Assembly (NCBI RefSeq): GCF_020405205.1
Contig: NZ_CP084469.1
Coordinates: forward strand, 806,001-870,000
DNA length: 64,000 nt
Reading direction: 5' to 3'
From: Natrinema salinisoli
GTDB lineage: Archaea > Halobacteriota > Halobacteria > Halobacteriales > Natrialbaceae
Shown here: positions 1 to 64,000 of the stretch, piece after piece
Layout of the letters: every line of letters begins with the position of its first letter
How positions within the stretch are numbered: position 1 is the stretch's first letter
Program-made: the position numbers and the translations under genes
The notes under the pieces: generated by a model
Databases searched by the model: none
The model's input: the letters and a program-made list of their open reading frames with translations, nothing else
Told to the model about the DNA's origin: nothing

Positions 1-1
1 T

Positions 2-64
2 CGCCCATCGCTCTGTGTCGAGATCGTCGACGAGTTCCTCGCCGAACACGATCTCGTCCGGTGA
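2..64 (+). CDS. C-terminal end of an unidentified protein (partial)
   Basis: One frame stays open from the left edge to a TGA at 62-64 and ends in LAEHDLVR. Its composition (alternating acidic and hydrophobic residues, GC-rich third positions) is that of a haloarchaeal gene end. Twenty codons are too few to assign a family. It lies upstream of the aldolase gene on the same strand, 379 bases away, so it may belong to the same sugar-acid locus, but nothing in the sequence proves that. The 65-443 gap holds no gene that I recognise, only the aldolase promoter at its right end. Confidence 0.5.
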   Translation, partial: RPSLCVEIVDEFLAEHDLVR

Positions 65-409
65 GTGAATCCGGAAGTACTGTGTTCCTGACCGGCGAAC
101 GATTTCGAGCGCCGGCTTCCTCGAAGCACGGGCTGACCGAGGGTGTCGATTCCGACACCGGTAATCGATCGAACCGTGTAACGCCGTCATTCGGTCGGTC
201 GTTCGGGAAGACTGGTATCCTCGCCGTTCGGATTTCTCATTGCGAATTCCCATCACGGTCACGTGGTGTCTTTACCGCCCCGCTCGTATCGCTGAATCGT
301 CGCTGATGAGTCGCTGCGAACTGTCCGTCGCCTATGAACGATCGGGATACTGGATGGAGAACGGCCAGGCAACTCGAATACCGACTGGATACGTCGATCG
401 CGGAAGTCA

Positions 410-420
410 TTACGTTAAAG
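410..420 (+). promoter_or_regulatory. TATA-box region of the aldolase gene
   Basis: The A/T-rich stretch TACGTTAAAG is centred about 28 bases before the ATG at 444. This spacing in haloarchaea predicts transcription starting at or next to the start codon, which gives a leaderless mRNA and supports ATG 444 over longer upstream frames. Confidence 0.5.
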
Positions 421-443
421 AGACCGCTCCGCTAAACGAGGGT

Positions 444-1097
444 ATGGCAAATGAAACCGACGTTCGGGACCGAATCATCGACAGTGGCGTTGTGGCAGTC
501 CTTCGCAGCATAGACGAGGCACAGATCGCGTCGGTCGCTCGAGCGATTCACGAGGCGGGCGTCACCGCGATCGAGGTAACTGCCGACGGCAAACGCGCGA
601 GCGACAAGATCGCCGCGGTGGATCGGGAACTGGCGGATACTGATGCCGTCGTCGGTGCTGGAACGGTGCTCGATGCCCCGACGGCGCAGTCCGTTATCGA
701 CGCCGGTGCGGAGTTCGTCCTCGCGCCGGACTGTAACCCCGAGATGATCCGAACCTGTAACCGGCAGGGTGTCGTTTCGGTTCCGGGCGTGATGACGCCG
801 ACGGAGGCCGTTACGGGCATGGAGGCCGGCGCGGATATGCTCAAGATGTTCCCGGCGACGACGGTCGGCCCTGACCACATCGGCGCGCTACAGGGCCCGC
901 TCGGCGATGTCGATATCATGCCGACCGGCGGCATTTCGCCCGAGAACGTCGACGACTTCTTCGAGGCCGGTGCCGTTGCGGTCGGTGCCGGCAGCGCGAT
1001 CGTCGACTACGACGCCATCGAGGCCGACGACATGGGGCAGGTTCGCGAGACTGCCGCCTCGTTCGTCGAGGCCGTCGAATCGGCTCGGTCCCGGTAA
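444..1097 (+). CDS. kdgA: 2-keto-3-deoxy-6-phosphogluconate/galactonate aldolase (class I, Eda type)
   Basis: This cytosolic enzyme should cleave KDPG or KDPGal to pyruvate and glyceraldehyde 3-phosphate, the last step of the semi-phosphorylative Entner-Doudoroff or De Ley-Doudoroff route. The 217-residue length is normal for bacterial-type Eda TIM barrels. Visible motifs are EVT with Glu44, GAGTVLD near 71-77, the Schiff-base lysine Lys134 in LKMFPA, and the phosphate-binding PTGGI at 160-164. The frame is open upstream to 240, but ATG 444 begins a normal N-terminus and has a TATA-like box 28 bases before it. It faces the galactonate dehydratase gene tail to tail, which points to galactonate use. 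Preference between gluconate and galactonate products cannot be read from the sequence. Confidence 0.88.
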   Translation: MANETDVRDRIIDSGVVAVLRSIDEAQIASVARAIHEAGVTAIEVTADGKRASDKIAAVDRELADTDAVVGAGTVLDAPTAQSVIDAGAEFVLAPDCNPEMIRTCNRQGVVSVPGVMTPTEAVTGMEAGADMLKMFPATTVGPDHIGALQGPLGDVDIMPTGGISPENVDDFFEAGAVAVGAGSAIVDYDAIEADDMGQVRETAASFVEAVESARSR

Positions 1098-1118
1098 CTG
1101 ACAGAAGAACTGAACTCG

Positions 1119-1127
1119 TCTTTTTAT
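1119..1127 (+). terminator. T-tract terminator after the aldolase gene
   Basis: A run of five T residues (1121-1125) lies 24 bases after the aldolase stop codon. Short T-tracts behind genes are typical intrinsic archaeal terminators. The tract also overlaps the last codon of the decayed SDR frame on the other strand. Confidence 0.35.
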
Positions 1128-1400
1128 CTGGTGATCCAACCGTCGGGATCGGCCATATCTGCTCCGACGAACGTCGCCTCACCGGGCGTCGATGCGGTCG
1201 TCATTTCTCGAGCAACCACTTCGCCAGTGGTGTCACTGAGATTGGAACCGACCACGTTTGCCCCCGCTGGCCAATCGACGCGCGATTCAAGCTCCGATTC
1301 CGTGCTCGGAACCAGTGACGATCGCAGTCTGACCGGCGAGGCGGGACGGCGTTCCGTTCGTCACGGTCCCGTTCTTGGCGGAATGGTTCGTTGTTGGCAT
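1124..1400 (-). pseudogene. Decayed N-terminal fragment of a short-chain dehydrogenase (SDR)
   Basis: The minus-strand ATG at 1398-1400 starts 3 bases after the dehydratase stop, as in an operon. It reads into an SDR N-terminus with the dinucleotide-binding motif TGSEHGIG (about residues 30-37). The frame then hits TGA at 1287-1289. After the stop SDR-like sequence resumes (IARRLAS), shifts frame at the C5 run at 1261-1265, and continues as ANVVGSNLSDTTG through FVGADMADPDGW to a TAA at 1124-1126. Only about a third of a normal 250-residue SDR is present: the catalytic Ser-Tyr-Lys part is missing. An SDR sugar dehydrogenase would oxidise galactose or glucose ahead of the lactonase and dehydratase, so this looks like a lost pathway gene. 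The substrate is inference. Confidence 0.75.
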
Positions 1401-1403
1401 GAG

Positions 1404-2558
1404 CTACCACTCTGCGACGCTCCCGTCTTCGTTTCGCCACACCGGATTATGCCAGTTGACGGTCTTTTCGGCCTGCTTCTCGACGTAGTCCTCGCTGATA
1501 CTGATCCCCAACCCGGGCTCAGTGGGAACCTCGATGTAGCCGTCGTCGTACTGGAAGACGTCCTGATTCCCGAGGTAATCCAGAATGTCGCTCGATTCGT
1601 TGTAGTGGATGTTCAGACTCTGTTCCTGAATCAGGGCGTTGGGCGAGATCGTATCGACGTGAACGCAGGAGGCCAGCGCGATCGGTCCGAGCGGACAGTG
1701 CGGGGCGAGTGCGACGTCGTACGCCTCCGCCATGGCAGCGATCTTCTTGACCTCGGTGATCCCGCCCGCGTGGGAGAGATCCGGCTGAATCACGTCTACC
1801 GCACCGCTCTCGAAGATCTCTTTGAAGTCCCATCGGGAGTACATCCGCTCGCCCGTCGCGATCGGGATCGTCGTATGCTGGGCGAGGGTGTGGAGTTCGT
1901 CATTGTGATCAGACAGGACCGGTTCCTCGATGAACATCGGATCGTACGGCTCGAGCGCTTTGGCGAGTCGCTTGGCCATCGGTTTGGACACGCGGCCGTG
2001 AAAGTCGACGCCGATGTCGATTTCGGGTCCGACGCGTTCCCGGACCTCTCTGAGCCGATCGACGGCGTTCTCGATCGCCGCCGGATTGTCCACCCGGCGA
2101 AGTTCCGAGGTGGCGTTCATTTTCAGCGCGGTGAACCCGTTCGCGACTTTTTCGGCGGCCGCGTCACCGACCTCCGACGGTCGATCACCGCCGATCCACT
2201 GGTAGACGCGGATTCGGTCCCGAGCACGGCCGCCCAGAAGCTCGTAGACGGGCGCATCGAACTGCTTTCCTTTAATGTCCCAGAGCGCCTGATCGATTCC
2301 GGCGATGGCGCTCATGAGGATCGGCCCGCCGCGGTAGAACCCGCCGCGGTACATCGTTTGCCAGTGGTCCTCGATCCTCGCGGGATCTTTCCGAACCAGG
2401 TAGTTGTCCATGAGCTCCTCGACTGCGGTTCGAACCGTCGCCGCTCGCCCTTCGACGACTGGTTCGCCCCACCCGACGACCCCATCGCTCGTTTCGATGC
2501 GAAGGAACAACCAGCGGGGCGGTACTTCGTACAGGTCGTAATCAACGATCTCGGACAT
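1404..2558 (-). CDS. dgoD: D-galactonate dehydratase, enolase superfamily
   Basis: Converts D-galactonate to 2-keto-3-deoxygalactonate, the entry step of De Ley-Doudoroff galactose breakdown. The 384 residues match the E. coli DgoD length (382), and the catalytic positions line up with an offset of two: metal ligands Asp185 (VDFHG), Glu211 (FIEEPV) and Glu237 (ATGERMYSRWDF), and acid-base histidines His187 and His287 (LAPHCPLGPIALAS). The N-terminal capping domain occupies about residues 1-120 and the barrel the rest. The ATG at 2556-2558 gives a standard N-terminus. Downstream, 3 bases away, lies the wrecked SDR frame. Other acid-sugar dehydratases of this superfamily remain possible, but the His-type motif set favours galactonate. 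Confidence 0.88.
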   Translation of the reverse strand: MSEIVDYDLYEVPPRWLFLRIETSDGVVGWGEPVVEGRAATVRTAVEELMDNYLVRKDPARIEDHWQTMYRGGFYRGGPILMSAIAGIDQALWDIKGKQFDAPVYELLGGRARDRIRVYQWIGGDRPSEVGDAAAEKVANGFTALKMNATSELRRVDNPAAIENAVDRLREVRERVGPEIDIGVDFHGRVSKPMAKRLAKALEPYDPMFIEEPVLSDHNDELHTLAQHTTIPIATGERMYSRWDFKEIFESGAVDVIQPDLSHAGGITEVKKIAAMAEAYDVALAPHCPLGPIALASCVHVDTISPNALIQEQSLNIHYNESSDILDYLGNQDVFQYDDGYIEVPTEPGLGISISEDYVEKQAEKTVNWHNPVWRNEDGSVAEW

Positions 2559-3291
2559 ATATCAGTAGTTGCTCGTGCCGGTTATCGGGAGGGCACTGCA
2601 TCGGATATTCAGTACATTGTCGGGAGCCGATCCCCTAGACGAAATCAGGGACTGCTCACCCAGCTGTGTGACTTGTCTCATGCGTGGGTAAGGATTACCC
2701 CCGGCGATTATAAATATACTCAACATGACTTCTTTTGAAGGATCGGGTTCCTGATTGCTGGAACGTTCACTCTCCGATTTCGTGTCGCACGAGCGAACCC
2801 AGTCCGGGTAATAGTCTGATGTAGAATAATTCACCAAAGTATAAAAATATTGTATTATAACCGAAACAGATACGAGGAACCGAGCGGTGATGCATCATCG
2901 AGTCTCTCGAAACGCGAATGCAGTTTCTTACTAATTGATCGTCTTTTGGAAAACCAAATTCAAGTACGTATCCGCGAATATAGTCATGGACCATCCACAT
3001 ATAACACACTATTACTAAAATAGATTGAAAGAATCGTAGCGCGCGTCCGCTGGACGAGTATCGTCTGTTCTCAGCGGGGATTATCGAGGGTCCTTCCCGT
3101 CTATACCCTCGATTTTCGTTTCTGGGATGATTCGGATCGGGTATATCTCCTATTGACTGTGACGACCCATGGGGCGATCAGCAGGGAAATTCAGCATTCA
3201 TTATATGTCTACCAACGTATGAAAGTGGCAAATACTAGTTGAGAATATATGTTTGAAGCCAGAGATAATTCTCGATCCATCACCATTCAAC
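2559..3291. other. AT-rich divergent intergenic region without a recognised gene
   Basis: About 800 bases separate the divergent dehydratase and lactonase genes. The part from about 2700 to 3290 is clearly more AT-rich than the genes around it and is broken by stops in all frames. A TATA-like TATAAATATA at about 2707-2716 reads on either strand and could drive the dehydratase with a long leader. Short minus-strand frames at 2562-2837 and 2767-3009 have no haloarchaeal codon use or recognisable motif. Confidence 0.5.
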
Positions 3292-3305
3292 ACTATAATC
3301 GTGGA
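3292..3305 (+). promoter_or_regulatory. Upstream element ACTATAATCGTGGA (copy 1)
   Basis: This 14-base sequence occurs identically at 7489-7502 before the GH43 gene. Here it sits 53-66 bases before the lactonase ATG, just upstream of the core promoter, where an archaeal activator would bind. Shared use by a sugar-lactone gene and an arabinanase-like gene makes a common regulator plausible. Confidence 0.5.
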
Positions 3306-3324
3306 ATATAGTACCACAAACTAG

Positions 3325-3336
3325 ACGATTTAAGGG
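3325..3336 (+). promoter_or_regulatory. TATA box of the lactonase gene
   Basis: GATTTAAG at 3327-3334 is centred 27 bases before the ATG at 3358, the canonical archaeal distance to a start site. Transcription is therefore predicted to begin at the start codon and give a leaderless mRNA. Confidence 0.55.
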
Positions 3337-3357
3337 GTATCCCTCAAATCGGGTAGC

Positions 3358-4221
3358 ATGGTTCGTGTCGAACGCGTTGCTGACATCCACGCGCATACTG
3401 GTGAAGGTCCGTTGTGGCACCCCAACGACCAGCAATTGTACTGGGTCGATATTCCGGCCGGCCGACTCTATCGGTACGATCCCGCGACCGACGACCACGA
3501 GATCGCGTACGAAACCGACGGGGCTCCCCTCGGCGGGTACACGATCGAAGCTGACGGCGCGTTGCTCCTGTTCACCCACGGGACCATCAGTCGGTGGGCA
3601 CCCGGAGACGACGACGCCGAGCCCGTCGCTTCGATCGACGCCGACACGCGATTCAACGACGTTATCGCCGGTCCCAACGGACGGGTCTTCTGCGGGACGA
3701 TGCCCGGGGAGGAGACGCTCGGCGATCTCTATCGCCTCGAGCGGGACGGCACGTCGACGGTCGCGATCGAGGACGTCGACATCGCCAACGGGATGGGATT
3801 TTCCGGCGAGACGTTCTACTTCACCGAATCCGAGGCACGCCGGGTTTACGCCTACGATTACGATCGGGCGACAGGCGATCTGTCGAACGAACGGACGGTC
3901 ATCGAGATGCCTGCGGACGGCGCCGTCCCGGACGGGATGACCGTCGACGAGGAGGGCTGCATCTGGTCCGCGCGGTGGAACGGCGGGCGGGTCGTTCGAT
4001 ACTCCCCAGACGGAGAGCAACTCGACGAGATCGAGCTCCCGGCGCGAAAGGTCTCCTCCGTCACGTTCGGCGGCCCGGAGTACAGCGATCTCTACCTGAC
4101 AACCGCCCTCGACGACGGCGATCGGGAGACCGAAGGTGACGGTGCGGGGGCACTCTTCCGGGTCCCGGACGTCGACGTGTCCGGGGTTCCCGAATACCGG
4201 TCGGGAATCGCCCTCGACTGA
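3358..4221 (+). CDS. SMP-30/gluconolactonase family sugar lactonase
   Basis: Predicted cytosolic metal-dependent hydrolase that opens sugar lactones (galactono-, glucono- or arabinono-lactone) to the free acids used by the neighbouring dehydratase. The 287 residues form one six-bladed propeller. The family's metal site is intact: Glu16 in GEGPLWHP, Asn144 in DIANGMGF and Asp192 in VPDGMTV, with RFND at 98-101 as the usual substrate-side motif. There is no signal peptide. It is divergent from the dehydratase across a long AT-rich gap and has its own promoter. The stop codon at 4219-4221 is followed by about 100 bases without a gene. The exact lactone is inference from the neighbours. Confidence 0.82.
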   Translation: MVRVERVADIHAHTGEGPLWHPNDQQLYWVDIPAGRLYRYDPATDDHEIAYETDGAPLGGYTIEADGALLLFTHGTISRWAPGDDDAEPVASIDADTRFNDVIAGPNGRVFCGTMPGEETLGDLYRLERDGTSTVAIEDVDIANGMGFSGETFYFTESEARRVYAYDYDRATGDLSNERTVIEMPADGAVPDGMTVDEEGCIWSARWNGGRVVRYSPDGEQLDEIELPARKVSSVTFGGPEYSDLYLTTALDDGDRETEGDGAGALFRVPDVDVSGVPEYRSGIALD

Positions 4222-4326
4222 TGTCGATCGCGCCCGCTCGCTCGAGATTAGCTCGCACTTGTGACTGCCGTATCCGAGGGAGGCAGGTATCAGTTTCCGA
4301 ACTGAGAGTGGCTGCTGATGTCGTGT

Positions 4327-4875
4327 TCAGCGCCGCGGATAGTCTTCTTCGAGCGACTGGAGGACCAGATCCGAGACGAGGAACAGGGCGAGGGTACAGA
4401 TCGCGAGGAAGGCACCGATGAAGAAGAGCCACGTCCATCCCAGGATGGCGGTGGCGGTGAACAGGAGATACGCGTAGATGGCGGCTATGGGGAGGACGAG
4501 AATCGCAGCAGCTTCCAGCCGCGACGGGACGTAGCGCTCCGGCGGGGTTGCGCCGTCGGCCGTCTCGTGGTAGATCTCCGAGGCGAGTTCCGCGACGGCG
4601 GCGAACCAGTGGTCCTCGATGCGACCCGTCTCGGCGTTGTAGCGGCTGTGATAGCGTTCGAAGTTCCCGTATCGGATTCCGACGACTGCCCCGGCGAGCC
4701 CGATCGCCGGCCCACCGATGAGACACGCCGCTTACGCGCCCGCGGACGGTGACTCGACGAGCAATAACAGTCCGGGTCCACTTCTCGTCGGGATCGCCAG
4801 CGCGAGCACGACGATCCCGGCAAGGAACATCCCCAATCCTACTCCGGTCGCAAGACGTGATCGCTCCCTCGACAT
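4327..4875 (-). pseudogene. Membrane-protein gene interrupted by an in-frame TAA
   Basis: The minus-strand ATG at 4873-4875 (MSRERSRLATG) opens an N-terminal membrane segment rich in Gly, Val and Leu, then stops at TAA 4732-4734 after 47 codons. The same frame runs on without interruption for 134 codons to TGA 4327-4329. It gives another hydrophobic segment, a polar region (about IRYGNFERYHSRY to RYVPSRLEAA) and two strong membrane spans, and ends in LEEDYPRR. Composition stays coherent on both sides of the stop, so the two halves clearly form one 182-codon gene with three to four membrane spans. No start codon with good context follows the stop. The family is unknown to me. A sequencing error is the alternative explanation. 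Confidence 0.7.
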
Positions 4876-4920
4876 ACCTCCCACTCCCGGTATCGTGACA
4901 AATATATTCGGATTTCGGCG

Positions 4921-5178
4921 TTAGTTCGGCTCTAGCTCGCCCGCATCGAGTTCTCCGGCGAGATACTGCTCTCCGAGATCAGTGATCGCGTAGTATCCGT
5001 CGTCGACACGATCGACGAGCCCGTACTCGACTAACTCCGAGAGCCGCCGGCTCACGCCAGTCCTGTCGCGGTCGATGTTTCGTCCGATCGCCGTCGGACC
5101 TAACTCTAACCCGGTATTTAGGACCTCTAGAATCCGCTCGTCTGTTGGATTCTGCATCCAATCACCGGGTTTTCTCAT
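4921..5178 (-). CDS. PhiH1-like winged-helix repressor
   Basis: An 85-residue DNA-binding protein. The opening MRKPGDWM followed by DERILEVL is the hallmark of haloarchaeal proteins related to the phage PhiH1 repressor. The central part (TAIGRNIDRDRTGVSRRL) is the helix-turn-helix and the YYAITDLGEQYL stretch is the wing. The start at 5178 keeps the conserved RKPxDWM motif. Two palindromes directly upstream (5208-5222 and 5234-5243) are candidate autoregulatory operators. It lies 45 bases upstream of the broken membrane gene on the same strand, so it may once have headed that transcript. Its target genes are not evident. Confidence 0.72.
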   Translation of the reverse strand: MRKPGDWMQNPTDERILEVLNTGLELGPTAIGRNIDRDRTGVSRRLSELVEYGLVDRVDDGYYAITDLGEQYLAGELDAGELEPN

Positions 5179-5207
5179 CGTTTATCCGTTTCTGACCGGG
5201 TTCTTAC

Positions 5208-5222
5208 ATCGTTCGGAACGAT
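5208..5222. promoter_or_regulatory. Palindrome ATCGTTC-G-GAACGAT, candidate operator
   Basis: Perfect 7-bp inverted repeats around one central base, 30-44 bases before the start codon of the PhiH1-like repressor. This is where the TATA/BRE element should be, so binding there would block the promoter. A second, 10-bp palindrome ACGATATCGT lies at 5234-5243. Confidence 0.5.
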
Positions 5223-5507
5223 AGTACTGTTAGACGATATCGTAGAAAAAGTTCAACTATATCGCAGAAGAATTTATTGTGGTAGGCCAGTGAGTAAGCG
5301 AAGGGGGCCTCGATGGATTCGATTATTCGGTGAGTCTCTATTGAAGATGCGGTCCGGTGCTTGGAACACCGGATCCCCAAACAGCTCCCGTAACCAGCCT
5401 CCGGAAGCCATGTTCAACGACGATTCGCTGGACCTTGAAAACCCCGCTCGAGCAGATGCATCACCATCGAAACAATATATAACGGACGGCGGTGGGTGTA
5501 CTGAGGG

Positions 5508-5577
5508 TAGCAAAACCTGGATCGGCCTCACCGCCTTCCAGCGCGACTGTCTCGAGGCGACCCGATTCGACCTCCCG
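5508..5577 (+). pseudogene. Remnant of a PadR-like regulator N-terminus
   Basis: The frame through here reads LTAFQRDCLEA, very close to the opening of haloarchaeal PadR-type winged-helix regulators, which typically begin with LTxFQRDLL. Homology then fades within a few residues and the rest of the domain is absent. No start codon lies just before it, although a TATA-like ATATATAA at about 5474-5481 sits at a plausible promoter distance. The fragment abuts the end of the small membrane protein gene on the other strand. The match is short, so chance resemblance cannot be excluded. The rest of 5223-5578 holds no recognisable gene. Confidence 0.35.
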
Positions 5578-5578
5578 A

Positions 5579-5788
5579 TCACTCCTCGGAGCAGAACCCG
5601 CTCCGATGATAGAGGTACCAGAGTGGGACGACGATACCGAGCAGTGGAAGACGTGACGTCAACATCGGGAGCCCCGTTATTTCCGGGTCGGTGTATCCGT
5701 TCCGTCGAATATCGACGTGGAGGAACAGCCAGAGCGAATATTGAACGAAGAAGACGGTGACGACCAGCGACAGGACGATATCCGCCAT
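5579..5788 (-). CDS. Small two-span membrane protein
   Basis: A 69-residue protein starting MADIVLSL. Residues 1-23 form one strongly hydrophobic span, a short polar loop follows (VDIRRNGYTDPEITG), and a second span covers about 43-62 (SRLPLLGIVVPLWYLYH). The tail is short and polar. A TATA-like TGTATTTACG on the minus strand (about 5815-5824) lies about 30 bases before the ATG, predicting a nearly leaderless mRNA. The family is unrecognised. It runs opposite to the PadR-like remnant. The gap 5789-6090 shows no gene apart from this promoter and the one at 6060-6067. Confidence 0.6.
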   Translation of the reverse strand: MADIVLSLVVTVFFVQYSLWLFLHVDIRRNGYTDPEITGLPMLTSRLPLLGIVVPLWYLYHRSGFCSEE

Positions 5789-6059
5789 GTGGCCGAAATA
5801 TACACGCTCTTAGTACGTAAATACAGTAGGTCTGTTCGCTACTCTTTTGGGAGTGCGTCCCTCTTACGTGAGCCGGTCGCATGTGCCGACTCCGCGGAGC
5901 CGTCGTCAATTTCCTGGTCGGCGGCTACTCGCTCGAATCAGTATCCCGGGAACCGTCTCACCGCTCGAAAGACGAACAGGTGTTCGATTCGGGACCGGTA
6001 TCGGCTCGTCGCGGTACTCCGGGGCAATTCGGTATCACTACACGTCACTCGGATGAAAC

Positions 6060-6067
6060 TTTAAATT
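6060..6067 (+). promoter_or_regulatory. TATA box TTTAAATT
   Basis: Centred 27 bases before the ATG at 6091, this box predicts an mRNA starting exactly on the small ORF 6091-6198 rather than on the larger gene at 6191. Confidence 0.5.
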
Positions 6068-6090
6068 CACCTCAATTGATACGTACCTGT

Positions 6091-6198
6091 ATGACACGGC
6101 CGGCGCAGAGCGACCCTCGTTGTCCTGCCGACGATCCCGACGAATCGAACCAGTACCGCCGACCGAACTCCCTTGGACAACACACGACCAATGTCTGA
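6091..6198 (+). CDS. Short leaderless ORF overlapping the next gene
   Basis: A 35-codon ORF (MTRPAQSDP...HTTNV) starting 27 bases after a TATA box. Its TGA stop at 6196-6198 overlaps the ATG at 6191 of the methyltransferase-like gene by 8 bases in another frame. The arrangement resembles translational coupling, in which a ribosome ending the short ORF could restart at 6191. The peptide has no recognisable motif, and it may simply be a translated leader. Confidence 0.35.
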   Translation: MTRPAQSDPRCPADDPDESNQYRRPNSLGQHTTNV

Positions 6199-7369
6199 AC
6201 AGTCCGCCCCCCAGACGACGTACCAGCGACGCCTCGACGACAGAGTGACGACCCTCGCAACGGCTCCCGACGCGACCGTCGCGGACGTGATTCGGAACGC
6301 CCGCGGCGCGTTCCCGACCCTCGTCTACGACCGGTTACTGGAACGGGGCGTCGCCGACGCGCTTCCGATCGGCAGCCTCGAGTCGGATGGCGAAACGGAC
6401 GCCGTCCACACGCCGGAACTTCACCCCCTCGACTACGAGTGGTATTTCACCGCGGAGACGACGACTGCCGTCGCCGACACCCTTCTCGAGGGTGGCGAAC
6501 CGATCCTCTGTCTCGGTGCGCCGACGGTCGCCGTCCACCTCGCTCGGCGGGGGGTCCCCGTGACGCTCGTCGATCGGAGCGGCCGGGTCGAAAAGCGATT
6601 CGCGACCGACCTGGAGTCGCTCCGATTCGTTCGGGGCGACGTCCACGAACCGCTGGACTTCGAGTCGACGTTTTCGGTCGCGTTCTTCGATCCGCCGTGG
6701 TATCCCGAACACACGGAAGCGTGGCTCTACCGGGCCTGCCAGCACGTTCGCCCCGGCGGGCGGGTTCAGTTCGTGTTGTTTCCGCCGCTCGTCCGTCCGT
6801 CGGCGGCCGAGCAGCGTCGCGACCTGCTCGAGACGGCCCGTCGGGTCGGAACGGTGTCGGTCGACGAGGATGCGGTCGCGTACCGCACGCCGGCGTTCGA
6901 ACGGCGCGTGCTCCGGGACAGCGACGTCCCGGTGGTTTCGGCGTGGCGTCGCGCCGACCTCGCGAGAGTCGACGTAGCCGACGCGAGCGCGCTGTCGGAG
7001 CCGCCGACCGTCGGGAGCGACGGGGACTGGCAGACGTTCGTCGCGGAAGGACAGGTGGTGAAGCTCCGACGGGACGTGACCGGCGGTCCGGAGGCTGTGC
7101 TCGCGCCGATCGAGGGCTGCGAGGGATACGTCCTGCCGAGCGTCAGTCGGCGGGACGCTCGGCGGCAGAACGTCGACCTCTGGACCTCGCGCAACCGCGT
7201 CGCGAGGGTTGGGAATCGAGCGGCCGTCGCGGAGGGACTTCGAATGCTCGAAACCGGCGCGACCCTGTCGGAGCTCTCGGAGACCGAATTCGTCACCGGG
7301 CTGTCCACCGAACGGAGGCAGCACCTCGTGGCGCAGTTGGACGCGATTCTGGAGTCGCAGTCGGACTGA
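6191..7369 (+). CDS. DPPW-motif SAM methyltransferase-like protein
   Basis: A 392-residue cytosolic protein. Residues 1-90 look like a helical N-terminal domain. Residues 100-200 have the order of a Rossmann methyltransferase: a glycine-loop-like strand ILCLGAPTVAVHL (motif I, but without the usual GxGxG), an acidic strand end VTLVDRS, and DPPWYPE at 167-173, the motif IV found in amino-methylating enzymes. Residues 280-392 form a further acidic domain with no motif I recognise. Start 6191 was preferred over the upstream TTG at 6173. Substrate unknown: DNA, RNA or a small amine would all fit the DPPW motif. The degraded motif I makes an altered cofactor site possible. Confidence 0.55.
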   Translation: MSEQSAPQTTYQRRLDDRVTTLATAPDATVADVIRNARGAFPTLVYDRLLERGVADALPIGSLESDGETDAVHTPELHPLDYEWYFTAETTTAVADTLLEGGEPILCLGAPTVAVHLARRGVPVTLVDRSGRVEKRFATDLESLRFVRGDVHEPLDFESTFSVAFFDPPWYPEHTEAWLYRACQHVRPGGRVQFVLFPPLVRPSAAEQRRDLLETARRVGTVSVDEDAVAYRTPAFERRVLRDSDVPVVSAWRRADLARVDVADASALSEPPTVGSDGDWQTFVAEGQVVKLRRDVTGGPEAVLAPIEGCEGYVLPSVSRRDARRQNVDLWTSRNRVARVGNRAAVAEGLRMLETGATLSELSETEFVTGLSTERRQHLVAQLDAILESQSD

Positions 7370-7488
7370 CGGTCATCTCCGAACTGTTGGCGTTCCATAT
7401 GTCGACTGTCTGTTCCGAGTGAGACCCACCGATCCCGCGGTACCACCTGCGAACCGAACCGTCACCGCAGGGATCGGCACCATCTAAA

Positions 7489-7502
7489 ACTATAATCGTG
7501 GA
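7489..7502 (+). promoter_or_regulatory. Upstream element ACTATAATCGTGGA (copy 2)
   Basis: Identical over 14 bases to 3292-3305. Here it adjoins the TATA-like TAAATATTA (7503-7511), so a factor bound here would touch the GH43 core promoter directly. Confidence 0.5.
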
Positions 7503-7532
7503 TAAATATTATACTACATTTGGAAAAATTAT

Positions 7533-8858
7533 ATGGGGATGCGGCGCTGGGTGGAGTACGATACGATGCGCGATACTCGAACGAACGTAGACAGACGGGA
7601 TGTGTTACGGTTGGTCGGCGCTGGTACGGTAGCCACCGCGAGTCCAATCGGCGTCAGCGAGACGGGACGCGCGGCCGAGCAGGAGGACAGCTACCGGAAT
7701 CCGACGGGACCGATCGGGTTCGGCGACGTGAGCGTCGTCCGGACCTGCGACGGCACCTACTACGCGTACGGAACGGAAACGCCCGAGGACGTGGTCCCGA
7801 TCGCCAGATCGACGGATCTCGTGAACTGGACCTACGTCGGGTCGGCACTCGAGCGGCACCCGGACTGGCGGGACGATCCCGACGCGGGGGTGTGGGCACC
7901 GTCGGTCGCCGAGTACGACGGTGAGTACCACTTGTACTACTCCTACTCGACCTGGGGGAGCCAGGACAATCCCGGGATCGGGCTCGCGACCGCGTCGGAT
8001 CCCGAGGGACCGTTCACCGATCGGGGGTCGGTGTTCCGCGCTGCGGACCTCGGGATGACGAACGCCATCGACGGCGAGCTGGTGGTCGTCGACGACACGC
8101 CGTATATGGTCTGGGGAAGCTGGTACGGCATCTACGGCGTCGAGTTGACCCCCGACGCCGCGGACTACGTTCCCGGGACGGCGTTCCACATGGCCGGTGA
8201 CAAGAAGGAAGGGCCGATGATACTCGAGGAGAACGGGTATTACTACCTATTCTATTCGACGGGACACTGCTGTGACGGTGCCGACAGCACGTACGAGGTC
8301 GCAGTCGGCCGTTCGGAGTCGTTTTTCGGCCCCTACGAGAACCAGCGCGGGGAGGATCTCCGCGAGTTGAACGCCCATCACGAAGGCGTCGCCGTGCTTT
8401 CGGGAACCGAGGAGTTCGTCGGGCCGGGCCACAACACGGCGATCCAGGACGACGAAGGCGACTGGTGGATGGTGTACCACGTCGAAGCCACCGCGGACCG
8501 AGAAGTGCGCGCGCTCATGGTCGATCCGATTCGGTGGGACGACGACGGGTGGCCGATCGTTGGCGACGATGGAACGCCGAGCGCCGAGTGGTCGGTTCCC
8601 CCGGCAGGCGCGGACCGGTGTGGCGATACCGGCGACGGCGACACTGTTGCAGTCGGCGACTACGAGGCCCGCGACCTTGACGACGACGGTCGCTACGAGG
8701 ACGTCACCGGCGACGGGACGACCACCCACGCGGACGTCAACGCCTTCTTCGAACACCTCGAGTCCGACGGCGTCCGGAAGAACCCCGAGAAATTCGACTT
8801 CGACGGCAACGGCCGCGTCGGGTTCGCGGACGTCCTCGAACTGCTCCGAGAGATCTGA
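7533..8858 (+). CDS. Exported GH43 arabinanase-like hydrolase with C-terminal dockerin-like module
   Basis: Predicted to hydrolyse alpha-1,5-arabinan or a related arabinose-containing polysaccharide outside the cell. A twin-arginine signal (DRRDVLRLVGAG) covers about residues 20-47. The five-bladed GH43 domain spans about 55-360. Its catalytic set is visible: base Asp65 (FGDVSV), pKa-modulating Asp180 (NAIDGELV), acid Glu226 (KKEGPM), and the GPGHN loop with His300 as in endo-arabinanases. Residues 372-441 form a dockerin-like pair of Asp-rich loops (DLDDDGRYED and DFDGNGRVGFADV). ATG 7533 fits a TATA box 26 bases upstream; ATG 7566 gives a more usual signal-peptide length and is the alternative. 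It precedes another dockerin-bearing polysaccharide enzyme and shares an upstream element with the lactonase gene. Confidence 0.8.
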   Translation: MGMRRWVEYDTMRDTRTNVDRRDVLRLVGAGTVATASPIGVSETGRAAEQEDSYRNPTGPIGFGDVSVVRTCDGTYYAYGTETPEDVVPIARSTDLVNWTYVGSALERHPDWRDDPDAGVWAPSVAEYDGEYHLYYSYSTWGSQDNPGIGLATASDPEGPFTDRGSVFRAADLGMTNAIDGELVVVDDTPYMVWGSWYGIYGVELTPDAADYVPGTAFHMAGDKKEGPMILEENGYYYLFYSTGHCCDGADSTYEVAVGRSESFFGPYENQRGEDLRELNAHHEGVAVLSGTEEFVGPGHNTAIQDDEGDWWMVYHVEATADREVRALMVDPIRWDDDGWPIVGDDGTPSAEWSVPPAGADRCGDTGDGDTVAVGDYEARDLDDDGRYEDVTGDGTTTHADVNAFFEHLESDGVRKNPEKFDFDGNGRVGFADVLELLREI

Positions 8859-9073
8859 TCGACGGTCCGTCGTGGGACCGTGGTGACGTGACTCGACTAA
8901 AGCCGGCCATCTTCTCGAGAACGCAGTCGACGAGTCGTTCGTCGAACGATTTAGCGGTCGAGCGATCTGTGGACTGGAACTGTTGGCAATCGAACTAATG
9001 GTCTCTTGAGTGTTCGGCCTGTATATTTATTTAACTTTTAAGAAGAGGAAAAATTATCATTTTGAAGAATTGT

Positions 9074-9085
9074 TTTTATAATATG
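9074..9085 (+). promoter_or_regulatory. TATA box of the pectate-lyase-like gene
   Basis: TTTATAATAT at 9075-9084 is centred about 29 bases before the ATG at 9109 and ends an AT-rich stretch (9020-9085). This predicts an independent leaderless transcript rather than read-through from the GH43 gene. Confidence 0.5.
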
Positions 9086-9108
9086 GGCGTATAGTATTCC
9101 GAGTCTTC

Positions 9109-11781
9109 ATGACAGATCACGATAGGCGGACGTTCCTACGATTGGTCGGCGCGAGCGGGGTCGGTATAGCGGCGACGGGGCCCGGCTCGGCCGCGGCGTC
9201 GAGTGACGGATCGGTCACGGCCGGCGGTGCGGACATCTGGAACCGGACCGACGAGTTCCACTACCTCTTTACCGACGTCAGCGGCGATTTCGACGTTACG
9301 GTACGGGTAGACAGTCTCGAAGAAACGGATCCGTACGCAAAGGCGGGACTCATGCTTCGCGAGTCACTGGCGGCCGACGCTGCGAACGTGATGGTCCGCA
9401 GGGCTCCGGACCACACCACCGTTCAGTGGCGGCCGGAAACGGGTAGCGAGGCTGGCAGTCTCACGTCCGACCTGGGCGAAGATTTGAGCGAGGTCTCGGG
9501 TGGCACGATGGAGGGCCGGTACCAACGACTCGTCCGCCGTGGCGACACCGTCACGGCGTACGGCTCATCCGACGGGACCGACTGGACCCGAATGGTCCAG
9601 CTTTCGGAAGCGGACCACGACCTGCCCGAAACGGGCTACATCGGACTAGCCGTCACGAGTCACAGTACGGGCACGCCGTGTACGGCGGCATTCTCCGAAC
9701 TGAGCGGCACGACGCCGACCCACAGTCGGGACGTCGGCGACGTCGACGTTGACGGAAGCGCCAGTTGGAACGGCGCCTCGATCAACGACGGGCCGCTCGC
9801 AGCGACGGGACCGGCGTCGGCGCTGACGGAATCCTCGATGACTCTGAGCGGGTCGCTCGATCACCTCGGCACCGACGCCTCGATCCAGGTGGCTTTCGAG
9901 TACCGCGAGCGCGGCGCCTCGTCCTGGTCTCGGACGGACGCGGAAACGATCTCCTCGCGTGGCGAGTTCAGTCGGGACGTCTCCGATCTGTCCACGAATA
10001 CCGAGTACGAGTACCGCGCAGTGGCGGTCGACGGTGACGGCGACCGGGTCGTGGGATCGACGGCGACGGTCACGACGCTCCGTCGCGATACCGATCCGTC
10101 GATCAGTACCGGCCCGGCGACTGAGCAGAGCGCCTCGACGGCGACCCTCTCCGGGACCCTCGAGTCGATCGGCGGCCAGGCCAGTTCCGCGCTGGTTTCG
10201 TTCGAGTATCGGGAAGTCGACGGCGACGAGTGGCAATCCTCGGGAAGCCTGACGCGCTCGGAACCGGGCGAGTTCGAGCAGACCGTCTACGGACTCTCGC
10301 CCGCGACGGACTACGAGTTCCGCGCGACGGTCGAAGCCGACGACGGCGATACCGACATCGGTTCCACGGTAACGGTCCGAACCGACTCGGGCGTCGACAC
10401 CGACGCCGGGTCGTACTTCGATCCCGAGGACGGGTTCGCGGACGTTGACTGGTTCGACGACGAGGTCCAGGTCATCAGGATACAGGAACTGGATCTGGAC
10501 GTTATCCAGGAAGCGTTCCAGACTGAGGGACCGCGCCTGATCGTCTTCGAAGCGAGCGGCGTCCTCGACATGGATAGTGCGCAACTCGAGATCACGGAGC
10601 CTAACTGCTGGGTCGCCGGGCAGACGGCGCCGTCGCCGGGCGTCACCTTCATCGACGGGTTCGTTCAGGTCGACGCCGACGACGTCGTGGTCGAGCACAT
10701 CCGCGTCCTGCGTGGGGACCAGAGCGGAGGCGAAGGGACGGACCCGATGAACAGCGCCGATGGGACGGCGAACGTGATTTTCAGTCACTGCACATCCTTC
10801 TGGGGTCGCGACGAGAACCTCTCGGTCGGGTACGATTCCGACCGGACCACCTTCGCGAACTGTCTGATCGCGGAGGGGCTCGAGGATCCCGAGGAGAACT
10901 CCAACGGGACGCTGGTCGGTAACGGCGCGAAGAACGTCGCGATCATGGGGACCGTTTACGCGAAGAACAACGACCGAAACCCGCGTCTGAAAGCCGACAC
11001 GGAAACCGTCGTGGTCAACGGACTCAACTTTTACCACGACAAGGCCATCTGGATCGATGGTGGTGCCGAGGCGGCCGTCGTCGGCAACGCCTACATCCAC
11101 CGCTTCAGCTTCAGAGACCCGCTCGTCTTCGGTGACGGGAGCGTCTATTTCGAGGACAACTACGTCGCGGATCCGCCCCTGAACGGGCGGCCGTTCCAGA
11201 ACGTCGGGACCGAACTGGAGTCGCCGCCGCTGTGGCCGGACGGACTCGAGGCGATGCCCGCTGGCGACGTCGAGAGCCATAATCTCACCTTCGCCGGCGC
11301 GCGGCCGGCCGATCGGATCGGACAGGAGGAGAAGGTCGTCCGGCAGATCCGCGACCGGTGGGGCGACCTGGACGTGGATCCGAATCGAGACAATGCCGGA
11401 TTCTCGGACATTCCCGACAGTGCGGCGGAAGCGGGTGGGTACCCTGACCACGGAGGCACCACGCACACCCTGGAGGTTCCCGAATCCGGACTGCGCGAGT
11501 GGCTCCGCCGGAAGGCCGTAGAAGTAGAGGTCGGCGACGAAAACGACGGTGACGCCGGCCCCGATACGATCTTTGTCGGCGACTACGAGGCACGGGATCC
11601 GGATGATGACGGCCGCTACGAGGACGTCAACGGAGACGAGACGACCACCCACGGCGACGTCAATGCCCTCTTCGAGAACCGGGACGCCGATGGCGTTCAG
11701 AACAATCCAGACCCCTTCGACTTCGACGAAAACGGCCGATTCGGCTTCTCGGACATCCCCGAACTGCTTCGAGAGATCTGA
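9109..11781 (+). CDS. Exported multidomain pectate-lyase-like protein with dockerin-like module
   Basis: An 890-residue exported protein that probably cleaves pectin. A twin-arginine signal (DRRTFLRLVGAS) is followed by a concanavalin-like/DUF1349-type domain (about 36-200). Two fibronectin-III-like repeats follow (about 230-325 and 340-430), each with the YEYRA or YEFRA strand. A PL1-type right-handed beta-helix then occupies about 445-770. There, TFIDGFVQVDADDVVVEHI and VIFSHCTSFWGRDENLS are typical of pectate lyases, as is the NDRNPRLKAD arginine region. Residues 815-890 form a dockerin-like module about 70 percent identical to that of the GH43 neighbour. No cohesin is seen in the window. 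Pectate versus another uronan as substrate is inference. Confidence 0.78.
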   Translation: MTDHDRRTFLRLVGASGVGIAATGPGSAAASSDGSVTAGGADIWNRTDEFHYLFTDVSGDFDVTVRVDSLEETDPYAKAGLMLRESLAADAANVMVRRAPDHTTVQWRPETGSEAGSLTSDLGEDLSEVSGGTMEGRYQRLVRRGDTVTAYGSSDGTDWTRMVQLSEADHDLPETGYIGLAVTSHSTGTPCTAAFSELSGTTPTHSRDVGDVDVDGSASWNGASINDGPLAATGPASALTESSMTLSGSLDHLGTDASIQVAFEYRERGASSWSRTDAETISSRGEFSRDVSDLSTNTEYEYRAVAVDGDGDRVVGSTATVTTLRRDTDPSISTGPATEQSASTATLSGTLESIGGQASSALVSFEYREVDGDEWQSSGSLTRSEPGEFEQTVYGLSPATDYEFRATVEADDGDTDIGSTVTVRTDSGVDTDAGSYFDPEDGFADVDWFDDEVQVIRIQELDLDVIQEAFQTEGPRLIVFEASGVLDMDSAQLEITEPNCWVAGQTAPSPGVTFIDGFVQVDADDVVVEHIRVLRGDQSGGEGTDPMNSADGTANVIFSHCTSFWGRDENLSVGYDSDRTTFANCLIAEGLEDPEENSNGTLVGNGAKNVAIMGTVYAKNNDRNPRLKADTETVVVNGLNFYHDKAIWIDGGAEAAVVGNAYIHRFSFRDPLVFGDGSVYFEDNYVADPPLNGRPFQNVGTELESPPLWPDGLEAMPAGDVESHNLTFAGARPADRIGQEEKVVRQIRDRWGDLDVDPNRDNAGFSDIPDSAAEAGGYPDHGGTTHTLEVPESGLREWLRRKAVEVEVGDENDGDAGPDTIFVGDYEARDPDDDGRYEDVNGDETTTHGDVNALFENRDADGVQNNPDPFDFDENGRFGFSDIPELLREI

Positions 11782-12332
11782 TCGAGCGATCGTCCCGTCG
11801 GCACAGCCCAGCGCTGCTCGACGTGGTCCGAACGGAGGTCGCTCGTGGGCGCTTCCGACACGCCTGAATCGGACCCCAAGTCGCCATCCAAACTGGTGAG
11901 GAAGAAAGTTAATTATTGTTCGATCCAAATCTTTCCCACCGCCGTAAATCCGCTCCCGTTGGGGGCGAAATGGCGGTACCAGACCGGACAGGAGCACAGG
12001 ATACTGTACGTTACGTCGTCACACCACGGATTAGGCACCCACCTGCAACCACGGTATCCGTAAATCTACGCGCAGACGCGTGGGAGACTTCCTCACACCC
12101 TCCCACTCGCTGCGGCTATTGTGGAGTGGAGGCAACTCGTTTCCGGAAACGGATCGGAGCCCACCGCGAGGGCGCAACCACACGTTCGACCGGTTGTGAA
12201 ATTCTCCGAGATTCAGTCCCTCCTGGAGTGACCGCCGTCGATATCGAGGGATCGTCTCGACGAGCAACCACACGTAACAGATATCTTCTATATCGACACC
12301 ATGAAATATCTGGCAGTCGCTACCGTTCTACT
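11782..12332. other. Intergenic stretch without a recognised gene
   Basis: About 550 bases between the lyase and the SPW-like gene. Open frames here (for example 11916 onward and 12031-12273 on the minus strand) show no motif or haloarchaeal codon pattern that would convince me. A C-Y-C pair in one plus frame (RCGYCG, near 12110) could be a zinc-ribbon remnant, but nothing supports it. An A/T patch at 12280-12296 may be the promoter for 12333. Confidence 0.4.
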
Positions 12333-12725
12333 ATGAGCCGATCAGCCGACGAAAAGGCAGCGTTGGTCGTCCGAACGGCCGGACTGACGGCGGCACTCGG
12401 CGCGTTCGTGATGATCTCGACGGCCGTCTTCACGATCACGGACACGATGGGTATCCACAATGTCATCGTGGGAGCGATAACTGCCTTCGTCGCCTCGGTC
12501 CAGGCCTATCGGACGGATGAGCAGGGGTCGTTCAGTATCGCCTTCCCGGTAGTGCTCGCCGTGCTCGGGATCTGGATCGCGATCGCACCGAGACTGCTGT
12601 TCGACGTCCAGCGTGAACTGGTACTGGGGATCAACGGCGTCTCTGGGGTATTGATCGTGATCCTGTCACTCGCCGGGGTATACGGGACCGTCCAGACGTC
12701 GAACGCTACTGCGACGAGCGCGTAG
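12333..12725 (+). CDS. SPW-repeat-like four-span membrane protein
   Basis: A 130-residue integral membrane protein with four predicted spans. Two helical hairpins (about 20-40 with 48-62, and 72-92 with 100-120) repeat the layout of SPW proteins. The second half carries GIWIAIAPRLLF followed by a short loop and LGINGVSGVLIVILSLAG. The diagnostic Ser-Pro-Trp itself is not exact. The longer frame from 11916 was rejected because the Met at 12333 begins a typical acidic haloarchaeal N-terminus (MSRSADEKAALV). Function unknown. It converges with the permease gene. Confidence 0.6.
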   Translation: MSRSADEKAALVVRTAGLTAALGAFVMISTAVFTITDTMGIHNVIVGAITAFVASVQAYRTDEQGSFSIAFPVVLAVLGIWIAIAPRLLFDVQRELVLGINGVSGVLIVILSLAGVYGTVQTSNATATSA

Positions 12726-12811
12726 TTCTGGCCCCGATCAGCGGTCGTGGCCGTTCTCTCGTCGGTGCACCGTGGATCGGAGACTCCGATACTCCCCTCC
12801 GGCGACCGACG

Positions 12812-13801
12812 CTAGACGACGAAGAAGGCCGCGATCGCGACGAGGATGAAGACGGCTTTGAGGCAGACGTTGACGACGATCACTTTCGTCCCGAACTCCG
12901 CCCCCCAGATACCGAACTGGAACGGGATCGAGCGCTTGACCGTCCCGATCGTCAACGAGACGAGACTGCCCACGAGCAACGTGATCACCGCCTCGTCTGG
13001 CGTCAGGACGTCACCGATCAGCGGTGCGACGGTGATCGCGCCCGTCGTCGGATCGACCAGCGAGACGAGAATGACTGGTACCGCTGCCCCCGGAAGACCC
13101 AACAGCCCGGCGATCGGCTCGAGAACGCCCCCGGGATCGTCGACCCCGACTGACGCGAATCCTGCGAGAATCCGGTCGGAGTACTCGAGCGCGACGAAGA
13201 CCAGCGAGTAGACGATGGCGAGGCGCGGAACGATCGACCGGAGCCGCTCGAGGGCACTCTCCCCCGCGCTGTGGAACTTCTCGCGGTTCGTCCGGGATTC
13301 CTCGTCCGGTGTCTCGGGCTCGAGAGCGGCGCTGTCGTACTCGTAGCCGCGGAGGAGGAGGGAACCGGCGAGCAGCCCGACGCCCGTAATGGCCAGCGAG
13401 ATGCCGGCGCGAGCGCCGACGTACATGAGTCCGACCTGTAGCCCCAGAATCGGCACGAGAACCGGGCCGTAGTAGGTGAAGATGTGCTGGACGAAGCCGA
13501 AGAAGGTGTTGATGACCACGGCGATCAGCGTGGCGCGGTCGTCGAGGAGCGCCTCCTCGCGGAATTCGGCGAGCATCCCGTAGCCCGCCGTCACTGAGAC
13601 CGTGTTCGTGAGAACGGCAGTTCCGACCTCCGGCGGCAGGTTCGCCGGCTCCGTGAGGTAACGACCCGCGCGGGCGATGACTGTGACGAGCCCGTACTCT
13701 ACCGCGAGGTTGGCCAGACCGACACCGGCGCCGATCAGGAGCGTGATCGTCAGTACACGCGGGAGCGCCTCGTTCAGCAGGACGGAGAGGACCGACTGCA
13801 C
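12812..13801 (-). CDS. Nucleoside-recognition (gate) domain membrane protein
   Basis: A 329-residue integral membrane protein with about eight to nine spans and two gate-like halves. One half runs from about 50 to 160 and carries AVLTNTVSVTAGYGML and VINTFFGFVQHIFTYYGPVL. The other runs from about 185 to 329 and carries VPVILVSLVDPTTGAITVA. A charged cytoplasmic loop (about 150-180, with ETPDEESRTNREK) separates them. Such proteins resemble bacterial SpmA/SpmB and YjiG/YjiH and are presumed transporters; the substrate is unknown. The start ATG at 13799-13801 is adopted because it gives MQSVLSVLLNEALPRV, directly leading into the first span. Confidence 0.7.
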   Translation of the reverse strand: MQSVLSVLLNEALPRVLTITLLIGAGVGLANLAVEYGLVTVIARAGRYLTEPANLPPEVGTAVLTNTVSVTAGYGMLAEFREEALLDDRATLIAVVINTFFGFVQHIFTYYGPVLVPILGLQVGLMYVGARAGISLAITGVGLLAGSLLLRGYEYDSAALEPETPDEESRTNREKFHSAGESALERLRSIVPRLAIVYSLVFVALEYSDRILAGFASVGVDDPGGVLEPIAGLLGLPGAAVPVILVSLVDPTTGAITVAPLIGDVLTPDEAVITLLVGSLVSLTIGTVKRSIPFQFGIWGAEFGTKVIVVNVCLKAVFILVAIAAFFVV

Positions 13802-13936
13802 GACGACGCGTTCGAATTCCGATACTATAGGGGCGTCGGATGCGGCGAGACCGACCGACTGCTCCCCGGAATCTGACTCCTGTCATCTGTCACTACATTC
13901 GGGTGGCTTTTGACGCTCCCTCCCGTCCGGACAGGC

Positions 13937-14530
13937 ATGAGCGACGACACACCCCACGTGGCTGCACTCTGTGGCAGTCTGCGCGACGGGAGCCATACCC
14001 GCAGCGCACTGGAGACTGCCCTCTCGGCCGCAGCGGAGGCGGGCGCGACCACGGAGCTGCTCGATCTCCGGGAGTACGAACTGCCGATTTTCGACGCTGA
14101 TCGCGACCGCGAGGCGGCGGGTGACGCCGAAGAGCTGTCCGAGCGCGTCCGTAAAGCCGACACCGTCATCCTCGGGTCGCCGATGTACCACGGCTCGTAC
14201 GCCTCCCCGCTGAAGACAGCGCTGGATTACTGCGGCTTCGACGAATTCGAGGACACGACCGTCGGACTCCTCGCAGTTTCGGGCGGAGCCTTCCCCGTCA
14301 CGGCGCTCGAGCACATGCGCTCGGTCTGTCGGGCGCTGAACGCGTGGGTGATCCCCCACGAGGCGGCGATTCCGAACGCGAGTGCCGCCCTGGAAGACGG
14401 CGAATTCGTCGATCCGAAACTCGAGAAACGGGTTCGCACGCTGGGTCGGCGGGCGGTGCAGTACGCCACGATCGAGCCGGACCCGGATTCCTTCGAGAGC
14501 GATCAGAACGTGGGTGCCGAGGGGAAGTAA
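13937..14530 (+). CDS. NADPH-dependent FMN reductase family protein
   Basis: A 197-residue flavodoxin-like oxidoreductase of the NAD(P)H:FMN reductase/azoreductase type. The N-terminal phosphate-binding loop LCGSLRDGSHTRSAL (about 11-25) and the second FMN loop GSPMYHGSYASPLKTALDY (about 80-98) are both present, followed by AVSGGAFP around 117. It should bind FMN and reduce quinones, chromate or similar acceptors with NADPH in the cytosol. ATG 13937 is preceded by a purine-rich GGACAGGC. It is divergent from the permease gene, with about 135 bases between the starts. Confidence 0.8.
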   Translation: MSDDTPHVAALCGSLRDGSHTRSALETALSAAAEAGATTELLDLREYELPIFDADRDREAAGDAEELSERVRKADTVILGSPMYHGSYASPLKTALDYCGFDEFEDTTVGLLAVSGGAFPVTALEHMRSVCRALNAWVIPHEAAIPNASAALEDGEFVDPKLEKRVRTLGRRAVQYATIEPDPDSFESDQNVGAEGK

Positions 14531-14569
14531 TCCGCGACGACGGCCGACAGTCGCCGCCGGCCCGCCGAG

Positions 14570-15214
14570 TCAGGGGTTGAGAATTCGCTGAAACCGGCGC
14601 TGGTGAGCGAGAAACGCGAAGATACCGAAGACGACGACGCCGATATGGAGGGCCACGATTTGGACGGTGGCCGTCGCGAAGCCGACGGAGAGCGGCGGTG
14701 AGGAAACCGTCCAGTCTGTAAACCAGGCCGTCGCGAGCAGCGTCGCCGCACCGGCCGCCAGCAGGACACCCGGAACCAGCGGTCGGACCGCCACGCCGCC
14801 GATCGACGGCAGTCCGAACGCGCGCCGCTCGAGGACGAACTGCGTCGTCAACAGTCCAGCGAGGAGGGTCGTTGCGACGACGATACCGGACCCGCCGCCG
14901 ATCAGTTCGGCGACGAGCAGCCAGACGATCCAGCCGGTCGTCAGGACGACCGCCGAACCGAGCTGGTGGGGTTCCAGGAGGTTTCCGAGGTTGTGGACCG
15001 TTGCACCGAGCACCACCGTTCTGAGGAGGGAGCCACAGAAGAGAATCCCGAGTCCTGCGAGCGCGGTCGACGCGGTCCGCGGGCCGACGACGATACCGAA
15101 CCAGAGGCCGACCGCGAGCGTTTCGACGGCCGCAGCCGAGAGCGCGGCAGCGACGCCGACGACGCGGCGCTGTGTCGTCCGGCCGAGGACCTCCGGTTGC
15201 CGAATGACGCTCAT
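14570..15214 (-). CDS. Six-span membrane protein of unknown function
   Basis: A 214-residue protein with predicted spans at about 20-45, 52-72, 85-105, 108-128, 145-165 and 180-205. The cytoplasmic N-terminus (MSVIRQPEVLGRTTQRR) and C-terminus (LAHQRRFQRILNP) are basic, so both ends are likely inside. No catalytic or binding motif is visible. It converges with the FMN reductase gene, the two stops being about 40 bases apart. The family is not recognised. Confidence 0.6.
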   Translation of the reverse strand: MSVIRQPEVLGRTTQRRVVGVAAALSAAAVETLAVGLWFGIVVGPRTASTALAGLGILFCGSLLRTVVLGATVHNLGNLLEPHQLGSAVVLTTGWIVWLLVAELIGGGSGIVVATTLLAGLLTTQFVLERRAFGLPSIGGVAVRPLVPGVLLAAGAATLLATAWFTDWTVSSPPLSVGFATATVQIVALHIGVVVFGIFAFLAHQRRFQRILNP

Positions 15215-15694
15215 ACCTGAGCGCTTACAGTGGAACCCCTTTCGTTATGAGAGGCATTCTCGAGGGCAAACCGGGGGACTCTTCCCGTCGATACGATTTT
15301 ATACGACAGGCAGCTTCCGATTGATCAATTGCGGTACCGTCCCGAGCGGCCGCACTGGTGACCGTCGCGGCTCGATGCTCGAGCCGCATCGCCACGGCCG
15401 TGCGTACGCACGGGTTAGCAATTGGGTTCGGACGGCACTCCTCGGTCAGGTTCTGGTTGAACGGTTGACCACTCTCGTTTCCGGGCCCGGTGGGACGTTT
15501 CCTTCGGTGCGGCGCAGATCGGTACTCAGCGCTAGAGCGCACCCTTACCTTGTCGTTAGATATCCGTAACAACAGTACGGTTCGGATATAGTGTACCTCG
15601 GGGCGGATTAAGCACTGAATAACGCACGTGGAGACGGATCCGGTGACGGAAACGGTGGATAGAACTATGTACGGTGGTGTGGTCGTGGCGGATT
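15215..15694. other. Intergenic stretch without a recognised gene
   Basis: About 480 bases between divergently oriented genes. It has TATA-like patches (for example near 15295 and 15585) and a near-palindrome GTTAGATATCCGTAAC around 15554-15569, but no frame with convincing coding character. Confidence 0.4.
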
Positions 15695-16240
15695 ATGCCC
15701 GAGATGGAACAACAAGACAAGACGCTGTCCGAGCTCATCGTCAAAGAAGCGGTCAACAGAGGGATGGAGTCGCCGATGCGCGAGTCGATTCTCGAGGCCG
15801 TCGAGGAGTCGGAGGGCGGCCGGTCCGGCGGCCGGCTCCCGCTGGCGGGAGCCCTGTTCGGCCTCGGTGCAGTCGTCGGATTTCTGGTGGGGCGGGAATC
15901 ACCCACGCTCGAGGAGTCGCCGATCGAGGACATCGAGGAGCCGGAGATCATCGAAGACGTGATGGAAACCGTCGAAGAGACCACCGAGACGACGCCAGAG
16001 CTGACGAGCGACGCCGACGAGAGCGGGGGCGGGTCGGGGTCGCGTCTGCCGCGACTGCTGCTCGTCCTCGGTGCCGCCGCCGGGGCAGTGGTACTCCGGC
16101 GTCGTCTCTCGGCGGGCGAGGAAGAGGAGTGGGAGCCGATCGAGGAGTTCGAACCGGCGACGAGCGGCGAACCCGACGAGGAGAGCGGGGAAGAAATGGA
16201 GGAGGAAGGCGAAGGGATGGAAGAGGAAACCGAGGAGTAG
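15695..16240 (+). CDS. Acidic membrane-anchored protein of unknown function
   Basis: A 181-residue protein. It has a polar N-terminus (MPEMEQQDKTLSELIVKEAV), a membrane span at about 48-64 (LAGALFGLGAVVGFLVG), a long acidic linker, a second span at about 120-136 (LPRLLLVLGAAAGAVVL) closed by RRR, and a very acidic Glu-rich tail. The tail makes this protein easy to misplace by composition alone, but the two spans are clear. ATG 15695 was chosen over an upstream GTG at 15674. The function is unknown; related proteins seem restricted to haloarchaea, which is my recollection and not tested here. Confidence 0.6.
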   Translation: MPEMEQQDKTLSELIVKEAVNRGMESPMRESILEAVEESEGGRSGGRLPLAGALFGLGAVVGFLVGRESPTLEESPIEDIEEPEIIEDVMETVEETTETTPELTSDADESGGGSGSRLPRLLLVLGAAAGAVVLRRRLSAGEEEEWEPIEEFEPATSGEPDEESGEEMEEEGEGMEEETEE

Positions 16241-16360
16241 CGACGCCTTTCCATCGATCACATTCGTGCGGGTGCTATCCGACATACCGTTTTTGGTGCT
16301 GAAATCACGTCACCGCCCTGACGAAGGAGATAAGGGAGCCACGCCGACAGTGTGAATCCA

Positions 16361-17416
16361 ATGGAGACGACCCACCGCGTGTTCGTCGGCGATTCTCGCG
16401 ATCTCTCGGCGGTCGCCGACGAGTCCGTCGAGCTCGTCGTCACGTCCCCGCCGTATCCGATGATCGAAATGTGGGACGACCTCTTCACGGAGCTCGATCC
16501 CGCGATCGACGACGCGCTGGCGGCCGGCGACGGCTACGACGCGTTCGAGGCGATGCACGCCCAGCTCGGTCGCGTCTGGGACGAAATCGAGCGGGTGCTG
16601 GTCGACAGCGGGATCGCCTGTATCAACGTCGGGGACGCGACCCGGTCGGTCGACGGAAGCTTTCGGGTCTACCCGAATCACGCTCGCGTGCTCGAGGCCT
16701 TCGAGGACCGCGGATTCGAGCCCCTGCCGGACGTGCTCTGGCGCAAGCCGGCCAACAGCGCGGCCAAGTTCATGGGCAGCGGGATGATTCCGCCGAACGC
16801 CTACGTCACGCTGGAACACGAGTACATCCTGGTGTTTCGAAAGGGGGCAGAGAGCCGCGAGTTCGAGCCGAAAGCCGACCAGCGGTACGAGGCGGCCTAC
16901 TTCTGGGAGGAGCGCAACCGCTGGTTTACCGACGTCTGGACCGAGGTCAGGGGCGAGCTACAGGCGATCGACGAGTCCGCGGACGACGACCTGCGAGAAC
17001 GGTCGGCGGCCTACCCCCTCGAGATCCCCTATCGGCTGATCTGCATGTACTCGGCCTACGGCGATACCGTGCTCGACCCCTTCTGGGGGACCGGTACGAC
17101 GACGCTCGCGGCGATGTGTGCCGGCCGGAACTCGGTCGGTTCGGAACTCGAGGCGGCCTTCCTCGAGGTCTTCGACGATCACGTCGACGACGTCCCGGCG
17201 CTGTCGCGATCGATCGGACGGGCGCGCCTCGAGCGCCACGAGGAGTTCGTCGAGCGCCGCCGCGACGACGGCAAGGGGTTCGAGTACGAGGCCGACTACT
17301 ACGAGACGCCGGTCGTGACGAAGATGGAACGCGGCCTCCGACTGCGCGAAGTGAGCCGTATCGACGAGATCGACGACGGCTACCGGGTCGATCACGCGCC
17401 GCTCGCGCTCGAGTGA
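16361..17416 (+). CDS. Solitary DNA methyltransferase (N4-cytosine/N6-adenine type), possibly the haloarchaeal CTAG enzyme
   Basis: A 351-residue SAM-dependent DNA methylase. Motif IV TSPPYP is at 28-33 and motif I DPFWGTGTTTLAA at about 240, the order of beta-class enzymes that methylate amino groups. TSPPY favours N4-cytosine. No restriction nuclease gene is next to it. A stand-alone enzyme of this size and layout, conserved in haloarchaea and methylating CTAG (Zim/HVO_0794 type), is known, and the N-terminus METTHRVFVGDSRDLS resembles that group as I remember it. The GTG at 16352 is a possible alternative start. The next gene follows after 49 bases on the same strand. Confidence 0.78.
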   Translation: METTHRVFVGDSRDLSAVADESVELVVTSPPYPMIEMWDDLFTELDPAIDDALAAGDGYDAFEAMHAQLGRVWDEIERVLVDSGIACINVGDATRSVDGSFRVYPNHARVLEAFEDRGFEPLPDVLWRKPANSAAKFMGSGMIPPNAYVTLEHEYILVFRKGAESREFEPKADQRYEAAYFWEERNRWFTDVWTEVRGELQAIDESADDDLRERSAAYPLEIPYRLICMYSAYGDTVLDPFWGTGTTTLAAMCAGRNSVGSELEAAFLEVFDDHVDDVPALSRSIGRARLERHEEFVERRRDDGKGFEYEADYYETPVVTKMERGLRLREVSRIDEIDDGYRVDHAPLALE

Positions 17417-17465
17417 GGCGTCGCGACTGTCGGGACGCTAGTATTTTGACCGTCGGATCGTCTCT

Positions 17466-19139
17466 ATGGGTATGGACGACACTGCGGATCTCGACCGGTT
17501 CGACTCGCGGCGGTCGACCGTCTACGCGTCTCGCGGGATGGTCGCGACGAGCCAACCGCTCGCGGCGCAGGCCGGCGTCTCGATCCTCCGCGACGGCGGG
17601 AACGCCTTCGACGCAGCGGTCGCGACGGCGGCCGCCCTGAACGTCGTCGAACCCACATCGACGGGGCTGGGCGGGGACGTCTTCGCGCTCTATCGGACCG
17701 CCGACGGCGAGGTCGGTGCGATGCGCGCTTGCGGCGGTGCCCCGGCCGACGCGACGATCGACGCCGTCAGGAGCGCGCTCGAGGCCGACGACGACCGCGA
17801 GCGCTACTACCCCGAATCGCGCGGGTACGCCGTCGACGGCGACGCGAGCGGCGACGACCTCGGAATGCCCTTCCTCGGGCCGCACGCGGTGACGGTACCC
17901 GGAACCGCGCGGGGTTGGGAGGCGACGGTCGAGCGGCTGGGTCGGAAATCGCTGGGGACGGTCCTCGAGCCCGCGATCGAGTACGCGACCGAAGGGTATC
18001 CCGTCTCGCCGGTGATCGCCCACCACTGGACGGGGGCCGAGGAGCTGTTCACGGACGCCCACGCTCGCGAGGCGTACCTCTTCGACGGCGAGAGCCCGGA
18101 GCCGGGGCAGACGGTTCGATTGCCGAAACTCGGCAACTCGCTGCGAACGATCGCCGAGCAGGGGGCCGACGTCGTCTACGAGGGCGCGATCGCCGACGAG
18201 ATCGTCTCCGAAGTTCGAGCAGCCGGCGGCCTCATGACGCGAGACGACCTCGCGGGATTCGAACCCGAGTTCGTCGGCCCGGTGAGCACGACGTACAACG
18301 GTGCTGAAGTGTACGAACTGCCCCCGAACAATCAGGGACTGATCGCGCTCGAGGCGCTGAACATCGCCGAGGAGATCGGTGCGGGGGACCACGATTACGA
18401 CTCGCCGGAACGGGTCCACGCCTTCGCCGAGGCGACGAAGCTCGCGTTCGTCGACGGCCACCAGTACGTCGCGGACCCGGACTACGAGTCGATCCCGCCG
18501 CTCGCGTCGAAGTCGTACGCTCGAGAGCGAGCGCGCGCGATCGGCTCGGAGCCGATACGCGACCCCGAGATCGGGGTTCCGAACGCGACCGCCGAGGACG
18601 CGGACACCGTGCTCCTGACCGTCGGCGACGAAGAAGGCAACCTCGTTTCCTACATCAACTCGCGCTTCGCCGGCTTCGGCAGCGGCCTGGTCGCCGGCGA
18701 CACCGGCATCGCGCTCCAGAACCGCGGGGCGTCGTTCTCGCTCGATCCCGACCATCCGAACAGCCTCGAGGCGGGCAAGCGCCCCTTCCACACGCTCGTC
18801 CCTGCGATCGCGAGACTCGACGAGGACGACTGGATGGCGTTCGGCGTCATGGGCGGCTACATGCAGCCACAGGGACACGTGCAGGTCCTCTCGAACGTCG
18901 TCGACTACGGACTGTCGCCGCAGGCGGCGCTCGACGCCCCACGCTGGCGGTACCGCGAGGACGGGTGCTTGGGCGTCGAGGAGCGGCTCTCGAACGCGTC
19001 GGCGCTCGCGCGACGGGGCCACGACGTCCGCGTTCTCCCGCCAGTCATGTTCGGCGGGGCTCAGCTCGTTCGCCGGCGCGATGGCACCCTCGCCGGTGCG
19101 ACCGAGCCGCGCAAAGACGGCGTCGCAATCGGGTATTAA
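17466..19139 (+). CDS. ggt: Gamma-glutamyltransferase
   Basis: A 557-residue member of the N-terminal nucleophile hydrolases. It should hydrolyse or transfer gamma-glutamyl groups (in haloarchaea, probably from gamma-glutamylcysteine). The large-subunit start shows DGGNAFDAAVATAAALNVVEP and GLGGDVFALY. The autoprocessing nucleophile is Thr381 in ADTVLLTVGDEEGN, and the small subunit carries GGYMQPQGHVQVL. No signal peptide is visible, so it appears cytosolic, unlike the bacterial periplasmic enzymes. A gene resembling glutamate-cysteine ligase lies at the right end of the window. ATG 17466 (MGMDD) or 17472 are both possible starts. Confidence 0.85.
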   Translation: MGMDDTADLDRFDSRRSTVYASRGMVATSQPLAAQAGVSILRDGGNAFDAAVATAAALNVVEPTSTGLGGDVFALYRTADGEVGAMRACGGAPADATIDAVRSALEADDDRERYYPESRGYAVDGDASGDDLGMPFLGPHAVTVPGTARGWEATVERLGRKSLGTVLEPAIEYATEGYPVSPVIAHHWTGAEELFTDAHAREAYLFDGESPEPGQTVRLPKLGNSLRTIAEQGADVVYEGAIADEIVSEVRAAGGLMTRDDLAGFEPEFVGPVSTTYNGAEVYELPPNNQGLIALEALNIAEEIGAGDHDYDSPERVHAFAEATKLAFVDGHQYVADPDYESIPPLASKSYARERARAIGSEPIRDPEIGVPNATAEDADTVLLTVGDEEGNLVSYINSRFAGFGSGLVAGDTGIALQNRGASFSLDPDHPNSLEAGKRPFHTLVPAIARLDEDDWMAFGVMGGYMQPQGHVQVLSNVVDYGLSPQAALDAPRWRYREDGCLGVEERLSNASALARRGHDVRVLPPVMFGGAQLVRRRDGTLAGATEPRKDGVAIGY

Positions 19140-19166
19140 ATTCTTGAAACGAAAATCGACGCGAAC

Positions 19167-19174
19167 TTTTTATT
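19167..19174 (+). promoter_or_regulatory. TATA box of the Bat-type regulator gene
   Basis: TTTTTATT is centred about 26 bases before the ATG at 19196. The same T-run begins 27 bases after the ggt stop codon, so it may double as terminator of ggt. Confidence 0.5.
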
Positions 19175-19195
19175 CGTGCCGGTCTACGCAGCGAT

Positions 19196-22100
19196 ATGGC
19201 TCGCGGTCTCGAGGACGTCGAGGCGACCCCGATACGTCTCCTCGCTGTCGGTACGTCGGATTGGATTCGGACGGCGACGGCGGGGCTCGCGGACGAGTCG
19301 ATCACCGTTACGGGAACCGTCTCAAGCCCGTCCGAATTCACGGCCGACCAGATCGGCCCGGCGAACTGTATTCTGACCGACGACAGAGCGGTGCTGGCTG
19401 CCACGGACGGCGAGTGTCCGATCGTGTACGCCAGCGATCCGGCAGCGGATGATTCGGTCGCGCAACTCCGAGCAGATGGTGCCGCCGAGGTGATCGCCAA
19501 GACGACGATTCAGGAGCCGCCGCTGCTGGCCCACCGGCTCCGGCGGACGGTCGAATTCACCGCGTTGCAACGGGAGGGTCGCCGCGAGGAGGAGTGGTAC
19601 GAGATCCTGATCGACCAGTCGTCGGACCTGCTGGTGATCGTCGACGAGGAGGGGATAGTCACCTACGTCAGTCCGGCGGTCGAACGCGTGGGGGGGTTCG
19701 ATTCGGACGAAATGTACGGCACTCACATGCTCGATTACGTCCATCCGGACGATCGACAGACGGTAGTGGACGGCTTCGAGGCCGTTCGCAGTGCCGAGAC
19801 CGGAGCGACGCGGACCGTCGAATACACGTGCAAGCACGCCGACGGCACCTGGTACGTTCACAAGGCGATACTCACGAACCGATGCGACGACGGCATCGTG
19901 GACGGCGTCGTCGCATCGATCCAGGACGTCACGGAACACCACCGTATCGCACAGGAGTTGAGCGAGTCCTTCGAACGCGTGACGGACGCCTTCTACGCGC
20001 TCGATGCGGACTGGCGGTTCACGTACGTCAACGATCGTACGATCGAGAACCTCGACATCGATCGCTCCGACCTGCTCGGGCGGCGGATTCTCGACGTCTT
20101 CCCGGAGATGGAGGACTCGCCGTTCCAGCGCGAGGCCATCGAGGCGATGGACCGACAGGAACCGCGCACCGTCGAAGCGCACTTCGAGGCCTACGACGCG
20201 TGGATCGAAGCGCGAATCTACCCGTCCCAGTCCGGTATCTCCGTGTACTGGCGGGACGTGACCGACCGCGTCGAGCGCAACCGCGACCTGACCGAACGGA
20301 CGGAGCGGCTCCAGACGCTGGTCGAGAACGTCCCCGTCGTATTATTCGTTCTCAGCGAGGACGGAACCTTCACGCTCGCCGACGGACGAGGGCTCGCGAA
20401 CCTCAGCTTCGACTCCGAGGAGATCGTCGGGAACTCGTTTTTCGACCTCCTCGAGGACTATCCCGAGGTCTGTGCCGATGCGAGGACGGCCCTCGAGGGA
20501 ACGGAAGTCAACTCGCGTCGACGGCTGGGGGATCGCGTCTTCGAAACGTGGTACCGCCCGATCACGGACGACGGTGTCATCGACCGCGTCATCGGCGTCG
20601 CAAACGACGTCACCGAGCGGGTCCAGTATCAGGAGGCGCTCAACGCGTTACACGAAGCGACCAATCACCTGCTGAGCGTCGATTCGAAGGACGATGCCTG
20701 CGAGTATATCGTCGACGTTGCGACGGACGTCCTCGATCTGGACAGCGTCGTCTACCAGTTCGACGACCAGCTGAACGAACTGGTCCCGGCGGCGTATTCG
20801 ACGGCCCTCGAGTCGGCGTTCGGTACGCCGCCGCGGCTCGGCCCCAACGGGAGCATCTCCTGGGAGACGTTCGTGACGGGTGAGCCGTCCGTCTACGACG
20901 ACGTCAGGAACGCGACCACCGTCTACGACGAGTCGACCGGCGCTCGCAGCGGCCTCTACGTACCGCTGGGCGAACACGGCGTGCTCGTCGCGCTCTCGAC
21001 GACGCCCGGAGAGTACGACGACGATACCGTGGAACTCGCTCAGCTGTTCGCGACGACGGCCGAAGCCGCCCTCGATCGGATCGGTCGGACTCGGCGGCTC
21101 CACGATCGCGAGCGGGAACTCAAGCAACAGAACCGGCACCTCGAGCGACTCAACGCCGCCAACGAGATCCGTCAGGAGATCGAACAGCACCTCTTGCTGG
21201 CCGAATCCCGGACCGAAATCGAACGCGGAATCCCCGACCTGCTCGCCGATCTGGAGGCGTGTTCGCTGGCCTGGATCGGCGAACCGGATCCGAGCGGCAA
21301 CCGGCTCCAGTCGCGATCCGACGCCGGACTCGAGCGCGGTTATCTCGATGCGGTATCGGTAACGACGGTCGACGAATCGGCCGCCGAACCGGCGGGTCGA
21401 GCGGCCCGCACGCGGTCTCCGGTTTACGTCGAGAACGTCGCGGAGTCGGTTCACGACGGCGACTGGCGAGGAGATGCGCTCTCGAGAAACTTCCAGTCCG
21501 TCTACGCGGTCCCGCTGGTCTACGACGAATTCCTCTACGGCGTGCTGTCGATCTACAGCGAAGAACGGGACGCGTTCGACGAAACGCTTCGCACCACGCT
21601 GGCGGAACTCGGCGAGACGATCGCGTACGCGATCGACGCGGTCAAACGAAAGAACGCGCTGGTGGGCGACGACCGAACCGAAGTGGAGCTCGCGGTCGCA
21701 GCGGATGCGACGCTGTGTCAGCTCGCATCGGAGCTCGGTGACAGCGTTACCTACGAGGGTGCGACGACCCGAACCGACGGCCTGCAGATCGCCTTCGTCG
21801 CGGTCGAGGGACGGATCGACGATCCGACCGACGCGTTCGACCTGACGGCGATCGACGGAGTCAGCGAGCTCTCGACGATCGCCGAACACGAAGACGAGAC
21901 GTTACTCCAGGTACATCTGACCGATCCGTTCCTCGGGTCCATCGTGGATACGCACGGCGTCCAACTTCGGGAGTTCGTCGCCGACGAGTCGGGCGGGCGT
22001 GCGATCATCGACGTTCCGGATGCGGTCGAAATTCGGGAAGTGCTCTCCGGCATCACCCGGAGCGGCCCGTCGGTGTCGATGATCGCTCGGCGCGAACAGA

Positions 22101-22354
22101 CCACGGACGACTCGTCGACGGTCAGCGCGTCGGCGCGCAACGATTTGCTCGAGACGTTCACCGATCGACAGCGGGAGGTGGTCCAGGCGGCGTATCACGG
22201 GGGGTTCTTCGAGTGGCCGCGACGGGCGAACGGCGAGGAGATTGCGGCCTCACAGGACATCTCCCCGCCGGCGTTCCACAAACACGTCCGATCGGCGGAA
22301 CGGAAGCTGTTCGCGGCGCTGTTCGAGGGGTCGACTGCCGTGGAGGTTAATTGA
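19196..22354 (+). CDS. PAS/GAF multi-sensor regulator with Bat-type HTH
   Basis: A 1052-residue cytosolic transcription regulator. Residues 1-125 resemble a degenerate receiver-like domain. PAS domains follow at about 130-255 (SSDLLVIVDEEG), 258-370 (DAFYALDADWRF) and 375-485 (ENVPVVLFVLSEDG). Two GAF domains span about 490-640 and 665-815. A bacterio-opsin-activator-specific region leads to the C-terminal HTH_10 domain at about 985-1045, with LTDRQ-like FTDRQREVVQAAYHGGFFEWPRR and the recognition part SPPAFHKHVRSAERKL. It resembles Bat and its paralogues, which answer redox, light or small ligands. The target is unknown; the HalOD1 gene downstream is a separate unit beyond a terminator. Confidence 0.85.
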   Translation: MARGLEDVEATPIRLLAVGTSDWIRTATAGLADESITVTGTVSSPSEFTADQIGPANCILTDDRAVLAATDGECPIVYASDPAADDSVAQLRADGAAEVIAKTTIQEPPLLAHRLRRTVEFTALQREGRREEEWYEILIDQSSDLLVIVDEEGIVTYVSPAVERVGGFDSDEMYGTHMLDYVHPDDRQTVVDGFEAVRSAETGATRTVEYTCKHADGTWYVHKAILTNRCDDGIVDGVVASIQDVTEHHRIAQELSESFERVTDAFYALDADWRFTYVNDRTIENLDIDRSDLLGRRILDVFPEMEDSPFQREAIEAMDRQEPRTVEAHFEAYDAWIEARIYPSQSGISVYWRDVTDRVERNRDLTERTERLQTLVENVPVVLFVLSEDGTFTLADGRGLANLSFDSEEIVGNSFFDLLEDYPEVCADARTALEGTEVNSRRRLGDRVFETWYRPITDDGVIDRVIGVANDVTERVQYQEALNALHEATNHLLSVDSKDDACEYIVDVATDVLDLDSVVYQFDDQLNELVPAAYSTALESAFGTPPRLGPNGSISWETFVTGEPSVYDDVRNATTVYDESTGARSGLYVPLGEHGVLVALSTTPGEYDDDTVELAQLFATTAEAALDRIGRTRRLHDRERELKQQNRHLERLNAANEIRQEIEQHLLLAESRTEIERGIPDLLADLEACSLAWIGEPDPSGNRLQSRSDAGLERGYLDAVSVTTVDESAAEPAGRAARTRSPVYVENVAESVHDGDWRGDALSRNFQSVYAVPLVYDEFLYGVLSIYSEERDAFDETLRTTLAELGETIAYAIDAVKRKNALVGDDRTEVELAVAADATLCQLASELGDSVTYEGATTRTDGLQIAFVAVEGRIDDPTDAFDLTAIDGVSELSTIAEHEDETLLQVHLTDPFLGSIVDTHGVQLREFVADESGGRAIIDVPDAVEIREVLSGITRSGPSVSMIARREQTTDDSSTVSASARNDLLETFTDRQREVVQAAYHGGFFEWPRRANGEEIAASQDISPPAFHKHVRSAERKLFAALFEGSTAVEVN

Positions 22355-22370
22355 TTAACCATCTTTTTTT
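22345..22370 (+). terminator. Palindromic terminator with T-run after the Bat-type gene
   Basis: GGTTAAT-TG-ATTAACC, a perfect 7-bp inverted repeat (22345-22360), is followed by T7 at 22364-22370. The palindrome overlaps the TGA stop codon (22352-22354). A hairpin plus T-run is unusually bacterial in appearance; the T-run alone would suffice for archaeal termination. Confidence 0.6.
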
Positions 22371-22439
22371 GGAGCCATTACACAGTTAACGATCAGGCTC
22401 TTTGCAGGACCTCGTGAACTGACGAATGACTTCCCACGG

Positions 22440-22457
22440 ACGTACTGGGGGGTACGT
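22440..22457. promoter_or_regulatory. Inverted repeat ACGTAC-TGGGGG-GTACGT before the HalOD1 gene
   Basis: Perfect 6-bp arms with a G-rich 6-base centre, ending 7 bases before the ATG at 22465. It could be a repressor operator across the transcription start or a hairpin that hides the translation start. Confidence 0.4.
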
Positions 22458-22464
22458 ACTACCA

Positions 22465-22764
22465 ATGACCGAAATGAGTTCAGAATCTCCGTCCACTGCA
22501 ATGGGGGATTGTTATTCCGTACAGTACGATCGGCTCGACGACGAACCGCTCAGCGTTGCCGTCGCGGACGCCGTCGCAACGTTTCGTAATACGAGTATTA
22601 CCGATCTCGAGCCGCTCCACTACTCGATCAACGCCGACGCACTCGAGCGGTTGTTCGAACCGCGCGCGAACGGGCTGCGGCCCGGTGGTTCCGTCACGTT
22701 CGAGTACAGCGACTGTCTGGTGACCGTCACTGCGAACGGCGAGATTCGCGTCGAGTCCGTCTGA
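22465..22764 (+). CDS. HalOD1 output-domain protein
   Basis: A 99-residue protein made almost only of the HalOD1 domain, found at the end of haloarchaeal sensory proteins or alone. Typical features are the LSVAVADAVATF helix, the DLEPLHYSINADALERLF stretch (about 46-63) and the final strands GGSVTFEYSDCLVTVT. It is cytosolic; its molecular role is not established. The in-frame Met at 22426 is too far upstream of the domain and 22474 is a second possible start. An inverted repeat lies directly before the gene. Confidence 0.75.
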   Translation: MTEMSSESPSTAMGDCYSVQYDRLDDEPLSVAVADAVATFRNTSITDLEPLHYSINADALERLFEPRANGLRPGGSVTFEYSDCLVTVTANGEIRVESV

Positions 22765-22883
22765 GATTCGGTTTCGACCGGACGCTGCCCGCGATCGCAC
22801 TCGGTCTGTTCCCAGTGCGAACAGCGTTCTCCTCGGCTTCAGTGGTCCCACAAACTAAGCCGGTCGGGGTCGAACAACCGCTC

Positions 22884-23762
22884 GTGACTACTCGACTACT
22901 CGTTCCGACCGACGGGAGCGACCCTGCGACGGCAGCCCTCGAGCACGCGATAGACATCGCGGCAGATCAGGATGGGACGATTCAGGTCGTCTACGTCGCG
23001 GACACGAAGGAACCGAGCCTGACGCGGCTCGGCGGCGACGTCGTCGACGTGCTCGAACAGGAGGGCGACGAGATCGCCAACGAGGCCGCCGCGCTGGCCG
23101 AAGACAGCGGCGTCTCCGTGACGACGGACGTCGTTCAGGGGGACCCGAGAACCGTGCTCACCGAATACGCCACCGGCGACGAGTTCGACTTCATCGTGAT
23201 GGGTGCCCACGGACGCCGTGGCATCGGCGACTACGTCCTCGGGAGCGTCACGGACTGCGTCGTCAACCGAAGCGAGATCCCGGTGTTGACGGTTCGTGCC
23301 GCCGAGGATGCGACGCGGGCGTACCCCTACGACGACGTGCTCGTTCCGACGGACGGCAGCGACCACGCGACGGCCGCGCTGGAACTGGGAACGACGGTGG
23401 CCGAGCGACACGGCGCGACCTTGCACTTGCTCTCCGTCGTCGACGAACTTCCGGAAGTGATCGATACGGAATCGACCGAACTGTCGTCACAACTCGAGGA
23501 GAACGTTCAGGAACTCCTCGACGACGCCGAATCGACCGCAAAGCGCGCAGGAGTCGAGAACGTCACGACGGCCGTGACGGCCGGATCGGTCTCGAGAGAG
23601 ATCACGTCCTACGCCGAGGCGGAGGGGATCGATCTCGTCGTCATGGGGACCCACGGGCACACCGGACTCGACCGTCACCTGCTCGGGAGCTTCACCGACC
23701 GCGTGATCCGAACGTCGCCGGTTCCGGTCCTCACCACGAGACGAGGCGACGAGCTGGAGTGA
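22884..23762 (+). CDS. Tandem universal stress protein (two UspA domains)
   Basis: A 292-residue cytosolic protein with two UspA domains (about 1-142 and 150-292). Each begins with the same strand-loop (RLLVPTDGSDPA and DVLVPTDGSDHA) and ends with the ATP-binding GxxGRxG-type signature (MGAHGRRGIGDYVLGSVT and MGTHGHTGLDRHLLGSFT). Both domains keep the glycine loop, so both may bind ATP. The GTG at 22884 (MTTRLLVPTDGS) is the likely start, because the 23 residues of the longer frame (from 22815) have no family match and low acidity. It is a single gene between the HalOD1 and arylsulfotransferase-like genes. Confidence 0.82.
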   Translation: MTTRLLVPTDGSDPATAALEHAIDIAADQDGTIQVVYVADTKEPSLTRLGGDVVDVLEQEGDEIANEAAALAEDSGVSVTTDVVQGDPRTVLTEYATGDEFDFIVMGAHGRRGIGDYVLGSVTDCVVNRSEIPVLTVRAAEDATRAYPYDDVLVPTDGSDHATAALELGTTVAERHGATLHLLSVVDELPEVIDTESTELSSQLEENVQELLDDAESTAKRAGVENVTTAVTAGSVSREITSYAEAEGIDLVVMGTHGHTGLDRHLLGSFTDRVIRTSPVPVLTTRRGDELE

Positions 23763-23884
23763 CTGGCCGTTGACCGTCGCATCGCAGTACACCGCTCGAA
23801 GCAGCGTTCGACCGCCGACTGTCACGAACTGCGAACGAAGCATAACGGTTCCCCTGATGGCCTCACAGTACTCGACAGTGACCG

Positions 23885-25288
23885 ATGCCTGACCGACCAC
23901 GTTCATCGCTCGACCCCGTTCGATCGCTCCTCTCGCGGAACCGACTTCGGGTCGCCTTCGTCGTCGTTCTCGTCCTCTCGGCGGCCGTCGTCGCCACCGC
24001 CTCGTCGGACGAGATTTCGACGGCCTCGAGAGCGGCCGTTCCCGATGCGCCGCCGACGGAGAATCACACGGTCGTCACCGAATCCGGGCGAGCGGGAACG
24101 ATAACCGCGTACGCTCCCGACGGCGAGGTGCTGTACTACAACAACACGCGGACGAAGTACTTCGACGCCGATCCCGTCGCGGGCGATCCGCTGACGGTCG
24201 AGTACACAGCCACGGACACGATTCACACTGAGGGACCGACCTGTTCGGAGCCGCCGTGTGCGCTGAACGTCATCGAGCGCGTCGACCTCGAGACCGGCGA
24301 GGTCGAGGTGGTCTACGAGCGCTACGACTACAAGGAGACCGCCGGCGAGTGGCACGACGCGGACCGCATCAACGAAACCCACGTCGTCGTCGCCGACATC
24401 GTCGCGGATCAGGTGTTCGTCGTGAACACCGAGACGGAAGTCGTCGAGTGGCTCTGGGACGCTCAGAGCGAGTTCCCCGTCGAGGAGGGCGGTCCGTATC
24501 CGGAGGACTGGGCGCACATCAACGACGTCGAGTACATCGAGGAGGGCGAGATGGAGGGGCGGATCATGGCCAGCCTGCGGAATCAGGATCAGGTGGTCTT
24601 CCTCGATCGACAGCAGGGGCTGCTCGAGAACTGGACGCTCGGTGCGGAGGACGACTACGATACCCAGTACGAACAGCACAACCCCGATTACATCCCCGAG
24701 AGCCGAGGCGGTCCGGCCGTCGTCGTCGCCGACTCCGAGAACGGCCGCGTCCAGGAGTTCCAGCGCGAGGACGGCGAGTGGACCCGCACCTGGGAGTGGT
24801 CCGACGACCGGATGCAGTGGCCGCGAGACGCCGACCGGCTCCCCAACGGCAACACGCTCATCACGGACACTCACGGCAATCGCGTCATCGAGGTCAATCA
24901 GTCGGGGGAGATCGTCTGGCAGGTCGAATCGACGCTCCCCTACGAGGCCGAGCGCCTCGAGACCGGGGCCGAGAGCGAGGGCGGACGGAGCGCGCAGGCG
25001 CTCGGCCTCGAGTCCCGCACGGCGGCCGAGAGCGACGACGGCGACGACGGCGGTCCGCTCGGCGTCGATCCCGTGGGCGTCGTCACGAATCTCATCGAAA
25101 CGCTCCTGCCACACCGGATCTACAACGCCCTGTTCTTCGTGGCTCCCGTCTGGATGGGGGCCACCGAGTTCGTCGCTATCGGAGTCGCGCTCCTGACCGG
25201 CGTGATCTGGGCCGGCCTCGAGCTCAGGTGGCGGCTCCGGGACGCGGGCGTCAGGTTCCGGCTGCCCGTGTACCGGCGGGGCGACTGA
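23885..25288 (+). CDS. Membrane-anchored arylsulfotransferase-like beta-propeller protein
   Basis: A 467-residue protein. One N-terminal membrane span (about 22-40, VAFVVVLVLSAAVVA) leads into an extracellular propeller of repeated strands with W and D signatures (HVVVADIVADQVFVVN, WAHINDVEYIEEG, GRIMASLRNQDQVVFLD, WPRDADRLPNGNTLITDTHGNRV). This is the pattern of the haloarchaeal arylsulfotransferase (ASST) family. A flexible acidic region (about 365-390) and a C-terminal span (about 425-447) follow, with a basic end inside. True bacterial ASST uses a catalytic histidine that I could not place here, so sulfotransferase activity is uncertain. Confidence 0.65.
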   Translation: MPDRPRSSLDPVRSLLSRNRLRVAFVVVLVLSAAVVATASSDEISTASRAAVPDAPPTENHTVVTESGRAGTITAYAPDGEVLYYNNTRTKYFDADPVAGDPLTVEYTATDTIHTEGPTCSEPPCALNVIERVDLETGEVEVVYERYDYKETAGEWHDADRINETHVVVADIVADQVFVVNTETEVVEWLWDAQSEFPVEEGGPYPEDWAHINDVEYIEEGEMEGRIMASLRNQDQVVFLDRQQGLLENWTLGAEDDYDTQYEQHNPDYIPESRGGPAVVVADSENGRVQEFQREDGEWTRTWEWSDDRMQWPRDADRLPNGNTLITDTHGNRVIEVNQSGEIVWQVESTLPYEAERLETGAESEGGRSAQALGLESRTAAESDDGDDGGPLGVDPVGVVTNLIETLLPHRIYNALFFVAPVWMGATEFVAIGVALLTGVIWAGLELRWRLRDAGVRFRLPVYRRGD

Positions 25289-25712
25289 TCCCGTCGGACC
25301 GGCGATTTCGCCGTCCGTACCAGACTATCGGCGTGCGAACGTCTCCCTCCCCTCGGGGGTAGCTCGCTGCGCTCACTCACCACTCGACCGCTCCCGAGTG
25401 CCGCGTTCGTGGGCCGGTCCAGCGGGAACTGCGTTCCCTGTATCGACCACCGCGGTATATGATGGAAATTTATATTCACACTCATGTATGAATACTAAAT
25501 GCGATAATAGTAAATCTTATATAAGTTTACCTGACATATTTAATCAGGGTTCTTTGAGATAGACCTAATAATAACATGGATACGGTCCGGTACGTCCTCC
25601 ATCGAGATCCTCCAGTACGATACAGTCGACCGCCGAGATCGAGATACCCTACCGCGCGAGGCGTTTCAGTGACGGCCGTCCGGACGGACGTCCCCGTGGG
25701 GGTCCCCCGCCA
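25289..25712. other. Intergenic region, GC-rich then strongly AT-rich
   Basis: About 420 bases without a gene. GGCGATTTCGCC (25302-25313) is a small hairpin that may end the preceding transcript. The stretch 25455-25585 is AT-rich with several TATA-like sites (for example TTATATAAG near 25517-25525), far from the next start codon. No frame looks coding. Confidence 0.45.
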
Positions 25713-26543
25713 ATGACTCGCTCCAGTGTGACATCGATAGCGATTGGGACCGGCGGGGGGATCGCGAGCGTCGTCGTCGTCGGAGCTTTGCTCTCGTATT
25801 TCGACTACGACGTCGTCACATCGGCAAGCGAGTTGTGGATGCTCCTCCCGGGGGCGTTCGTGCTCGGGTTCGTGACGGTTGCGGTTTCGGCTCACACAAG
25901 GCTCGTCTCCCCCGGCGGCGGATTCGCGGCGCTCCTGACGACCGTGGTGTACGCCGAACTGACGACTGACGCTCCGTGGGCAGTCGTCGAACGCGGTGAC
26001 GGTCTGATCGTCGAGGGGTCGTTCCACGCGCTGTCCTACGCCGAGACGTGGTACGTCTGGCTCGCGCTCTTGCTCGTCGCCGGCGTCGCCGAGTTCGCGG
26101 TTCGACGGGGGTACGGTCTCGGGGACGCTCGGCTCCGAAACCTCCCGGCCCTCCCGCTTTCCCGAACCGACCTGTGGCTCGTCGTGACCGCCTGTAGCGT
26201 TGCGGTGGGTTTCGCGACGATGATCCTTCTCGTTCGAGGGAACCTGTGGGATACGGTCCCCGGGTACGCAATCGGCTTCGTCGCGGCCGCCGTCGCTACC
26301 GCAGTCCCGCTCGCGGTGTTGCTCTCCCACGGAATCGTCTCCCCGTTCGTGCTGTACAGCTGGATCGTCACGGCCACGTTGCAGACGGAAGCGTTCACCG
26401 CGCCCGACAGCGGACTCCACATCCCACTTCTGGGTGCCTCGGCGATCGTATTTGGGATCGTCGCAGTTCTCGAGCTGCTCGTTCGCTCCCGTCTGCGGGG
26501 GTGGGACGGCGGCAAATTCGAACACCCCGTCGGTCGAAAGTAG
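25713..26543 (+). CDS. Multi-span membrane protein of unknown function
   Basis: A 276-residue integral membrane protein with about eight spans (for example 9-28, 45-63, 70-84, 112-130, 155-175, 185-205, 210-228 and 240-258). The C-terminus is basic (RSRLRGWDGGKFEHPVGRK), so it is likely cytoplasmic. There is no recognisable transport or catalytic motif. The start ATG 25713 gives a short polar N-terminus before the first span. A DedA-type gene lies convergently, 70 bases beyond its stop. Confidence 0.6.
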   Translation: MTRSSVTSIAIGTGGGIASVVVVGALLSYFDYDVVTSASELWMLLPGAFVLGFVTVAVSAHTRLVSPGGGFAALLTTVVYAELTTDAPWAVVERGDGLIVEGSFHALSYAETWYVWLALLLVAGVAEFAVRRGYGLGDARLRNLPALPLSRTDLWLVVTACSVAVGFATMILLVRGNLWDTVPGYAIGFVAAAVATAVPLAVLLSHGIVSPFVLYSWIVTATLQTEAFTAPDSGLHIPLLGASAIVFGIVAVLELLVRSRLRGWDGGKFEHPVGRK

Positions 26544-26614
26544 CCTGCCCGCTTCCGGAACCGAACGTCGACAGGGGCATAGTGACGGAGCGGACTGCGA
26601 TTCGATGAGCCGTC

Positions 26615-27136
26615 TCAGGCCAGCAGGTGGCCGCCGAACAGGTAGAGCGCGGCGAGAATCGTCTGGAAGGACAGCGACCCGGCGGCCGACAGCACGAGGA
26701 ACGACCGCCTGTTCATCTCTGACAACCCGGCGGGAACGGTGAGCAGTCCCCGGACGAACAACATCGTATTACTCACCGGAACGGCGACGGGTCCCCAGCG
26801 GTCGAACCAGCCGTCGAAGCGCTCGAGTCGCGACTCGGAAATCGGGACCCACCGCGTCTGCATGACGTACTCCCGGCCGGCACGGCGGACGAGACCGAAC
26901 AGGAGGAGTTGCCCGATCGTCGTCCCGACGACCGCGAGGACGACGATGGCGATCGCCTCGACGATCGACGAGCCGATCAGTGCCAGTGCGGCCGGCACGA
27001 CGAGTTCGCTCGGCATGAACCGCAGCAACATCGCTCCCTCGAGGATGCAGAGACCGAACAGGATCGCGAGTCCGACCTCCGAGGCGAACAGTGACTCGAG
27101 CCAGGAGGGGACGTCAGCGCGTTGCAGCGGGTCCAT
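26615..27136 (-). CDS. DedA family membrane protein
   Basis: A 173-residue SNARE-associated/DedA protein. Residues 1-40 include a re-entrant or first span (GLAILFGLCILEGAMLLRFMPSE), whose FMPSE replaces the family's FxPGE. The VLAVVGTTIGQLLLFGLVRRAGR region (about 70-92) contains the conserved glycine- and arginine-rich part, and FDRWGPVAVPVSNTMLFVRGLLTVPAG (about 112-138) is the second DedA signature with its Arg. DedA proteins are thought to move lipids or support proton-dependent processes at the membrane. The start at 27136 (MDPLQRADVP) is preferred over longer frames because upstream residues are basic and non-haloarchaeal in character. Confidence 0.75.
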   Translation of the reverse strand: MDPLQRADVPSWLESLFASEVGLAILFGLCILEGAMLLRFMPSELVVPAALALIGSSIVEAIAIVVLAVVGTTIGQLLLFGLVRRAGREYVMQTRWVPISESRLERFDGWFDRWGPVAVPVSNTMLFVRGLLTVPAGLSEMNRRSFLVLSAAGSLSFQTILAALYLFGGHLLA

Positions 27137-27308
27137 TGCCGATCGTAGTCCGTCTCGACAGTGACTTCGCTCGGCGACAGAAGCCGTTGGCTTGCGACTG
27201 CAGCCTGCGTAAGTATCGGGTGTGCTCGGGCCACGACCGGGCGCGTATCGGTGATCGACACGTCGGGTCCCACAATACATACGACAGTTCCGTTCGAGAG
27301 TTGGCAGT

Positions 27309-27809
27309 ATGGAACCGGGACGAGTCCTCTTTCTTATCGTCGCGTTCGCGACACACGCCGTGGTCGGACTCGCGCTCGTTCGCGGATTCACGACCGTCGA
27401 TCCGCGGACGGGGACGTGGCTGGGCGTCGTCTTCGGCCTCCTTCCGGACGCCGACTTCTTCTTTCCGGCGGCCTGGGGGTGGCCGTTCGTCCATCGCGGG
27501 ATAACCCACTCGCCGCTGTTCGCGCTGGCGGTCGTCACCGGCGTGTACGGGATTCGTCGGACCCGTGCTACCGCGCTCGCTGTTGGGTTCGCGATCAGTT
27601 CCCACCTCCTGATCGACTCGCTGTCACCGATGGGGATTCAGTGGCTGTACCCGATCGAGACGACCTGGAGTCCCGGCCTCGACGTCCACGGCGCGACCGG
27701 AACGATACTGCTCTGGTCGCTCTCGCTCGGCCTCCTCGCGTGGCGAACGGACGATCTGGACGAATTCGGACGGTGGCTGTCTCGAGACGGTGGCGGCTCA
27801 CACGGGTAG
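27309..27809 (+). CDS. YdjM/YbcI-family membrane metal-dependent hydrolase-like protein
   Basis: A 166-residue membrane protein. The family signature is present: His residues in the first span (FATHAVVGLAL), GLLPDADFFFP (about 43-53), FVHRGITHSPLF (about 60-71) and SSHLLIDSLSPMGIQWLYP (about 96-114). The DxD, HRGxTHS and HLxxDxxxPxG motifs form a likely metal site in the membrane. The E. coli relatives are called LexA-regulated hydrolases, but their substrate is unknown. It is convergent with a second member of the same family, the stop codons being only 5 bases apart. Confidence 0.72.
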   Translation: MEPGRVLFLIVAFATHAVVGLALVRGFTTVDPRTGTWLGVVFGLLPDADFFFPAAWGWPFVHRGITHSPLFALAVVTGVYGIRRTRATALAVGFAISSHLLIDSLSPMGIQWLYPIETTWSPGLDVHGATGTILLWSLSLGLLAWRTDDLDEFGRWLSRDGGGSHG

Positions 27810-27814
27810 TCGAA

Positions 27815-28327
27815 TTACCCGGCGGGAACCACCAGAACCGGCCGGTAGATCGCCAGTAGTAACGACCCCAGCAACGCGACCGAACCGGCAACCAGAAACG
27901 CTCTGTTGATCCGTCCGTTCTTCGATTTGAACCAGTCGAGCGTCAGATGGGCCCGCGAGACGGGAGCCAGCGGGCTGATTCCCATCGGCGTCACGACGTC
28001 TCCCGCGAGGTGAGCGAGGATGCCACACGTCCCGACGGCGAACCCGAACCCGAAGCTGAACCCGCCGCCGGCGCCGAAACTCGAGCGGGCGACGAGCACC
28101 GTCCCGACGCCCGCCCCCAGTCCGACCAGGAGGGCGAACCAGACGGTGTGGGTCGGACCGCGGTGGTCGATCCACGGGAGCCCCTGATCGAAGTCCGGGA
28201 GCGTCGCCGTGGCGAGCGCGAGCACCGCTCCCCAGAGGGCCAGCTCGAGGGAGTAGCGAGCGCTCACGATGGGGACGAACGGCGCGTAGACGAGCGCGTT
28301 GAATCCGGCGTGGCCGTCTCGGTACAT
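27815..28327 (-). CDS. YdjM-family membrane protein, second copy
   Basis: A 170-residue relative of the gene it faces. The motifs are ATLPDFDQGLPWIDHRGPTH (about 41-60) and GILAHLAGDVVTPMGISPL (about 100-118), so the Asp and His positions are kept. It starts MYRDGHAGFNALVYAP. Its sequence is closer to the third copy at 58059-58550 (MYQVGHYGGALLAYAP, IDHRGPTHT) than to its immediate neighbour. That suggests an old duplication of the MY...H type and a separate origin for the 27309 gene. Membrane located; function unknown. Confidence 0.72.
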   Translation of the reverse strand: MYRDGHAGFNALVYAPFVPIVSARYSLELALWGAVLALATATLPDFDQGLPWIDHRGPTHTVWFALLVGLGAGVGTVLVARSSFGAGGGFSFGFGFAVGTCGILAHLAGDVVTPMGISPLAPVSRAHLTLDWFKSKNGRINRAFLVAGSVALLGSLLLAIYRPVLVVPAG

Positions 28328-28395
28328 CGCGTTGGGGTGGTCGATACCCCTCCGGTGCCCGGCGACTTAACTGCTGGGACGGGGCCCAATTCGGC

Positions 28396-29415
28396 TCACT
28401 GGAGGGTCCGAATCCCGAACGCCGAGACCGACGCGCCGCCGACGAGTATCGGCATCCAGTAGACGGCGCCCCGGAAGATCAGGACGGCCGCGGTGACGGC
28501 CGACGCCTCGATGCCCGTCGTCGGGACCAGCAGCGTGACGAACGCGGCCTCGATCCCGCCGAGTCCGCCGGGGAGCGGGGCCGCGCCCGCGATGTTCGCG
28601 AGCGGGATCGCGAACAGCAGGACGTACACCGGAACGCTGTACCCGAGCGCGGCGAAGGCGGCCAGCAGTGCCGCGGTCTGAAAGAGCCAGCCGCACAGCG
28701 AGAGCCCGATGATCGCCCCGAGTCGCCACCTGCTCGTCGCGATCCGCTCGATGTTTTCGAAGAACCGCCCCATCCGATCCGTGAGGTCGTCCTCGAGGGT
28801 CTCGGAATCGAACCGGTCGAAGCCGAGTCGGCCGATACGAGGCGCGATGATGGCGGGCAGCCGATCGATGATCGTGTCCCGGTAGCGCCAGACCAGCGCC
28901 ATGGCGAGTACGATCGCCCCAATCAGGACGACGGCCGAGCCGACGGCCGTCTCGAGGCGCTCGCCGATGGCGGCAGTGGTCGCGTAGTAGCCGACGCCGA
29001 CGAAGACGAGCGAGATCGAGGGAATGACGTTGAGGAGGTCGACGCTCGCGATCCCGACGAGCCCGGTTTCGTAGCGCGAGTCGGAGACTTTCGAGATGAG
29101 CAACGCGGCGATCGGTTCGCCCCCGGCTTGCCCGAACGGCGTGACATTGTTGGCGAAGACGGCACCGGCGTAGACGAAAAACGACTTGACGAGGGGGATC
29201 TCGACGCCGAGCGTACCGAGGACGGTTCTGAGCATCAGGCTCCAGGCGGCCAGCCAGCAGAGCGCGAGCGCGAACGTCACCGCGACGAGCGACGGCTCCG
29301 CCGAGAGCAACGAGTCGAGGATCGGGCGCGCACCGACGATGAAGAACAGGACGGCGAGGACTGCGATCGCCCCGAAGGCACCGATGAGAAACGCGCGCCG
29401 GCTTCGCTCGTCCAT
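28396..29415 (-). CDS. UPF0104/LPG-synthase transmembrane-region family protein
   Basis: A 339-residue protein with about eight spans belonging to the lysylphosphatidylglycerol synthase membrane-domain family (as AglD of Haloferax). Signatures are VFANNVTPFGQAGGEP (about 86-101), where the N-x-x-P-x-x-x-GG pattern is conserved, and ANIAGAAPLPGGLGGIEAAF (about 273-292). No soluble aminoacyltransferase domain is attached. Such proteins are thought to move or transfer lipid-linked groups. It is divergent from the sulfatase and glycosyltransferase genes at 29640-34479, which fits a part in surface lipid or glycan assembly. The latter is inference. Confidence 0.75.
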   Translation of the reverse strand: MDERSRRAFLIGAFGAIAVLAVLFFIVGARPILDSLLSAEPSLVAVTFALALCWLAAWSLMLRTVLGTLGVEIPLVKSFFVYAGAVFANNVTPFGQAGGEPIAALLISKVSDSRYETGLVGIASVDLLNVIPSISLVFVGVGYYATTAAIGERLETAVGSAVVLIGAIVLAMALVWRYRDTIIDRLPAIIAPRIGRLGFDRFDSETLEDDLTDRMGRFFENIERIATSRWRLGAIIGLSLCGWLFQTAALLAAFAALGYSVPVYVLLFAIPLANIAGAAPLPGGLGGIEAAFVTLLVPTTGIEASAVTAAVLIFRGAVYWMPILVGGASVSAFGIRTLQ

Positions 29416-29639
29416 GGCTGGTATGAATCGTCAGTTGACTTGAAACGTCTGATCGATATCGACGGGCGAACTCGATTGCCCGTCGACGTCGGTCCGTCGG
29501 GACTGTCACGTCCACCACCCTTGTCATTGCACCACGCTACTGCCGATCAATACCTCACTACGACAGTTTCCGGGCCGTTTCGGTACTGTATCGGCTTCAT
29601 AACAAATTGAGACACCCCCGAGTCAGGGCAGTACGTCAC

Positions 29640-31316
29640 ATGTCCTCCCCGACCGTCCCGTCAGTGCCGTCCATTCGCGACAGCGACGCCGCGTATTCGC
29701 TGCGGACTGCTCGAGGGACCGGAGCCGCCGGCTCGAGGAGCGACGGGACGCGCCCGTCGAACGTTCTCTTCGTCGTGCTGGATACGGTCCGGGCGGACCA
29801 CCTCGGTCCCTACGGGTACGAACGGGAGACGACGCCCGAACTCTCGGCCTTCGCCGACGAAGCGACCGTCTTCGATTCGGCGGTCGCGCCCGCGCCCTGG
29901 ACCCTGCCGGTTCACGCCTCGTTGTTCACCGGTCTCTATCCGAGCCAGCACGGGGCCGACCAGGAGAGTCCGTACCTCGAGGACGCGACGACCCTCGCGT
30001 CGGTCCTGTCGGCCGCCGGCTACGACACGGCGTGTTACTCCTCGAACGCCTGGATCACACCCTACACCAACCTCACCGACGGGTTCGACGAGCACGATTC
30101 GTTCTTCGAAGTGCTTCCTCGAGACGTGCTCTCCGGACCGCTGGCCAGCGCGTGGCAGGCGCTCAACGACAACGACTACCTCCGGGAAATGGCGGCGAAG
30201 ATCGTCAGATTCGGGGCGATGGCCCACGAGCGACTGGCCAGCGGCGAGGGGGCGGACACGAAGACGCCGTCGGTCATCGATCGGACGAGGTCGTTCATCG
30301 ATGACAGCGAGAGCGACCGTGGCTGGTTCGCGTTCGTGAATCTGATGGACGCCCACCTGCCGTACTATCCGCCGGCGGAGTACCGCGAGACGTTCGTACC
30401 GGGCGTCGACCCGGACGACGTGTGCCAGAATTCGAAGGTGTACAATGCCGGCGTCCGGGACGTCGATGGCGACGAGTGGGACGACATTCGGGGCCTCTAC
30501 GACGCCGAGATCGCCCACATGGACGCCGAACTCGGTCGCCTGTTGGACTGGCTCCGCGCAACCGGGCAGTGGGAGGACACGACCGTCGTCGTTTGCGCGG
30601 ACCACGGCGAACTCCACGGCGAGCACGGGCTCTACGGCCACGAGTTCGCCCTCTACGACGAACTGATCAACGTTCCGCTGCTGGTGAAACACCCCGATCT
30701 CGAGGCCGGCCGACGCGACGACCTCGTCGAACTGCTGGATCTCTATCACACGACCCTCGACGCGCTGGCCGTCGACCCCGATGCCGTGGTTGGCGCTACT
30801 GCGGGCGACGGCCCCGTCCCTCGCGATCCGACGCGGTCGCTGCTCTCGAGCGAGTATCGAACGTTCGACGACGTTCGGGATCCCGATCCCGGCCAGCGAG
30901 CCGTCCTCGAGGGAGACGGCGACGCCGATTACGCGTTCGTGGAGTACGCCCAGCCGGTGATCGAACTGCACCACCTCGAGCGGACGGCGAGCGAGGCCGG
31001 TGTCACGCTCCCAGCGGACCACCGGGCCTACTCGCGGCTGCGAGCGGCTCGAAGCACCGACGGAAAATACGTCCGCGCGGATCTCGTTCCCGACGAGGGA
31101 TTCCGGCTGGATACCGATCCGGACGAGCAGTCCCCCGTCGATCCGGCGGACGACCCCGTCGTCGCGGCGACCGAGCGAGCGCTCGCCCGGTTCGAGGACG
31201 CCGTCGGCGGCGCGTGGACGGAGCCGAGCGAGACGGACACTGACGACGTCGACGCCGTGGCCGACGCCGACGACGCGACTCGAGATCGGCTGCGCGAACT
31301 CGGGTATCTCGAGTGA
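29640..31316 (+). CDS. Sulfatase/phosphotransferase of the alkaline phosphatase superfamily
   Basis: A 558-residue hydrolase or transferase. The first metal site is in LFVVLDTVRADHLG (Asp48). The nucleophile position is Thr88 in PAPWTLPVHASLFTGLYP, not the Cys/Ser-x-Pro-x-Arg of true arylsulfatases. CADHGELHGEHGLYGHE (about 315-331) provides the second metal site. A Thr nucleophile occurs in phosphoglycerol transferases such as LTA synthase, so phospho-transfer to a surface glycolipid is as likely as desulfation. No signal peptide is seen. ATG 29640 is chosen over TTG 29607. The acidic C-terminus ends in RLRELGYLE. It is followed by a related small enzyme and two glycosyltransferases. Confidence 0.75.
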   Translation: MSSPTVPSVPSIRDSDAAYSLRTARGTGAAGSRSDGTRPSNVLFVVLDTVRADHLGPYGYERETTPELSAFADEATVFDSAVAPAPWTLPVHASLFTGLYPSQHGADQESPYLEDATTLASVLSAAGYDTACYSSNAWITPYTNLTDGFDEHDSFFEVLPRDVLSGPLASAWQALNDNDYLREMAAKIVRFGAMAHERLASGEGADTKTPSVIDRTRSFIDDSESDRGWFAFVNLMDAHLPYYPPAEYRETFVPGVDPDDVCQNSKVYNAGVRDVDGDEWDDIRGLYDAEIAHMDAELGRLLDWLRATGQWEDTTVVVCADHGELHGEHGLYGHEFALYDELINVPLLVKHPDLEAGRRDDLVELLDLYHTTLDALAVDPDAVVGATAGDGPVPRDPTRSLLSSEYRTFDDVRDPDPGQRAVLEGDGDADYAFVEYAQPVIELHHLERTASEAGVTLPADHRAYSRLRAARSTDGKYVRADLVPDEGFRLDTDPDEQSPVDPADDPVVAATERALARFEDAVGGAWTEPSETDTDDVDAVADADDATRDRLRELGYLE

Positions 31317-31443
31317 CATGCCCCGTCGGTCGGCCGGCGAAACGCGGCCTACTGCGGCGTCTACCGGCGAAATGTGTTCGGTCGCGCTGACTTTCAGGAA
31401 CCAATAAGAATACAGTGGTCGAATCGAAAGATAGCCGCAACTA

Positions 31444-32301
31444 ATGGACGACCAGCACTTCCTCGAGTCGGAGTGGGATTACTGTCTCGTGCTGGATGCG
31501 TGTCGGTACGACGTGTTCAGCGAGATCTACGACGAGTATCTCGACGGGACGCTGGAAAAGCGCTGGAGTACGGGATCGTCGACGCCGGAGTGGGCCTACC
31601 GGACCTTTACCGAGGAACACGATATCGCGTACTTCTCCGGGAACCCCTTCATCAACGATCTCGGTATTCCGCTGAACGAACTCAAGTGGGGGGCGAGTTG
31701 CGACTACGAGTGGACGGCGTCCGATCACATCAGTAACGTCTTCGACGTCTGGAAATCCGGCTGGGACGACGACCTCGGAACGGTGCCGCCGGACAGCCTC
31801 GCGGAGGCGTTCCACGATCACCCCGACGCCGTCGAGCAGGCCGATCGGACGGTGCTCCACTACATGCAGCCCCACGCGCCCTACCTCTCCCGCGGCAAGG
31901 GGCAGAAACTCAAACAGATCCAGAAGGGGATCCGCAAACAGGAGGAGGCGGAAAACGCCGACGACGACGGCGGCCCGCTCTCGTCGCTCAGCGACACGAT
32001 CCGCCCGAAAGTCGAGAACACGCTCGAAGGGAGCGAACTCGCACAGAAGGCAGGCCTCTGGCTCGAACTCGACCCGACGGATCTGGTCAAGAACGGGACG
32101 CGAGAGGCGGCGATGGAACTGTACGAAGAGAACCTTCGGATCGCGCTCGAGTCCGTTGCCGAACTGGTCGACGAACTCGACGGGCGCGTCGTCGTGACCG
32201 CCGATCACGGGGAGGCCTTCGGCGAGGAAGGCGTCTGGGAGCACCACATCGAGACGCACATTCCGCCGCTGATGGAGGTCCCGTGGCTCGAAGTTCACTA
32301 A
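31444..32301 (+). CDS. Small alkaline-phosphatase-superfamily protein (sulfatase-like)
   Basis: A 285-residue protein. LVLDACRYDVF (Asp18) is the first metal motif, with Cys20 just behind it. VVTADHGEAFGEEGVWEHH (about 252-270) is the second. The middle part (about 150-215) is a charged helical insert. It lacks the long C-terminal domain of true sulfatases and has no signal peptide. Such shortened members sit in haloarchaeal surface-polysaccharide clusters. Substrate unknown. It lies 127 bases behind the sulfatase gene and 87 bases before the first glycosyltransferase gene, on the same strand. Confidence 0.7.
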   Translation: MDDQHFLESEWDYCLVLDACRYDVFSEIYDEYLDGTLEKRWSTGSSTPEWAYRTFTEEHDIAYFSGNPFINDLGIPLNELKWGASCDYEWTASDHISNVFDVWKSGWDDDLGTVPPDSLAEAFHDHPDAVEQADRTVLHYMQPHAPYLSRGKGQKLKQIQKGIRKQEEAENADDDGGPLSSLSDTIRPKVENTLEGSELAQKAGLWLELDPTDLVKNGTREAAMELYEENLRIALESVAELVDELDGRVVVTADHGEAFGEEGVWEHHIETHIPPLMEVPWLEVH

Positions 32302-32388
32302 CGTGAAACCGACTCGCCCGCGAACAGCCGCTGTCGACTCGTCTCGCCATCTCGACCACCGACGACACCACAGTCAGGGGGGATCCGG

Positions 32389-33372
32389 ATGAAAATCAGC
32401 CACTACTTCGAATTCGAGGACCACGTCACCGGCGGCATCCGCGAATCCGTCGTCCACCAGCGGAAGATGCTGGATCGGTTGGATCTGGAGTACACGGTCG
32501 AGCCGACCCTCGAGGCCGACGTACTCCACTGCAACCTCATGGGGCCTCGGTCGGTCTGGTACGCCAGACGGGCCCGGTCTCGCGGTATTCCCGTCGTCGC
32601 GAACACGCACGTGACGGCTGAGGACTTCGGGGACAGTTTTCGCTTCACCAACGCCCTCGCCAAACCGCTGAAACCGTACCTCCGATGGGCGTACGGACTG
32701 GCCGACGCCCTCGTCTGTCCGTCCGAGTACAACCAGCGGCTCATCGAGACCTACACCGACACGCCAACGAGGGTCGTCTCGAACGGCGTCGACCGCGAGA
32801 AACTCGAGGGGTTCGAGTCGCTCGAGGCGGAGTACCGCGATCGGTACGACCTCGACCCGCCGACCGTCTTCCTCGTCGGCCACGTCATCAAGCGCAAGGG
32901 CCTCGAGACGTTCGTCGAGCTCGCTCGCCGGCTGCCGGAGCTTGACTTCGCGTGGTTCGGGCCGCTCGATCTCTCGCTGAAGGGACGGGAGACGACGAAA
33001 CTGATCGAGGGTGCCCCCGAGAACTGCACGTTCACCGGCTACGTCGACGACATTCGCGGTGCCTACGCGGCGGGCGACATCTTCTGTTTCCCGACGCATG
33101 AGGAGAACGAGGGAATCGCGCTGCTCGAGGCGATGAGCGCCGGGAAGCCGGTCCTCGTTCGGGACATCGAGACGTTCTCGTGGCTCGCGGACGGCGAGGA
33201 CAGCCTCAAGGTGGCCGGATCCGGCGTGAGCGGATTCGCGGACGCGCTGGAGCGACTCGCGGATCCGGAGCTCCGGAACCGGCTCGGAACGAACGCGAGG
33301 CGACGGAGCGAGGAATTCTCGCTCGAGACGGTCGCGGATCGGTATCAGTCGCTCTACGAGGAGGTGGTCTGA
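32389..33372 (+). CDS. Glycosyltransferase family 4
   Basis: A 327-residue GT-B enzyme that transfers a sugar from a nucleotide donor at the cytosolic membrane face. The N-terminal half has HVTGGIRESVVHQ and ANTHVTAEDFG. The C-terminal donor domain has LVGHVIKRKGLETFVELA (about 163-180) and the family E-x7-E motif in ENEGIALLEAMSAGKPVLV (about 242-260). A purine-rich GGGGGGATCC precedes the ATG. The next gene starts at the base after its stop codon, so the pair is certainly co-transcribed and probably acts one after the other. Confidence 0.8.
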   Translation: MKISHYFEFEDHVTGGIRESVVHQRKMLDRLDLEYTVEPTLEADVLHCNLMGPRSVWYARRARSRGIPVVANTHVTAEDFGDSFRFTNALAKPLKPYLRWAYGLADALVCPSEYNQRLIETYTDTPTRVVSNGVDREKLEGFESLEAEYRDRYDLDPPTVFLVGHVIKRKGLETFVELARRLPELDFAWFGPLDLSLKGRETTKLIEGAPENCTFTGYVDDIRGAYAAGDIFCFPTHEENEGIALLEAMSAGKPVLVRDIETFSWLADGEDSLKVAGSGVSGFADALERLADPELRNRLGTNARRRSEEFSLETVADRYQSLYEEVV

Positions 33373-34479
33373 ATGAAGATCGGATTCTTCACTGACAGTT
33401 ATTTCCCCGAAATCGACGGCGTAACGTATACGATCAAGCTCTGGCGCGAGGAGTTAGAACGGAAGGGACACGAGGTGTACGTCATTTACCCCGACGGCGA
33501 CTACGAACCCGGCGACCGCGAGTTCCCGGTGCGATCGCTTCCGAACCCGTTCTATGCCGGATATCGGATTCCCCTCACAAGACGCACCTCGACCCTCCCC
33601 GAACTCGACGTCGTCCACTGCCACGGCCCCGCCCCGATCGGCATCCTGGGTCGGTACTACGCCTGGAAGCACGACCTGCCGACGATCTATACGCACCACA
33701 CGCCCCTCGAGGAGTACTTCCACCAGAGCATCAAACTCGAGTCGGTCGCGGGACTGCTCTCGAATTGCTACGTGCCGGTCGAGAACGCCTTCCTCCGGAG
33801 CTTCGACGTGGTGACCGCGTCGACGGAACGGATCGAACGAGACGTCGAGCACGTCCAACTCCCGGTCGGAATCGACATGGACTTCTTCCAGCCGACCGCG
33901 GAAGACTGGTACCCCGATCGGACGGTGATCGGCTACAGCGGCCGTCTCAGCATGGAGAAGAACGTCAGCGAGATCCTGCGGGCCGCCGAGGAGCTGCCGG
34001 CGTACGACTTCGTCGTCGTCGGCGAGGGCCCCTACCGCGACTCCCTCGAACGCAAGGCACCCGACAACGTCGAACTCCGCGATTTCCTCCCTCGGGAGGA
34101 GTTACCGACGTTTTACTCGTCGATCGACGCGTTCGTCACCGCGTCGACCGCCGACACGCTCGGCCTCTCGACGCTCGAGGCGAACGCCTGCGGGACGCCC
34201 GTCGCGGCCACCGACGCGCCGCCGTTCGACCGAACGATCGGGCCTGACAACGGCGAGCGGTTCGCGTACGGCGATCTCGATTCGATGGTGGAAGCCATCG
34301 AAACGTGTCTGGCGACCGACCGCGAGACCAGAGCGGCCGTCGAACGCTACTCGGTCGGGTACACCATGGATCACCTCGACCAGTTGTACCACAACGTGCC
34401 CCTCTCGAAAGACGAGGCTCCGGCGGAGGTCGAGACGCCGTGGGGATTCTCCGAGGAAGAGCGAACGCAGGGCGACTGA
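33373..34479 (+). CDS. Glycosyltransferase family 4, diacylglycerol-glucosyltransferase-like
   Basis: A 368-residue GT-B enzyme. The N-terminus MKIGFFTDSYFPEIDGVTYT is typical of bacterial and archaeal glycosyltransferases that add sugars to glycerolipids. HHTPLEEYFHQ (about 111-121), GYSGRLSMEKNVSEIL (about 193-208) and the donor motif DTLGLSTLEANACGTPVAA follow. It begins one base after the preceding gene ends, with GAGGAGGTGG as ribosome-binding site inside that gene. Adding a first or second sugar to archaeol would fit the haloarchaeal glycolipids, but the acceptor is inference. Confidence 0.8.
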   Translation: MKIGFFTDSYFPEIDGVTYTIKLWREELERKGHEVYVIYPDGDYEPGDREFPVRSLPNPFYAGYRIPLTRRTSTLPELDVVHCHGPAPIGILGRYYAWKHDLPTIYTHHTPLEEYFHQSIKLESVAGLLSNCYVPVENAFLRSFDVVTASTERIERDVEHVQLPVGIDMDFFQPTAEDWYPDRTVIGYSGRLSMEKNVSEILRAAEELPAYDFVVVGEGPYRDSLERKAPDNVELRDFLPREELPTFYSSIDAFVTASTADTLGLSTLEANACGTPVAATDAPPFDRTIGPDNGERFAYGDLDSMVEAIETCLATDRETRAAVERYSVGYTMDHLDQLYHNVPLSKDEAPAEVETPWGFSEEERTQGD

Positions 34480-34772
34480 TCCGCGCCCGCTTTGGGTACC
34501 TCCTCCCTTGTTCCCTTCTTCCGTTCTTCTCTGCTCTCTCGAGCGATCTTCTCACATCGAACCATCCCGCTGTCGGGTAGATGGGTTTCGATGCCGTGAC
34601 TCGTGGCGAGTCGCAGTGAGCTCGAACAGACGGGAGTGACATCGAGCGTATCGTCGCGAGCGGAATTCGGTCGGGGAGGTTCGGAAGGGATCGGAACGTG
34701 TCTTCGCCGATGCACGTGGCTTCGTGAATCGAACCAGAACGGCTTCTTTAGGATACGTCGGTATACTACGCG

Positions 34773-35354
34773 ATGCAATTCGCCAAACGACTGCTCGTCG
34801 TCGGAACGATCGCGGTAGTGCTCCTCGGCGCGGTCGGCCCGGCCGTCGCCCACGAGACGCAGGATCTCGACGGAAACGAGGTGACCTTCGGCGGGGCCGA
34901 CGAGCCGCTGATCACCGGCGAGCGGATGTGGCTCGAGTTCGACATCGTCGACGCGGAGTCGGGCGACCCGGTCGAAAATCTCTCCGAAAACCTGACAGCG
35001 TCCGTCCAGACGGGGGACCACGAAAAGACGGCCCTCGAGATCAGCGAGAAGCACGGCGAACCCGGCGTCTACGAGGCCCCGGTCGTCTTCACGGAGTCCG
35101 GCGACTACGTCGTCCACCTGGAAGGGAACATCGACGCCTCCGACGTCCACACGCACTTCGAGACGGAGGTACGGGACCGTGCGGAACTCGAGTACCCCGA
35201 TACCGACTCGGAGACGAACGATACATCGACCTCCAGCGCGGACGGGAATCAGACCCGTCTGTCCGGTATCGGATCCGGCGGCGGCACTGTCGTCGCCGTC
35301 GGTGCGATCGGCGTCCTCGCGATCGGTGTCGCGGTCGTGCGCCGTCGACGATAG
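34773..35354 (+). CDS. Secreted, C-terminally membrane-anchored protein of unknown function
   Basis: A 193-residue protein. It has a Sec-type signal peptide (about 1-26, KRLLVVGTIAVVLLGAVGPAVAHE), a beta-rich extracellular domain (about 27-130, with GERMWLEFDIVDAESGDPV and the pattern YVVHLEG), a Thr/Ser/Asp linker (about 140-158) and a C-terminal span (about 163-185) closed by RRRR. The layout resembles small copper- or redox-related YtkA-like proteins, which is a suggestion only. The upstream 34480-34772 gap is T/C-rich near 34500-34560, which fits termination of the glycosyltransferase transcript. Confidence 0.6.
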   Translation: MQFAKRLLVVGTIAVVLLGAVGPAVAHETQDLDGNEVTFGGADEPLITGERMWLEFDIVDAESGDPVENLSENLTASVQTGDHEKTALEISEKHGEPGVYEAPVVFTESGDYVVHLEGNIDASDVHTHFETEVRDRAELEYPDTDSETNDTSTSSADGNQTRLSGIGSGGGTVVAVGAIGVLAIGVAVVRRRR

Positions 35355-35463
35355 CGCGATCCGGTTCGGTGGGTCCCGCGTCGAATCGCGGACGATCGAC
35401 GCTTCAGGGAAATTCGCACACGGGCAGTGAGGGATTATATGTCTCGCACTCTCTATTGTCGGT

Positions 35464-36879
35464 ATGAGCGACCCATTCGTCGTCGTCGGCGGTGACGCAG
35501 CGGGAATGTCCGCAGCGAGCAAGGCGAGACGCGACGATCCGGATCGCGACATCGTCGTCTTCGAAAAAGGGCAGTGGGTGTCTTACGGCGCGTGCGGACT
35601 TCCCTACTATATCAAAGGTGATATACAGTCCCTCGAGGATCTCGTCTCGGTCACGCCCGAGGAGTTCCGCGAGGAACGCGACATCGACCTCCGGACGGGC
35701 CACGAGGTCGTCGAGATCGATACCGACGAGCGGACGGTCACTGCGGAGGGTGACGCCGGAACCGTCGTTCAGCCGTATGGAAACCTCCTGATCGCGACCG
35801 GGTCGGAGTCGATCGTGCCGCCGATCGACGGCATCGACCGCGAGGGCGTGTACACGCTCGGCTCGATGAGCGACGGGAAGGAACTGCGCGAGTACGTCGC
35901 TCGAGCCCGCGACGGCGAGGACCTCCAGCAGCCCGATCGGGGGCCGGCCTGTCGGTACCTCGAGGACTGTACCGGCCCCGTGGGCGTCGTCGGCGGCGGC
36001 TACATCGGCATCGAGATGGCGGAGGCGCTGGCGGCGAACGGGTTCGAAGTGAACCTGTTCCAGCGCGGTGATCGCGTGCTGAAGGGCTTCAGCGACGAAA
36101 CGAGCGAGCACGTCGCCGACCATCTCCGGGACGAGGACGTCGCGCTCCACCTCGGTGCCGAAGTGCAGGAATTGACCGGCGGCGACCGCGTCGAGGCCGT
36201 CGTCACCGCCGACGACCGGGTCGAGGTCGAGATGGTGCTGATCGGGACCGGTGTTCGCCCTCGGACGGACCTCGCCGAGGACGCCGGCATCGAACTCGGC
36301 GAGACCGGCGCGATCGCAACTGACGCCTATCGCGAAACGAGCGCACCGGACGTCTACGCGGCGGGTGACTGCGCCGAGGCGACCCACGTCGTCACCGGCG
36401 AACCGGCGTACGTTCCGCTGGCGCTGACCGCGAATCGACACGGTCGCGCGGTCGGCCAGACGGTTACAGGCACGCCGACCGAGGGGGGCGATATCGCCGG
36501 CACGGCGGCGGTCAAAGCCTTCGACGTCGAAGCTGCACGTACTGGCATTCTGGACCCCGAAGAAGCCCGTGAAGCCGGGTTCGATCCGGTGACCGAGACT
36601 GTGACGGCAAAATCGCGTGCGGGCTACTATCCCGAAGACGGGAACGTCACGATCACCCTGACCGCCGACCGCGACTCCGAACGCGTCCTCGGGGCGAGCC
36701 TCGTCAGCGAGTACGGCGAGGGCGCAGTCCACCGCAGTCACGCGGTCGTCGCGGCGCTCTCGGAGGAGGCCACCGTCGCCGACGTCGAAAACTACGACCT
36801 CGCGTACGCGCCGCCGTTCAACAGCACGTGGGATCCGATCCTGGTCGCGGCGAAGGTGCTGTCGGGGAAGCTCGAGTAG
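35464..36879 (+). CDS. CoA-disulfide reductase/NADH oxidase family flavoprotein
   Basis: A 471-residue FAD- and NAD(P)H-binding enzyme. The FAD motif is VVVGGDAAGMSAASKAR (about 6-22), the single active-site Cys44 is in SYGACGLPYY, the NAD(P)H motif is VGVVGGGYIGIEMAEAL (about 175-191) and the second FAD motif is DVYAAGDCAEA (about 296-306). The C-terminal dimer part has NYDLAYAPPFNSTWDP (about 442-457), whose Tyr residues mark CoA-disulfide reductases. In haloarchaea the gamma-glutamylcysteine system dominates, so the thiol substrate is open. The gene stands alone between the secreted protein and the convergent GH15 gene. Confidence 0.82.
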   Translation: MSDPFVVVGGDAAGMSAASKARRDDPDRDIVVFEKGQWVSYGACGLPYYIKGDIQSLEDLVSVTPEEFREERDIDLRTGHEVVEIDTDERTVTAEGDAGTVVQPYGNLLIATGSESIVPPIDGIDREGVYTLGSMSDGKELREYVARARDGEDLQQPDRGPACRYLEDCTGPVGVVGGGYIGIEMAEALAANGFEVNLFQRGDRVLKGFSDETSEHVADHLRDEDVALHLGAEVQELTGGDRVEAVVTADDRVEVEMVLIGTGVRPRTDLAEDAGIELGETGAIATDAYRETSAPDVYAAGDCAEATHVVTGEPAYVPLALTANRHGRAVGQTVTGTPTEGGDIAGTAAVKAFDVEAARTGILDPEEAREAGFDPVTETVTAKSRAGYYPEDGNVTITLTADRDSERVLGASLVSEYGEGAVHRSHAVVAALSEEATVADVENYDLAYAPPFNSTWDPILVAAKVLSGKLE

Positions 36880-36894
36880 TCCGCCGCGAGTCGC

Positions 36895-38754
36895 TCACCG
36901 ATCGTCCAGACCGACCGGATCGCCGAGGCGGATCCCCATGGGCGCCGGCCCGGCCGACTCGTGACCGGTCGCGTATCCGACGTACAACGAACTGTTGATG
37001 ATCCCGACGTGGCTGAACGCCTGCGGGAAATTACCGAGATGCGCGCCGGTGTCCGCCTCCAGCTCTTCGGCGACGAGTCCGAGTGGATTTACGTTCTCGA
37101 GGAGCGCCTCGAAGCGCTCGCGGGCCTCGTCGGCGCGGCCCGAGAGCGCGAGCGCGTCGACCAGCCAGCACGAGCAGAGCACGAACGCTCCTTCCTCACC
37201 CGGAAGGCCGTCGTCGCCGTCGTACCGCTCGACGAGCACGTCGTCTTCGACGAGCGTCTCCTCGGTCGCTTCGATCGTCCCGCGAATCCGTTCGTCGTCG
37301 AACGGGAGGAAGCCGACGACGGGAAGCAACAGCCCCGTCGCGTCGAGCGCGTCCGTTCCGTAGGCCTGGACGAACGCGCCGACGTCCTCGTCGTAGCCGT
37401 TCTCGAGAACGTCGGCTTTGATCGTTCGACGAGTGTCCCGCCACGACTCGAGCGGCGCGTCGCGGTCGCGGTCGACCGCGATCGCGATCCCTCGGTCGAG
37501 GGCGACCCAGCACATCACTTTCGAGTAGACGAACTGTTTCGGGCCGTCCCTGACCTCCCAGATGCCAGCGTCGGGTTCGTCCCACACGTCGCGGACGTAC
37601 TCGACGATACCGCGGATCGTGTCCCACTCCCCGTCGTCCAGGGTCCGGCCGTGCTCCAGCATCTCGTCGACCGCGAGCAGGAGCTCGCCGTAGATGTCGA
37701 GTTGGGTCTGCTCGGCCGCGCCGTTACCGATCCGGACCGGTCGGGAGTCCCGGTAGCCCGCGAGGTGGTCGAGCTCCCGTTCCTCGAGGTCCGTGTCGCC
37801 GTGAAGGCCGTAGAGGGGCTGGAGTTGGGCGGGGTCGTCGGTCCGACAGCGGTCCATGAACCAGTCGAAGTAGTCGACCGCCTCCGAGACGTGGCCGAGA
37901 TTCATCAGGGCCTGGACGGTGAACCCGGCATCGCGCAGCCAGTTGTAGCGGTAATCCCAGTTTCGGACGCCGCCGATGTCTTCGGGGAGCGACGCGGTCG
38001 GGGCGGCGGCGATCGTGCCCACCTCGGCGTGGGTGAGCAACTTGAGGACGAGACCCGATCGGACCGCGAGGTCGTGCCACGGACCGGCGAAGACGCAGTC
38101 GTCGGCTCCGTCACAGGTGTGAGCCCAGTCCGTCCAGAACTGGACCGTGTCCGACAGAGCCTCCGCCGGTTCGGAGTTCGCGTCTTCCGCACCCGTACAT
38201 CGAAGTGCGAACCAGACGGAGCCGCCCGCCTCGAGGCGGAATTCGCCCGTCGCGCGATCACCGTCGACCTCGAGGTCGACGGGAGTTTCGAGTACCGTCC
38301 GTTCCTCGCGGCCCTCCGCGCGGAGTCCCGTCTCCGTCCACGCGAACGTCGCGTCCGCCCGCCCGTAATCGAACCGCGGTTCGTACTCGATCTCGAGGTC
38401 GGCCGAGCCGTCCGAGCAGGCGACCTTGCGGTAGAGGATCTTCTTCGGATGATCGACCCGCTCGGCGGGCGGTAAAAAGTCCGTCACCGTCGCCGTCCAC
38501 GCCGGGGTTTCGAACGTCGTCTCGAGCACGTTCGTCTTCCCGACGTACCGCTGTGTCCCGTCGATCGACGCCGCCGGTCCGATACGAAACCGACCGCCGC
38601 GGTCCGGATCGAGGATGCCGGCGAGGATCGTGGGCGACTCCAGGTGAGGGAACGGGAACCAGTCGACCGATCCGTCCCGCCCGACCAGCGCCGCCGTCTC
38701 GAGGTTGCCGACGATGCCGTAGGACTCGATCGGGTTGTACTCGGAGACAGTCAT
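36895..38754 (-). CDS. GH15 glucoamylase/trehalase-like glycoside hydrolase
   Basis: A 619-residue cytosolic enzyme. The N-terminal domain begins YNPIESYGIVGNLETAALVGRDGSVDWF, split over about 5-34, as in haloarchaeal and actinobacterial GH15 proteins. The (alpha/alpha)6 barrel has the substrate loop DIGGVRNWDYRYNWLRDAGFT (about 260-280), and the acid/base region carries AGIWEVRDGPKQFVYSKVM (about 395-413). The C-terminal part has LGNFPQAFSHVGIINSSLY, containing the base region. It releases glucose from alpha-glucans or trehalose; which one cannot be told. The start MTVSEYNPIESYG is well supported. The large frame on the opposite strand (36961-38475) is its shadow. Confidence 0.82.
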   Translation of the reverse strand: MTVSEYNPIESYGIVGNLETAALVGRDGSVDWFPFPHLESPTILAGILDPDRGGRFRIGPAASIDGTQRYVGKTNVLETTFETPAWTATVTDFLPPAERVDHPKKILYRKVACSDGSADLEIEYEPRFDYGRADATFAWTETGLRAEGREERTVLETPVDLEVDGDRATGEFRLEAGGSVWFALRCTGAEDANSEPAEALSDTVQFWTDWAHTCDGADDCVFAGPWHDLAVRSGLVLKLLTHAEVGTIAAAPTASLPEDIGGVRNWDYRYNWLRDAGFTVQALMNLGHVSEAVDYFDWFMDRCRTDDPAQLQPLYGLHGDTDLEERELDHLAGYRDSRPVRIGNGAAEQTQLDIYGELLLAVDEMLEHGRTLDDGEWDTIRGIVEYVRDVWDEPDAGIWEVRDGPKQFVYSKVMCWVALDRGIAIAVDRDRDAPLESWRDTRRTIKADVLENGYDEDVGAFVQAYGTDALDATGLLLPVVGFLPFDDERIRGTIEATEETLVEDDVLVERYDGDDGLPGEEGAFVLCSCWLVDALALSGRADEARERFEALLENVNPLGLVAEELEADTGAHLGNFPQAFSHVGIINSSLYVGYATGHESAGPAPMGIRLGDPVGLDDR

Positions 38755-38908
38755 CGCGACCGGTTCGAATCGCGACCGCGAGGTGCTCGCCTACGGACGC
38801 GGGACATGTGCGAACGCATGGTGTGGGCGATAGTTTGACGCCGATCGGAAAAAGAGCGAGTGTCGTCGAGAGAGACAGACACCGCAGCGTACCCGTTTTC
38901 AGCGCCCC

Positions 38909-39955
38909 TCAGTCGCCTTCCGCCGACGAGTGCCCGCTCGCCTGACTGCGAAGCCCGTCGGGCATCGCGGGAACGTCGCTCGCAGCGACGGCTCCCTCGG
39001 CCTCGAGTTCCGCGAGGGACTTCGGGAACTCCCGGCGTTCCTTGTGGATCGCGATCCCCGCCTTCGCGCCCTGTCCCATCGCGACGGAGACCTGATTGTG
39101 GCCCGGCGTCAGATCGCCGACCGCGTACAGCCCGTCGACCGAGGTTCGGCCGTGATCGTCGACGGCGACCGTGCCGTCGTCCGTCAGCTCCGCGCCGAGG
39201 GACGTCGCGACTCCGTTGTTGTACTCGCTCCCGTACATCGCGAAGCCGCCGGTATAGTCGCGAACCGTTCCGTCTTCGAACTCCAGGGCCTCGAGCCAGC
39301 CGTCGTCGCCGTTTCGGACGCCGGTGACGTCCTCGTGAACGATGTCGACGGGGTGGCCCTCGAGCAGCCGTTCCGTCTCGTCGCTCCAGGTCGGCTCGTC
39401 GCCGCGGAGCAGCAGGTCGACATCGTCGGTGAAGTTGAGCATGATCATCGCGACGTGGGCCGCGCTCTCGCCGTGGCCCATCACGTACACCGGCTCGTCG
39501 ATGAACATGTAGGCGTCGCAGTGGAGACAGTAGTGGAGTCCGCGCCCGGTTCGAGGCAGCGGCGGTTCGGGACGTTCGTCCGAAAAGCCGGTCGCGAGGA
39601 CGACGTTGTCCGCGACGGCGGAGCCGTCCGTCGTCTCGAGCGCGAACCCGTCGTCGACGCGCTCGACGTCCGTCACGAACTCTCGGCGGTAGTCGGCGCC
39701 GTAGGACTCGATCTGCTCGACGGCCGTCGAGAGGAATTCGTTGCCCGACACCGATTCGGGAACGCCGATGACGTTGTGGGTGTCCTGCATCATCGCGGCT
39801 CGGCCGCCGCCGCGGTCGAAGACGGCGGTCTCGTGGCCGAGTCGCGCCGCGTACAGTGCGGTCGTCAGCCCGGCCGGGCCGCCGCCGACGACGACGACCT
39901 CGTACCGGTGATCGGCTTCCGTTTCGTCGCGGGTCCTGCTTCCTTGGTCACTCAT
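38909..39955 (-). CDS. Thioredoxin-reductase-like flavoprotein
   Basis: A 348-residue FAD/NAD(P)H oxidoreductase. The FAD motif is VVVVGGGPAGLTTALYAA (about 20-37), a CxxC (Cys143 and Cys146, in YCLHCDAY) sits where thioredoxin reductase has its redox pair, and the C-terminal FAD motif is GLYAVGDLTPGHNQV (about 287-301). The N-terminal 17 residues are a polar extension. The CxxC makes disulfide reduction likely. The promoter carries a GTAAC...GTTAC palindrome at the predicted transcription start, matched before the HxlR regulator gene 380 bases away. That points to control by that regulator. Confidence 0.78.
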   Translation of the reverse strand: MSDQGSRTRDETEADHRYEVVVVGGGPAGLTTALYAARLGHETAVFDRGGGRAAMMQDTHNVIGVPESVSGNEFLSTAVEQIESYGADYRREFVTDVERVDDGFALETTDGSAVADNVVLATGFSDERPEPPLPRTGRGLHYCLHCDAYMFIDEPVYVMGHGESAAHVAMIMLNFTDDVDLLLRGDEPTWSDETERLLEGHPVDIVHEDVTGVRNGDDGWLEALEFEDGTVRDYTGGFAMYGSEYNNGVATSLGAELTDDGTVAVDDHGRTSVDGLYAVGDLTPGHNQVSVAMGQGAKAGIAIHKERREFPKSLAELEAEGAVAASDVPAMPDGLRSQASGHSSAEGD

Positions 39956-39956
39956 A

Positions 39957-39969
39957 GTAACTTGGTTAC
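39957..39969. promoter_or_regulatory. Palindrome GTAAC-TTG-GTTAC at the flavoprotein promoter
   Basis: Lies 2-14 bases before the flavoprotein ATG. The minus-strand TATA box (39981-39987) predicts transcription starting at the ATG, so a protein bound here would cover the start site and repress. The same palindrome, slightly varied, occurs at 40339-40351. Confidence 0.6.
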
Positions 39970-40065
39970 AATTGCATAGTCATAAACATCAGCCAACGGG
40001 ACAGTTACCCGGTTACGATCCAGTAAGTGACGATCTGGCATCGGTCGGACACACTCGCGAAGGAA

Positions 40066-40075
40066 TTATACTAGG
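40066..40075 (+). promoter_or_regulatory. TATA region TTATACTAGG of the 45-aa gene
   Basis: Centred about 28 bases before the ATG at 40098. The identical 10-mer occurs at 40329-40338 beside the HxlR operator, so the two upstream regions may be related by duplication. Confidence 0.45.
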
Positions 40076-40097
40076 CGATAGACTACCGTCCACTGGT

Positions 40098-40235
40098 ATG
40101 ACAGCATCGTCCGACGACGGCGACGACGACTCGAGGTCGCGGCCGCAGTTTCGGGGCTGTCTCTTCTGTTACGGCGGGGAGTGGCTCGCCTATTCGGCGC
40201 GAACGGCGGCGCGGAAACTCCGTCGACACGAGTGA
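40098..40235 (+). CDS. 45-residue CxxC microprotein
   Basis: An acidic N-terminus (MTASSDDGDDDSRSRP) leads into GCLFCYGGEWLAYSARTAARKLRRHE, with one CxxC and a basic end. The TATA box 28 bases upstream predicts a leaderless mRNA, which is the main support for this short gene. A single CxxC could bind zinc as a dimer or act as a redox pair. It lies between the thioredoxin-reductase-like gene and the HxlR regulator gene, so a redox role is plausible, but this is inference. Confidence 0.5.
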   Translation: MTASSDDGDDDSRSRPQFRGCLFCYGGEWLAYSARTAARKLRRHE

Positions 40236-40338
40236 CAGTTCTCACGCCGGGTCGGTACTCGCGGACGCCGGGTGGCCCTCCCGTCTAGTCGACGCGACTG
40301 CCCGGTACAGCTCGCCCGTCAGAGGACAGTTATACTAG

Positions 40339-40351
40339 GTAACTAAGTTAC
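40339..40351. promoter_or_regulatory. Palindrome GTAACT-A-AGTTAC before the HxlR gene
   Basis: Perfect 6-bp arms around one base, 41-53 bases before the HxlR ATG and just upstream of its TATA box (about 40359-40366). HxlR regulators bind such short palindromes as dimers. A position upstream of TATA allows activation or autoregulation. Confidence 0.6.
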
Positions 40352-40391
40352 AGCACGTAACTATAAGGGAACCCGCGGTCTAGAACCGAGC

Positions 40392-40766
40392 ATGGACGAA
40401 CCGAATCATCAACTGGAAGTCTGGTGTGCGGGCGAGGACTGGTGTTCGATCACCTCCACCGCCACGCTAATCGGCAAGAAGTGGCACACCGTCGTCATTC
40501 ACCGACTGCTCGCCAACGGGCCGCTCGGTTTCAACGCGCTTCAGGAGGAGATCGGCGGAATTTCGAGCAAGGTCCTCTCCGACGTGCTCGACGACCTCGA
40601 GGAGAAACGGCTCGTCAACCGGGAGATCGTCAACGAGAAACCGGTTCGCGTCGAGTACTCCCTGACCGAGGTCGGCGAATCGCTCGAGCCCGTCATCGAG
40701 GAGATGCAGGCGTGGGGGAAAGAGCACCTCGCGGCCGCGTCGGACAAGGATAGTTCAATCGCCTGA
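40392..40766 (+). CDS. HxlR-family winged-helix regulator
   Basis: A 124-residue dimeric DNA-binding protein. The HxlR core is clear: LIGKKWHTVVIHRLLANG (about 26-43), the recognition helix region GISSKVLSDVLDDLEEKRLV (about 56-75) and the wing VEYSLTEVGESLEPVI. Cys12 and Cys18 in the N-terminal VWCAGEDWCS could sense redox or electrophiles, as in YodB/HypR-type members. A TATA box 28 bases upstream predicts a leaderless transcript. The palindromes before this gene and before the thioredoxin-reductase-like gene suggest it regulates both. Confidence 0.82.
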   Translation: MDEPNHQLEVWCAGEDWCSITSTATLIGKKWHTVVIHRLLANGPLGFNALQEEIGGISSKVLSDVLDDLEEKRLVNREIVNEKPVRVEYSLTEVGESLEPVIEEMQAWGKEHLAAASDKDSSIA

Positions 40767-40909
40767 ATCGACGCCGGAAAACGGGTCCTGCGGGGGTCGC
40801 CGTCGACGACGAGGACGTCGTCGTCCGGATCGTCCCCATACTCGCTTCCGAACGACGGCCCGTCGATGCTCGGAATCACGTCTTTCGGCAGGACGTCGAT
40901 CACGTTCAT
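40767..40909 (-). pseudogene. Truncated N-terminus of a DUF3179-like gene
   Basis: From the minus-strand ATG at 40907-40909 the frame reads MNVIDVLPKDVIPSIDGPSF, then DDPDDDVLVVDGDPRRT. This is the way DUF3179 proteins begin (LPxDxIPSIDxPxF followed by a VIVVDGxxRAYP-type strand). After about 48 residues the similarity stops exactly where the HxlR gene ends on the other strand, and the rest of the usual 300-400 residues is missing. The frame stays open antisense to HxlR, but that part has no matching composition. It is probably a deletion remnant. Confidence 0.5.
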
Positions 40910-40993
40910 GGCCGCCCTTCGGACTCGAGCGGGAAAGGACCGTCTGCCACGATCGGCAAGAGACTTATCTTCGTCACCGGCGATTACAGTAGC

Positions 40994-43900
40994 ATGAGTA
41001 CTCGATCGAGCGCAAACGGCGAGGCATTCTGGGAGGAAGCCGACGCCGGTGTCGCACTGCAGCGATATCGGACACTCGTCGACACGCTCGATGACGGGAT
41101 TTACCAGCTCGATGTCGACGGCAACTTCGTCGCGGTCAACGACGAACTGGTCGAGCTGATCGGCTATTCTCGCAACGAACTCCTCGGCGAACACGTCACG
41201 TCCGTCGTTCACGAGGACGACGTTCCACCCATCGAACGCGAAATCGCGACCGACATCGAGACGGGCGACGGTATCGATCCGTTCCACCTCGTCCTCCGAA
41301 CCGCCGACGGGAACAGCGTCCCCTGCGAGCTCCGCATCAGCACGCTCGTCGAGGGAGACGAGTTTCAGGGGACGCTCGGCGTCGTTCGCGACCGCACCGA
41401 GCGAACGCGGCAACTACGGACGCTCGAGTCGGCTCAGGCGTCGTACGAATCGATCACCGACGTCCTCGACGCGGCGAACATCGGCGTCTTCGTCCTCGAC
41501 GACGAGTTCCAAATCGAATGGATCGACGAAACGATCGAGGAGTACTTCGGCCTCGATCGCGCGTCGGTCATCGGTCGGGACAAACGCGACGTACTCGAAC
41601 AAGACATTCGAGAGACCGTTGCCGACTCCGAGTCGTTCAGCGAGACCGTTCTGGCGACGTACGATGACAACAACGACACGGAACGGTTCGAGTGTCAGGT
41701 ACTCACCGGCGAGGACGACGACCGCGACGAGCGCTGGCTCGAGCATTACAGCAAGCCGATCGAGTCGGGAGAGTACGCGGGGGGACGCGTCGAGTTCTAC
41801 TCCGATATCACGGACAAAAAGCGCTCTGAAGGAGCGCTACGGGTGCGCACGGAAGCGTTTCACTCGCTGGTCGACGCCGTCGAGGAGTACGCGATCTTTC
41901 GGTTAGATACGGACGGCCACGTCGTCAGTTGGAACGAAGGCGCACGGCAGATCAAAGGCTACGATCGCGACGAGATCCTCGGCGAACACTTCTCCACGTT
42001 TTACACCGCAGCGGATCGATCGGACGGCGTTCCCGAGCGAAACCTCGAGGCCGCACTCGAAAACGGCTCCGTCGAAGACGAAGGCTGGCGCCGCAGAAAG
42101 GACGGCACGGAGTTCTGGGCGAACGTAACGATCACGCCGATTCGGGACGACGACGGTACCCATCGGGGGTTTCTGAAGGTAACGCGTGACATGACGGACC
42201 GCTGGGAACGCAAACGGGAACTCGAGACCGAACTCGAGCGGATTCTGGGCAGGATCTCGGACGCGTTCTACGCGGTCGACGACGAGTTCCGGTTCACCCA
42301 CGTCAACGACCGGGCGGCGGAACTCCTCCAGCACACCGAGGCGGAACTGCTCGGAAAATCGCTCTGGGAGATGTTTCCGGATCTCGTCGAGTTCGACGAG
42401 GTCTGGGACGCGTTCCACACCGCGCTGGAAACGCAGGAACCCACCAGCTACGAACTCTACTACGACACGCTCGATTTCTGGGTCGAGGCGAACCTCTATC
42501 CCTCCGAGACCGGTATCTCGGTGTACTTTCGGGACGTTACGGAACGCAGAGAGCGCGAACGGGAACTCGAGCGAACGGAACGCCGCTTCGAAGCGATCTT
42601 CGAGGACCCGAACATCCTCGTAGGGCTGCTCGATACCGACGGAACGGTGCTGGACGTCAACGGGACAGCGATGGAGTACGTCGACGCCGATCTCCAGGCA
42701 GTGATCGGCGAACCGTTCTGGGAAACGCCGTGGTGGGAGGAAAACGCCGATGAGGGGAGCGACGTCGTTCGTGACGGTGAGGCCGCGACGTCCTCTCAGA
42801 GCGTGGGGCAACCATCAGGCGACGACGCCGCCGGTATTCGGTCCGCCGTCAGAGAGTGGGTCGATCGAGCGGCGGACGGCGAGTACGTGGACTTCGAGGC
42901 GGATCTCACCCGGCCGGACGGGCGGCAGTACACGCTCGAAGGCGTCTTCAGACCCGTCACGAACGACGACGGCGAGGTGGTGTCGATCGTCGTCTCGGAC
43001 CGAGACATCACGGAGCGCAAACAGCGCGAGCAGGCGCTCCAGGAGAGCAGGAATCAGCTCCGGACGCTCATCGACTTGCTTCCGGTCGCCGTGTTCGTCG
43101 CCGAAGCCGACGGCCGCATCGTCAAGTGGAACGAGGCCGCCGAGGAGATCTGGGGCGGAGAGATCGCCGAGTCGCGGTCCGTCGCCGAATACGAACGGTA
43201 CGACGGCTGGTGGGCCGACACCGGTGAACGCGTCGAACCGGAGGAGTGGGCGCTCGCGCGGGCGCTTCGAGGCGAAGAGGTCACCGACCCGGACGTGATC
43301 GAGATCGAAGGCTTCGACGGCGAGCGCCGCACCGTTCTGAACCACGGGATGCCCGTTCGGGACGCGAACGGCGAGGTGAGTCGCGCGGTCGTCACCCTCA
43401 CCGACATCACCGAGCGAACGGAGTATCAACGCAAACTCGAGGAATCGAACGAACGCCTCGAGCAGTTCGCCTACGCCGCGTCCCACGACCTGCAGGAGCC
43501 CCTCCGGATGGTCACGAGCTACCTCCGGCTGCTCGAGAACCGGTACGGTGACGCCTTCGACGAGGACGGCGAGGAATTCCTCGCGTACGCCGTCGACGGT
43601 GCCGAGCGGATGCGCGAGATGATCGACGGGCTGCTCGAGTACTCGCGGGTCGAGACGCGGGGCGATCCGTTCGAACCGACGGACCTGAACGCAATTCTCG
43701 AGGACGTCCTCGAGAACCTGCAGATACAGATCGAGGAGAGCGACGCCGAAATTACTACTGAGGACCTCCCCGACGTATCGGGCGACGGCAACCAGTTACG
43801 GCAGGTCCTCCAGAACCTCCTCTCGAACGCGCTCACCTACAGCGGTGACGACCCGCCGCGGGTTCACGTCGGTGCCGAACGGCGGGGCGACGAGTGGGTG

Positions 43901-44125
43901 CTTTCGGTTCGAGACGAGGGGATCGGGATCGACCCGGATAACTACGATCGCGTGTTCACGGTCTTCGACCGGCTACACAGCCGCGAGGAATACGACGGAA
44001 CCGGGATCGGACTCGCCCTCTGCCAGCGCATCGTCGAACGTCACGGCGGCGAGATCTGGGTCGACTCCGAGCCCGGCGAGGGCTCGACGTTTTCGTTTAC
44101 CCTCCCCGCGGCAGGGACTCGGTGA
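40994..44125 (+). CDS. Multi-PAS sensor histidine kinase
   Basis: A 1043-residue soluble kinase with six PAS domains: about 22-140 (DDGIYQLDVDGNF), 150-275 (ANIGVFVLDDEF), 285-400 (EEYAIFRLDTDG), 415-520 (DAFYAVDDEFRF), 530-680 (NILVGLLDTDG) and 690-810 (PVAVFVAEADGR). The kinase core follows: H-box FAYAASHDLQEPLRMV (about 825-840), N-box LLSNALTY, G1 DEGIGI and G2 GTGIGLAL. No membrane span is present, so the signal is probably internal (redox, light or small ligand). No response regulator gene is adjacent, so the partner is elsewhere. It belongs to the haloarchaeal PAS-kinase type that often ends in this LQEPLR core. Confidence 0.87.
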   Translation: MSTRSSANGEAFWEEADAGVALQRYRTLVDTLDDGIYQLDVDGNFVAVNDELVELIGYSRNELLGEHVTSVVHEDDVPPIEREIATDIETGDGIDPFHLVLRTADGNSVPCELRISTLVEGDEFQGTLGVVRDRTERTRQLRTLESAQASYESITDVLDAANIGVFVLDDEFQIEWIDETIEEYFGLDRASVIGRDKRDVLEQDIRETVADSESFSETVLATYDDNNDTERFECQVLTGEDDDRDERWLEHYSKPIESGEYAGGRVEFYSDITDKKRSEGALRVRTEAFHSLVDAVEEYAIFRLDTDGHVVSWNEGARQIKGYDRDEILGEHFSTFYTAADRSDGVPERNLEAALENGSVEDEGWRRRKDGTEFWANVTITPIRDDDGTHRGFLKVTRDMTDRWERKRELETELERILGRISDAFYAVDDEFRFTHVNDRAAELLQHTEAELLGKSLWEMFPDLVEFDEVWDAFHTALETQEPTSYELYYDTLDFWVEANLYPSETGISVYFRDVTERRERERELERTERRFEAIFEDPNILVGLLDTDGTVLDVNGTAMEYVDADLQAVIGEPFWETPWWEENADEGSDVVRDGEAATSSQSVGQPSGDDAAGIRSAVREWVDRAADGEYVDFEADLTRPDGRQYTLEGVFRPVTNDDGEVVSIVVSDRDITERKQREQALQESRNQLRTLIDLLPVAVFVAEADGRIVKWNEAAEEIWGGEIAESRSVAEYERYDGWWADTGERVEPEEWALARALRGEEVTDPDVIEIEGFDGERRTVLNHGMPVRDANGEVSRAVVTLTDITERTEYQRKLEESNERLEQFAYAASHDLQEPLRMVTSYLRLLENRYGDAFDEDGEEFLAYAVDGAERMREMIDGLLEYSRVETRGDPFEPTDLNAILEDVLENLQIQIEESDAEITTEDLPDVSGDGNQLRQVLQNLLSNALTYSGDDPPRVHVGAERRGDEWVLSVRDEGIGIDPDNYDRVFTVFDRLHSREEYDGTGIGLALCQRIVERHGGEIWVDSEPGEGSTFSFTLPAAGTR

Positions 44126-44244
44126 CCGGCCATCCCGTCGTTCTCGCGAATCCGGTATCGGATCCGAAGACGTAACTCTCGCGGCACGCCATCGATGGCT
44201 ATGGGAGACGACGGCAGTGACCGATTCGCGGAGGCCGATCGATC

Positions 44245-44511
44245 GTGACCGACGGTCGTCTTTCGGGTATTCAATCGAGACTTCCGGCCGGGCTTCGGGA
44301 CCGGCTCGAGCGGCTTCGCTGGTGGTACGCGCTTCGATTCGGCGGCGCTCCTCGGTGTGCGGAATGCGGTGACGAAGCCGCGTGGATCGCGGAGGCGGAG
44401 GACGAACCGCGCTGTTTCAAACACATTCCGGAGGCGGGAACTGATGCGATACGGGACGTCCAGCCGGAGGATTGTTTTACTGACTGGGACGAGACGGCCA
44501 CCGACGCCTGA
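44245..44511 (+). CDS. Small zinc-finger-like protein
   Basis: An 88-residue protein. A basic helical N-terminus (RLPAGLRDRLERLRWWYALRF) leads to PRCAECGDEAAWIAEAEDEPRCFKH, which is Cys-x2-Cys...Cys-x2-His, a likely single zinc site. The acidic tail ends WDETATDA. The start is a GTG that overlaps the stop (GTGA) of a 15-codon frame from 44201, suggesting translational coupling or a longer original N-terminus. Function unknown; the layout resembles small haloarchaeal CPxCG-like proteins. The gap 44512-44804 shows no gene. Confidence 0.55.
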   Translation: MTDGRLSGIQSRLPAGLRDRLERLRWWYALRFGGAPRCAECGDEAAWIAEAEDEPRCFKHIPEAGTDAIRDVQPEDCFTDWDETATDA

Positions 44512-44804
44512 CCGAGCTGGGGACCGGAGCCTTCCACTGGCCCGGTACGGCACACTCTCTGCGGAGAGAGCGGATCGATTGCCTCGATCGAGGGGGGATG
44601 GAGTGGATTATCTTCGGTGTTTCTCTTGGAAGCCGGAACGGAGAGCTGCCGGACTTACTAGACTCTCCGAACAATGTACCGGAACGAGCGTAAGTATCTC
44701 GAGAGAGAATGTGGCCGAGGTAAGGATTTCATACTCGGAATACTGTCTCTCCGTCTTTCGTAAGTCGCTCGGTAACAAAGTGGTCGAACTGCGCTGAGCT
44801 ACGT

Positions 44805-45776
44805 ATGGTAGGGACAGTAACCATCAGTATCGAAATCGAACTCGGATGGGGAATACACGACCGACAGCAGTACGACCATCTCAGCGACGACGGACGCGTA
44901 GAGCGACGATGCCTCTACCGACTTCTCGACGCGTGCGACGACTACGGGATACCGATATCGTTCGACATCGTCGGCCACCTGTTGCTCCACAGCTGCGAGG
45001 GAACCCATTCCGGTCCCTATCCCGATGGGTGGTTCGACGAAGACCCTGGGACAGATATGGAGAGCGATCCACTATTCTACGCACCCGATATCGCTGCGGA
45101 GATCATGCGACGTCGGACGGACCACGAAATCTGCACACACACGTTCTCTCATGCGGTGTGTGATACGATGCCGCCGGACGTTCAGAAACAAGAACTGGAG
45201 CACGCCCAACGTCTCCACGAAAGAGTCACGGGTAATCAAACCGAGTCACTCGTCCCACCGCGCCACGTTTGTCCGTCGCTTGACGCCCTGAACGACCATG
45301 GGATCGAGATCGTCCGAGTTCAGGACGACGAGCCAGCATCGAATCCGGTCCACCGGTTCCGGGAGCTACTGTTCGGGCCGCCGCTCGTTCGGTCGCCCGA
45401 GTTCAGCGATGGTCCCGTGGAAACATACTGTACACGACACCCGAACCTGACGGCACCCTCGTTACCGTCCGGGCGGTCTCCGCCCCACTCCGCGTTTCGC
45501 TGGGTGCCCATTCGCATGGGGCAGCGGCTGCACGAGCGCTACCTCCGGACCGCGACGGAACTCGCGGTCGAACGGGATTCCCATCTCCACCTCTGGTGTC
45601 ACCTCTTCGACCTCAACCGCGAGTACCAGTTGCCGCCGATCGAATCGTTCCTTGAAACGCTCGGCGAACTCGAACGGGAGGGAGCGATTGACGTCGAGAC
45701 GATGAAGGGACTGAACGAGCAGATCCGTTCGGAGACGACCTCCGAGCCGGAACCCGAAGAACAAATCTATGCCTGA
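44805..45776 (+). CDS. Polysaccharide-deacetylase-like protein
   Basis: A 323-residue protein with the NodB-like fold. The opening strand is VTISIEIELGWGI, in which the catalytic Asp pair of true deacetylases is replaced by Glu residues. The PISFDIVGHLLLH strand, the TDHEICTHTFSHAVC motif (about 105-119, with His-x3-His) and the later SHLHLWCHLFDLN motif follow. Metal-binding histidines remain, so it may still be an esterase on a surface glycan. It overlaps the next gene by 8 bases, so the two form an operon. Confidence 0.65.
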   Translation: MVGTVTISIEIELGWGIHDRQQYDHLSDDGRVERRCLYRLLDACDDYGIPISFDIVGHLLLHSCEGTHSGPYPDGWFDEDPGTDMESDPLFYAPDIAAEIMRRRTDHEICTHTFSHAVCDTMPPDVQKQELEHAQRLHERVTGNQTESLVPPRHVCPSLDALNDHGIEIVRVQDDEPASNPVHRFRELLFGPPLVRSPEFSDGPVETYCTRHPNLTAPSLPSGRSPPHSAFRWVPIRMGQRLHERYLRTATELAVERDSHLHLWCHLFDLNREYQLPPIESFLETLGELEREGAIDVETMKGLNEQIRSETTSEPEPEEQIYA

Positions 45777-46884
45777 ACAGATCGACCACGCATCCGGTTC
45801 GGCTGGAACCAACCAGTATCACGTTCGTCCGTTTGAGCCGGGCGATACGGAGGGCATTCTCGATCTCTTCGAGGCGGTCTGGGGTGAGCGCCGGTCCGAA
45901 CCGTGGTTCGAGTGGAAGTACCGTTCCAATCCGTACGTCGATCACGTTCCGGTTATGGTCGTGGTCGATGACCGCGACAATCTAGTCGGCGCGCGCCCGC
46001 TATTCGTCGTCCCGCTAGGGATCGCTGGAGAACGAGTGCTCGCACTCCAACCGGGCGATACGATGGTCCATCCCGATCACCGGAGACGAGGCCTGTTTAC
46101 GCGGATGACTGAGCGAACGATCGACCGGTATCGCGATCACGAGGCGGCGCTGTTTTTCAACTTCCCCAATTCGAAGTCGCGTCCGGGATACATGAAACTC
46201 GGCTGGCGCACGGTCGGTCCGGTGTCGACGTACTATCGCATCCAGCAGCCCAGCACGTGGCTCGAGACGAACGGATTGCTCGGACGAGCGATCGAACCCG
46301 TTGCGGACGCTGCGGCGGCCGTCGGAACGAGAATCGTCGATGCAACTGCACCGTCCGGGGGCGGCATTTCGATCCGTCGTCACGATACTATCCCAACGAC
46401 GTTGCTGGCGTCGCTGTACGAAGGGGCATCACCGTCGGGGATCCACGCCGTCCGTGATGACGACTACGTTCGATGGCGGTACGGGAATCCGCAGTGGTCG
46501 TACCGGACCTACGTTGCGCGGAAGGACAGTACCGCTATAGCAGCAGCCGTCGTCGCGATGCCCGACGACGGGGAGACGGTACGGATCACTGATCTGGTTC
46601 CCCCGAAACCCACGGATTCCGCACTGGCCGCGCTGTCCTCGGCAATCGTTACGGAGTACGCCCATGCCGATGCGATTCTGGCACCGCCGACGTTCGCGAC
46701 GTCGGTTCGCCGCCGGTTCGGGTTTCTGGACGATGCCCGGCCCCCGCTGTCGGCAATGACGACGCCCCGAACACTGGTCACACGTCCAGTCGTGACTGAG
46801 ACGACCGATTGGACGATTGCCGACACCGCACTGACCGAGGCGAGCAATTGGACGATAACGTTCACCGAACAGGATAACTATTGA
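45769..46884 (+). CDS. GNAT-type N-acetyltransferase-like protein
   Basis: A 371-residue protein. The N-terminal GNAT fold (about 18-150) shows VRPFEPGDTEGILDLFEAVW at its start and the acyl-CoA loop MVHPDHRRRGLFTRMTE (about 103-119). A second GNAT-like half covers about 200-330 with WRYGNPQWSYRTYVARKD. This double layout is common in archaeal and bacterial acyltransferases that modify surface sugars. It overlaps the deacetylase-like gene, which suggests a modify/unmodify pair on the same amino sugar. That link is inference. Codon use is similar to the flanking chromosome. Confidence 0.68.
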   Translation: MPEQIDHASGSAGTNQYHVRPFEPGDTEGILDLFEAVWGERRSEPWFEWKYRSNPYVDHVPVMVVVDDRDNLVGARPLFVVPLGIAGERVLALQPGDTMVHPDHRRRGLFTRMTERTIDRYRDHEAALFFNFPNSKSRPGYMKLGWRTVGPVSTYYRIQQPSTWLETNGLLGRAIEPVADAAAAVGTRIVDATAPSGGGISIRRHDTIPTTLLASLYEGASPSGIHAVRDDDYVRWRYGNPQWSYRTYVARKDSTAIAAAVVAMPDDGETVRITDLVPPKPTDSALAALSSAIVTEYAHADAILAPPTFATSVRRRFGFLDDARPPLSAMTTPRTLVTRPVVTETTDWTIADTALTEASNWTITFTEQDNY

Positions 46885-47083
46885 ATCGCCAATCTTTCTA
46901 CTAACTGGCAAGAGAAGTGCGCTGAATACAGAGCGTAGGCCTTGTTTAGACGCTCAAATCTTAGCAGTGTAGAGTCGATCGAACTCGTATCGTCATGTTA
47001 GTTGCTTAGGGTAAAGACCAAATCTACTAGGAAGTGAAGCGGACGGGTTCGTTGTGCACAGGAAGACCTCCTGCTTCACGGAG

Positions 47084-47889
47084 ATGGTTGTATCGCTCGC
47101 GGAAAAGCCGTCGTTGGCACGCCAGCTCCGGCTTCCCGTCCGGGAAAAGAAGGCTACGCTGACTGGGTAATTCTCGCTGTTCAGGGTTGAAAGAGTACCT
47201 CGGCCATCCGTGCCGGAAGCTGATAGACGTCCTCTGCGAGATGCCGGGAGTGACGGAATCACTCGAATTGACGCCTGAACCGGTCCCACACTCCCCGACC
47301 GTGTGTGCGCGAAAGCAGGCGATCCCGATGAAGAGGCGGCAAGCGATCTTCGATCAGTCTGTCGAACTGTTTGTTCTCGGTGATATGCAGGCGATCGACG
47401 CAATCGGTGTCGATCGCGTCCAGGCCAGCCAGCACTACGCAAAATAGACGGACTACACGTTCGAGGCAGTGAAGACGACGCTGCTCATTGATTGTGAAAC
47501 CAGTACTATTTTCGACATATATTTTTCGATGAAACAACCGCACGATACACAAGTTGGCTGGCAGGTATTAATGCGGAATCTCGACTATTTGGCCACTGTC
47601 GCTGCCGATAAGGGCTGCGACTGGTAAGAGCCTCGCACGAGGTTGCGTGCGGAAAGTATCACGCCGCTGATTCCGCAGCGAAATCCTGGAATACGGGGGT
47701 GGGCGAGAAATTTGCTTATCAAGTATTGTGCGTATAACCCTCGCTCGAACGCTGAGTCGGTGTTTTGGGCTCCGACGTAGATACGGCGATATGCTCTGGT
47801 CAAGAACCTGATTCGGGCGATCCCGTGAGTTCGTCATGAAATCCGCTGTCCGCAACATCGAACGCACCATCGAGGACTCACACCCGTGA
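47084..47889 (+). pseudogene. Heavily decayed IS5-type transposase
   Basis: A haloarchaeal IS5-family transposase can be read only by switching frames: MVVSLAEKP from 47084, frameshift at about 47146-47152, EGYADWVILAVQG, frameshift at about 47185, then LKEYLGHPCRKL with VCARKQAIPMKR and GDMQAIDAIGVDRVQASQHYAK. TAG follows at 47445-47447, then DYTFEAVKTTLLIDC with ADKGCDW, TAA at 47625-47627, frameshift near 47765, GLRRRYGDML, TGA at 47809-47811 and the true end IEDSHP with TGA 47887-47889. The DDE Asp residues are visible (AIDAIGVD, ADKGCDW). With three frameshifts and three stops it cannot be active. A GCCTTGTTTAGACGCTC at about 46939-46955 resembles the left terminus of such elements; the right terminus was not found. 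Confidence 0.85.
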
Positions 47890-47899
47890 AATAACGCGT

Positions 47900-48148
47900 T
47901 CATACAGGGTCACTCTGTTGCAGATACGTTTTCAATGAAAGCGCGTTTAGGATCAAGAGGGAAGTTACTGCAACCAGATAGACTACTATGATCGAGATCT
48001 CTGTAAAAGAATACTGGTTTATATAAATTATCTTAAACGACCTGGGGCTTTGATGCACTAAACTATGATACATAAAATGCATCCAAATAAGCAATAATAT
48101 ATCCAATAAAATTATATCTCTCCAGCTTGGATTTATTTCCACCATCAT
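47900..48148 (-). CDS. Small AT-rich membrane protein (doubtful)
   Basis: An 82-residue frame with two hydrophobic segments (about 10-30, DIILLDILLLIWMHFMYH, and 50-70, ISIIVVYLVAVTSLLILNAL). Base composition is far more AT-rich than the neighbours, typical of recently acquired haloarchaeal DNA next to insertion sequences. No family is recognised, and the frame could be a chance ORF in AT-rich DNA. The region 48149-48424 beyond it holds nothing recognisable. Confidence 0.35.
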   Translation of the reverse strand: MMVEINPSWRDIILLDILLLIWMHFMYHSLVHQSPRSFKIIYINQYSFTEISIIVVYLVAVTSLLILNALSLKTYLQQSDPV

Positions 48149-48424
48149 GATTCCATACGTGAAAATGTTTGATATAGCTATCCGTTCTATTAAACAAGAC
48201 CCAGAGCGTATGTTACGCAGAGTATCGGTATTTGTTTCCCTGGTTGTTCTCCTGTAGCACTCGCTCGGTAGACGTGTCGAGACATTCCTGGTATTCCATC
48301 AGCTGATGGTGATGCTCCCCGAATCGTACTAGAGATACAGGGCGTACAGTACGATACCGACAACCCGATCCTGAACTGATAGCTCTGAATGTAGCGGAAG
48401 TCACGGCAGCAAACGCTGACGCGC

Positions 48425-50248
48425 TCAGTTGACCGCTTTCGACAGTTCCGCCCCTGCTTTGAACTTCACGTCGTTCGATGCGTCGGCCGCTCCAGCGAGA
48501 TGAAGGACCGGTGCATCGAGCGCCGTCACGACCGACCACGCGGGAGCGTCGCCATCCCTGCCGGGACAGCCGCCAGTCTCGTGCCTGGCGACCCCTTCCC
48601 GAGACTGGACCCCCCAGCAGTATAACTCGCCGTCGTCCCTGCACACCTGGTGAGCACCCGAAGGGAGGGAGTCGTGGTTCGGGTCGTACTCGCGGGCGAG
48701 CGTGATGTTCGCGTAGGTCGTCCGGCCGGGCTTTTTCCGCCCCTCGACGCGCGACCGGAGATCGATCCCGCCGTCCTCGACGTCCGAGCGCGTCACGCCG
48801 GCGACGACGTTCGGGCCGTCGGCGACCAGTAGGGCTGCGGAGTTCTCGTAGAGTGCGCCGTCGTCGAGGTGCCACCCGCCCACGTAGAGCAGCTGGTCGT
48901 CGTGACGGATCCGACGCACGTGGAACAGCGCGGGCATCGGGCACGGACAGTCCGCCGGCGTCGTGACCACGGGAACGACGAACGTCTCGGACACGGCGGC
49001 CTCCCCGGAGGTGGTCTCCTCTCCCCAGGATTCGAGAATGTCACAACAGAGAGTCGGAGTGGTGCAGCATTGACTCGAGACGCGCACCAATGGTTCCGCG
49101 ACCTCGGCCGCTGGCGTCGCACCCGTGACGACGACACCGCCCGAGGTTCCGAATGCGGCGACGCCGCGGCGAATGTCCTTCTTGTCGATGCCACGAGACT
49201 GACTGAGGTCGATGTCGCCACCGAGTTCGAGTGTCGAAGTGAGGAGGTCACGGCACGCCAGATCACGGTGTATCGCGACGGCCCCGTCGCTTTCCCCACA
49301 GCTCTCGGCGTTTCGTTCGCCGGTGAAGTACTCGAGCACTCGCTCGGGCGTGAGTTCGTCCGCAAGCGCCGGGCCGTCGACCCGCACGCGGGCGTCGGGG
49401 AGGCTGACGACGGAGTGCTCGCCGATCGTCGGCTCCCCGTCGAGGTAGTCATAGAGGGATTCCATGCCGTCACTGATTCCGTCGCCGTCGCTATCGATGT
49501 CCCTGAAGATATCGTCGATATCGCCCTGGACGATGCGGCGGGCCTGCTGGAGGGACTTCCTCGCGCTGTCCCACTCGCCTGCGTCCACGGCGTCGCTCGC
49601 GTCCCGGGCGAGACCCTTGCGGCTGTCGGCGTTCTCCCGGACGCTCGTGCAGGTCTCCGAGGAACAGCCCTCGAGTTCTGCCCGGACCTCGGTGGTCGCG
49701 TTGATGAACGCGTCGAGTGACGCCTTCGCGTCGTCGGTCGACCGGTCGTCCACGTCCGCGATGCCGGCGTCGATGTAGATCAACAGTGCACGCTCGATGT
49801 CCAGAACAGTGGCGAGCGTCAGGATACCATCGTCGTCGGAATCCTCGTCGTGGGGATCGGGCACCCAGATCGAGCCTCCTGGTTTGTTCGAGCGCGAGGA
49901 GTTGTAGTCCTGTGCCTTCGTGGTCGTGCTGGTGCTCCAGCCGTCGATCTCGATGCGTCGCGAGTCGGCCCCCAGTGTCGGCGGAACGAACCGCACGTCG
50001 ACCGGACCGCTTCTATACGCCGTCACACGGTCGGTATCGCCGCCGGCGTAGAACCCGGCCGGCGAGGCAGTCCTGTTCGCTACTACCTCCTCACTGGCCC
50101 GGTTTCGCAGTCCATCGAGCGCAGTACAGCCGGCGAGGCTCCCGAGTACAACAGCGCCACCCGCTGCGAGGACCGTTCGGCGCTTTGCCAGAGGTGGACT
50201 ACCGGAATTATCCACCGATTCGACATTCTCGCGACGTTTCTTATACAT
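48425..50248 (-). CDS. Tat-exported lipoprotein of unknown function with a calcium-loop repeat
   Basis: A 607-residue surface protein. The N-terminus has KRRTVLAAGGAVVLGSLAGC, a twin-arginine signal ending in a lipobox with lipidated Cys41. Two DxDxDG-type segments (DPHDEDSDDDGI, about 131-142, and DIDSDGDGISDGMESLYDYL, about 257-276) look like thrombospondin-type-3/EF-hand calcium loops. Between them lies a helical part with a disulfide-like CSSETCTSV. The C-terminal half is Cys-rich (SSQCCTTPTLCCD, CPCPMP). No enzymatic motif is visible. It is bounded by insertion-sequence debris on both sides, so recent acquisition is possible. Confidence 0.6.
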   Translation of the reverse strand: MYKKRRENVESVDNSGSPPLAKRRTVLAAGGAVVLGSLAGCTALDGLRNRASEEVVANRTASPAGFYAGGDTDRVTAYRSGPVDVRFVPPTLGADSRRIEIDGWSTSTTTKAQDYNSSRSNKPGGSIWVPDPHDEDSDDDGILTLATVLDIERALLIYIDAGIADVDDRSTDDAKASLDAFINATTEVRAELEGCSSETCTSVRENADSRKGLARDASDAVDAGEWDSARKSLQQARRIVQGDIDDIFRDIDSDGDGISDGMESLYDYLDGEPTIGEHSVVSLPDARVRVDGPALADELTPERVLEYFTGERNAESCGESDGAVAIHRDLACRDLLTSTLELGGDIDLSQSRGIDKKDIRRGVAAFGTSGGVVVTGATPAAEVAEPLVRVSSQCCTTPTLCCDILESWGEETTSGEAAVSETFVVPVVTTPADCPCPMPALFHVRRIRHDDQLLYVGGWHLDDGALYENSAALLVADGPNVVAGVTRSDVEDGGIDLRSRVEGRKKPGRTTYANITLAREYDPNHDSLPSGAHQVCRDDGELYCWGVQSREGVARHETGGCPGRDGDAPAWSVVTALDAPVLHLAGAADASNDVKFKAGAELSKAVN

Positions 50249-50280
50249 TAACGAGATTATACGTCACGTATGTATATAGG

Positions 50281-50421
50281 TTAGTAGTATAATACTTCAT
50301 TCGACTTGAACGAATCTGGGATCTGTCGAAGGTCGTTATCCTCGGTCATGTACTCGACAACGTGATCTCGCGGAACACCGTCGGCGTACTCGTCCTCGAG
50401 GTCGTTCACCGTGTTGAGCGC
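50281..50421 (-). pseudogene. Unidentified coding remnant (winged-helix-like tail)
   Basis: Read on the minus strand, this short frame gives NTVNDLEDEYADGVPRDHVV, then EYMTEDNDLRQIPDS, and ends at TAA 50281-50283. An in-frame TGA at 50422-50424 cuts it from the upstream codons. The stretch LEDEYADGVPRDHV recalls the C-terminal winged helix of archaeal MCM, but the match is short. It lies between the lipoprotein gene and the TnpB element and is probably debris of a lost gene. Confidence 0.25.
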
Positions 50422-50539
50422 TCACTGAGCGAACTGAAGAGCAGCTTCCGGGACAGTCGGGCTACTCAGACGGTCGCATCACCGGGTGACCCTTGCTGCA
50501 GGTATTGTAGATTGGTCAGCTCACCGTGCTTCGGTTGAC

Positions 50540-50790
50540 CTCCTCCCACCCCTAAAGGGGTGGGATTCCCCGAAGGGGATATTCAGGTTGCGCGTTTCCT
50601 CGGCCCGCAAGTACGCTTTCGCGTGGGGCGTCAACGGTCGCCGTCCGGTTACGACCCCGGACGTGCGTTCCAGCGCGTACAGCCGGGTCAAAGCGGCCTT
50701 CCTCCCCGGTCACGCCGAGCGTCTGCCAAACAGACGGTGGAGTATTCGATCCACGAGGCCGCACGGTTCGCCTCAGCCGAACTGTTAGGC
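50540..50790 (-). ncRNA. Candidate omega-RNA overlapping the 3' end of tnpB
   Basis: In IS200/IS605 elements the guide RNA of TnpB is transcribed from the end of tnpB through the right terminus, so this segment is where it should be. The two stable hairpins at 50545-50579 would form its 3' scaffold and the flanking bases beyond about 50540 the guide. Placement rests on family knowledge plus the visible hairpins. Confidence 0.4.
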
Positions 50791-51831
50791 CGTGCATGGT
50801 TCTCCCTCCCGTTGACGGATGTTCTCGGCGGCGTTCAGGTCTGCGTGCCGTCCTCGACCACACTCGGGACACGCGAAGCGATCGCCGTCTCGTGTGCCCT
50901 CGGCACCGCAGGCCGAACAGCGTTGACTCGTCTTGAACGGGTCAACTTCTTTGACACGAATCCCGGCTTGCTCGACTTTGCAGATGATGAACTCCTGCAA
51001 CTGGTGGAAGTGCCACGAGTGGACGCCACGCCAGTCGCTCCCTTCTCTGATGCCATCCAAGTCCTCGATTTTCAGCACGGGATTCTCGAACTGTTGTGCC
51101 CAGTCGATGAGACGACGGGAGGCGTTGTGGTTGAGGTCACGAATCCGGCGCTTTTCTTTGTTACCCACACGGTTACGTGCGCGAAGCGCACTCGCTTGTT
51201 GAAGCGACTCGCGCAGGGAACGATATTTGCGCCGGACGTATTTCGCCTCACGACCGGATAGCAGCATTGACTCGCCGCTCTCGGCATCCGCCGCCAGCAG
51301 GTGATTATGGCCGATGTCCACCCCGATTGCCGTCTCGTCACCCGTCTCGCCGTCGTATTCGACGGTGAACGTACAGTACCAGTCGTCGCTACGGCGGTAC
51401 ACCTGCAACCGGGACTTGTCGGCCTCGCCGTCCACGAGTTGAGCAACGTCGTCGGCTATATTATCGTACACGTCAATAGGGGTATACCACCACCCCGAGA
51501 TACAGGGAAATCCGACGACGACCGACCCGCTCTCGGTTCGGTCAATCTCCCAGTTCTGGTTGTTGACCGCGAACGGCTGGCTGGCGTGGTATTCCACGAT
51601 ACCGTCTTTCTTGTAGTCGGACTTGGCTTCGCGGATGGCCTGATTCTGAATGGCCGAGTAGAGCGAGTTGTCGATGCTGGCCGTGGTCACGCTGATGCCA
51701 AACTCGTCGGCCTCCCACCCGTCGATGCAGAATTGCTTCGTATCACGGTACAGGTGGGTGGCGCGTTGCCACTCCTTGCGGCGCTCTCGGGATGGGTTGT
51801 GGAACGTCGTGGTGACGGCCGTCGTGACCAC
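50785..51831 (-). CDS. tnpB: RNA-guided nuclease TnpB (IS1341-type)
   Basis: A 348-residue intact TnpB, an RNA-guided DNA endonuclease that helps its element persist. The RuvC catalytic residues are Asp172 ([11 protein letters not shown]), Glu256 (LKIEDLDG) and Asp331 ([12 protein letters not shown]). The zinc ribbon has Cys305, Cys308, Cys321 and Cys324 (CSACG and CPECG). The start is GTG at 51829-51831 ([10 protein letters not shown]); no better in-frame ATG lies upstream. The gene is shorter than typical 370-420-residue members, but no domain is missing. No TnpA partner is present. Confidence 0.85.
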
Positions 51832-51950
51832 GATTACAGTTGTAATGTATCTGTGTAGAACGTATTAAAACGTGGGAATATCTGGCCAGTCGTCGCCCGG
51901 GGTTTGGTTCCCAGTTGTCGACTTCATCCCTCCCCTGAAGGGGTGGGCTT

Positions 51951-52047
51951 TCGCCTTGCTACCGCTGTAATCGATGACGACGTCGGCATCGTCAGTGCAG
52001 CTGAGGCACTCACAGTACGGGCCGAATCCGTCGGTAGCAAAGCTCAA
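51951..52047 (-). pseudogene. Short N-terminal frame cut by the IS end
   Basis: A minus-strand ATG at 52045-52047 starts MSFATDGFGPYCECLSCTDD, acidic and Cys-rich, and runs straight into the hairpin end of the tnpB element. It may be the beginning of a gene disrupted by the insertion, or a chance frame. No family was recognised, and the other half was not found on the far side. Confidence 0.25.
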
Positions 52048-52179
52048 GCCTCGATACCTCTGTTAGAAGTCGATATCGCGGGATGTAGGTCATCGGCTCC
52101 AGTATCGGAACTGTTGTAATTGAGTCGCCCACTCCCTCGAGAGGGGGTTCTTACGCGGGCATATGAAGAATTTGATGAG

Positions 52180-52330
52180 TGCCCGGGGAGGGCTCCGAAC
52201 CCTCGATCTCCGCATGTCCCAGGTTCGAGGCTCGGCAGTCCTCGAGGGACACGGAGGCTTCCAAGGCGAAACCGCACCGAATCTCTGAACCCTATGAGTG
52301 CGGCGCTATGTCCAGCTAAGCCACCCGGGC
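52180..52330 (-). tRNA. Elongator tRNA-Met (CAU) with a 77-base intron
   Basis: Reading from 52330 downward: acceptor GCCCGGG, D-arm GCTTAGCTGGACATAGC, anticodon stem CCGCA, loop CTCATA, then an intron at 52292-52216. The second exon 52215-52180 follows: A, stem TGCGG, AGATC, T-arm GAGGG-TTCGGAG-CCCTC, CCCGGGC and discriminator A. The acceptor, anticodon and T stems pair perfectly. The intron follows base 37, the standard archaeal site. The absence of the initiator's three G-C anticodon pairs marks it as the elongator. Mature length is 74 bases without CCA, which is not encoded. Confidence 0.92.
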
Positions 52331-52443
52331 TCGGTTACGAGTAGTGCGGTCCGTTTCTTTAACCTTCCCATTCGACACCGCCGTGCAACGCGGACCCACG
52401 GATTACCCACGGATTTATCACATGTTGTTACGAACTCCGCTGC

Positions 52444-53613
52444 ATGAGCGTTCCCGGTATCGTCCACTCTGCCCTCGATGGCGAGGAGATCGCGGCGCGC
52501 GTCTCTCTTGGCAGCGACGACGAGCTCTTCATCACCCCCACGAGGACGATCGTGTACCGCGCTGACGGCCTCCTGAGCGACGAATCGGCAAAGGAATTCC
52601 CCCACGATGCCGACCGGCTGACCATCTCCGAAGGTCGGCGCAAGACCAAGTTCACCCTCGAGTACGCCCTCGACGGCGAACGGTCGTTTACCGTGCCGTC
52701 GGGGAAGACCGACGACGTGCTCCACCCGGTCCTCGCGGGCGTGTTGAACGGCAATGACATCACCGACGCCGGCGAGACGGTCGTCAAGACGTATCGCTTC
52801 AGCGAACTCACCCTGATCATCACGAGCGACCGGCTCGTCAAACACATCGGCGGCGCGGTCTGGGACGGCGACTACGAGGAGTACCACTTCGGAGACGTGA
52901 CCAACCTCTCGTTCGAGGACGGCAGCGTCGCCACCCAGATCGTGCTGGTGGCCAACGGCCGCCCCCAGCGGATCAAGGCGCCGAACGAGGAAGCGAACGA
53001 TCTCCGCGAACGCCTCCAGCGGGCGCTGTTCGACTATCACGACGTCGGTTCGCTCGAGGAACTCAACGAAGCGATCGGCGACGAGGACGAGGAGACGACC
53101 AGTAACGAGGGGTCGGTCGACTTCGGCGGCGGCGTGGATCCGCTCGATGCCGACCCGCCCGAGCCCGACGATCGCGATGTAATCGACGAGGGGACGGCCG
53201 AGGCGGAGCGGTCCGGATCGACGGACCCGCTCGCCGACGCGGGAGCTGACGTCGGTGCGAGCGCGGAGCCGACGACGGATTCCCTCGGGAGCGAGAGTCA
53301 GCGATCACAGTCGGCGACGCCGGGAGAATCGACCCCGAACGACCGGACTGTCGACCGCGATTCCGAGACGAAACCCCCGGAGGCGGAGACCGGCTCGATC
53401 TTCGAGGACGCAGTCGAGACGGACACCTCGGCTGCCGAGGCCGCGATCGAAGCGGCGAACAGCGACTCCGGGACAGCCACACCGAAAACCGATCCCGAAC
53501 TCCTCGAGCGCATCGAGACGCTCGAAGTCGCCGTCGAGCGCCAGACGGAGGTTATCGAGCAACAACAGGAGACGATCGAGCAGTTGATCGCGGAACTCCG
53601 GCAGGGCCGGTAA
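52444..53613 (+). CDS. Haloarchaeal protein with PH-like N-terminus and coiled-coil C-terminus
   Basis: A 389-residue cytosolic protein. Residues 1-190 contain two related beta-rich halves (LFITPTRTIVYRADGLLSDES at about 28-48 and LIITSDRLVKHIGGAVWDGD at about 120-139) that look like two PH-like domains. An Asp/Glu/Ser-rich linker (about 210-340) follows, and a coiled coil (about 350-385, LLERIETLEVAVERQTEVIE) ends the protein. It belongs to a conserved haloarchaeal family (DUF7115-like, from memory). Role unknown. It starts 113 bases from the 5' end of the tRNA gene and runs away from it. Confidence 0.65.
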   Translation: MSVPGIVHSALDGEEIAARVSLGSDDELFITPTRTIVYRADGLLSDESAKEFPHDADRLTISEGRRKTKFTLEYALDGERSFTVPSGKTDDVLHPVLAGVLNGNDITDAGETVVKTYRFSELTLIITSDRLVKHIGGAVWDGDYEEYHFGDVTNLSFEDGSVATQIVLVANGRPQRIKAPNEEANDLRERLQRALFDYHDVGSLEELNEAIGDEDEETTSNEGSVDFGGGVDPLDADPPEPDDRDVIDEGTAEAERSGSTDPLADAGADVGASAEPTTDSLGSESQRSQSATPGESTPNDRTVDRDSETKPPEAETGSIFEDAVETDTSAAEAAIEAANSDSGTATPKTDPELLERIETLEVAVERQTEVIEQQQETIEQLIAELRQGR

Positions 53614-53615
53614 CG

Positions 53616-54035
53616 CTACTCCCGTCCAGTCACTTTTCGGATACACGAGGAGCCGAAGGGACCGAGTTCGCCGGCCTCGAGATCGATGAAGTGGCCGGTC
53701 GAGAGGCCGGAGCCACAGCGTCGACAGGTGAACTCTCCCTCCTTCGTGATGACGTCCTGCTCGAAACGGACGTACTGCCGGCTCTTCGGACGGATAATGC
53801 CATCGTCACGATCGATTAGTCCGCGGAGTTCGGCCTCGTCGAGGATCGTTCGCGTCACCGTCGGATCGGTCGTGACCGTCTCGATTCGGTCGACGGCATC
53901 GGCGAGCGGGAGCGATTCGTGCTCGAGCCGGGCGAGCAGTGCCAGACCGAGTTCGACGCGGTCGTCGTCCGCCTCGAGAGTCGGGTCGACGCCCTCCTCG
54001 CTGTCGTTCTCGGTCTGGCCTCCGTCGCGATTCAT
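53616..54035 (-). CDS. DUF5830-like protein with a zinc-binding C-terminus
   Basis: A 139-residue protein. After an acidic N-terminus, about 28-85 is a helical, winged-helix-like part (VELGLALLARLEHESLPLADAV). The C-terminus has FTCRRCGSGLSTGHFIDL, then ELGPFGSSCIRKVTGRE, with a CxxC pair and a third Cys. The layout matches haloarchaeal DUF5830. The Met at 54035 was taken; the longer frame to 54179 would add basic residues unlike haloarchaeal proteins. A TATA-like GTTTATTCG (minus strand, about 54056-54064) lies about 25 bases upstream, predicting a leaderless mRNA. Confidence 0.65.
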   Translation of the reverse strand: MNRDGGQTENDSEEGVDPTLEADDDRVELGLALLARLEHESLPLADAVDRIETVTTDPTVTRTILDEAELRGLIDRDDGIIRPKSRQYVRFEQDVITKEGEFTCRRCGSGLSTGHFIDLEAGELGPFGSSCIRKVTGRE

Positions 54036-54230
54036 TGGTCTGTGCTGTCGTCTCGGAGCGAATAAACGTTGTTCCTCTCGAATCCGGTTATCATCCACTC
54101 CGGAACGACGAACGCGGGTGCCGTTCCCACGTGCTGGGAATCCACCGATCGTTGATACTGTCGCTCCACTGCAATCCAAGCGAAGACGTCACACGCGACC
54201 GGGGAACGGACCTCGGTGGACACAGTGCCC

Positions 54231-55205
54231 ATGACTCAGACGATCGTCGATACGGCTGACGGGGGATCGACCCGCAACCGCGAGCGCGAGCCCACTCCCG
54301 AGCGGCGGGAGTCGGAATGTCCGGAATGTGCCGGATCGATCCGCCACGACGAGGAACACGGCGAGCGAACGTGTTCTGACTGCGGGCTCGTCCTCGATTC
54401 CGACGCGATCGATTACGGCCCGGAGTGGCGAAGCTTCGACCACGACGCCGACGACCGAACCCGGGTCGGCGCACCGGTCTCGCCGCTCAGACACGACAAG
54501 GGTCTCAGTACGACGATCGGCTGGCAGGACGAGGACGCGTACGGCAACCGTCTTTCGGGGCGAAAGCGCGAACAGCTCAAGCGATTGCGGACGTGGAACG
54601 AGCGATTCACCTCGAAGAACGCCGCGGAGCGGAACCTGAAACAGGCCTTCGGCGAGATCGAGCGCATGGCGTCCGCGCTCGGACTGCCGGATCCGTGTCG
54701 GGAAACCGCCGGCGTGCTGTACCGGCGCGCCGTCGAAGAGAGCTTGCTCCCTGGACGATCGATCGAGGCGATGGCGACGGCCTGCCTCTACGCGGCCGCT
54801 CGACAGCACGGAACGCCGCGCACGCTGGTCGCGTTCGCCTCGGTGAGTCGCGTCGATAAACTCCCGATCCAGCGGGCCTATCGCTACCTCGCCAGCGAAC
54901 TCGGGTTGCAAATCGAGCCCGCCGACCCGATTCACTACCTTCCGCAGTACGCGTCCGCGCTCGAGGTCAGCGACGATACCGAACATCTCGCCCGAGAGAT
55001 CCTCGAGGCGGCCAAAGCGCGAGACCTCCACAGCGGGCGGAGCCCCGCGGGGCTCGCTGCGTCGGCGATTTACGGGGCCGCTCGGCTCACCAACGACGGA
55101 CTGACGCAGGAAACGGTCGGCGAGGAAACGGGCGTGAGTTCGGTCACGGTTCGGAACCGGTATCGGGAACTGCTCGACGCGTACGGCGAGGCTCGTGACG
55201 GATGA
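54231..55205 (+). CDS. tfb: Transcription initiation factor TFB
   Basis: A 324-residue general transcription factor that bridges TBP-bound promoters and RNA polymerase. The N-terminal zinc ribbon has CPEC and CSDCG (about 32-51). The B-finger/linker region follows with EWRSFDHDADDRTRVGAP. Two cyclin-like repeats cover about 125-220 (RSIEAMATACLYAAARQ) and 225-318 (RSPAGLAASAIYGAARL), and the second has the BRE-contacting HTH GVSSVTVRNRYREL. Haloarchaea have several TFBs, and this is one of them. ATG 54231 was preferred to GTG 54216. Its last 4 bases overlap the next gene (ATGA), so the two are translationally coupled. Confidence 0.9.
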   Translation: MTQTIVDTADGGSTRNREREPTPERRESECPECAGSIRHDEEHGERTCSDCGLVLDSDAIDYGPEWRSFDHDADDRTRVGAPVSPLRHDKGLSTTIGWQDEDAYGNRLSGRKREQLKRLRTWNERFTSKNAAERNLKQAFGEIERMASALGLPDPCRETAGVLYRRAVEESLLPGRSIEAMATACLYAAARQHGTPRTLVAFASVSRVDKLPIQRAYRYLASELGLQIEPADPIHYLPQYASALEVSDDTEHLAREILEAAKARDLHSGRSPAGLAASAIYGAARLTNDGLTQETVGEETGVSSVTVRNRYRELLDAYGEARDG

Positions 55206-55465
55206 CGTTCCGGAGAGCCCTCGAGAGACGCGTCCTCGACGCACTGGTCGACGATCCGTCCTACGTCGTCGATCTCGCCGCGGAGGTAAAGGATCATCCG
55301 ATCACGGTCGAGCAGGCGTGTGAGCGCCTGCAGGCGGACGGTGCTATTCGTTCTATCGGAGGCCGGCGGTACGAGATCACCGCGTCAGGTCGCCGACAGT
55401 TGGCCGACGTGGGGCCGGCCACCAGCGGATCGGACGTTCGAACGGAGACGGAAAGTCGGACGTAA
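55202..55465 (+). CDS. Small winged-helix protein coupled to TFB
   Basis: An 87-residue DNA-binding-like protein. Residues 1-65 form a winged helix (RRVLDALVDDPSYVVDLAAE, HPITVEQACERLQADGAI, GRRYEITASGRRQL). The start codon overlaps the TFB stop (ATGA), so it is co-translated with TFB and may adjust TFB-dependent promoters or act on its own targets. I do not recognise a named family. The two-gene arrangement is the main clue to its role. Confidence 0.62.
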   Translation: MTFRRALERRVLDALVDDPSYVVDLAAEVKDHPITVEQACERLQADGAIRSIGGRRYEITASGRRQLADVGPATSGSDVRTETESRT

Positions 55466-55508
55466 CGCGGTTTTTTCGGCTCGGTTCATCAGGGTTCGTC
55501 TCGAGCGA

Positions 55509-56666
55509 TTACCCCTCGTAGCCCGCGTACTCCATGAGGTTCGCGAAGATGTCGGTATCCATCGCGTCGCGGTAGACGATTCCGTTGACCATCCCGCCGG
55601 GGTAGGAATCGCCGTTCATGGCGTGGTCGACCTTGTGGCAGTGCATGAGGTAGATGCCGGGATCGGCGTCGGCCTCGAACTCGATCGTGTGGCGTTCCGC
55701 GGGCGCGATATTGGTGATGTCCTGCTCGTACTGGGCCGCGTCGGGTATCTGCCCGCCGTCTTTCTCCACGAGACGGAACCGGTGATTGTGCGTGTGCATC
55801 GGGTGGGACATGTAGCCCGCGTTGACCATGTGGAGGCGGACGGTGTCGCCGTGGTCGACGATGATCGGCGAGCCTTCCTCGGGGTGGAGCGTCCGCGGGA
55901 GGCTCTTGCCGTTGATCGTGAACACGTCGGGGTTGCGATTGCGTGCACTGTAGTCGACGTCCTCGCCGGCCAACTGGCGGTTCACGCGCGAGTCCCAGTC
56001 CTTCAGCGTGAAGAAGTACTCCTTGTCCGCGGGTTCGTACCCCTTCGGATCGACGCGGAAGATGCCGTACATCCCCATATCGATGTGGCGATGGGTCTGA
56101 TAGTGGCAGTGGTAGAGGTGGGTTCCCGGGACGTTTGCGGGGATAGTGTAGGTGTGTTTCTCGCCCGGGTCGACCCGAACGCCGGTCGTCGTCGGCACCC
56201 CGTCGTTCTTCCAGGTCTTCTTCGCGCCGTGGAAGTGGAGCGTGTGCGGGTGGTCGTTACCCGTGTTGTCGAGTGTCACTTCCATGTCGTTGCCCTCCGT
56301 CGTTCGGAGGATCGGCCCCGGCACGCTCGGCTTCCCGTCGTCGGCCTTGAACGCCCAGACCTGCGGGAGTTCCACCGGGCCGCCCATCGAATCCATCGGG
56401 TGGACGGCGTGCTGGGCAGTCACGGACTGTAGCGTCACGCTGCCGCCTTGCTCGTCTACCTGCACGACCTCCGGCGAACTCGTCCACGGAAGATCGGGTC
56501 CGGACGAGCCGGTGGACTCCTCGCTCGAGTTCGCCGACACGGACTCTTGCGTGGCTCCCTGGCTCATGCAGCCGGAGAGTCCGGTCAGTGCGGCCACGCC
56601 GCCTGTCGCAGCAACGAATTCGCGTCGCGATAGCCCCAGTCCGGGCGCGCCGATTCGATCGCTCAT
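55509..56666 (-). CDS. Two-domain multicopper oxidase, Tat lipoprotein
   Basis: A 385-residue exported cuproenzyme. The signal SRREFVAATGGVAALTGLSGC combines the twin-arginine motif and a lipobox. Domain 1 (about 60-210) carries HTLHFHG (about 139-145) and the type 1 copper set in THLYHCHYQTHRHIDMGM (about 181-198), which has Cys, His and Met ligands. Domain 2 carries HPMHTHNHRF (about 293-302) and LMHCHKVDHAMN (about 346-357). Two-domain enzymes like this include laccases, bilirubin-oxidase-like proteins and nitrite reductases. The HCH patterns in both domains favour a laccase-like trimer over NirK. The promoter is an AT-rich TATTTAAAC at about 56750-56758, about 60 bases upstream of a leader. 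Confidence 0.75.
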   Translation of the reverse strand: MSDRIGAPGLGLSRREFVAATGGVAALTGLSGCMSQGATQESVSANSSEESTGSSGPDLPWTSSPEVVQVDEQGGSVTLQSVTAQHAVHPMDSMGGPVELPQVWAFKADDGKPSVPGPILRTTEGNDMEVTLDNTGNDHPHTLHFHGAKKTWKNDGVPTTTGVRVDPGEKHTYTIPANVPGTHLYHCHYQTHRHIDMGMYGIFRVDPKGYEPADKEYFFTLKDWDSRVNRQLAGEDVDYSARNRNPDVFTINGKSLPRTLHPEEGSPIIVDHGDTVRLHMVNAGYMSHPMHTHNHRFRLVEKDGGQIPDAAQYEQDITNIAPAERHTIEFEADADPGIYLMHCHKVDHAMNGDSYPGGMVNGIVYRDAMDTDIFANLMEYAGYEG

Positions 56667-56962
56667 AACAACTGGACGTAAGAAGGACCGACGTATAACG
56701 GGGGAAGCCGGTTCTTACGGAGCGGGAAGTCCCGAGAACATGTTCTCCTATAGTATTTAAACGAAGGTGCGAGCCGCCGGTACCCACGGACGGGACGTGG
56801 CCGATCGCCGGACGATCATCGTTCTCCCCTCTCGGTATTGAAACAGGCGGACGGGCAGGGGTCGATCGAACCCGTTCGTTCGGATCTGCCGCGATACGCC
56901 AGCATAATCGTCCGAACGTATTCGCACACGAAGACAAGTCGCTCGGCCGTCTCGTCTCGTCT

Positions 56963-57268
56963 ATGCCCGACGTCACGTCGCTCGAGTCCCTCGAGAAAGC
57001 GCCTCACGCAGAGGTATTCGACGAACAGTCCCCGCGAACCGTTCGCCTGCAACTCGCTGCGGACGAGCGCGTTCCCAAACACCGCCATCCGGAATCGAAC
57101 GTCGTCTTGCACGTCCTCAGCGGTGCCGTCGAACTCACGCTCGGTGACGACGTATACGACCTCGAGCCGGGCGATCTCGTCCAGTTCGACGGCGATCAGG
57201 ACGTGTCACCCTACGCGGTCGACGACAGTACGGCGCTGGTCGTCTTCGCGCCGAAAGACGAGTCGTAG
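56963..57268 (+). CDS. Cupin-domain protein
   Basis: A 101-residue single-domain cupin. The metal site is visible: motif 1 PKHRHPESNVVLHVLSGAVE (about 38-57), with His40, His42 and a Glu, and motif 2 DLEPGDLVQFDGD with Pro-Gly and later residues. It is cytosolic. Such small cupins act as metal-binding sensors or isomerases, and the substrate cannot be inferred. It lies 300 bases from the multicopper oxidase start, in the opposite direction. Confidence 0.75.
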   Translation: MPDVTSLESLEKAPHAEVFDEQSPRTVRLQLAADERVPKHRHPESNVVLHVLSGAVELTLGDDVYDLEPGDLVQFDGDQDVSPYAVDDSTALVVFAPKDES

Positions 57269-57287
57269 GGATCGCCCCCGCCCCTTC

Positions 57288-57920
57288 TCAGCCGACCGTC
57301 GTCGCGACGCCTTTCGTCTGGCGGTAATCGCTCGCCAGTATCGCCTCGAGTTTCGAGACGATCGCCTCGCGGTCGCCGTCGACCCACTCGACCGGCTCCT
57401 GGATCGGGACGACCATGAAGCCGCGTCCGCGAATGTCGCGAGCGTGCAGCGACGCCATGTCGAGCTCGAATCGGTGGCGCTGGGTCGTATACTCCCGGAG
57501 GACGTGGTCGGTCGGGCGGGCACCGACAGGGAGGAGGATGTGGGCGTTGATCGCGCGAAGCTCGGCGTCGAAGAAGCGCTCGAGGTCGGCGTAATCCGTC
57601 TCCGTCGGTACCTCCCCCTCCGGGAGGCTACACATGTGGACGTAGCTGCAGAAGCAGTTCTCGAGGACGGGTTCGTCTCGCGGGCCGCTCGCGAAGCCGG
57701 TCTCGCGGAGGATTTCCTGGATCGCGAGTCCGTCTTCGGTCTCGGTGAAGGGGACGCCGGTCGTTTCGCCGCCGTGGACGCCGGGGAAGTCGCCGACGAC
57801 GTGGAAGTCGGCGTTGGCGTCACCGTAGCCGAAGACGGCCGTCCGGTCCTCGGGGTCGGACCTGTCGAAGGGTGGTCGGAGTCCGAACGGGTTGCTCGTC
57901 CTATCGGTGACGTTTTTCAC
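57288..57920 (-). CDS. Uracil-DNA glycosylase superfamily protein
   Basis: A 210-residue protein with the UDG-like fold. The N-terminal GYGDANADFHVVGDFPGVHGG (about 33-52) holds the substrate-pocket motif, where family members have G-x-x-P-G. Another loop has AINAHILLPVGARPTDHVLRE (about 130-150), and NCFCSYVHMCSLPEGEVPTE has Cys residues suggestive of an iron-sulfur or metal site. The GTG at 57918-57920 (VKNVTDRTSNPFG) is the likely start; a longer frame to 57962 adds MIAGVLISDRLLTF. It would act in base excision, but catalytic competence is not proven by the motifs seen. Confidence 0.6.
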   Translation of the reverse strand: MKNVTDRTSNPFGLRPPFDRSDPEDRTAVFGYGDANADFHVVGDFPGVHGGETTGVPFTETEDGLAIQEILRETGFASGPRDEPVLENCFCSYVHMCSLPEGEVPTETDYADLERFFDAELRAINAHILLPVGARPTDHVLREYTTQRHRFELDMASLHARDIRGRGFMVVPIQEPVEWVDGDREAIVSKLEAILASDYRQTKGVATTVG

Positions 57921-58058
57921 GAACGTGAGGAGGCGATCGGAGATCAAAACCCCAGCGATCACGCCAGCGGTCCGAGAGGGCTCTCGGAGCTACTCCGAAC
58001 AGGGACGACTGGCCAAACGACGGTGGATTTATCATCCGTTCGTCCGTTCCCGTCGGAC

Positions 58059-58550
58059 ATGTACCAGGTGGGACACTACGGCGGTGCATTGCTGGCGTAC
58101 GCGCCGCTCGGCACCGTCGTCTCGCTGGGGGGTCACGCGGAGGTCGCGCTGGTCGGCGGTCTGGTCTGTGTCGCACTCGCGACGCTTCCCGACTACGATC
58201 ATCGACTTCCGCTGATCGACCATCGCGGCCCCACGCACACGATCGCGTTCGCGCTGCTCGTGAGTGCCGGACTCGCCGCGCTGACCGCCGTCCTCGTCGA
58301 TGCGTTCTCGGCGTTTGCCGACGCCGGATTCGTCTCCTTCGGGTTTCTCGTCGGACTCGTCTCGATCGGTTCTCACCTCATCGTCGACGCTCTGACGCCG
58401 ATGGGGATTCGTCCGTTCTGGCCGGTTTCCCGCCGTCGGTACTCGCTGGACGTCACGACCGCCGCGAACCCGATCGCCAACTACGCGCTGTTGGGACTCG
58501 GCGTTGGTGCCGCACTCGCCGGGACCGCTATCGCCGTCTCTGTTGGCTAA
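58059..58550 (+). CDS. YdjM-family membrane protein, third copy
   Basis: A 163-residue relative of 27815-28327: MYQVGHYGGALLAYAPLG at the start, ATLPDYDHRLPLIDHRGPTHT (about 42-62) and GSHLIVDALTPMGIRPFWP (about 107-125). The Asp, His and Gly positions are conserved. It faces the UDG-like gene with about 140 bases between the starts and converges with the heme A synthase gene. Function unknown. Three members in 64 kb suggest this family matters in this lineage. Confidence 0.72.
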   Translation: MYQVGHYGGALLAYAPLGTVVSLGGHAEVALVGGLVCVALATLPDYDHRLPLIDHRGPTHTIAFALLVSAGLAALTAVLVDAFSAFADAGFVSFGFLVGLVSIGSHLIVDALTPMGIRPFWPVSRRRYSLDVTTAANPIANYALLGLGVGAALAGTAIAVSVG

Positions 58551-58585
58551 GACGTCTGAAAAACGCCGTCGAGCTCGATACGCAC

Positions 58586-59464
58586 CTACCGCGAGAGCGC
58601 GTCGGACGCGTTCGTCGCACCGGTGTCGCCGCGAGTGAGCACGAGTCCCGCCACGAAGGTGACGAAGAGCACGGCGGCGGCGATCAGATAGGGAACCTCG
58701 AGGGCCGGATTGACCGCCTGTCGGCCGATGAAGAGGACGACGATCACGAGCGGGGGTGCCGCCAGCAGCGGGACGACGGAGCGGCCGGTGAAGCGGCGGC
58801 GACCGATCATCATCGCAACGACGGCTGCGCCCAATAGTGTGAGGGTCACGCCGTACTGGGTCATCTGCATCGTCGGCGAGTACGAGGAGATCGCCGACCC
58901 GACGACGGGGCTGAGCACGACGTGTGCGGGGAGCGCCACGATACCGATCGCGAGCGCACCGGTGACGTGGGACCCCGTCAGCCGCGATTCCCAGACCAGG
59001 ACGGTCGCGACGAGGAACAGCGTGAAGATCACGACGGCGGTCCAGAAGTGCAACGAGAGGATGTTTATCGTGTACTGCTGGACGGTTTCGCGGCCGAGTG
59101 CGACCTGTACCGGCGTCAGGGCCATCCCGAGGACGAGCAGGCCGGTCACGCGCCGGTCGACGTCGGGGAGCCGCCACGCCGCGAGCGCGGAGCCGATGAT
59201 GGCGAAGCCGGCGAACATCGCGACGAACCGGTGGAACCACTCGTAGAAACTCGGCAGGCTCCCCGGGAACAGGTTGTAGGGACCGGCGTCACACTGGGGC
59301 CAGTTGGCCTCGCAGGCGAGCCCTGAGCCGGTCGCCTTCGCCGCGATCCCCAGCAGAATCGTCGCCGCGACCAGCACGAGCGTCGCGGTCACCACGTGCG
59401 GAAAGCCGAACCGGTCGATCGCCGATCGAAGTCTCGAGTCGGGCGTGTGAGTATCGTACGACAC
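58586..59464 (-). CDS. ctaA: Heme A synthase (CtaA/Cox15)
   Basis: A 292-residue membrane enzyme that oxidises heme O to heme A for terminal oxidases. It has eight spans. The first extracytoplasmic loop has the cysteine pair LACEANWPQCDAGPYN (about 49-64). The histidines appear in FYEWFHRFVAMFAG (about 73-86) and LSLHFWTAVVIF (about 136-147), and again near the C-terminal half as in two-heme forms. The polar N-terminus MSYDTHTPDSRLRSAI supports the start. No oxidase subunit gene is present in the window. Confidence 0.85.
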   Translation of the reverse strand: MSYDTHTPDSRLRSAIDRFGFPHVVTATLVLVAATILLGIAAKATGSGLACEANWPQCDAGPYNLFPGSLPSFYEWFHRFVAMFAGFAIIGSALAAWRLPDVDRRVTGLLVLGMALTPVQVALGRETVQQYTINILSLHFWTAVVIFTLFLVATVLVWESRLTGSHVTGALAIGIVALPAHVVLSPVVGSAISSYSPTMQMTQYGVTLTLLGAAVVAMMIGRRRFTGRSVVPLLAAPPLVIVVLFIGRQAVNPALEVPYLIAAAVLFVTFVAGLVLTRGDTGATNASDALSR

Positions 59465-59690
59465 GGGCGTTCAATCGTGGGTTAGGACGGACCGTACTTA
59501 TGTTGACCGAGTCCTCCGATCCGACGGGATCGCCGAATCCGCGTCGGAAAACGGGACGTTCCGTTTTTCGATGGGTGGCATCGAACGGCGTTCTGGGACT
59601 ACTGGAAGCCAGCGCTCGGTCACACGTGTACCGTGCGATCTGTGTCCGCGTAGGGTATCGACCGCAACGGACGAACCCAGATCGGTTCGA

Positions 59691-61391
59691 CTACTCGGAC
59701 TCGGTTCCCGGTCGAGAGATCGTGATCTCGACTACGTCTCCCGCGTCGACGTTGGCCCGTTCCAGTAGCCGCAGGAACTGCTCGCTGTCCCCGTCAGTGA
59801 GGACGCGCGCTCGAACTGTTTCCTCTGAGGAATCCAGTTTCGCTTCGATATCCTCGAGCCGCCCGAGGAGTTCCGCCTCGACCGACCCGTCGCCGTCACG
59901 TCCTCCCCGATTCACCGCTGGATCGGCAGCTGCCGTCTCTACGTCGGTATCGGCGGGCGTGGCCGTAGCCTCGATATCCGCGGGTGTTGCATCCGTATCC
60001 GAAGCCGCGTAGGGGTCTTTCGATGCGCTACTAAAGGCGTTCTCGAGCGGGTCGAGATCGATGCCTTCCGCGTCGAGGTCGACCGGTCCCCGCCGAACGG
60101 GCGGGAGCGTGCCGTCGGCATCGAACGGCCGGTCCTGGACGAGGTCCCGTCGGCTCGTTCGGATCTGCCTCGCAGTGGTCTCGGCGATCCATCCGGGAGC
60201 GAGCCACTCTCCGTCCCGGTAGAAACGGTGGATCTCCTCGTCGTTCGTCCCCCACGTGAAACAGTGATCGAAGCGACGCTGGAATCGCTTGAGCGTCTCT
60301 CCCCTCGCGTGCTTGACCACGACGTGCCTCGGAGCGAGATCGCGGACGAACTCGTCGATCGTTTCCGCGGAGGGGTGGTTCCGGAGTTCGACGTACCGCG
60401 TCGTACAGCGCACGTTCGAAACCGTCTCGGCGCTTCCAGTCGCAATCTGGAGAAAGACCCCGGCGGGGTCGTCCTCGATCGCACCCAGGAGTCGAGACGC
60501 GCTTCCTCGCGTCGGCGTATCCGGTCCGCAGATCGTCACGCGGCCGCTCTCGAGTACTGCCGCGGGTCGGTCGAACACTTCCCGCGTGTCGATACCGGGA
60601 ATATCCAACTCGAGTCCGTTGTGGAGTTTGGCCGCCTGTCCGACGAGCGTGATCGGAAGGTCGCGATCCAGCGCCGCCGTGACGTGTCCCAACAGCGTCG
60701 CGTACTGAACGCCGGTCAACGAGCTCGTGGCGACGACGACTCGGGAGCCGGCGTACGCCCGCTCGAGAATCGTCTGTATCGAATCGTTGAGCGCAGTTGT
60801 ATAGGAGTCGTCGGTCGATACGTTCAGAAACACGGTATCGATATCGAACGGGTAGTTCGATTCCAGTCCCGGAAACCCCGCGCAGGGGCGCGTCGTGAAA
60901 TCCCCCGTTATCAGAACGTGCCGTTCGCCGTTCAGGAGTTCATTCCCTCCGTCCTCGTCGTAAAAGCGAATTACGAAACCTGCCCCACCGGGTGTGTGGC
61001 CGGCACTGACCGGTCGCACCTCGAGATCGTGGAGGATCGACGTCCAGTCGTCGATCGGCTCGAGTGCATCGAGAGCGGCGGAGACGTCGCCGAGGTCGTT
61101 GTCCTTCCGTGCCTCCGGCAGTGCGTGCTCGAGAACGGTTGCCGTCGCCGGCGTCGCATAGATTGGCGCGCTGTGTCGAACGTTTCTGGCGAGTGTCCGG
61201 TAGTGGTCGATGTGTGCGTGCGTGAGAAGAACTGCAGTTAGATATTCGTCGTCCGCGAGCAACGAATCGAGATCGACGCCGTCACCGGCGTCAACGAGAA
61301 TGCAGGCTTGCGTTCCATCCTCGGTCGTAAATCGGAGGAGCGTCGACTCGTTCCCTCCGTGAATGTTTGCGTTTTGATATGATGCCCGCAT
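59691..61391 (-). CDS. MBL-fold beta-CASP-like metallo-hydrolase with coiled-coil tail
   Basis: A 566-residue hydrolase. The MBL motif HAHIDHYR (His58, His60, Asp62, His63) binds two metals. HTPGGAGFVIRFYD and VLITGDFTT complete the metal site. The insert after about 180 (VFLNVSTDDSYTTALND) and VVKHARGETLKRFQR (about 360-374) match beta-CASP nucleases such as archaeal RNase J/CPSF-like proteins. A low-complexity Asp/Thr/Ala linker (about 450-500) leads to a C-terminal coiled coil and an AbrB-like or regulatory end (VEAELLGRLEDIEAKLD). The start at 61391 (MRASYQNANIHGGNEST) fits the fold, whose first strand follows. Confidence 0.7.
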   Translation of the reverse strand: MRASYQNANIHGGNESTLLRFTTEDGTQACILVDAGDGVDLDSLLADDEYLTAVLLTHAHIDHYRTLARNVRHSAPIYATPATATVLEHALPEARKDNDLGDVSAALDALEPIDDWTSILHDLEVRPVSAGHTPGGAGFVIRFYDEDGGNELLNGERHVLITGDFTTRPCAGFPGLESNYPFDIDTVFLNVSTDDSYTTALNDSIQTILERAYAGSRVVVATSSLTGVQYATLLGHVTAALDRDLPITLVGQAAKLHNGLELDIPGIDTREVFDRPAAVLESGRVTICGPDTPTRGSASRLLGAIEDDPAGVFLQIATGSAETVSNVRCTTRYVELRNHPSAETIDEFVRDLAPRHVVVKHARGETLKRFQRRFDHCFTWGTNDEEIHRFYRDGEWLAPGWIAETTARQIRTSRRDLVQDRPFDADGTLPPVRRGPVDLDAEGIDLDPLENAFSSASKDPYAASDTDATPADIEATATPADTDVETAAADPAVNRGGRDGDGSVEAELLGRLEDIEAKLDSSEETVRARVLTDGDSEQFLRLLERANVDAGDVVEITISRPGTESE

Positions 61392-61754
61392 CTCGATGTC
61401 GTGGATTCCATTCCCCGTTACTTGAATTTTATCATGGTAATAACTAAAAGATACACTTCAATTAAGGGCTTCATGATCGGCCAAACCGACCCTGATCGCG
61501 GATCCGAACGAGTTGTTTCGATGGAACAGAAGGTGAGAGCCGAATCGAGAATCAACTCGTATCGTGTCGGTGATCGGTAATTTCCTGCAACTGTCCGGTT
61601 TTACCGACCCGCCTCGAATCACCGCGATCGGAAGTCGCGTATCGGCGTCCGACCCGGAACCTCGAGCCGCGTGCCGACGGGTGCGGGGGTCCGGATGAGA
61701 GTTCGATGGCTCAGTGTTCGCCGCATTCAAGAGTCGCCCTCGCCAGCACCTGAC
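61392..61754. other. Divergent promoter region without a gene
   Basis: About 360 bases between the MBL gene and the M24-like gene. AT-rich DNA at 61420-61470 contains the probable promoter for the MBL gene. The plus frame from 61671 belongs to the M24-like gene only as an unlikely extension. Confidence 0.4.
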
Positions 61755-62882
61755 ATGGACAAACGCGAGCGACTCGAGGCCTTCCTCGAGTCCCACGATC
61801 TCGACTCGGTCTGGTTCGCTCGGCCGAACTCGTTTGCGTGGCTCACCGGCGGGAACAGCGTGATCGACCGCGAGGGCGATACCGGCGTCGCTGCAGTCGG
61901 GTACGACGGCGACGGCGTCACCCTCGTGACGAACAACATCGAAGCCGATCGCATCGTGGCCGAAGAGCTCCCGGACCTCGAGTCCGACGAGGTTTCCGTC
62001 GAGCAGTTTCCCTGGTACGCGTCGTCCCTGACGGATGCGATCGAGGACGCCGTCGCGAACGAGGACCAGGCCGTAGCGGACGTCGACGTCCCCGGCTTCG
62101 AACGCGTCGATCCGACCGCGCTTCGCCAACCGTTGACCGAGCGGGACCGAGAGCGGTATCGCGAACTCGGCGAGCAGACGGCATCGGCCGTCGAGGCTGT
62201 CTGCCGGGAGCTCCAATCGGGGGATACGGAACACGAAGTGGCGTCCGCCCTGCGGATCGCCCTCTCGGCGCGGGACATCGAAGCCCCCGTCGTGCTCGTC
62301 GGCGGGTCGGAACGCGCACAGCAGTACCGCCACTACACGCCGACCGAGGCCGAACTCGGCGACTACGCGCTCGTCTCCGTGACCGCCCAGCGGGCCGGGC
62401 TTCACGCGAGCTGTACTCGAACCGTCGCTTTCGATCCGCCGTCGTGGCTCGCTGAGCGCCACGAGGCCGCCGCTCGCGTCGAGGCGACGGCGCTAGCAGC
62501 GACCCAGGCGGAGGCGACGAACGAACGGCGTGGGGACGGGAGCGACGGCACCGCAGGCGACGTCTTCGCTGCCATTCAGAACGCCTACGACGCCGTCGGC
62601 TACGAAGGCGAGTGGGAGCACCACCATCAGGGCGGGGCCGCCGGCTTCGCCGGTCGGGAGTGGATCGCCACCCCAGATCACGATGCGACCGTCGAAACGC
62701 CGATGGCCTACGCGTGGAACCCGACGGTTCAGGGCGCGAAAAGCGAGGATACGGTCCTCGTCACCGACGACGAACTCGAGATTCTGACGGCGACGGACCG
62801 CTGGCCGACGACGACCGTCGAGGCGGTCGATCGGGAGCTCGAACTCGAGCGACCCGAGATCCTCGATCTCGAGGCGGAGTGA
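61755..62882 (+). CDS. M24-fold (Xaa-Pro peptidase-like) protein lacking metal ligands
   Basis: A 375-residue cytosolic protein with the two-domain layout of prolidase/creatinase. The N-terminal creatinase-like domain (about 1-125) begins with LDSVWFARPNSFAWLTGGN. The C-terminal pita-bread domain (about 130-375) has GDYALVSVTAQRAGLHASCT (about 202-221). There the two Asp metal ligands of true peptidases are Ser208 and Ser219, a later Glu ligand is missing too (AYAWNPTV), and only GAKSEDTVLV keeps its Glu. HHHQGGAAG retains histidines. It is probably not a metallopeptidase and may act like metal-free creatinase or as a binding protein. Confidence 0.75.
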   Translation: MDKRERLEAFLESHDLDSVWFARPNSFAWLTGGNSVIDREGDTGVAAVGYDGDGVTLVTNNIEADRIVAEELPDLESDEVSVEQFPWYASSLTDAIEDAVANEDQAVADVDVPGFERVDPTALRQPLTERDRERYRELGEQTASAVEAVCRELQSGDTEHEVASALRIALSARDIEAPVVLVGGSERAQQYRHYTPTEAELGDYALVSVTAQRAGLHASCTRTVAFDPPSWLAERHEAAARVEATALAATQAEATNERRGDGSDGTAGDVFAAIQNAYDAVGYEGEWEHHHQGGAAGFAGREWIATPDHDATVETPMAYAWNPTVQGAKSEDTVLVTDDELEILTATDRWPTTTVEAVDRELELERPEILDLEAE

Positions 62883-62898
62883 CGATTCGAACGACGGC

Positions 62899-63537
62899 CT
62901 AGTCGTCTTCGCCGTCGTCGATGTCGTCGTCTTCGAACTCGACGACGTCGGTGCCGGCCCCGGCGTCGGAATCGTCGTCAAGTTCCGATTCGTCGGGCGG
63001 CATCGGCGCCGTGTCGTCGACGGTGATCGTCACCGGTTCGACATCGTCTCCGGGGTCAATGCTGGGCTCGCGTTCCTCCTCCCGGTCGAGGACTCGATCG
63101 AGGGTGAAGATGGTATTCAGCTCCCGCTGGACCTGATCGACGACGCCGCCGACGAGGTCGCTCGGCTGGATCGCCGTGTACTCGTAGGGGTTGTTCCCGG
63201 CCCCCTCGTTGGCGCGTTTCTCTCGCGTGACGCGCTCTTCGTCGTGGAGCTCCGCCAGCGCTTCGCGGACGGTACTGGGATAGAGCCCGGTCCCCTTCGC
63301 GACCTCCTCGGAGGTGCTTCCGGGGTTAGCCAACAGGAACACGTAGATCTTCGCGCGCGTTTCCGTGTCCAGGATCCACGACAGCAAGTCGACGATTCGC
63401 TGATCGAGTTCCTCGACCGTGGGGTTTCGGCCGAATTCCTCCCCCTCGTGGTCGACGACGTCGGTTGACCGCTCGAGCGATTCGTCTCCGTCGTTCGCAC
63501 CGTCGACCGGGTGCTCGTCAGTGTCGTCGGAACTCAT
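62899..63537 (-). CDS. Winged-helix transcriptional regulator (TrmB/GntR-like)
   Basis: A 212-residue protein. The N-terminus is acidic and disordered, then the helix RIVDLLSWILDTETRAKIYVF (about 47-67) is followed by the wHTH (TSEEVAKGTGLYPSTVREAL, about 75-94) and the wing (ERVTREKRANEG). A long acidic tail ends DDDIDDGEDD. The start at 63537 (MSSDDTDEHP) is preferred to 63750, because the added part is basic. A TATA-like AGGTTTAAC on the minus strand (about 63571-63579) lies 30-40 bases upstream. Target unknown. Confidence 0.68.
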   Translation of the reverse strand: MSSDDTDEHPVDGANDGDESLERSTDVVDHEGEEFGRNPTVEELDQRIVDLLSWILDTETRAKIYVFLLANPGSTSEEVAKGTGLYPSTVREALAELHDEERVTREKRANEGAGNNPYEYTAIQPSDLVGGVVDQVQRELNTIFTLDRVLDREEEREPSIDPGDDVEPVTITVDDTAPMPPDESELDDDSDAGAGTDVVEFEDDDIDDGEDD

Positions 63538-63780
63538 GTGTCTGCTCGTACAGGATGAGGCTTCGCGCGGAGTTAAACCTTTGCGGGGGCCGAGGGTATC
63601 GCGGTGGCGGACCGAAGCGGGTGGCTCAACGCCGCCGTTTCGAGTAACGGTTCCGATCGAACTATCCATCGGAGAGCCCGCGCGTCGACGTATCCGGGCG
63701 GGAAGCGGTGGTTTTCCGGGAACCGGAACCGAAACGCGCTCCGCCTCCACCTATCGCCCGGGACCGATCGACTGGCGGGA

Positions 63781-64000
63781 CTACACCTCGTCTCGCAGGA
63801 ACAGCGATTCGCACAGCGCGTCCGCCCCTTCCTCCTCGAGCAACCGGCGCTGTCGATCCGCGCCGCTCTCGCGCTCGTAGACGCGCTTGATGCCGTCGAT
63901 TCCCAGCCGCTCGCACTCGCGGTCGACGAGTTCGCCCAGGTCGACGGTTCCTTCGAGCTCGCGGTCGATGAAGGAGGCGTCCTGTCCGTAGCGGATGGCC
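63781..64000 (-). CDS. C-terminal part of a glutamate-cysteine ligase-like protein
   Basis: The frame is open from the right edge to TAG at 63781-63783 and gives about 72 residues: [17 protein letters not shown], then [19 protein letters not shown] and [20 protein letters not shown]. This recalls the C-terminus of haloarchaeal carboxylate-amine ligases (GshA/YbdK type), which make gamma-glutamylcysteine. The assignment is from memory and only the end is visible. If right, the window contains enzymes at both ends of gamma-glutamyl metabolism, together with ggt. Confidence 0.5.

Follow-up and report, generated by a model that had tools for sequence, protein, structure and literature searches.

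A 25-bp block common to a lactonase promoter and an arabinanase-like promoter of Natrinema salinisoli: a possible local regulatory site

Introduction

Two promoters of a carbohydrate cluster in the haloarchaeon Natrinema salinisoli, one in front of a lactonase gene and the other in front of a gene for a secreted endo-arabinanase-like enzyme, have a block of 25 bp in common, at 3281-3305 and 7478-7502 (both on the plus strand) of the window, by which is meant the whole 64-kb stretch of DNA that was analysed (C1:806001-870000). This block is tentatively regarded as a local, lineage-specific cis-regulatory site of the two promoters and, from its position, as an activator site, a reading to which we give somewhat less than an even chance. 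The shared stretch is a modest, unproven lead, which may be the landing site for one local regulator. If it is real, it would offer a concrete and cheaply tested regulatory site tying the extracellular attack on pectin and arabinan to sugar-acid catabolism in a haloarchaeon. To our knowledge, few sugar-responsive operators have been characterised in haloarchaea, and a search of titles and abstracts in the literature gave no account of this site.

The carbohydrate cluster

The cluster begins with a KDPG/KDPGal-type aldolase (438-1097, plus strand, PF01081), which is followed by a galactonate dehydratase (1404-2558, minus strand; NF010624, 671.5 bits against a cut-off of 311) and, divergently from it, an SMP-30/gluconolactonase-type lactonase (3358-4221, plus strand; PF08450, E 3.1e-70). 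The secreted GH43 endo-arabinanase-like enzyme (7566-8858, plus strand; PF04616, E 1.3e-59), whose best solved relative is the endo-arabinanase 6b7k, has a twin-arginine leader, judged by eye, and a dockerin-like tail (PF00404, E 1.2e-4, just under the cut-off). The mechanical start at 7533 was passed over for one at 7566, which coincides with the beginning of the twin-arginine leader and gives a reading that is conserved in the sister species Natrinema salsiterrestre. Next comes a pectate-lyase-like secreted enzyme (9109-11781, plus strand), which is without the site; it matches the PelZ family NF041900 with 172 bits, under the cut-off of 840, and the structure 9buj with E 5.4e-10. The initial annotation had placed a carbohydrate gene behind each copy of a repeated 14-mer, and these assignments, a lactonase of the SMP-30 type beside a galactonate dehydratase and an endo-arabinanase-like enzyme of family GH43, bear it out.

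A dockerin-like tail ends both of the secreted enzymes and recurs on many proteins of Natrinema and of the family, for example on several encoded at C1:2968956-2978741 of the same genome.

The 14-mer and the longer shared block

The 14-mer ACTATAATCGTGGA occurs exactly at 3292-3305 and 7489-7502, on the plus strand in both cases and 4.2 kb apart, just where the initial annotation had put it. These are the only two exact copies in the genome of 4,704,203 bases (three contigs), and a further 12 places, among them 2971-2984 of the cluster (minus strand), match with one or two mismatches. The likeness is longer than the 14-mer: 3281-3305 and 7478-7502 are identical at 22 of 25 positions (CACCATnnAAnACTATAATCGTGGA), and when the 120-bp stretches in front of the two starts are aligned locally, CACCATTCAACACTATAATCGTGG and, after a 3-nt gap, AATATAGTACCACA pair with CACCATCTAAAACTATAATCGTGGATAAATATTATACTACA, 32 of the 38 aligned bases being identical, with a score of 21.

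Downstream of the 14-mer, after gaps of 22 nt at the lactonase gene and 25 nt at the arabinanase gene, TATA-like boxes are found, namely ATTTAAGG at 3328-3335, within a lactonase core promoter at 3303-3357, and ATTATATG at 7528-7535 (all on the plus strand). The distance from their first base to the start codon is 30 nt at the lactonase gene (start codon at 3358) and 38 nt at the arabinanase gene (7566); both TATA assignments were made from sequence and conservation and not from mapped transcription starts. The earlier description of the 14-mer as lying just upstream of a TATA box is thus a fair one. As a rule, archaeal activator sites sit upstream of the BRE and TATA elements, neither over nor after them, and both copies of the element are placed in this manner.

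At the lactonase gene the 14-mer is covered by an imperfect inverted repeat, ACTATAATC-GTG-GAATATAGT (3292-3312, plus strand), with 16 of its 21 positions self-complementary, and nowhere else does the genome come within three mismatches of its consensus; at the arabinanase copy the dyad is poor, with 10 of 21 such positions. A perfect dyad was also tried as the operator and was rejected, as it matched the genome at three mismatches or fewer in one place, and so did the reversed control.

A DNA-binding protein at the 25-bp block, 22-25 bp upstream of the TATA-like box, could aid the binding of TBP and TFB without blocking it, and because of this position we infer an activator site; an activator bound at both blocks would induce arabinan breakdown jointly with lactone/galactonate catabolism. 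Protein binding, activation and an inducer are all read here from the DNA sequence and are to be taken as presumptive. The similar spacing to the TATA-like boxes at both genes, the inverted repeat at the lactonase copy and the candidate for a third half-site (P 0.015, described below), which lies in the intergenic region of that copy, count in favour of a shared site, as do the carbohydrate roles of both genes and the fact that the two blocks match each other better (22/25) than the lactonase block matches its orthologue (17/25). The proposal of the initial annotation that the 14-mer is the site of a sugar-responsive activator is upheld as regards the unusual likeness of the promoters, the carbohydrate genes behind them and a position suited to an activator, but not as regards enrichment in a regulon or conservation at homologous genes.

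Chance likeness of two promoters

The strongest rival explanation is that two AT-rich promoters are alike by accident, and that the likeness came to notice through a search of the window for repeats; we regard this as doubtful, though it has to be taken seriously. It is favoured by the abundance of exact 14-mer repeats, of which the window has 222 independent pairs where first-order Markov sequence gives 85.6 (sd 9.5), and by the upstream regions themselves. When 52 such regions, each the 150 bp in front of a called gene, were compared, one pair had a 14-mer in common in the same orientation, and the probability of finding at least one such pair was 0.17 (300 resamplings). When both orientations are counted, five pairs have a common 14-mer, at least two of the other four being divergent neighbours that use the same DNA. 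Because of the 222 pairs and the P of 0.17, the argument that recurrence of a 14-mer within 64 kb is unlikely by chance is wrong as it was worded in the initial annotation. The exact repeat alone is weak evidence in a window of 64 kb, and the full alignment and the sister genome are more informative. The accident is also favoured by the sister species, in which the site is not conserved, and by the lack of a regulon.

Against an accident stands the length of the likeness, which spans 25-38 bp. The lactonase/arabinanase pair ranks first among 2203 promoter pairs in 82 kb, its score of 21 being followed by a runner-up of 17, and 40,000 dinucleotide-preserving shuffles gave a maximum score of 17, from which a P of 2.9e-6 per pair, or about 0.006 over the 2203 pairs, was extrapolated. 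An empirical yardstick was obtained by adding 400 kb more of the genome; 317 of 415 upstream regions were kept (at least 60 bp free upstream), giving 50,029 real promoter pairs. A score of 21 or more was reached by seven of them, the lactonase/arabinanase pair included. The other six, with gene identities read from translations, comprise two pairs of tandem paralogues (L137), one of TBP-like paralogues, one within a single gene cluster (L131) and two that are unexplained, so that few unrelated pairs reach the same score. At this rate about 0.3 such pairs are expected among the 2203 when every pair is counted, and about 0.001 among the ten pairs of the five cluster promoters. The likeness of the two promoters is uncommon though not unheard of and, because it stands at the top of the 2203 pairs and only 7 of 50,029 reach its score, the longer likeness is probably more than an accident.

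The sister species and homologous loci

N. salsiterrestre (G027) has the same cluster order and both genes, without the pectate lyase and without the segment corresponding to 4222-6000. Between the two species 52 of 55 bases are identical over the lactonase core promoter (3303-3357), against 227 of 386 (59%) over 2906-3291, and the arabinanase TATA-like box is likewise kept in the alignment. The 14-mer retains 10 of its 14 bases at the lactonase gene and 9 of 14 at the arabinanase gene (gapped alignment), while positions 7495-7506, which straddle the end of the arabinanase 14-mer, keep 11 of 12. Furthermore, the two promoters of N. salsiterrestre have no likeness to each other (score 9, P 0.42). 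Because of this low retention and the unlikeness of the sister promoters, the 14-mer as such is under no evident constraint between the two species, and the best-kept parts of the promoters adjoin it. That the sister keeps the genes and the core promoters but not the sites counts against a shared site.

Other homologous loci were also without it. In other genomes, with the sister included in each set, 11 lactonase loci were without any match to the 14-mer at three mismatches or fewer, and 18 GH43 loci were without any such match at the promoter; in two of the latter (L081 and L082) a match with three mismatches lies at a distance of over 1 kb from where the GH43 match region begins. Hence the conservation at orthologous promoters that is expected of a shared operator was found neither in the sister nor in these two sets of loci, and the check in related genomes that the initial annotation had proposed gave no support there. 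A conserved block, GAATATAGTACCACAAACTAG, was tried as a wider motif and was rejected, since its one match in 37 genomes, to which G027 does not belong, was that of the host itself.

A second explanation, that gene conversion or template switching recently carried a copy of a short promoter fragment between the two genes, across about 4 kb, with function or without any, is unlikely. It agrees with the orientation of the blocks, which lie on the same strand 4.2 kb apart, and with their likeness to each other (22/25), which exceeds that of the lactonase block to its orthologous stretch in N. salsiterrestre (17/25), as recent copying would give. On the other hand, the 3-nt gap and the rapid decay of the likeness on both sides leave little trace of a copied tract. 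The downstream likeness AATATnnTACnACA is also present in the sister's lactonase promoter and not in its arabinanase promoter, so copying would require that the arabinanase promoter received the fragment.

If the shared block is a regulatory site, it could be a newly arisen or fast-turning-over operator confined to one Natrinema lineage, which would wire a secreted arabinanase to an intracellular lactone/galactonate pathway through a regulator. In this specific form the proposal is improbable; were it true, the site would have evolved more rapidly than the surrounding core promoters.

That the 14-mer, which contains TATAAT, is itself the TATA box is highly improbable: three Natrinema genomes have a one-mismatch match, ATTATAATCGTGGA, some 30 bp in front of a called start codon, placed as a TATA box would be, but TATAAT is lost at both sister sites (ACTGTCATC; ACTATC), and what the sister keeps is ATTTAAGG and ATTATATG, whose distance from the starts is suitable.

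As a separate observation, the non-coding stretch 2559-2905, before the galactonate dehydratase, is identical at 298 of 347 positions in N. salsiterrestre, well above the adjoining 2906-3291. One-base gaps in the sister alignment suggest that it is not coding, and it is possibly a long leader or promoter region.

Candidate regulators

PMC11519228 presents IclR-type activators, namely XacR, GacR, RhcR and MscR, as the known kind of regulator for haloarchaeal sugar catabolism, with GacR serving galactose; XacR is also treated in passages of PMC10448506, which give no binding sequence. The cluster resembles the GacR system in that a galactose pathway is suggested here by the galactonate dehydratase. 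However, for a regulon of the XacR/GacR kind an IclR gene is expected beside the regulated genes, and the window has none: a PF01614 search of the whole host genome gave eight IclR genes, none of them in C1:806001-870000, and the nearest on the same contig is about 0.4 Mb away.

Between the two promoters a winged-helix protein of 78 aa is encoded (4921-5157, minus strand), whose matches fall under the Pfam cut-offs and which resembles small haloarchaeal winged-helix regulators (HVO_A0261-like, IclR-HTH-like). Its gene lies in the segment that is absent from the N. salsiterrestre locus, and Natrinema genomes without a lactonase match, among them G020, G008 and G017, encode relatives with 84-89% identity. 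Because of these relatives, the gene travels independently of the cluster, and the protein was rejected as a dedicated regulator. The segment itself (4222-6000), lacking from an otherwise syntenic sister locus, contains this small gene and apparent remnants of a membrane protein, as judged by eye, and is a candidate insertion or deletion.

Search for further sites

In the host genome 14 places match the 14-mer with two mismatches or fewer (five for the reversed control), three of them in the cluster. Eight of the 11 places outside are deep within called genes; of the others, one is at the 3' end of a called frame (L004), one extends across the beginning of a called gene (L007) and one is internal to a frame of 306 aa (L011). 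Since every one of the 11 falls within a reading frame or on its edge, a regulon defined by the 14-mer was rejected, and the enrichment before polysaccharide and sugar-acid genes for which the initial annotation had proposed to scan the genome was not found. Within the cluster, nothing better than five mismatches was present near the starts of the aldolase, the pectate lyase and the dehydratase (near upstream region). Recurrence before several genes of the pathway, which a shared operator would lead one to expect, is therefore limited to two promoters, apart from a distant half-site with two mismatches. This possible third half-site, ACTATATTCGCGGA (2971-2984, minus strand), lies between the dehydratase and lactonase genes, 413 bp before the dehydratase start, and is not kept in the sister species. 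Its presence has a P of 0.015 in shuffles of 2559-3291, and its alignment with the lactonase promoter added no significance (P 0.21).

Across 61 genomes the 14-mer was found with at most one mismatch in 20 places, four of them the host's own, against eight for the reversed control. The gene caller put nine of the 16 others in coding and seven in intergenic DNA, and three of the seven are one orthologous TATA region; no evident sugar gene follows any of the seven, as judged from first residues only. The longer pattern gave, at three mismatches or fewer, the two known places in the host genome and no third, with one place for the reversed control. In 125 genomes of the family, the extended pattern gave the two host sites and a single other site, orthologous in two genera, in front of genes which were named methylaspartate-mutase-like by eye. 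The latter was not linked to the host sites, being a single independent match whose outer end is not conserved.

At that orthologous site (near 1501 in L107 and L109) an identical non-coding element of 25 bp lies between divergent methylaspartate mutase-like and CoA transferase-like genes in the two genera, and variants within three mismatches of its inner 22 bp are present in 12 of 61 genomes. In addition, at L131 (C1:1600001-1620000), a cluster that looks like an integrated element, GGGAACCCnnTATTTACGAGC stands before called genes at 7038, 13379, 13459 and 16977 (0 to 4 mismatches), and this motif is arguably a better case of a shared promoter element than the lactonase/arabinanase pair.

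Follow-up and report, generated by a model that had tools for sequence, protein, structure and literature searches.

Dockerin-like tails on exported polysaccharide enzymes of Natrinema salinisoli suggest a cellulosome-like assembly in haloarchaea

The breakdown of insoluble polysaccharides by haloarchaea has been described as almost unknown (PMC10267330). No archaeal genome yielded cellulosome parts in a survey published in 2010 (PMC2838879). Archaeal cohesins and dockerins have been described in other settings. The cohesin-dockerin pair of Archaeoglobus fulgidus (2xdh) carries a non-cellulosomal title and has no known role in assembling polysaccharidases, and in ANME archaea some proteins combine a dockerin with as many as five cohesins (PMC9012536). 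In published haloarchaeal work the tail considered here is either called substrate-binding (PMC10963439, PMC13260240) or passed over. As far as the literature was searchable, haloarchaeal cellulosome-like complexes appear to be unrecognised in published work.

We have analyzed a 64-kb stretch of the Natrinema salinisoli genome (the window), together with the remainder of the genome and its relatives. We consider it very likely that C-terminal tails on two window enzymes are archaeal dockerins which, by inferred binding, dock exported polysaccharidases onto cohesins encoded at a second locus in a cellulosome-like manner.

Two neighboring enzymes with related tails

The original prediction was of two neighboring exported polysaccharide enzymes with dockerin-like end modules about 70% identical. 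Both open reading frames are found as claimed, and both proteins bear Tat-type RR signal motifs (Table 1). The GH43 protein matches Pfam PF04616 with an E-value of 1.4e-59 and has endo-arabinanase (NdoAlphArabAbnA) as its nearest models; translation could start equally well at a downstream ATG, at 7566. In the 890-residue protein, Pfam and NCBIfam profile scans place DUF1349 and FN3-like segments ahead of the pectate-lyase domain. The last 72 residues of the two proteins align without gaps at 72% amino acid identity (78% in DNA). Their BLOSUM62 score of 284, against a maximum of 75 over 1000 shuffles, rules out chance likeness. Recent duplication of one gene is also ruled out, because the likeness is limited to the tails and the catalytic domains are unrelated.

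Table 1. Positions of the two enzyme genes and their predicted modules within the window
Feature	Position	Strand	Basis or remark
GH43 (endo-arabinanase-like) enzyme, Tat-exported, putative C-terminal dockerin, 441 aa	7533..8858	+	ORF; PF04616; NdoAlphArabAbnA
GH43 catalytic domain (residues 54-341)	7692..8555	+
Putative dockerin tail of GH43 protein (72 residues)	8640..8855	+	PF00404 26.7 bits, above cut-off
First predicted Ca loop DVTGDGTTTHAD, GH43 tail	8700..8735	+	Asp at 1, 5, 12
Second predicted Ca loop DFDGNGRVGFAD, GH43 tail	8796..8831	+	Asp at 1, 3, 12
Pectate-lyase-like enzyme, Tat-exported, DUF1349 + FN3-like domains, putative C-terminal dockerin, 890 aa	9109..11781	+
Pectate lyase domain (residues 464-806)	10498..11526	+	NCBIfam NF041900 PelZ E 1.5e-50; PDB 9buj E 5.4e-10
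Putative dockerin tail of pectate-lyase-like protein (72 residues)	11563..11778	+	PF00404 16.1 bits, below cut-off
First predicted Ca loop DVNGDETTTHGD, pectate-lyase-like tail	11623..11658	+
Second predicted Ca loop DFDENGRFGFSD, pectate-lyase-like tail	11719..11754	+

The tails contain two 12-residue calcium loops with Asp at positions 1 and 12, and D21, D25, D32, D53, D55 and D64 are invariant in an alignment of 18 tails. His occupies position 10, the usual recognition position, in the first loop of the GH43 tail. When the genome was searched in six frames with the Pfam Dockerin_1 profile (PF00404), five of its six tails exceeded the 22.9-bit cut-off, the exception being the pectate-lyase tail; the GH43 tail scores lower, at 22.6 bits, in a whole-protein scan. 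Independently, the dockerin profile matches the CelS dockerin (E 6.6e-5). The dockerin model (pLDDT 96.8) has helices at residues 30-38 and 62-71, which come after the loops, and none ahead of loop 1. Its best ten Foldseek matches in the PDB are dockerins, but with weak E-values, and VIA lists 22 rows, every one of them a dockerin chain (best Z 6.1). Ordinary EF-hand criteria are unmet in tails and model, which have Asp rather than Glu at loop position 12 and lack an entering helix. Sequence, profile and predicted fold thus support, in the absence of binding data, the reading of the tails as dockerins with an F-hand fold (loop-helix twice).

A cohesin locus elsewhere in the genome

The earlier observation that the window holds no cohesin is borne out, as cohesin searches of the organism's own genome match only outside the 64 kb. 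Searching genome-wide for cohesins and further tails, as had been proposed, uncovered both together. About 2.15 Mb from the window genes, at 2.969-2.980 Mb of contig C1, four GH5 enzymes with the window-type tail flank a gene whose Tat-exported product, 835 aa long, has two cohesins, four FN3 domains, and CBM5/12-like and PKD modules. This scaffold itself lacks a dockerin, and its cohesins belong to two different clades. Beside it in the GH5 cluster is a 240-aa Tat protein that contains a single cohesin and ends in a PGF-CTERM-like tail. All six tails of the genome are on exported polysaccharide enzymes (four GH5, the GH43 and the pectate lyase). A scan of genome contigs with a tight alignment (A4) matched only three named loci.

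Pfam Cohesin scores at this locus are marginal. A single cohesin domain, the second of the scaffold, exceeds the Pfam Cohesin (PF00963) cut-off (26.2 against 24.1 bits), in the six-frame search only, and is unlisted by hmmscan. The scaffold's CBM5/12 match (20.9 bits; cut-off 26.2) and the PGF-CTERM match of the 240-aa protein (13.8 bits; cut-off 24.5) both fall short, and the genome encodes ArtA (318 bits). For the cohesin we modeled, using AF2, the N. salsiterrestre domain that is 96% identical to the one in this genome. The first 45 Foldseek ranks of this model (pLDDT 92) are cohesins (5lxv_A, E 2.6e-9), and VIA returns a list dominated by cohesins, with Z 15.0 to 4ums over 132 residues. 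The cohesin profile independently matches the R. flavefaciens ScaC cohesin (E 0.0056). As judged from this model, the domain has a cohesin fold.

With plugs on the enzymes and predicted sockets on a scaffold in the same genome, these archaea therefore appear to build cellulosome-like complexes. On the substrate, the 835-aa scaffoldin would bring together at most two enzymes, with the four FN3 domains as spacers; this stoichiometry and any calcium dependence of binding are inferred. The 240-aa protein is probably surface-anchored, again by inference, and archaeosortase A could fix it on the cell surface, where it would display single enzymes. The tails of the window's pectin/arabinan enzymes and of the four GH5 enzymes belong to a single family, so that both sets would vie for the same cohesins or be mixed on them, in what would be a small cellulosome-like system. 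Two hallmarks of a cellulosome are present, a scaffold with at least two cohesins and several glycan-active enzymes with dockerin tails (four GH5, GH43, PL); a carbohydrate-binding module on the scaffold and cell attachment through an anchoring cohesin rest on the matches below cut-off.

Distribution and alternative readings

Among 392 genomes of the order, 125 have both tail and cohesin, 40 the tail only, 6 a cohesin only and 221 neither, giving an odds ratio of 115 compared with 1.8 for the tail with GH5. Phylogeny alone is rejected as the cause, because GH5, a trait of similar kind across these genomes, gives only the value of 1.8; the counts nonetheless come from phylogenetically non-independent genomes without full phylogenetic correction. 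Part of the co-occurrence is supplied by a widespread PhoX unit carrying both cohesin and dockerin. In the 30 GH5-rich genomes the corresponding counts are 20, 2, 0 and 8. The same scaffold gene lies inside tail-enzyme clusters in eight other genomes (G338, G255, G211, G350, G140, G179, G122, G399). Scaffolds in relatives carry three to eight cohesins; G365 combines GH5 with eight, and in G265 a protein with five cohesins and a dockerin adjoins a TM-anchored cohesin. In a dockerin tree the enzyme dockerins group by genome (e.g. 16 of G365), those of PhoX fall into a single group (100/95) and those of scaffolds are scattered, and the 68 columns are too few for specificity classes beyond these groupings. 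In some of the genomes that carry the scaffold, GH43 homologues lack the tail.

The original prediction had left room for a plain calcium-stabilized anchor. The tail would then be a partnerless C-terminal cap or linker whose dockerin likeness is only EF-hand chemistry, as would suit acidic calcium-loop modules at high salt, the weak Foldseek E-values, and the cellulase-rich genomes G119 and G143, in which many tails and GH5 are retained and no clear cohesin was found. This is difficult to reconcile with loops that end in Asp12 and have no entering helix, the dockerin F-hand rather than the plain EF-hand stabilizer that was to count against docking. The tail is also found on unrelated enzymes, and a GH43 homologue (66% identity) in G055, a genome without tail or scaffold cohesins, is complete without it. 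Although binding was not measured, co-occurrence and the position of cohesins inside the same clusters make such a cap improbable. Even less credible is direct binding of the tail to polysaccharide, as proposed for a Natronoglomus GH26 enzyme and a haloarchaeal GAG lyase; the available portions of those reports (PMC10963439, PMC13260240) state the role without binding data, the loops have no evident aromatic platform, one tail type serves enzymes for arabinan, pectin and beta-glucans/mannans, and the fold matches include no solved CBM.

A more serious contender, though still unlikely, is that the tails dock mainly on surface-anchored single cohesins, the two-cohesin protein being minor or free and not a complex-forming scaffold. 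The GH5 cluster does contain a single-cohesin PGF-CTERM-like protein, the Natrinema scaffold has no dockerin tying it to the cell, and a single anchored cohesin beside a PhoX dockerin enzyme is the commonest haloarchaeal arrangement seen. However, a scaffold with two or three cohesins is conserved in all the GH5-tail clusters of this family that were examined, the anchored cohesin is not conserved, and up to eight cohesins occur in other haloarchaea. We thus retain docking on a multi-cohesin scaffold as the preferred reading. With somewhat less assurance, we would extend it to an independent branch of true cellulosomes that is widespread in haloarchaea, aerobic, at extreme salt and sometimes multi-tier (enzyme, adaptor scaffold, anchored cohesin); the cellulose specialist Halococcoides cellulosivorans would use one of them. 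Cohesin scores under or close to the Pfam threshold would explain why they have gone unnoticed.

Relation to known systems

A cohesin-dockerin system on cellulases would provide a concrete, testable mechanism for haloarchaeal polysaccharide breakdown, although its benefit in polysaccharide use is inferred, and would mean that assembly of the cellulosome type also occurs in aerobic archaea living in brine close to saturation. It offers salt-stable plug-and-socket parts and a new interpretation of published dockerin tails once called substrate-binding. In the Natronoglomus mannanivorans GH5/GH10 cluster, GH5 genes accompany two proteins that resemble the Natrinema scaffold and anchored cohesin in size, one of 815 aa named 'Dockerin/PKD' and a membrane 'S-layer glycoprotein' of 258 aa; its authors give the dockerin a substrate-binding role and mention no cohesin (PMC10963439). 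The archaeal cohesin fold is shared with Archaeoglobus fulgidus (VIA Z 14.7 to 2xdh), but in Natrinema the multi-cohesin scaffold is encoded alongside enzymes. The dockerin partners in ANME are commonly transporter substrate-binding proteins (PMC9012536), whereas those in Natrinema are plant-polysaccharide enzymes.

Compared with the clostridial cellulosome (type I/II cohesin-dockerin; CipA/OlpB/SdbA of Clostridium thermocellum), the haloarchaeal system belongs to an aerobic extreme halophile, with Tat export, very acidic modules and predicted anchoring of the PGF-CTERM/archaeosortase type rather than SLH. Natrinema has only two or three cohesins, and the haloarchaeal dockerin has an N-terminal hairpin, an extra DxDxDG stretch, and His and Phe at the usual recognition positions, position 10 of loop 1 and of loop 2 respectively. 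Common to both are C-terminal dockerins on enzymes and a scaffold of several cohesins that also bears spacers and, in Natrinema by a match below cut-off, a CBM-like module. A single-cohesin protein, in Natrinema predicted to lie at the surface, is shared as well, and G265 adds a dockerin on the scaffold and a distinct clade of anchor cohesins.

The C-terminal tails of the window enzymes

The GH43 protein, for which endo-arabinanases are the closest NCBI models, and the pectate-lyase-like protein both carry an N-terminal Tat-type RR motif. The original prediction placed both reading frames, and the motif shared by their tails, correctly: both ORFs are real, and the final 72 residues of the two proteins align without gaps at 72% identity, with a score of 284 compared to no more than 75 among 1000 shuffles. 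Its identification of the tail as a dockerin also holds. The tail contains two 12-residue calcium loops (D-V-T/N-G-D-x-T-T-T-H-x-D and D-F-D-x-N-G-R-x-G-F-x-D), in each of which residues 1 and 12 are Asp. Dockerin calcium loops have Asp at position 12 whereas ordinary EF-hands have Glu12, and by comparison with these established patterns the tail loops resemble dockerins and differ from ordinary EF-hands. Loop residues D21, D25, D32, D53, D55 and D64, together with His30, are invariant in an alignment of 18 tails from three species. Of the genome's six tails, five pass the Pfam Dockerin_1 cut-off, and the pectate-lyase tail falls below it. An AF2 model of the tail (pLDDT 96.8) has loop-helix twice, no helix ahead of loop 1 and an N-terminal hairpin, and all 22 rows of its VIA comparison with structures are dockerin chains (best Z 6.1 over 56 residues, 2.7 Å). 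The top ten Foldseek matches are likewise all dockerins, but their E-values are poor (best 0.28), and the tail sequence profile matches the CelS dockerin (E 6.6e-5) as well as calcium-binding EF-hand proteins.

Tail-bearing enzymes and cohesin proteins (C1 coordinates lie outside the window; the others count within it)
Feature	Coordinates	Strand	Details
GH43 protein	7533-8858	+	441 aa; ORF; PF04616 E 1.4e-59
Pectate-lyase-like protein	9109-11781	+	890 aa; ORF; DUF1349, FN3-like segments, pectate-lyase domain residues 464-806
Tails of four GH5 enzymes	C1:2,968,956-2,978,618		
Scaffold	C1:2,975,861-2,978,368	minus	835 aa; inside GH5 tail cluster, directly downstream of first GH5 gene
Further cohesin-like proteins (two)	C1:3,855,884 and C1:4,054,677		own-genome cohesin searches

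Cohesins of the same genome

The dockerin tails of the window enzymes have cohesins supplied by their own genome. This statement rests only on observed genes, folds, gene order and co-occurrence; that tail and cohesin bind, that binding depends on calcium and that complexes form is inference. The genome search proposed with the original prediction, for cohesin-like domains and further tail proteins, returned both cohesins and four more tails, all on GH5 enzymes. In the scaffold a Tat signal is followed by cohesin 1 (residues 51-190), FN3, cohesin 2 (283-423), three FN3 domains, a CBM5/12-like segment (20.9 bits, under its cut-off) and PKD. The adjoining 240-aa protein also has a Tat signal; it carries a single cohesin, and its C-terminus is weakly PGF-CTERM-like (13.8 bits, cut-off 24.5). 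An Archaeosortase A gene is present in the same genome (318 bits). Some 4.7 kb away from the cluster of tailed GH5 genes lies an exported 748-aa esterase/S9-like hydrolase without a dockerin tail (L018:2036-4282).

Pfam Cohesin matched scaffold cohesin 2 in a six-frame search (26.2 bits, cut-off 24.1) but was not listed by hmmscan, and because of this discrepancy we tested the fold by modelling the orthologous, 96% identical domain from Natrinema salsiterrestre (pLDDT 92). Foldseek ranks 1-45 are all cohesins (5lxv_A, E 2.6e-9), and VIA gives Z 15.0 against 4ums, 14.6 against the C. thermocellum cohesin in complex 1ohz and 14.7 against the Archaeoglobus cohesin 2xdh.

Conservation and co-occurrence

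The scaffold gene lies within the tail-enzyme cluster, with two or three cohesins in each case, in this genome, N. salsiterrestre, N. ejinorense, Halopiger goleimassiliensis and genomes G211, G350, G179, G122 and G399. A tree of 94 cohesins places the scaffold N-terminal cohesins in one group (100/98) and the other scaffold cohesins with the anchored cohesins of the family in a second (95/86), which suggests two specificities. The GH43 homologue of G055 (66% identical) ends directly after the catalytic domain, and profiles A1/A2 found neither tail nor scaffold cohesins in that genome; the homologue of scaffold-bearing N. salsiterrestre retains its tail. This correlation is not strict, since G211 and G350 have scaffolds, yet their GH43 homologues align without a tail.

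Both profiles were compared over one set of 392 genomes of the order. The tail profile matches 165 of them and the cohesin profile 131; 125 have both, 40 the tail alone, 6 the cohesin alone and 221 neither. The odds ratio is 115, compared to 1.8 for GH5 against the tail, although these genomes are related and many of the doubles come from a widespread unit in which a PhoX-type phosphatase that ends in a cohesin and a dockerin stands beside a ~260-aa single-cohesin protein. Among the 30 genomes with at least three GH5, 20 have both, two the tail alone, none the cohesin alone and eight neither. Counter-examples are G119 (seven tails) and G143 (five), cellulase-rich genomes of one genus with many GH5, in which no clear cohesin was found; their partners may have been either lost or diverged. 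The PhoX unit (L051:822-3186, L095:1348-3393 and similar haloarchaeal loci), whose single-cohesin protein has a C-terminal hydrophobic/PGF-like tail, suggests a phosphatase displayed on the surface via cohesin-dockerin.

Relation to known systems

We found no description of haloarchaeal cohesins in the open literature searched; subscription papers and preprints lay outside the search, so this absence is provisional. Cellulosome components were not found in archaea by one study (PMC2838879), and archaeal mechanisms are called 'almost unknown' in another that mentions neither cohesin nor dockerin (PMC10267330). Multi-cohesin proteins are described in ANME archaea by PMC9012536, which cites Peer et al. 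2009 for earlier archaea lacking multi-cohesin scaffoldins. In PMC10963439, a 'Dockerin/PKD' protein and an 'S-layer glycoprotein' of 258 aa are listed among the genes of a GH5/GH10 cluster, and the dockerin is interpreted as binding the substrate, a reading that PMC13260240 repeats.

Other haloarchaea have richer architectures. G365, from the same family and rich in tails, encodes a catalytic scaffoldin of 1801 aa that combines eight cohesins with a GH5 cellulase domain (L128:2975-8377), adjoining a 278-aa PGF-CTERM-like cohesin protein. The genome taken as Halococcoides cellulosivorans HArcel1 (L130, L131, L132, L133) has at least 15 dockerin matches and several multi-cohesin proteins: two cohesins with a dockerin, three with a dockerin, and two with a PGF-CTERM-like tail. 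Three-cohesin adaptors with a dockerin lie near dockerin-tailed 3-keto-disaccharide hydrolase and GSDH proteins in G061 and G166 (L067, L068, L135), a non-GH use of the docking system. In G265 a protein of five cohesins and a C-terminal dockerin stands beside a 241-aa cohesin protein with a hydrophobic C-terminal segment; the anchor cohesin groups apart from the scaffold's own cohesins in the tree, a separation resembling the type I/type II division. Formal membership awaits biochemistry, but, with binding and complex formation inferred, the system works like a small cellulosome.
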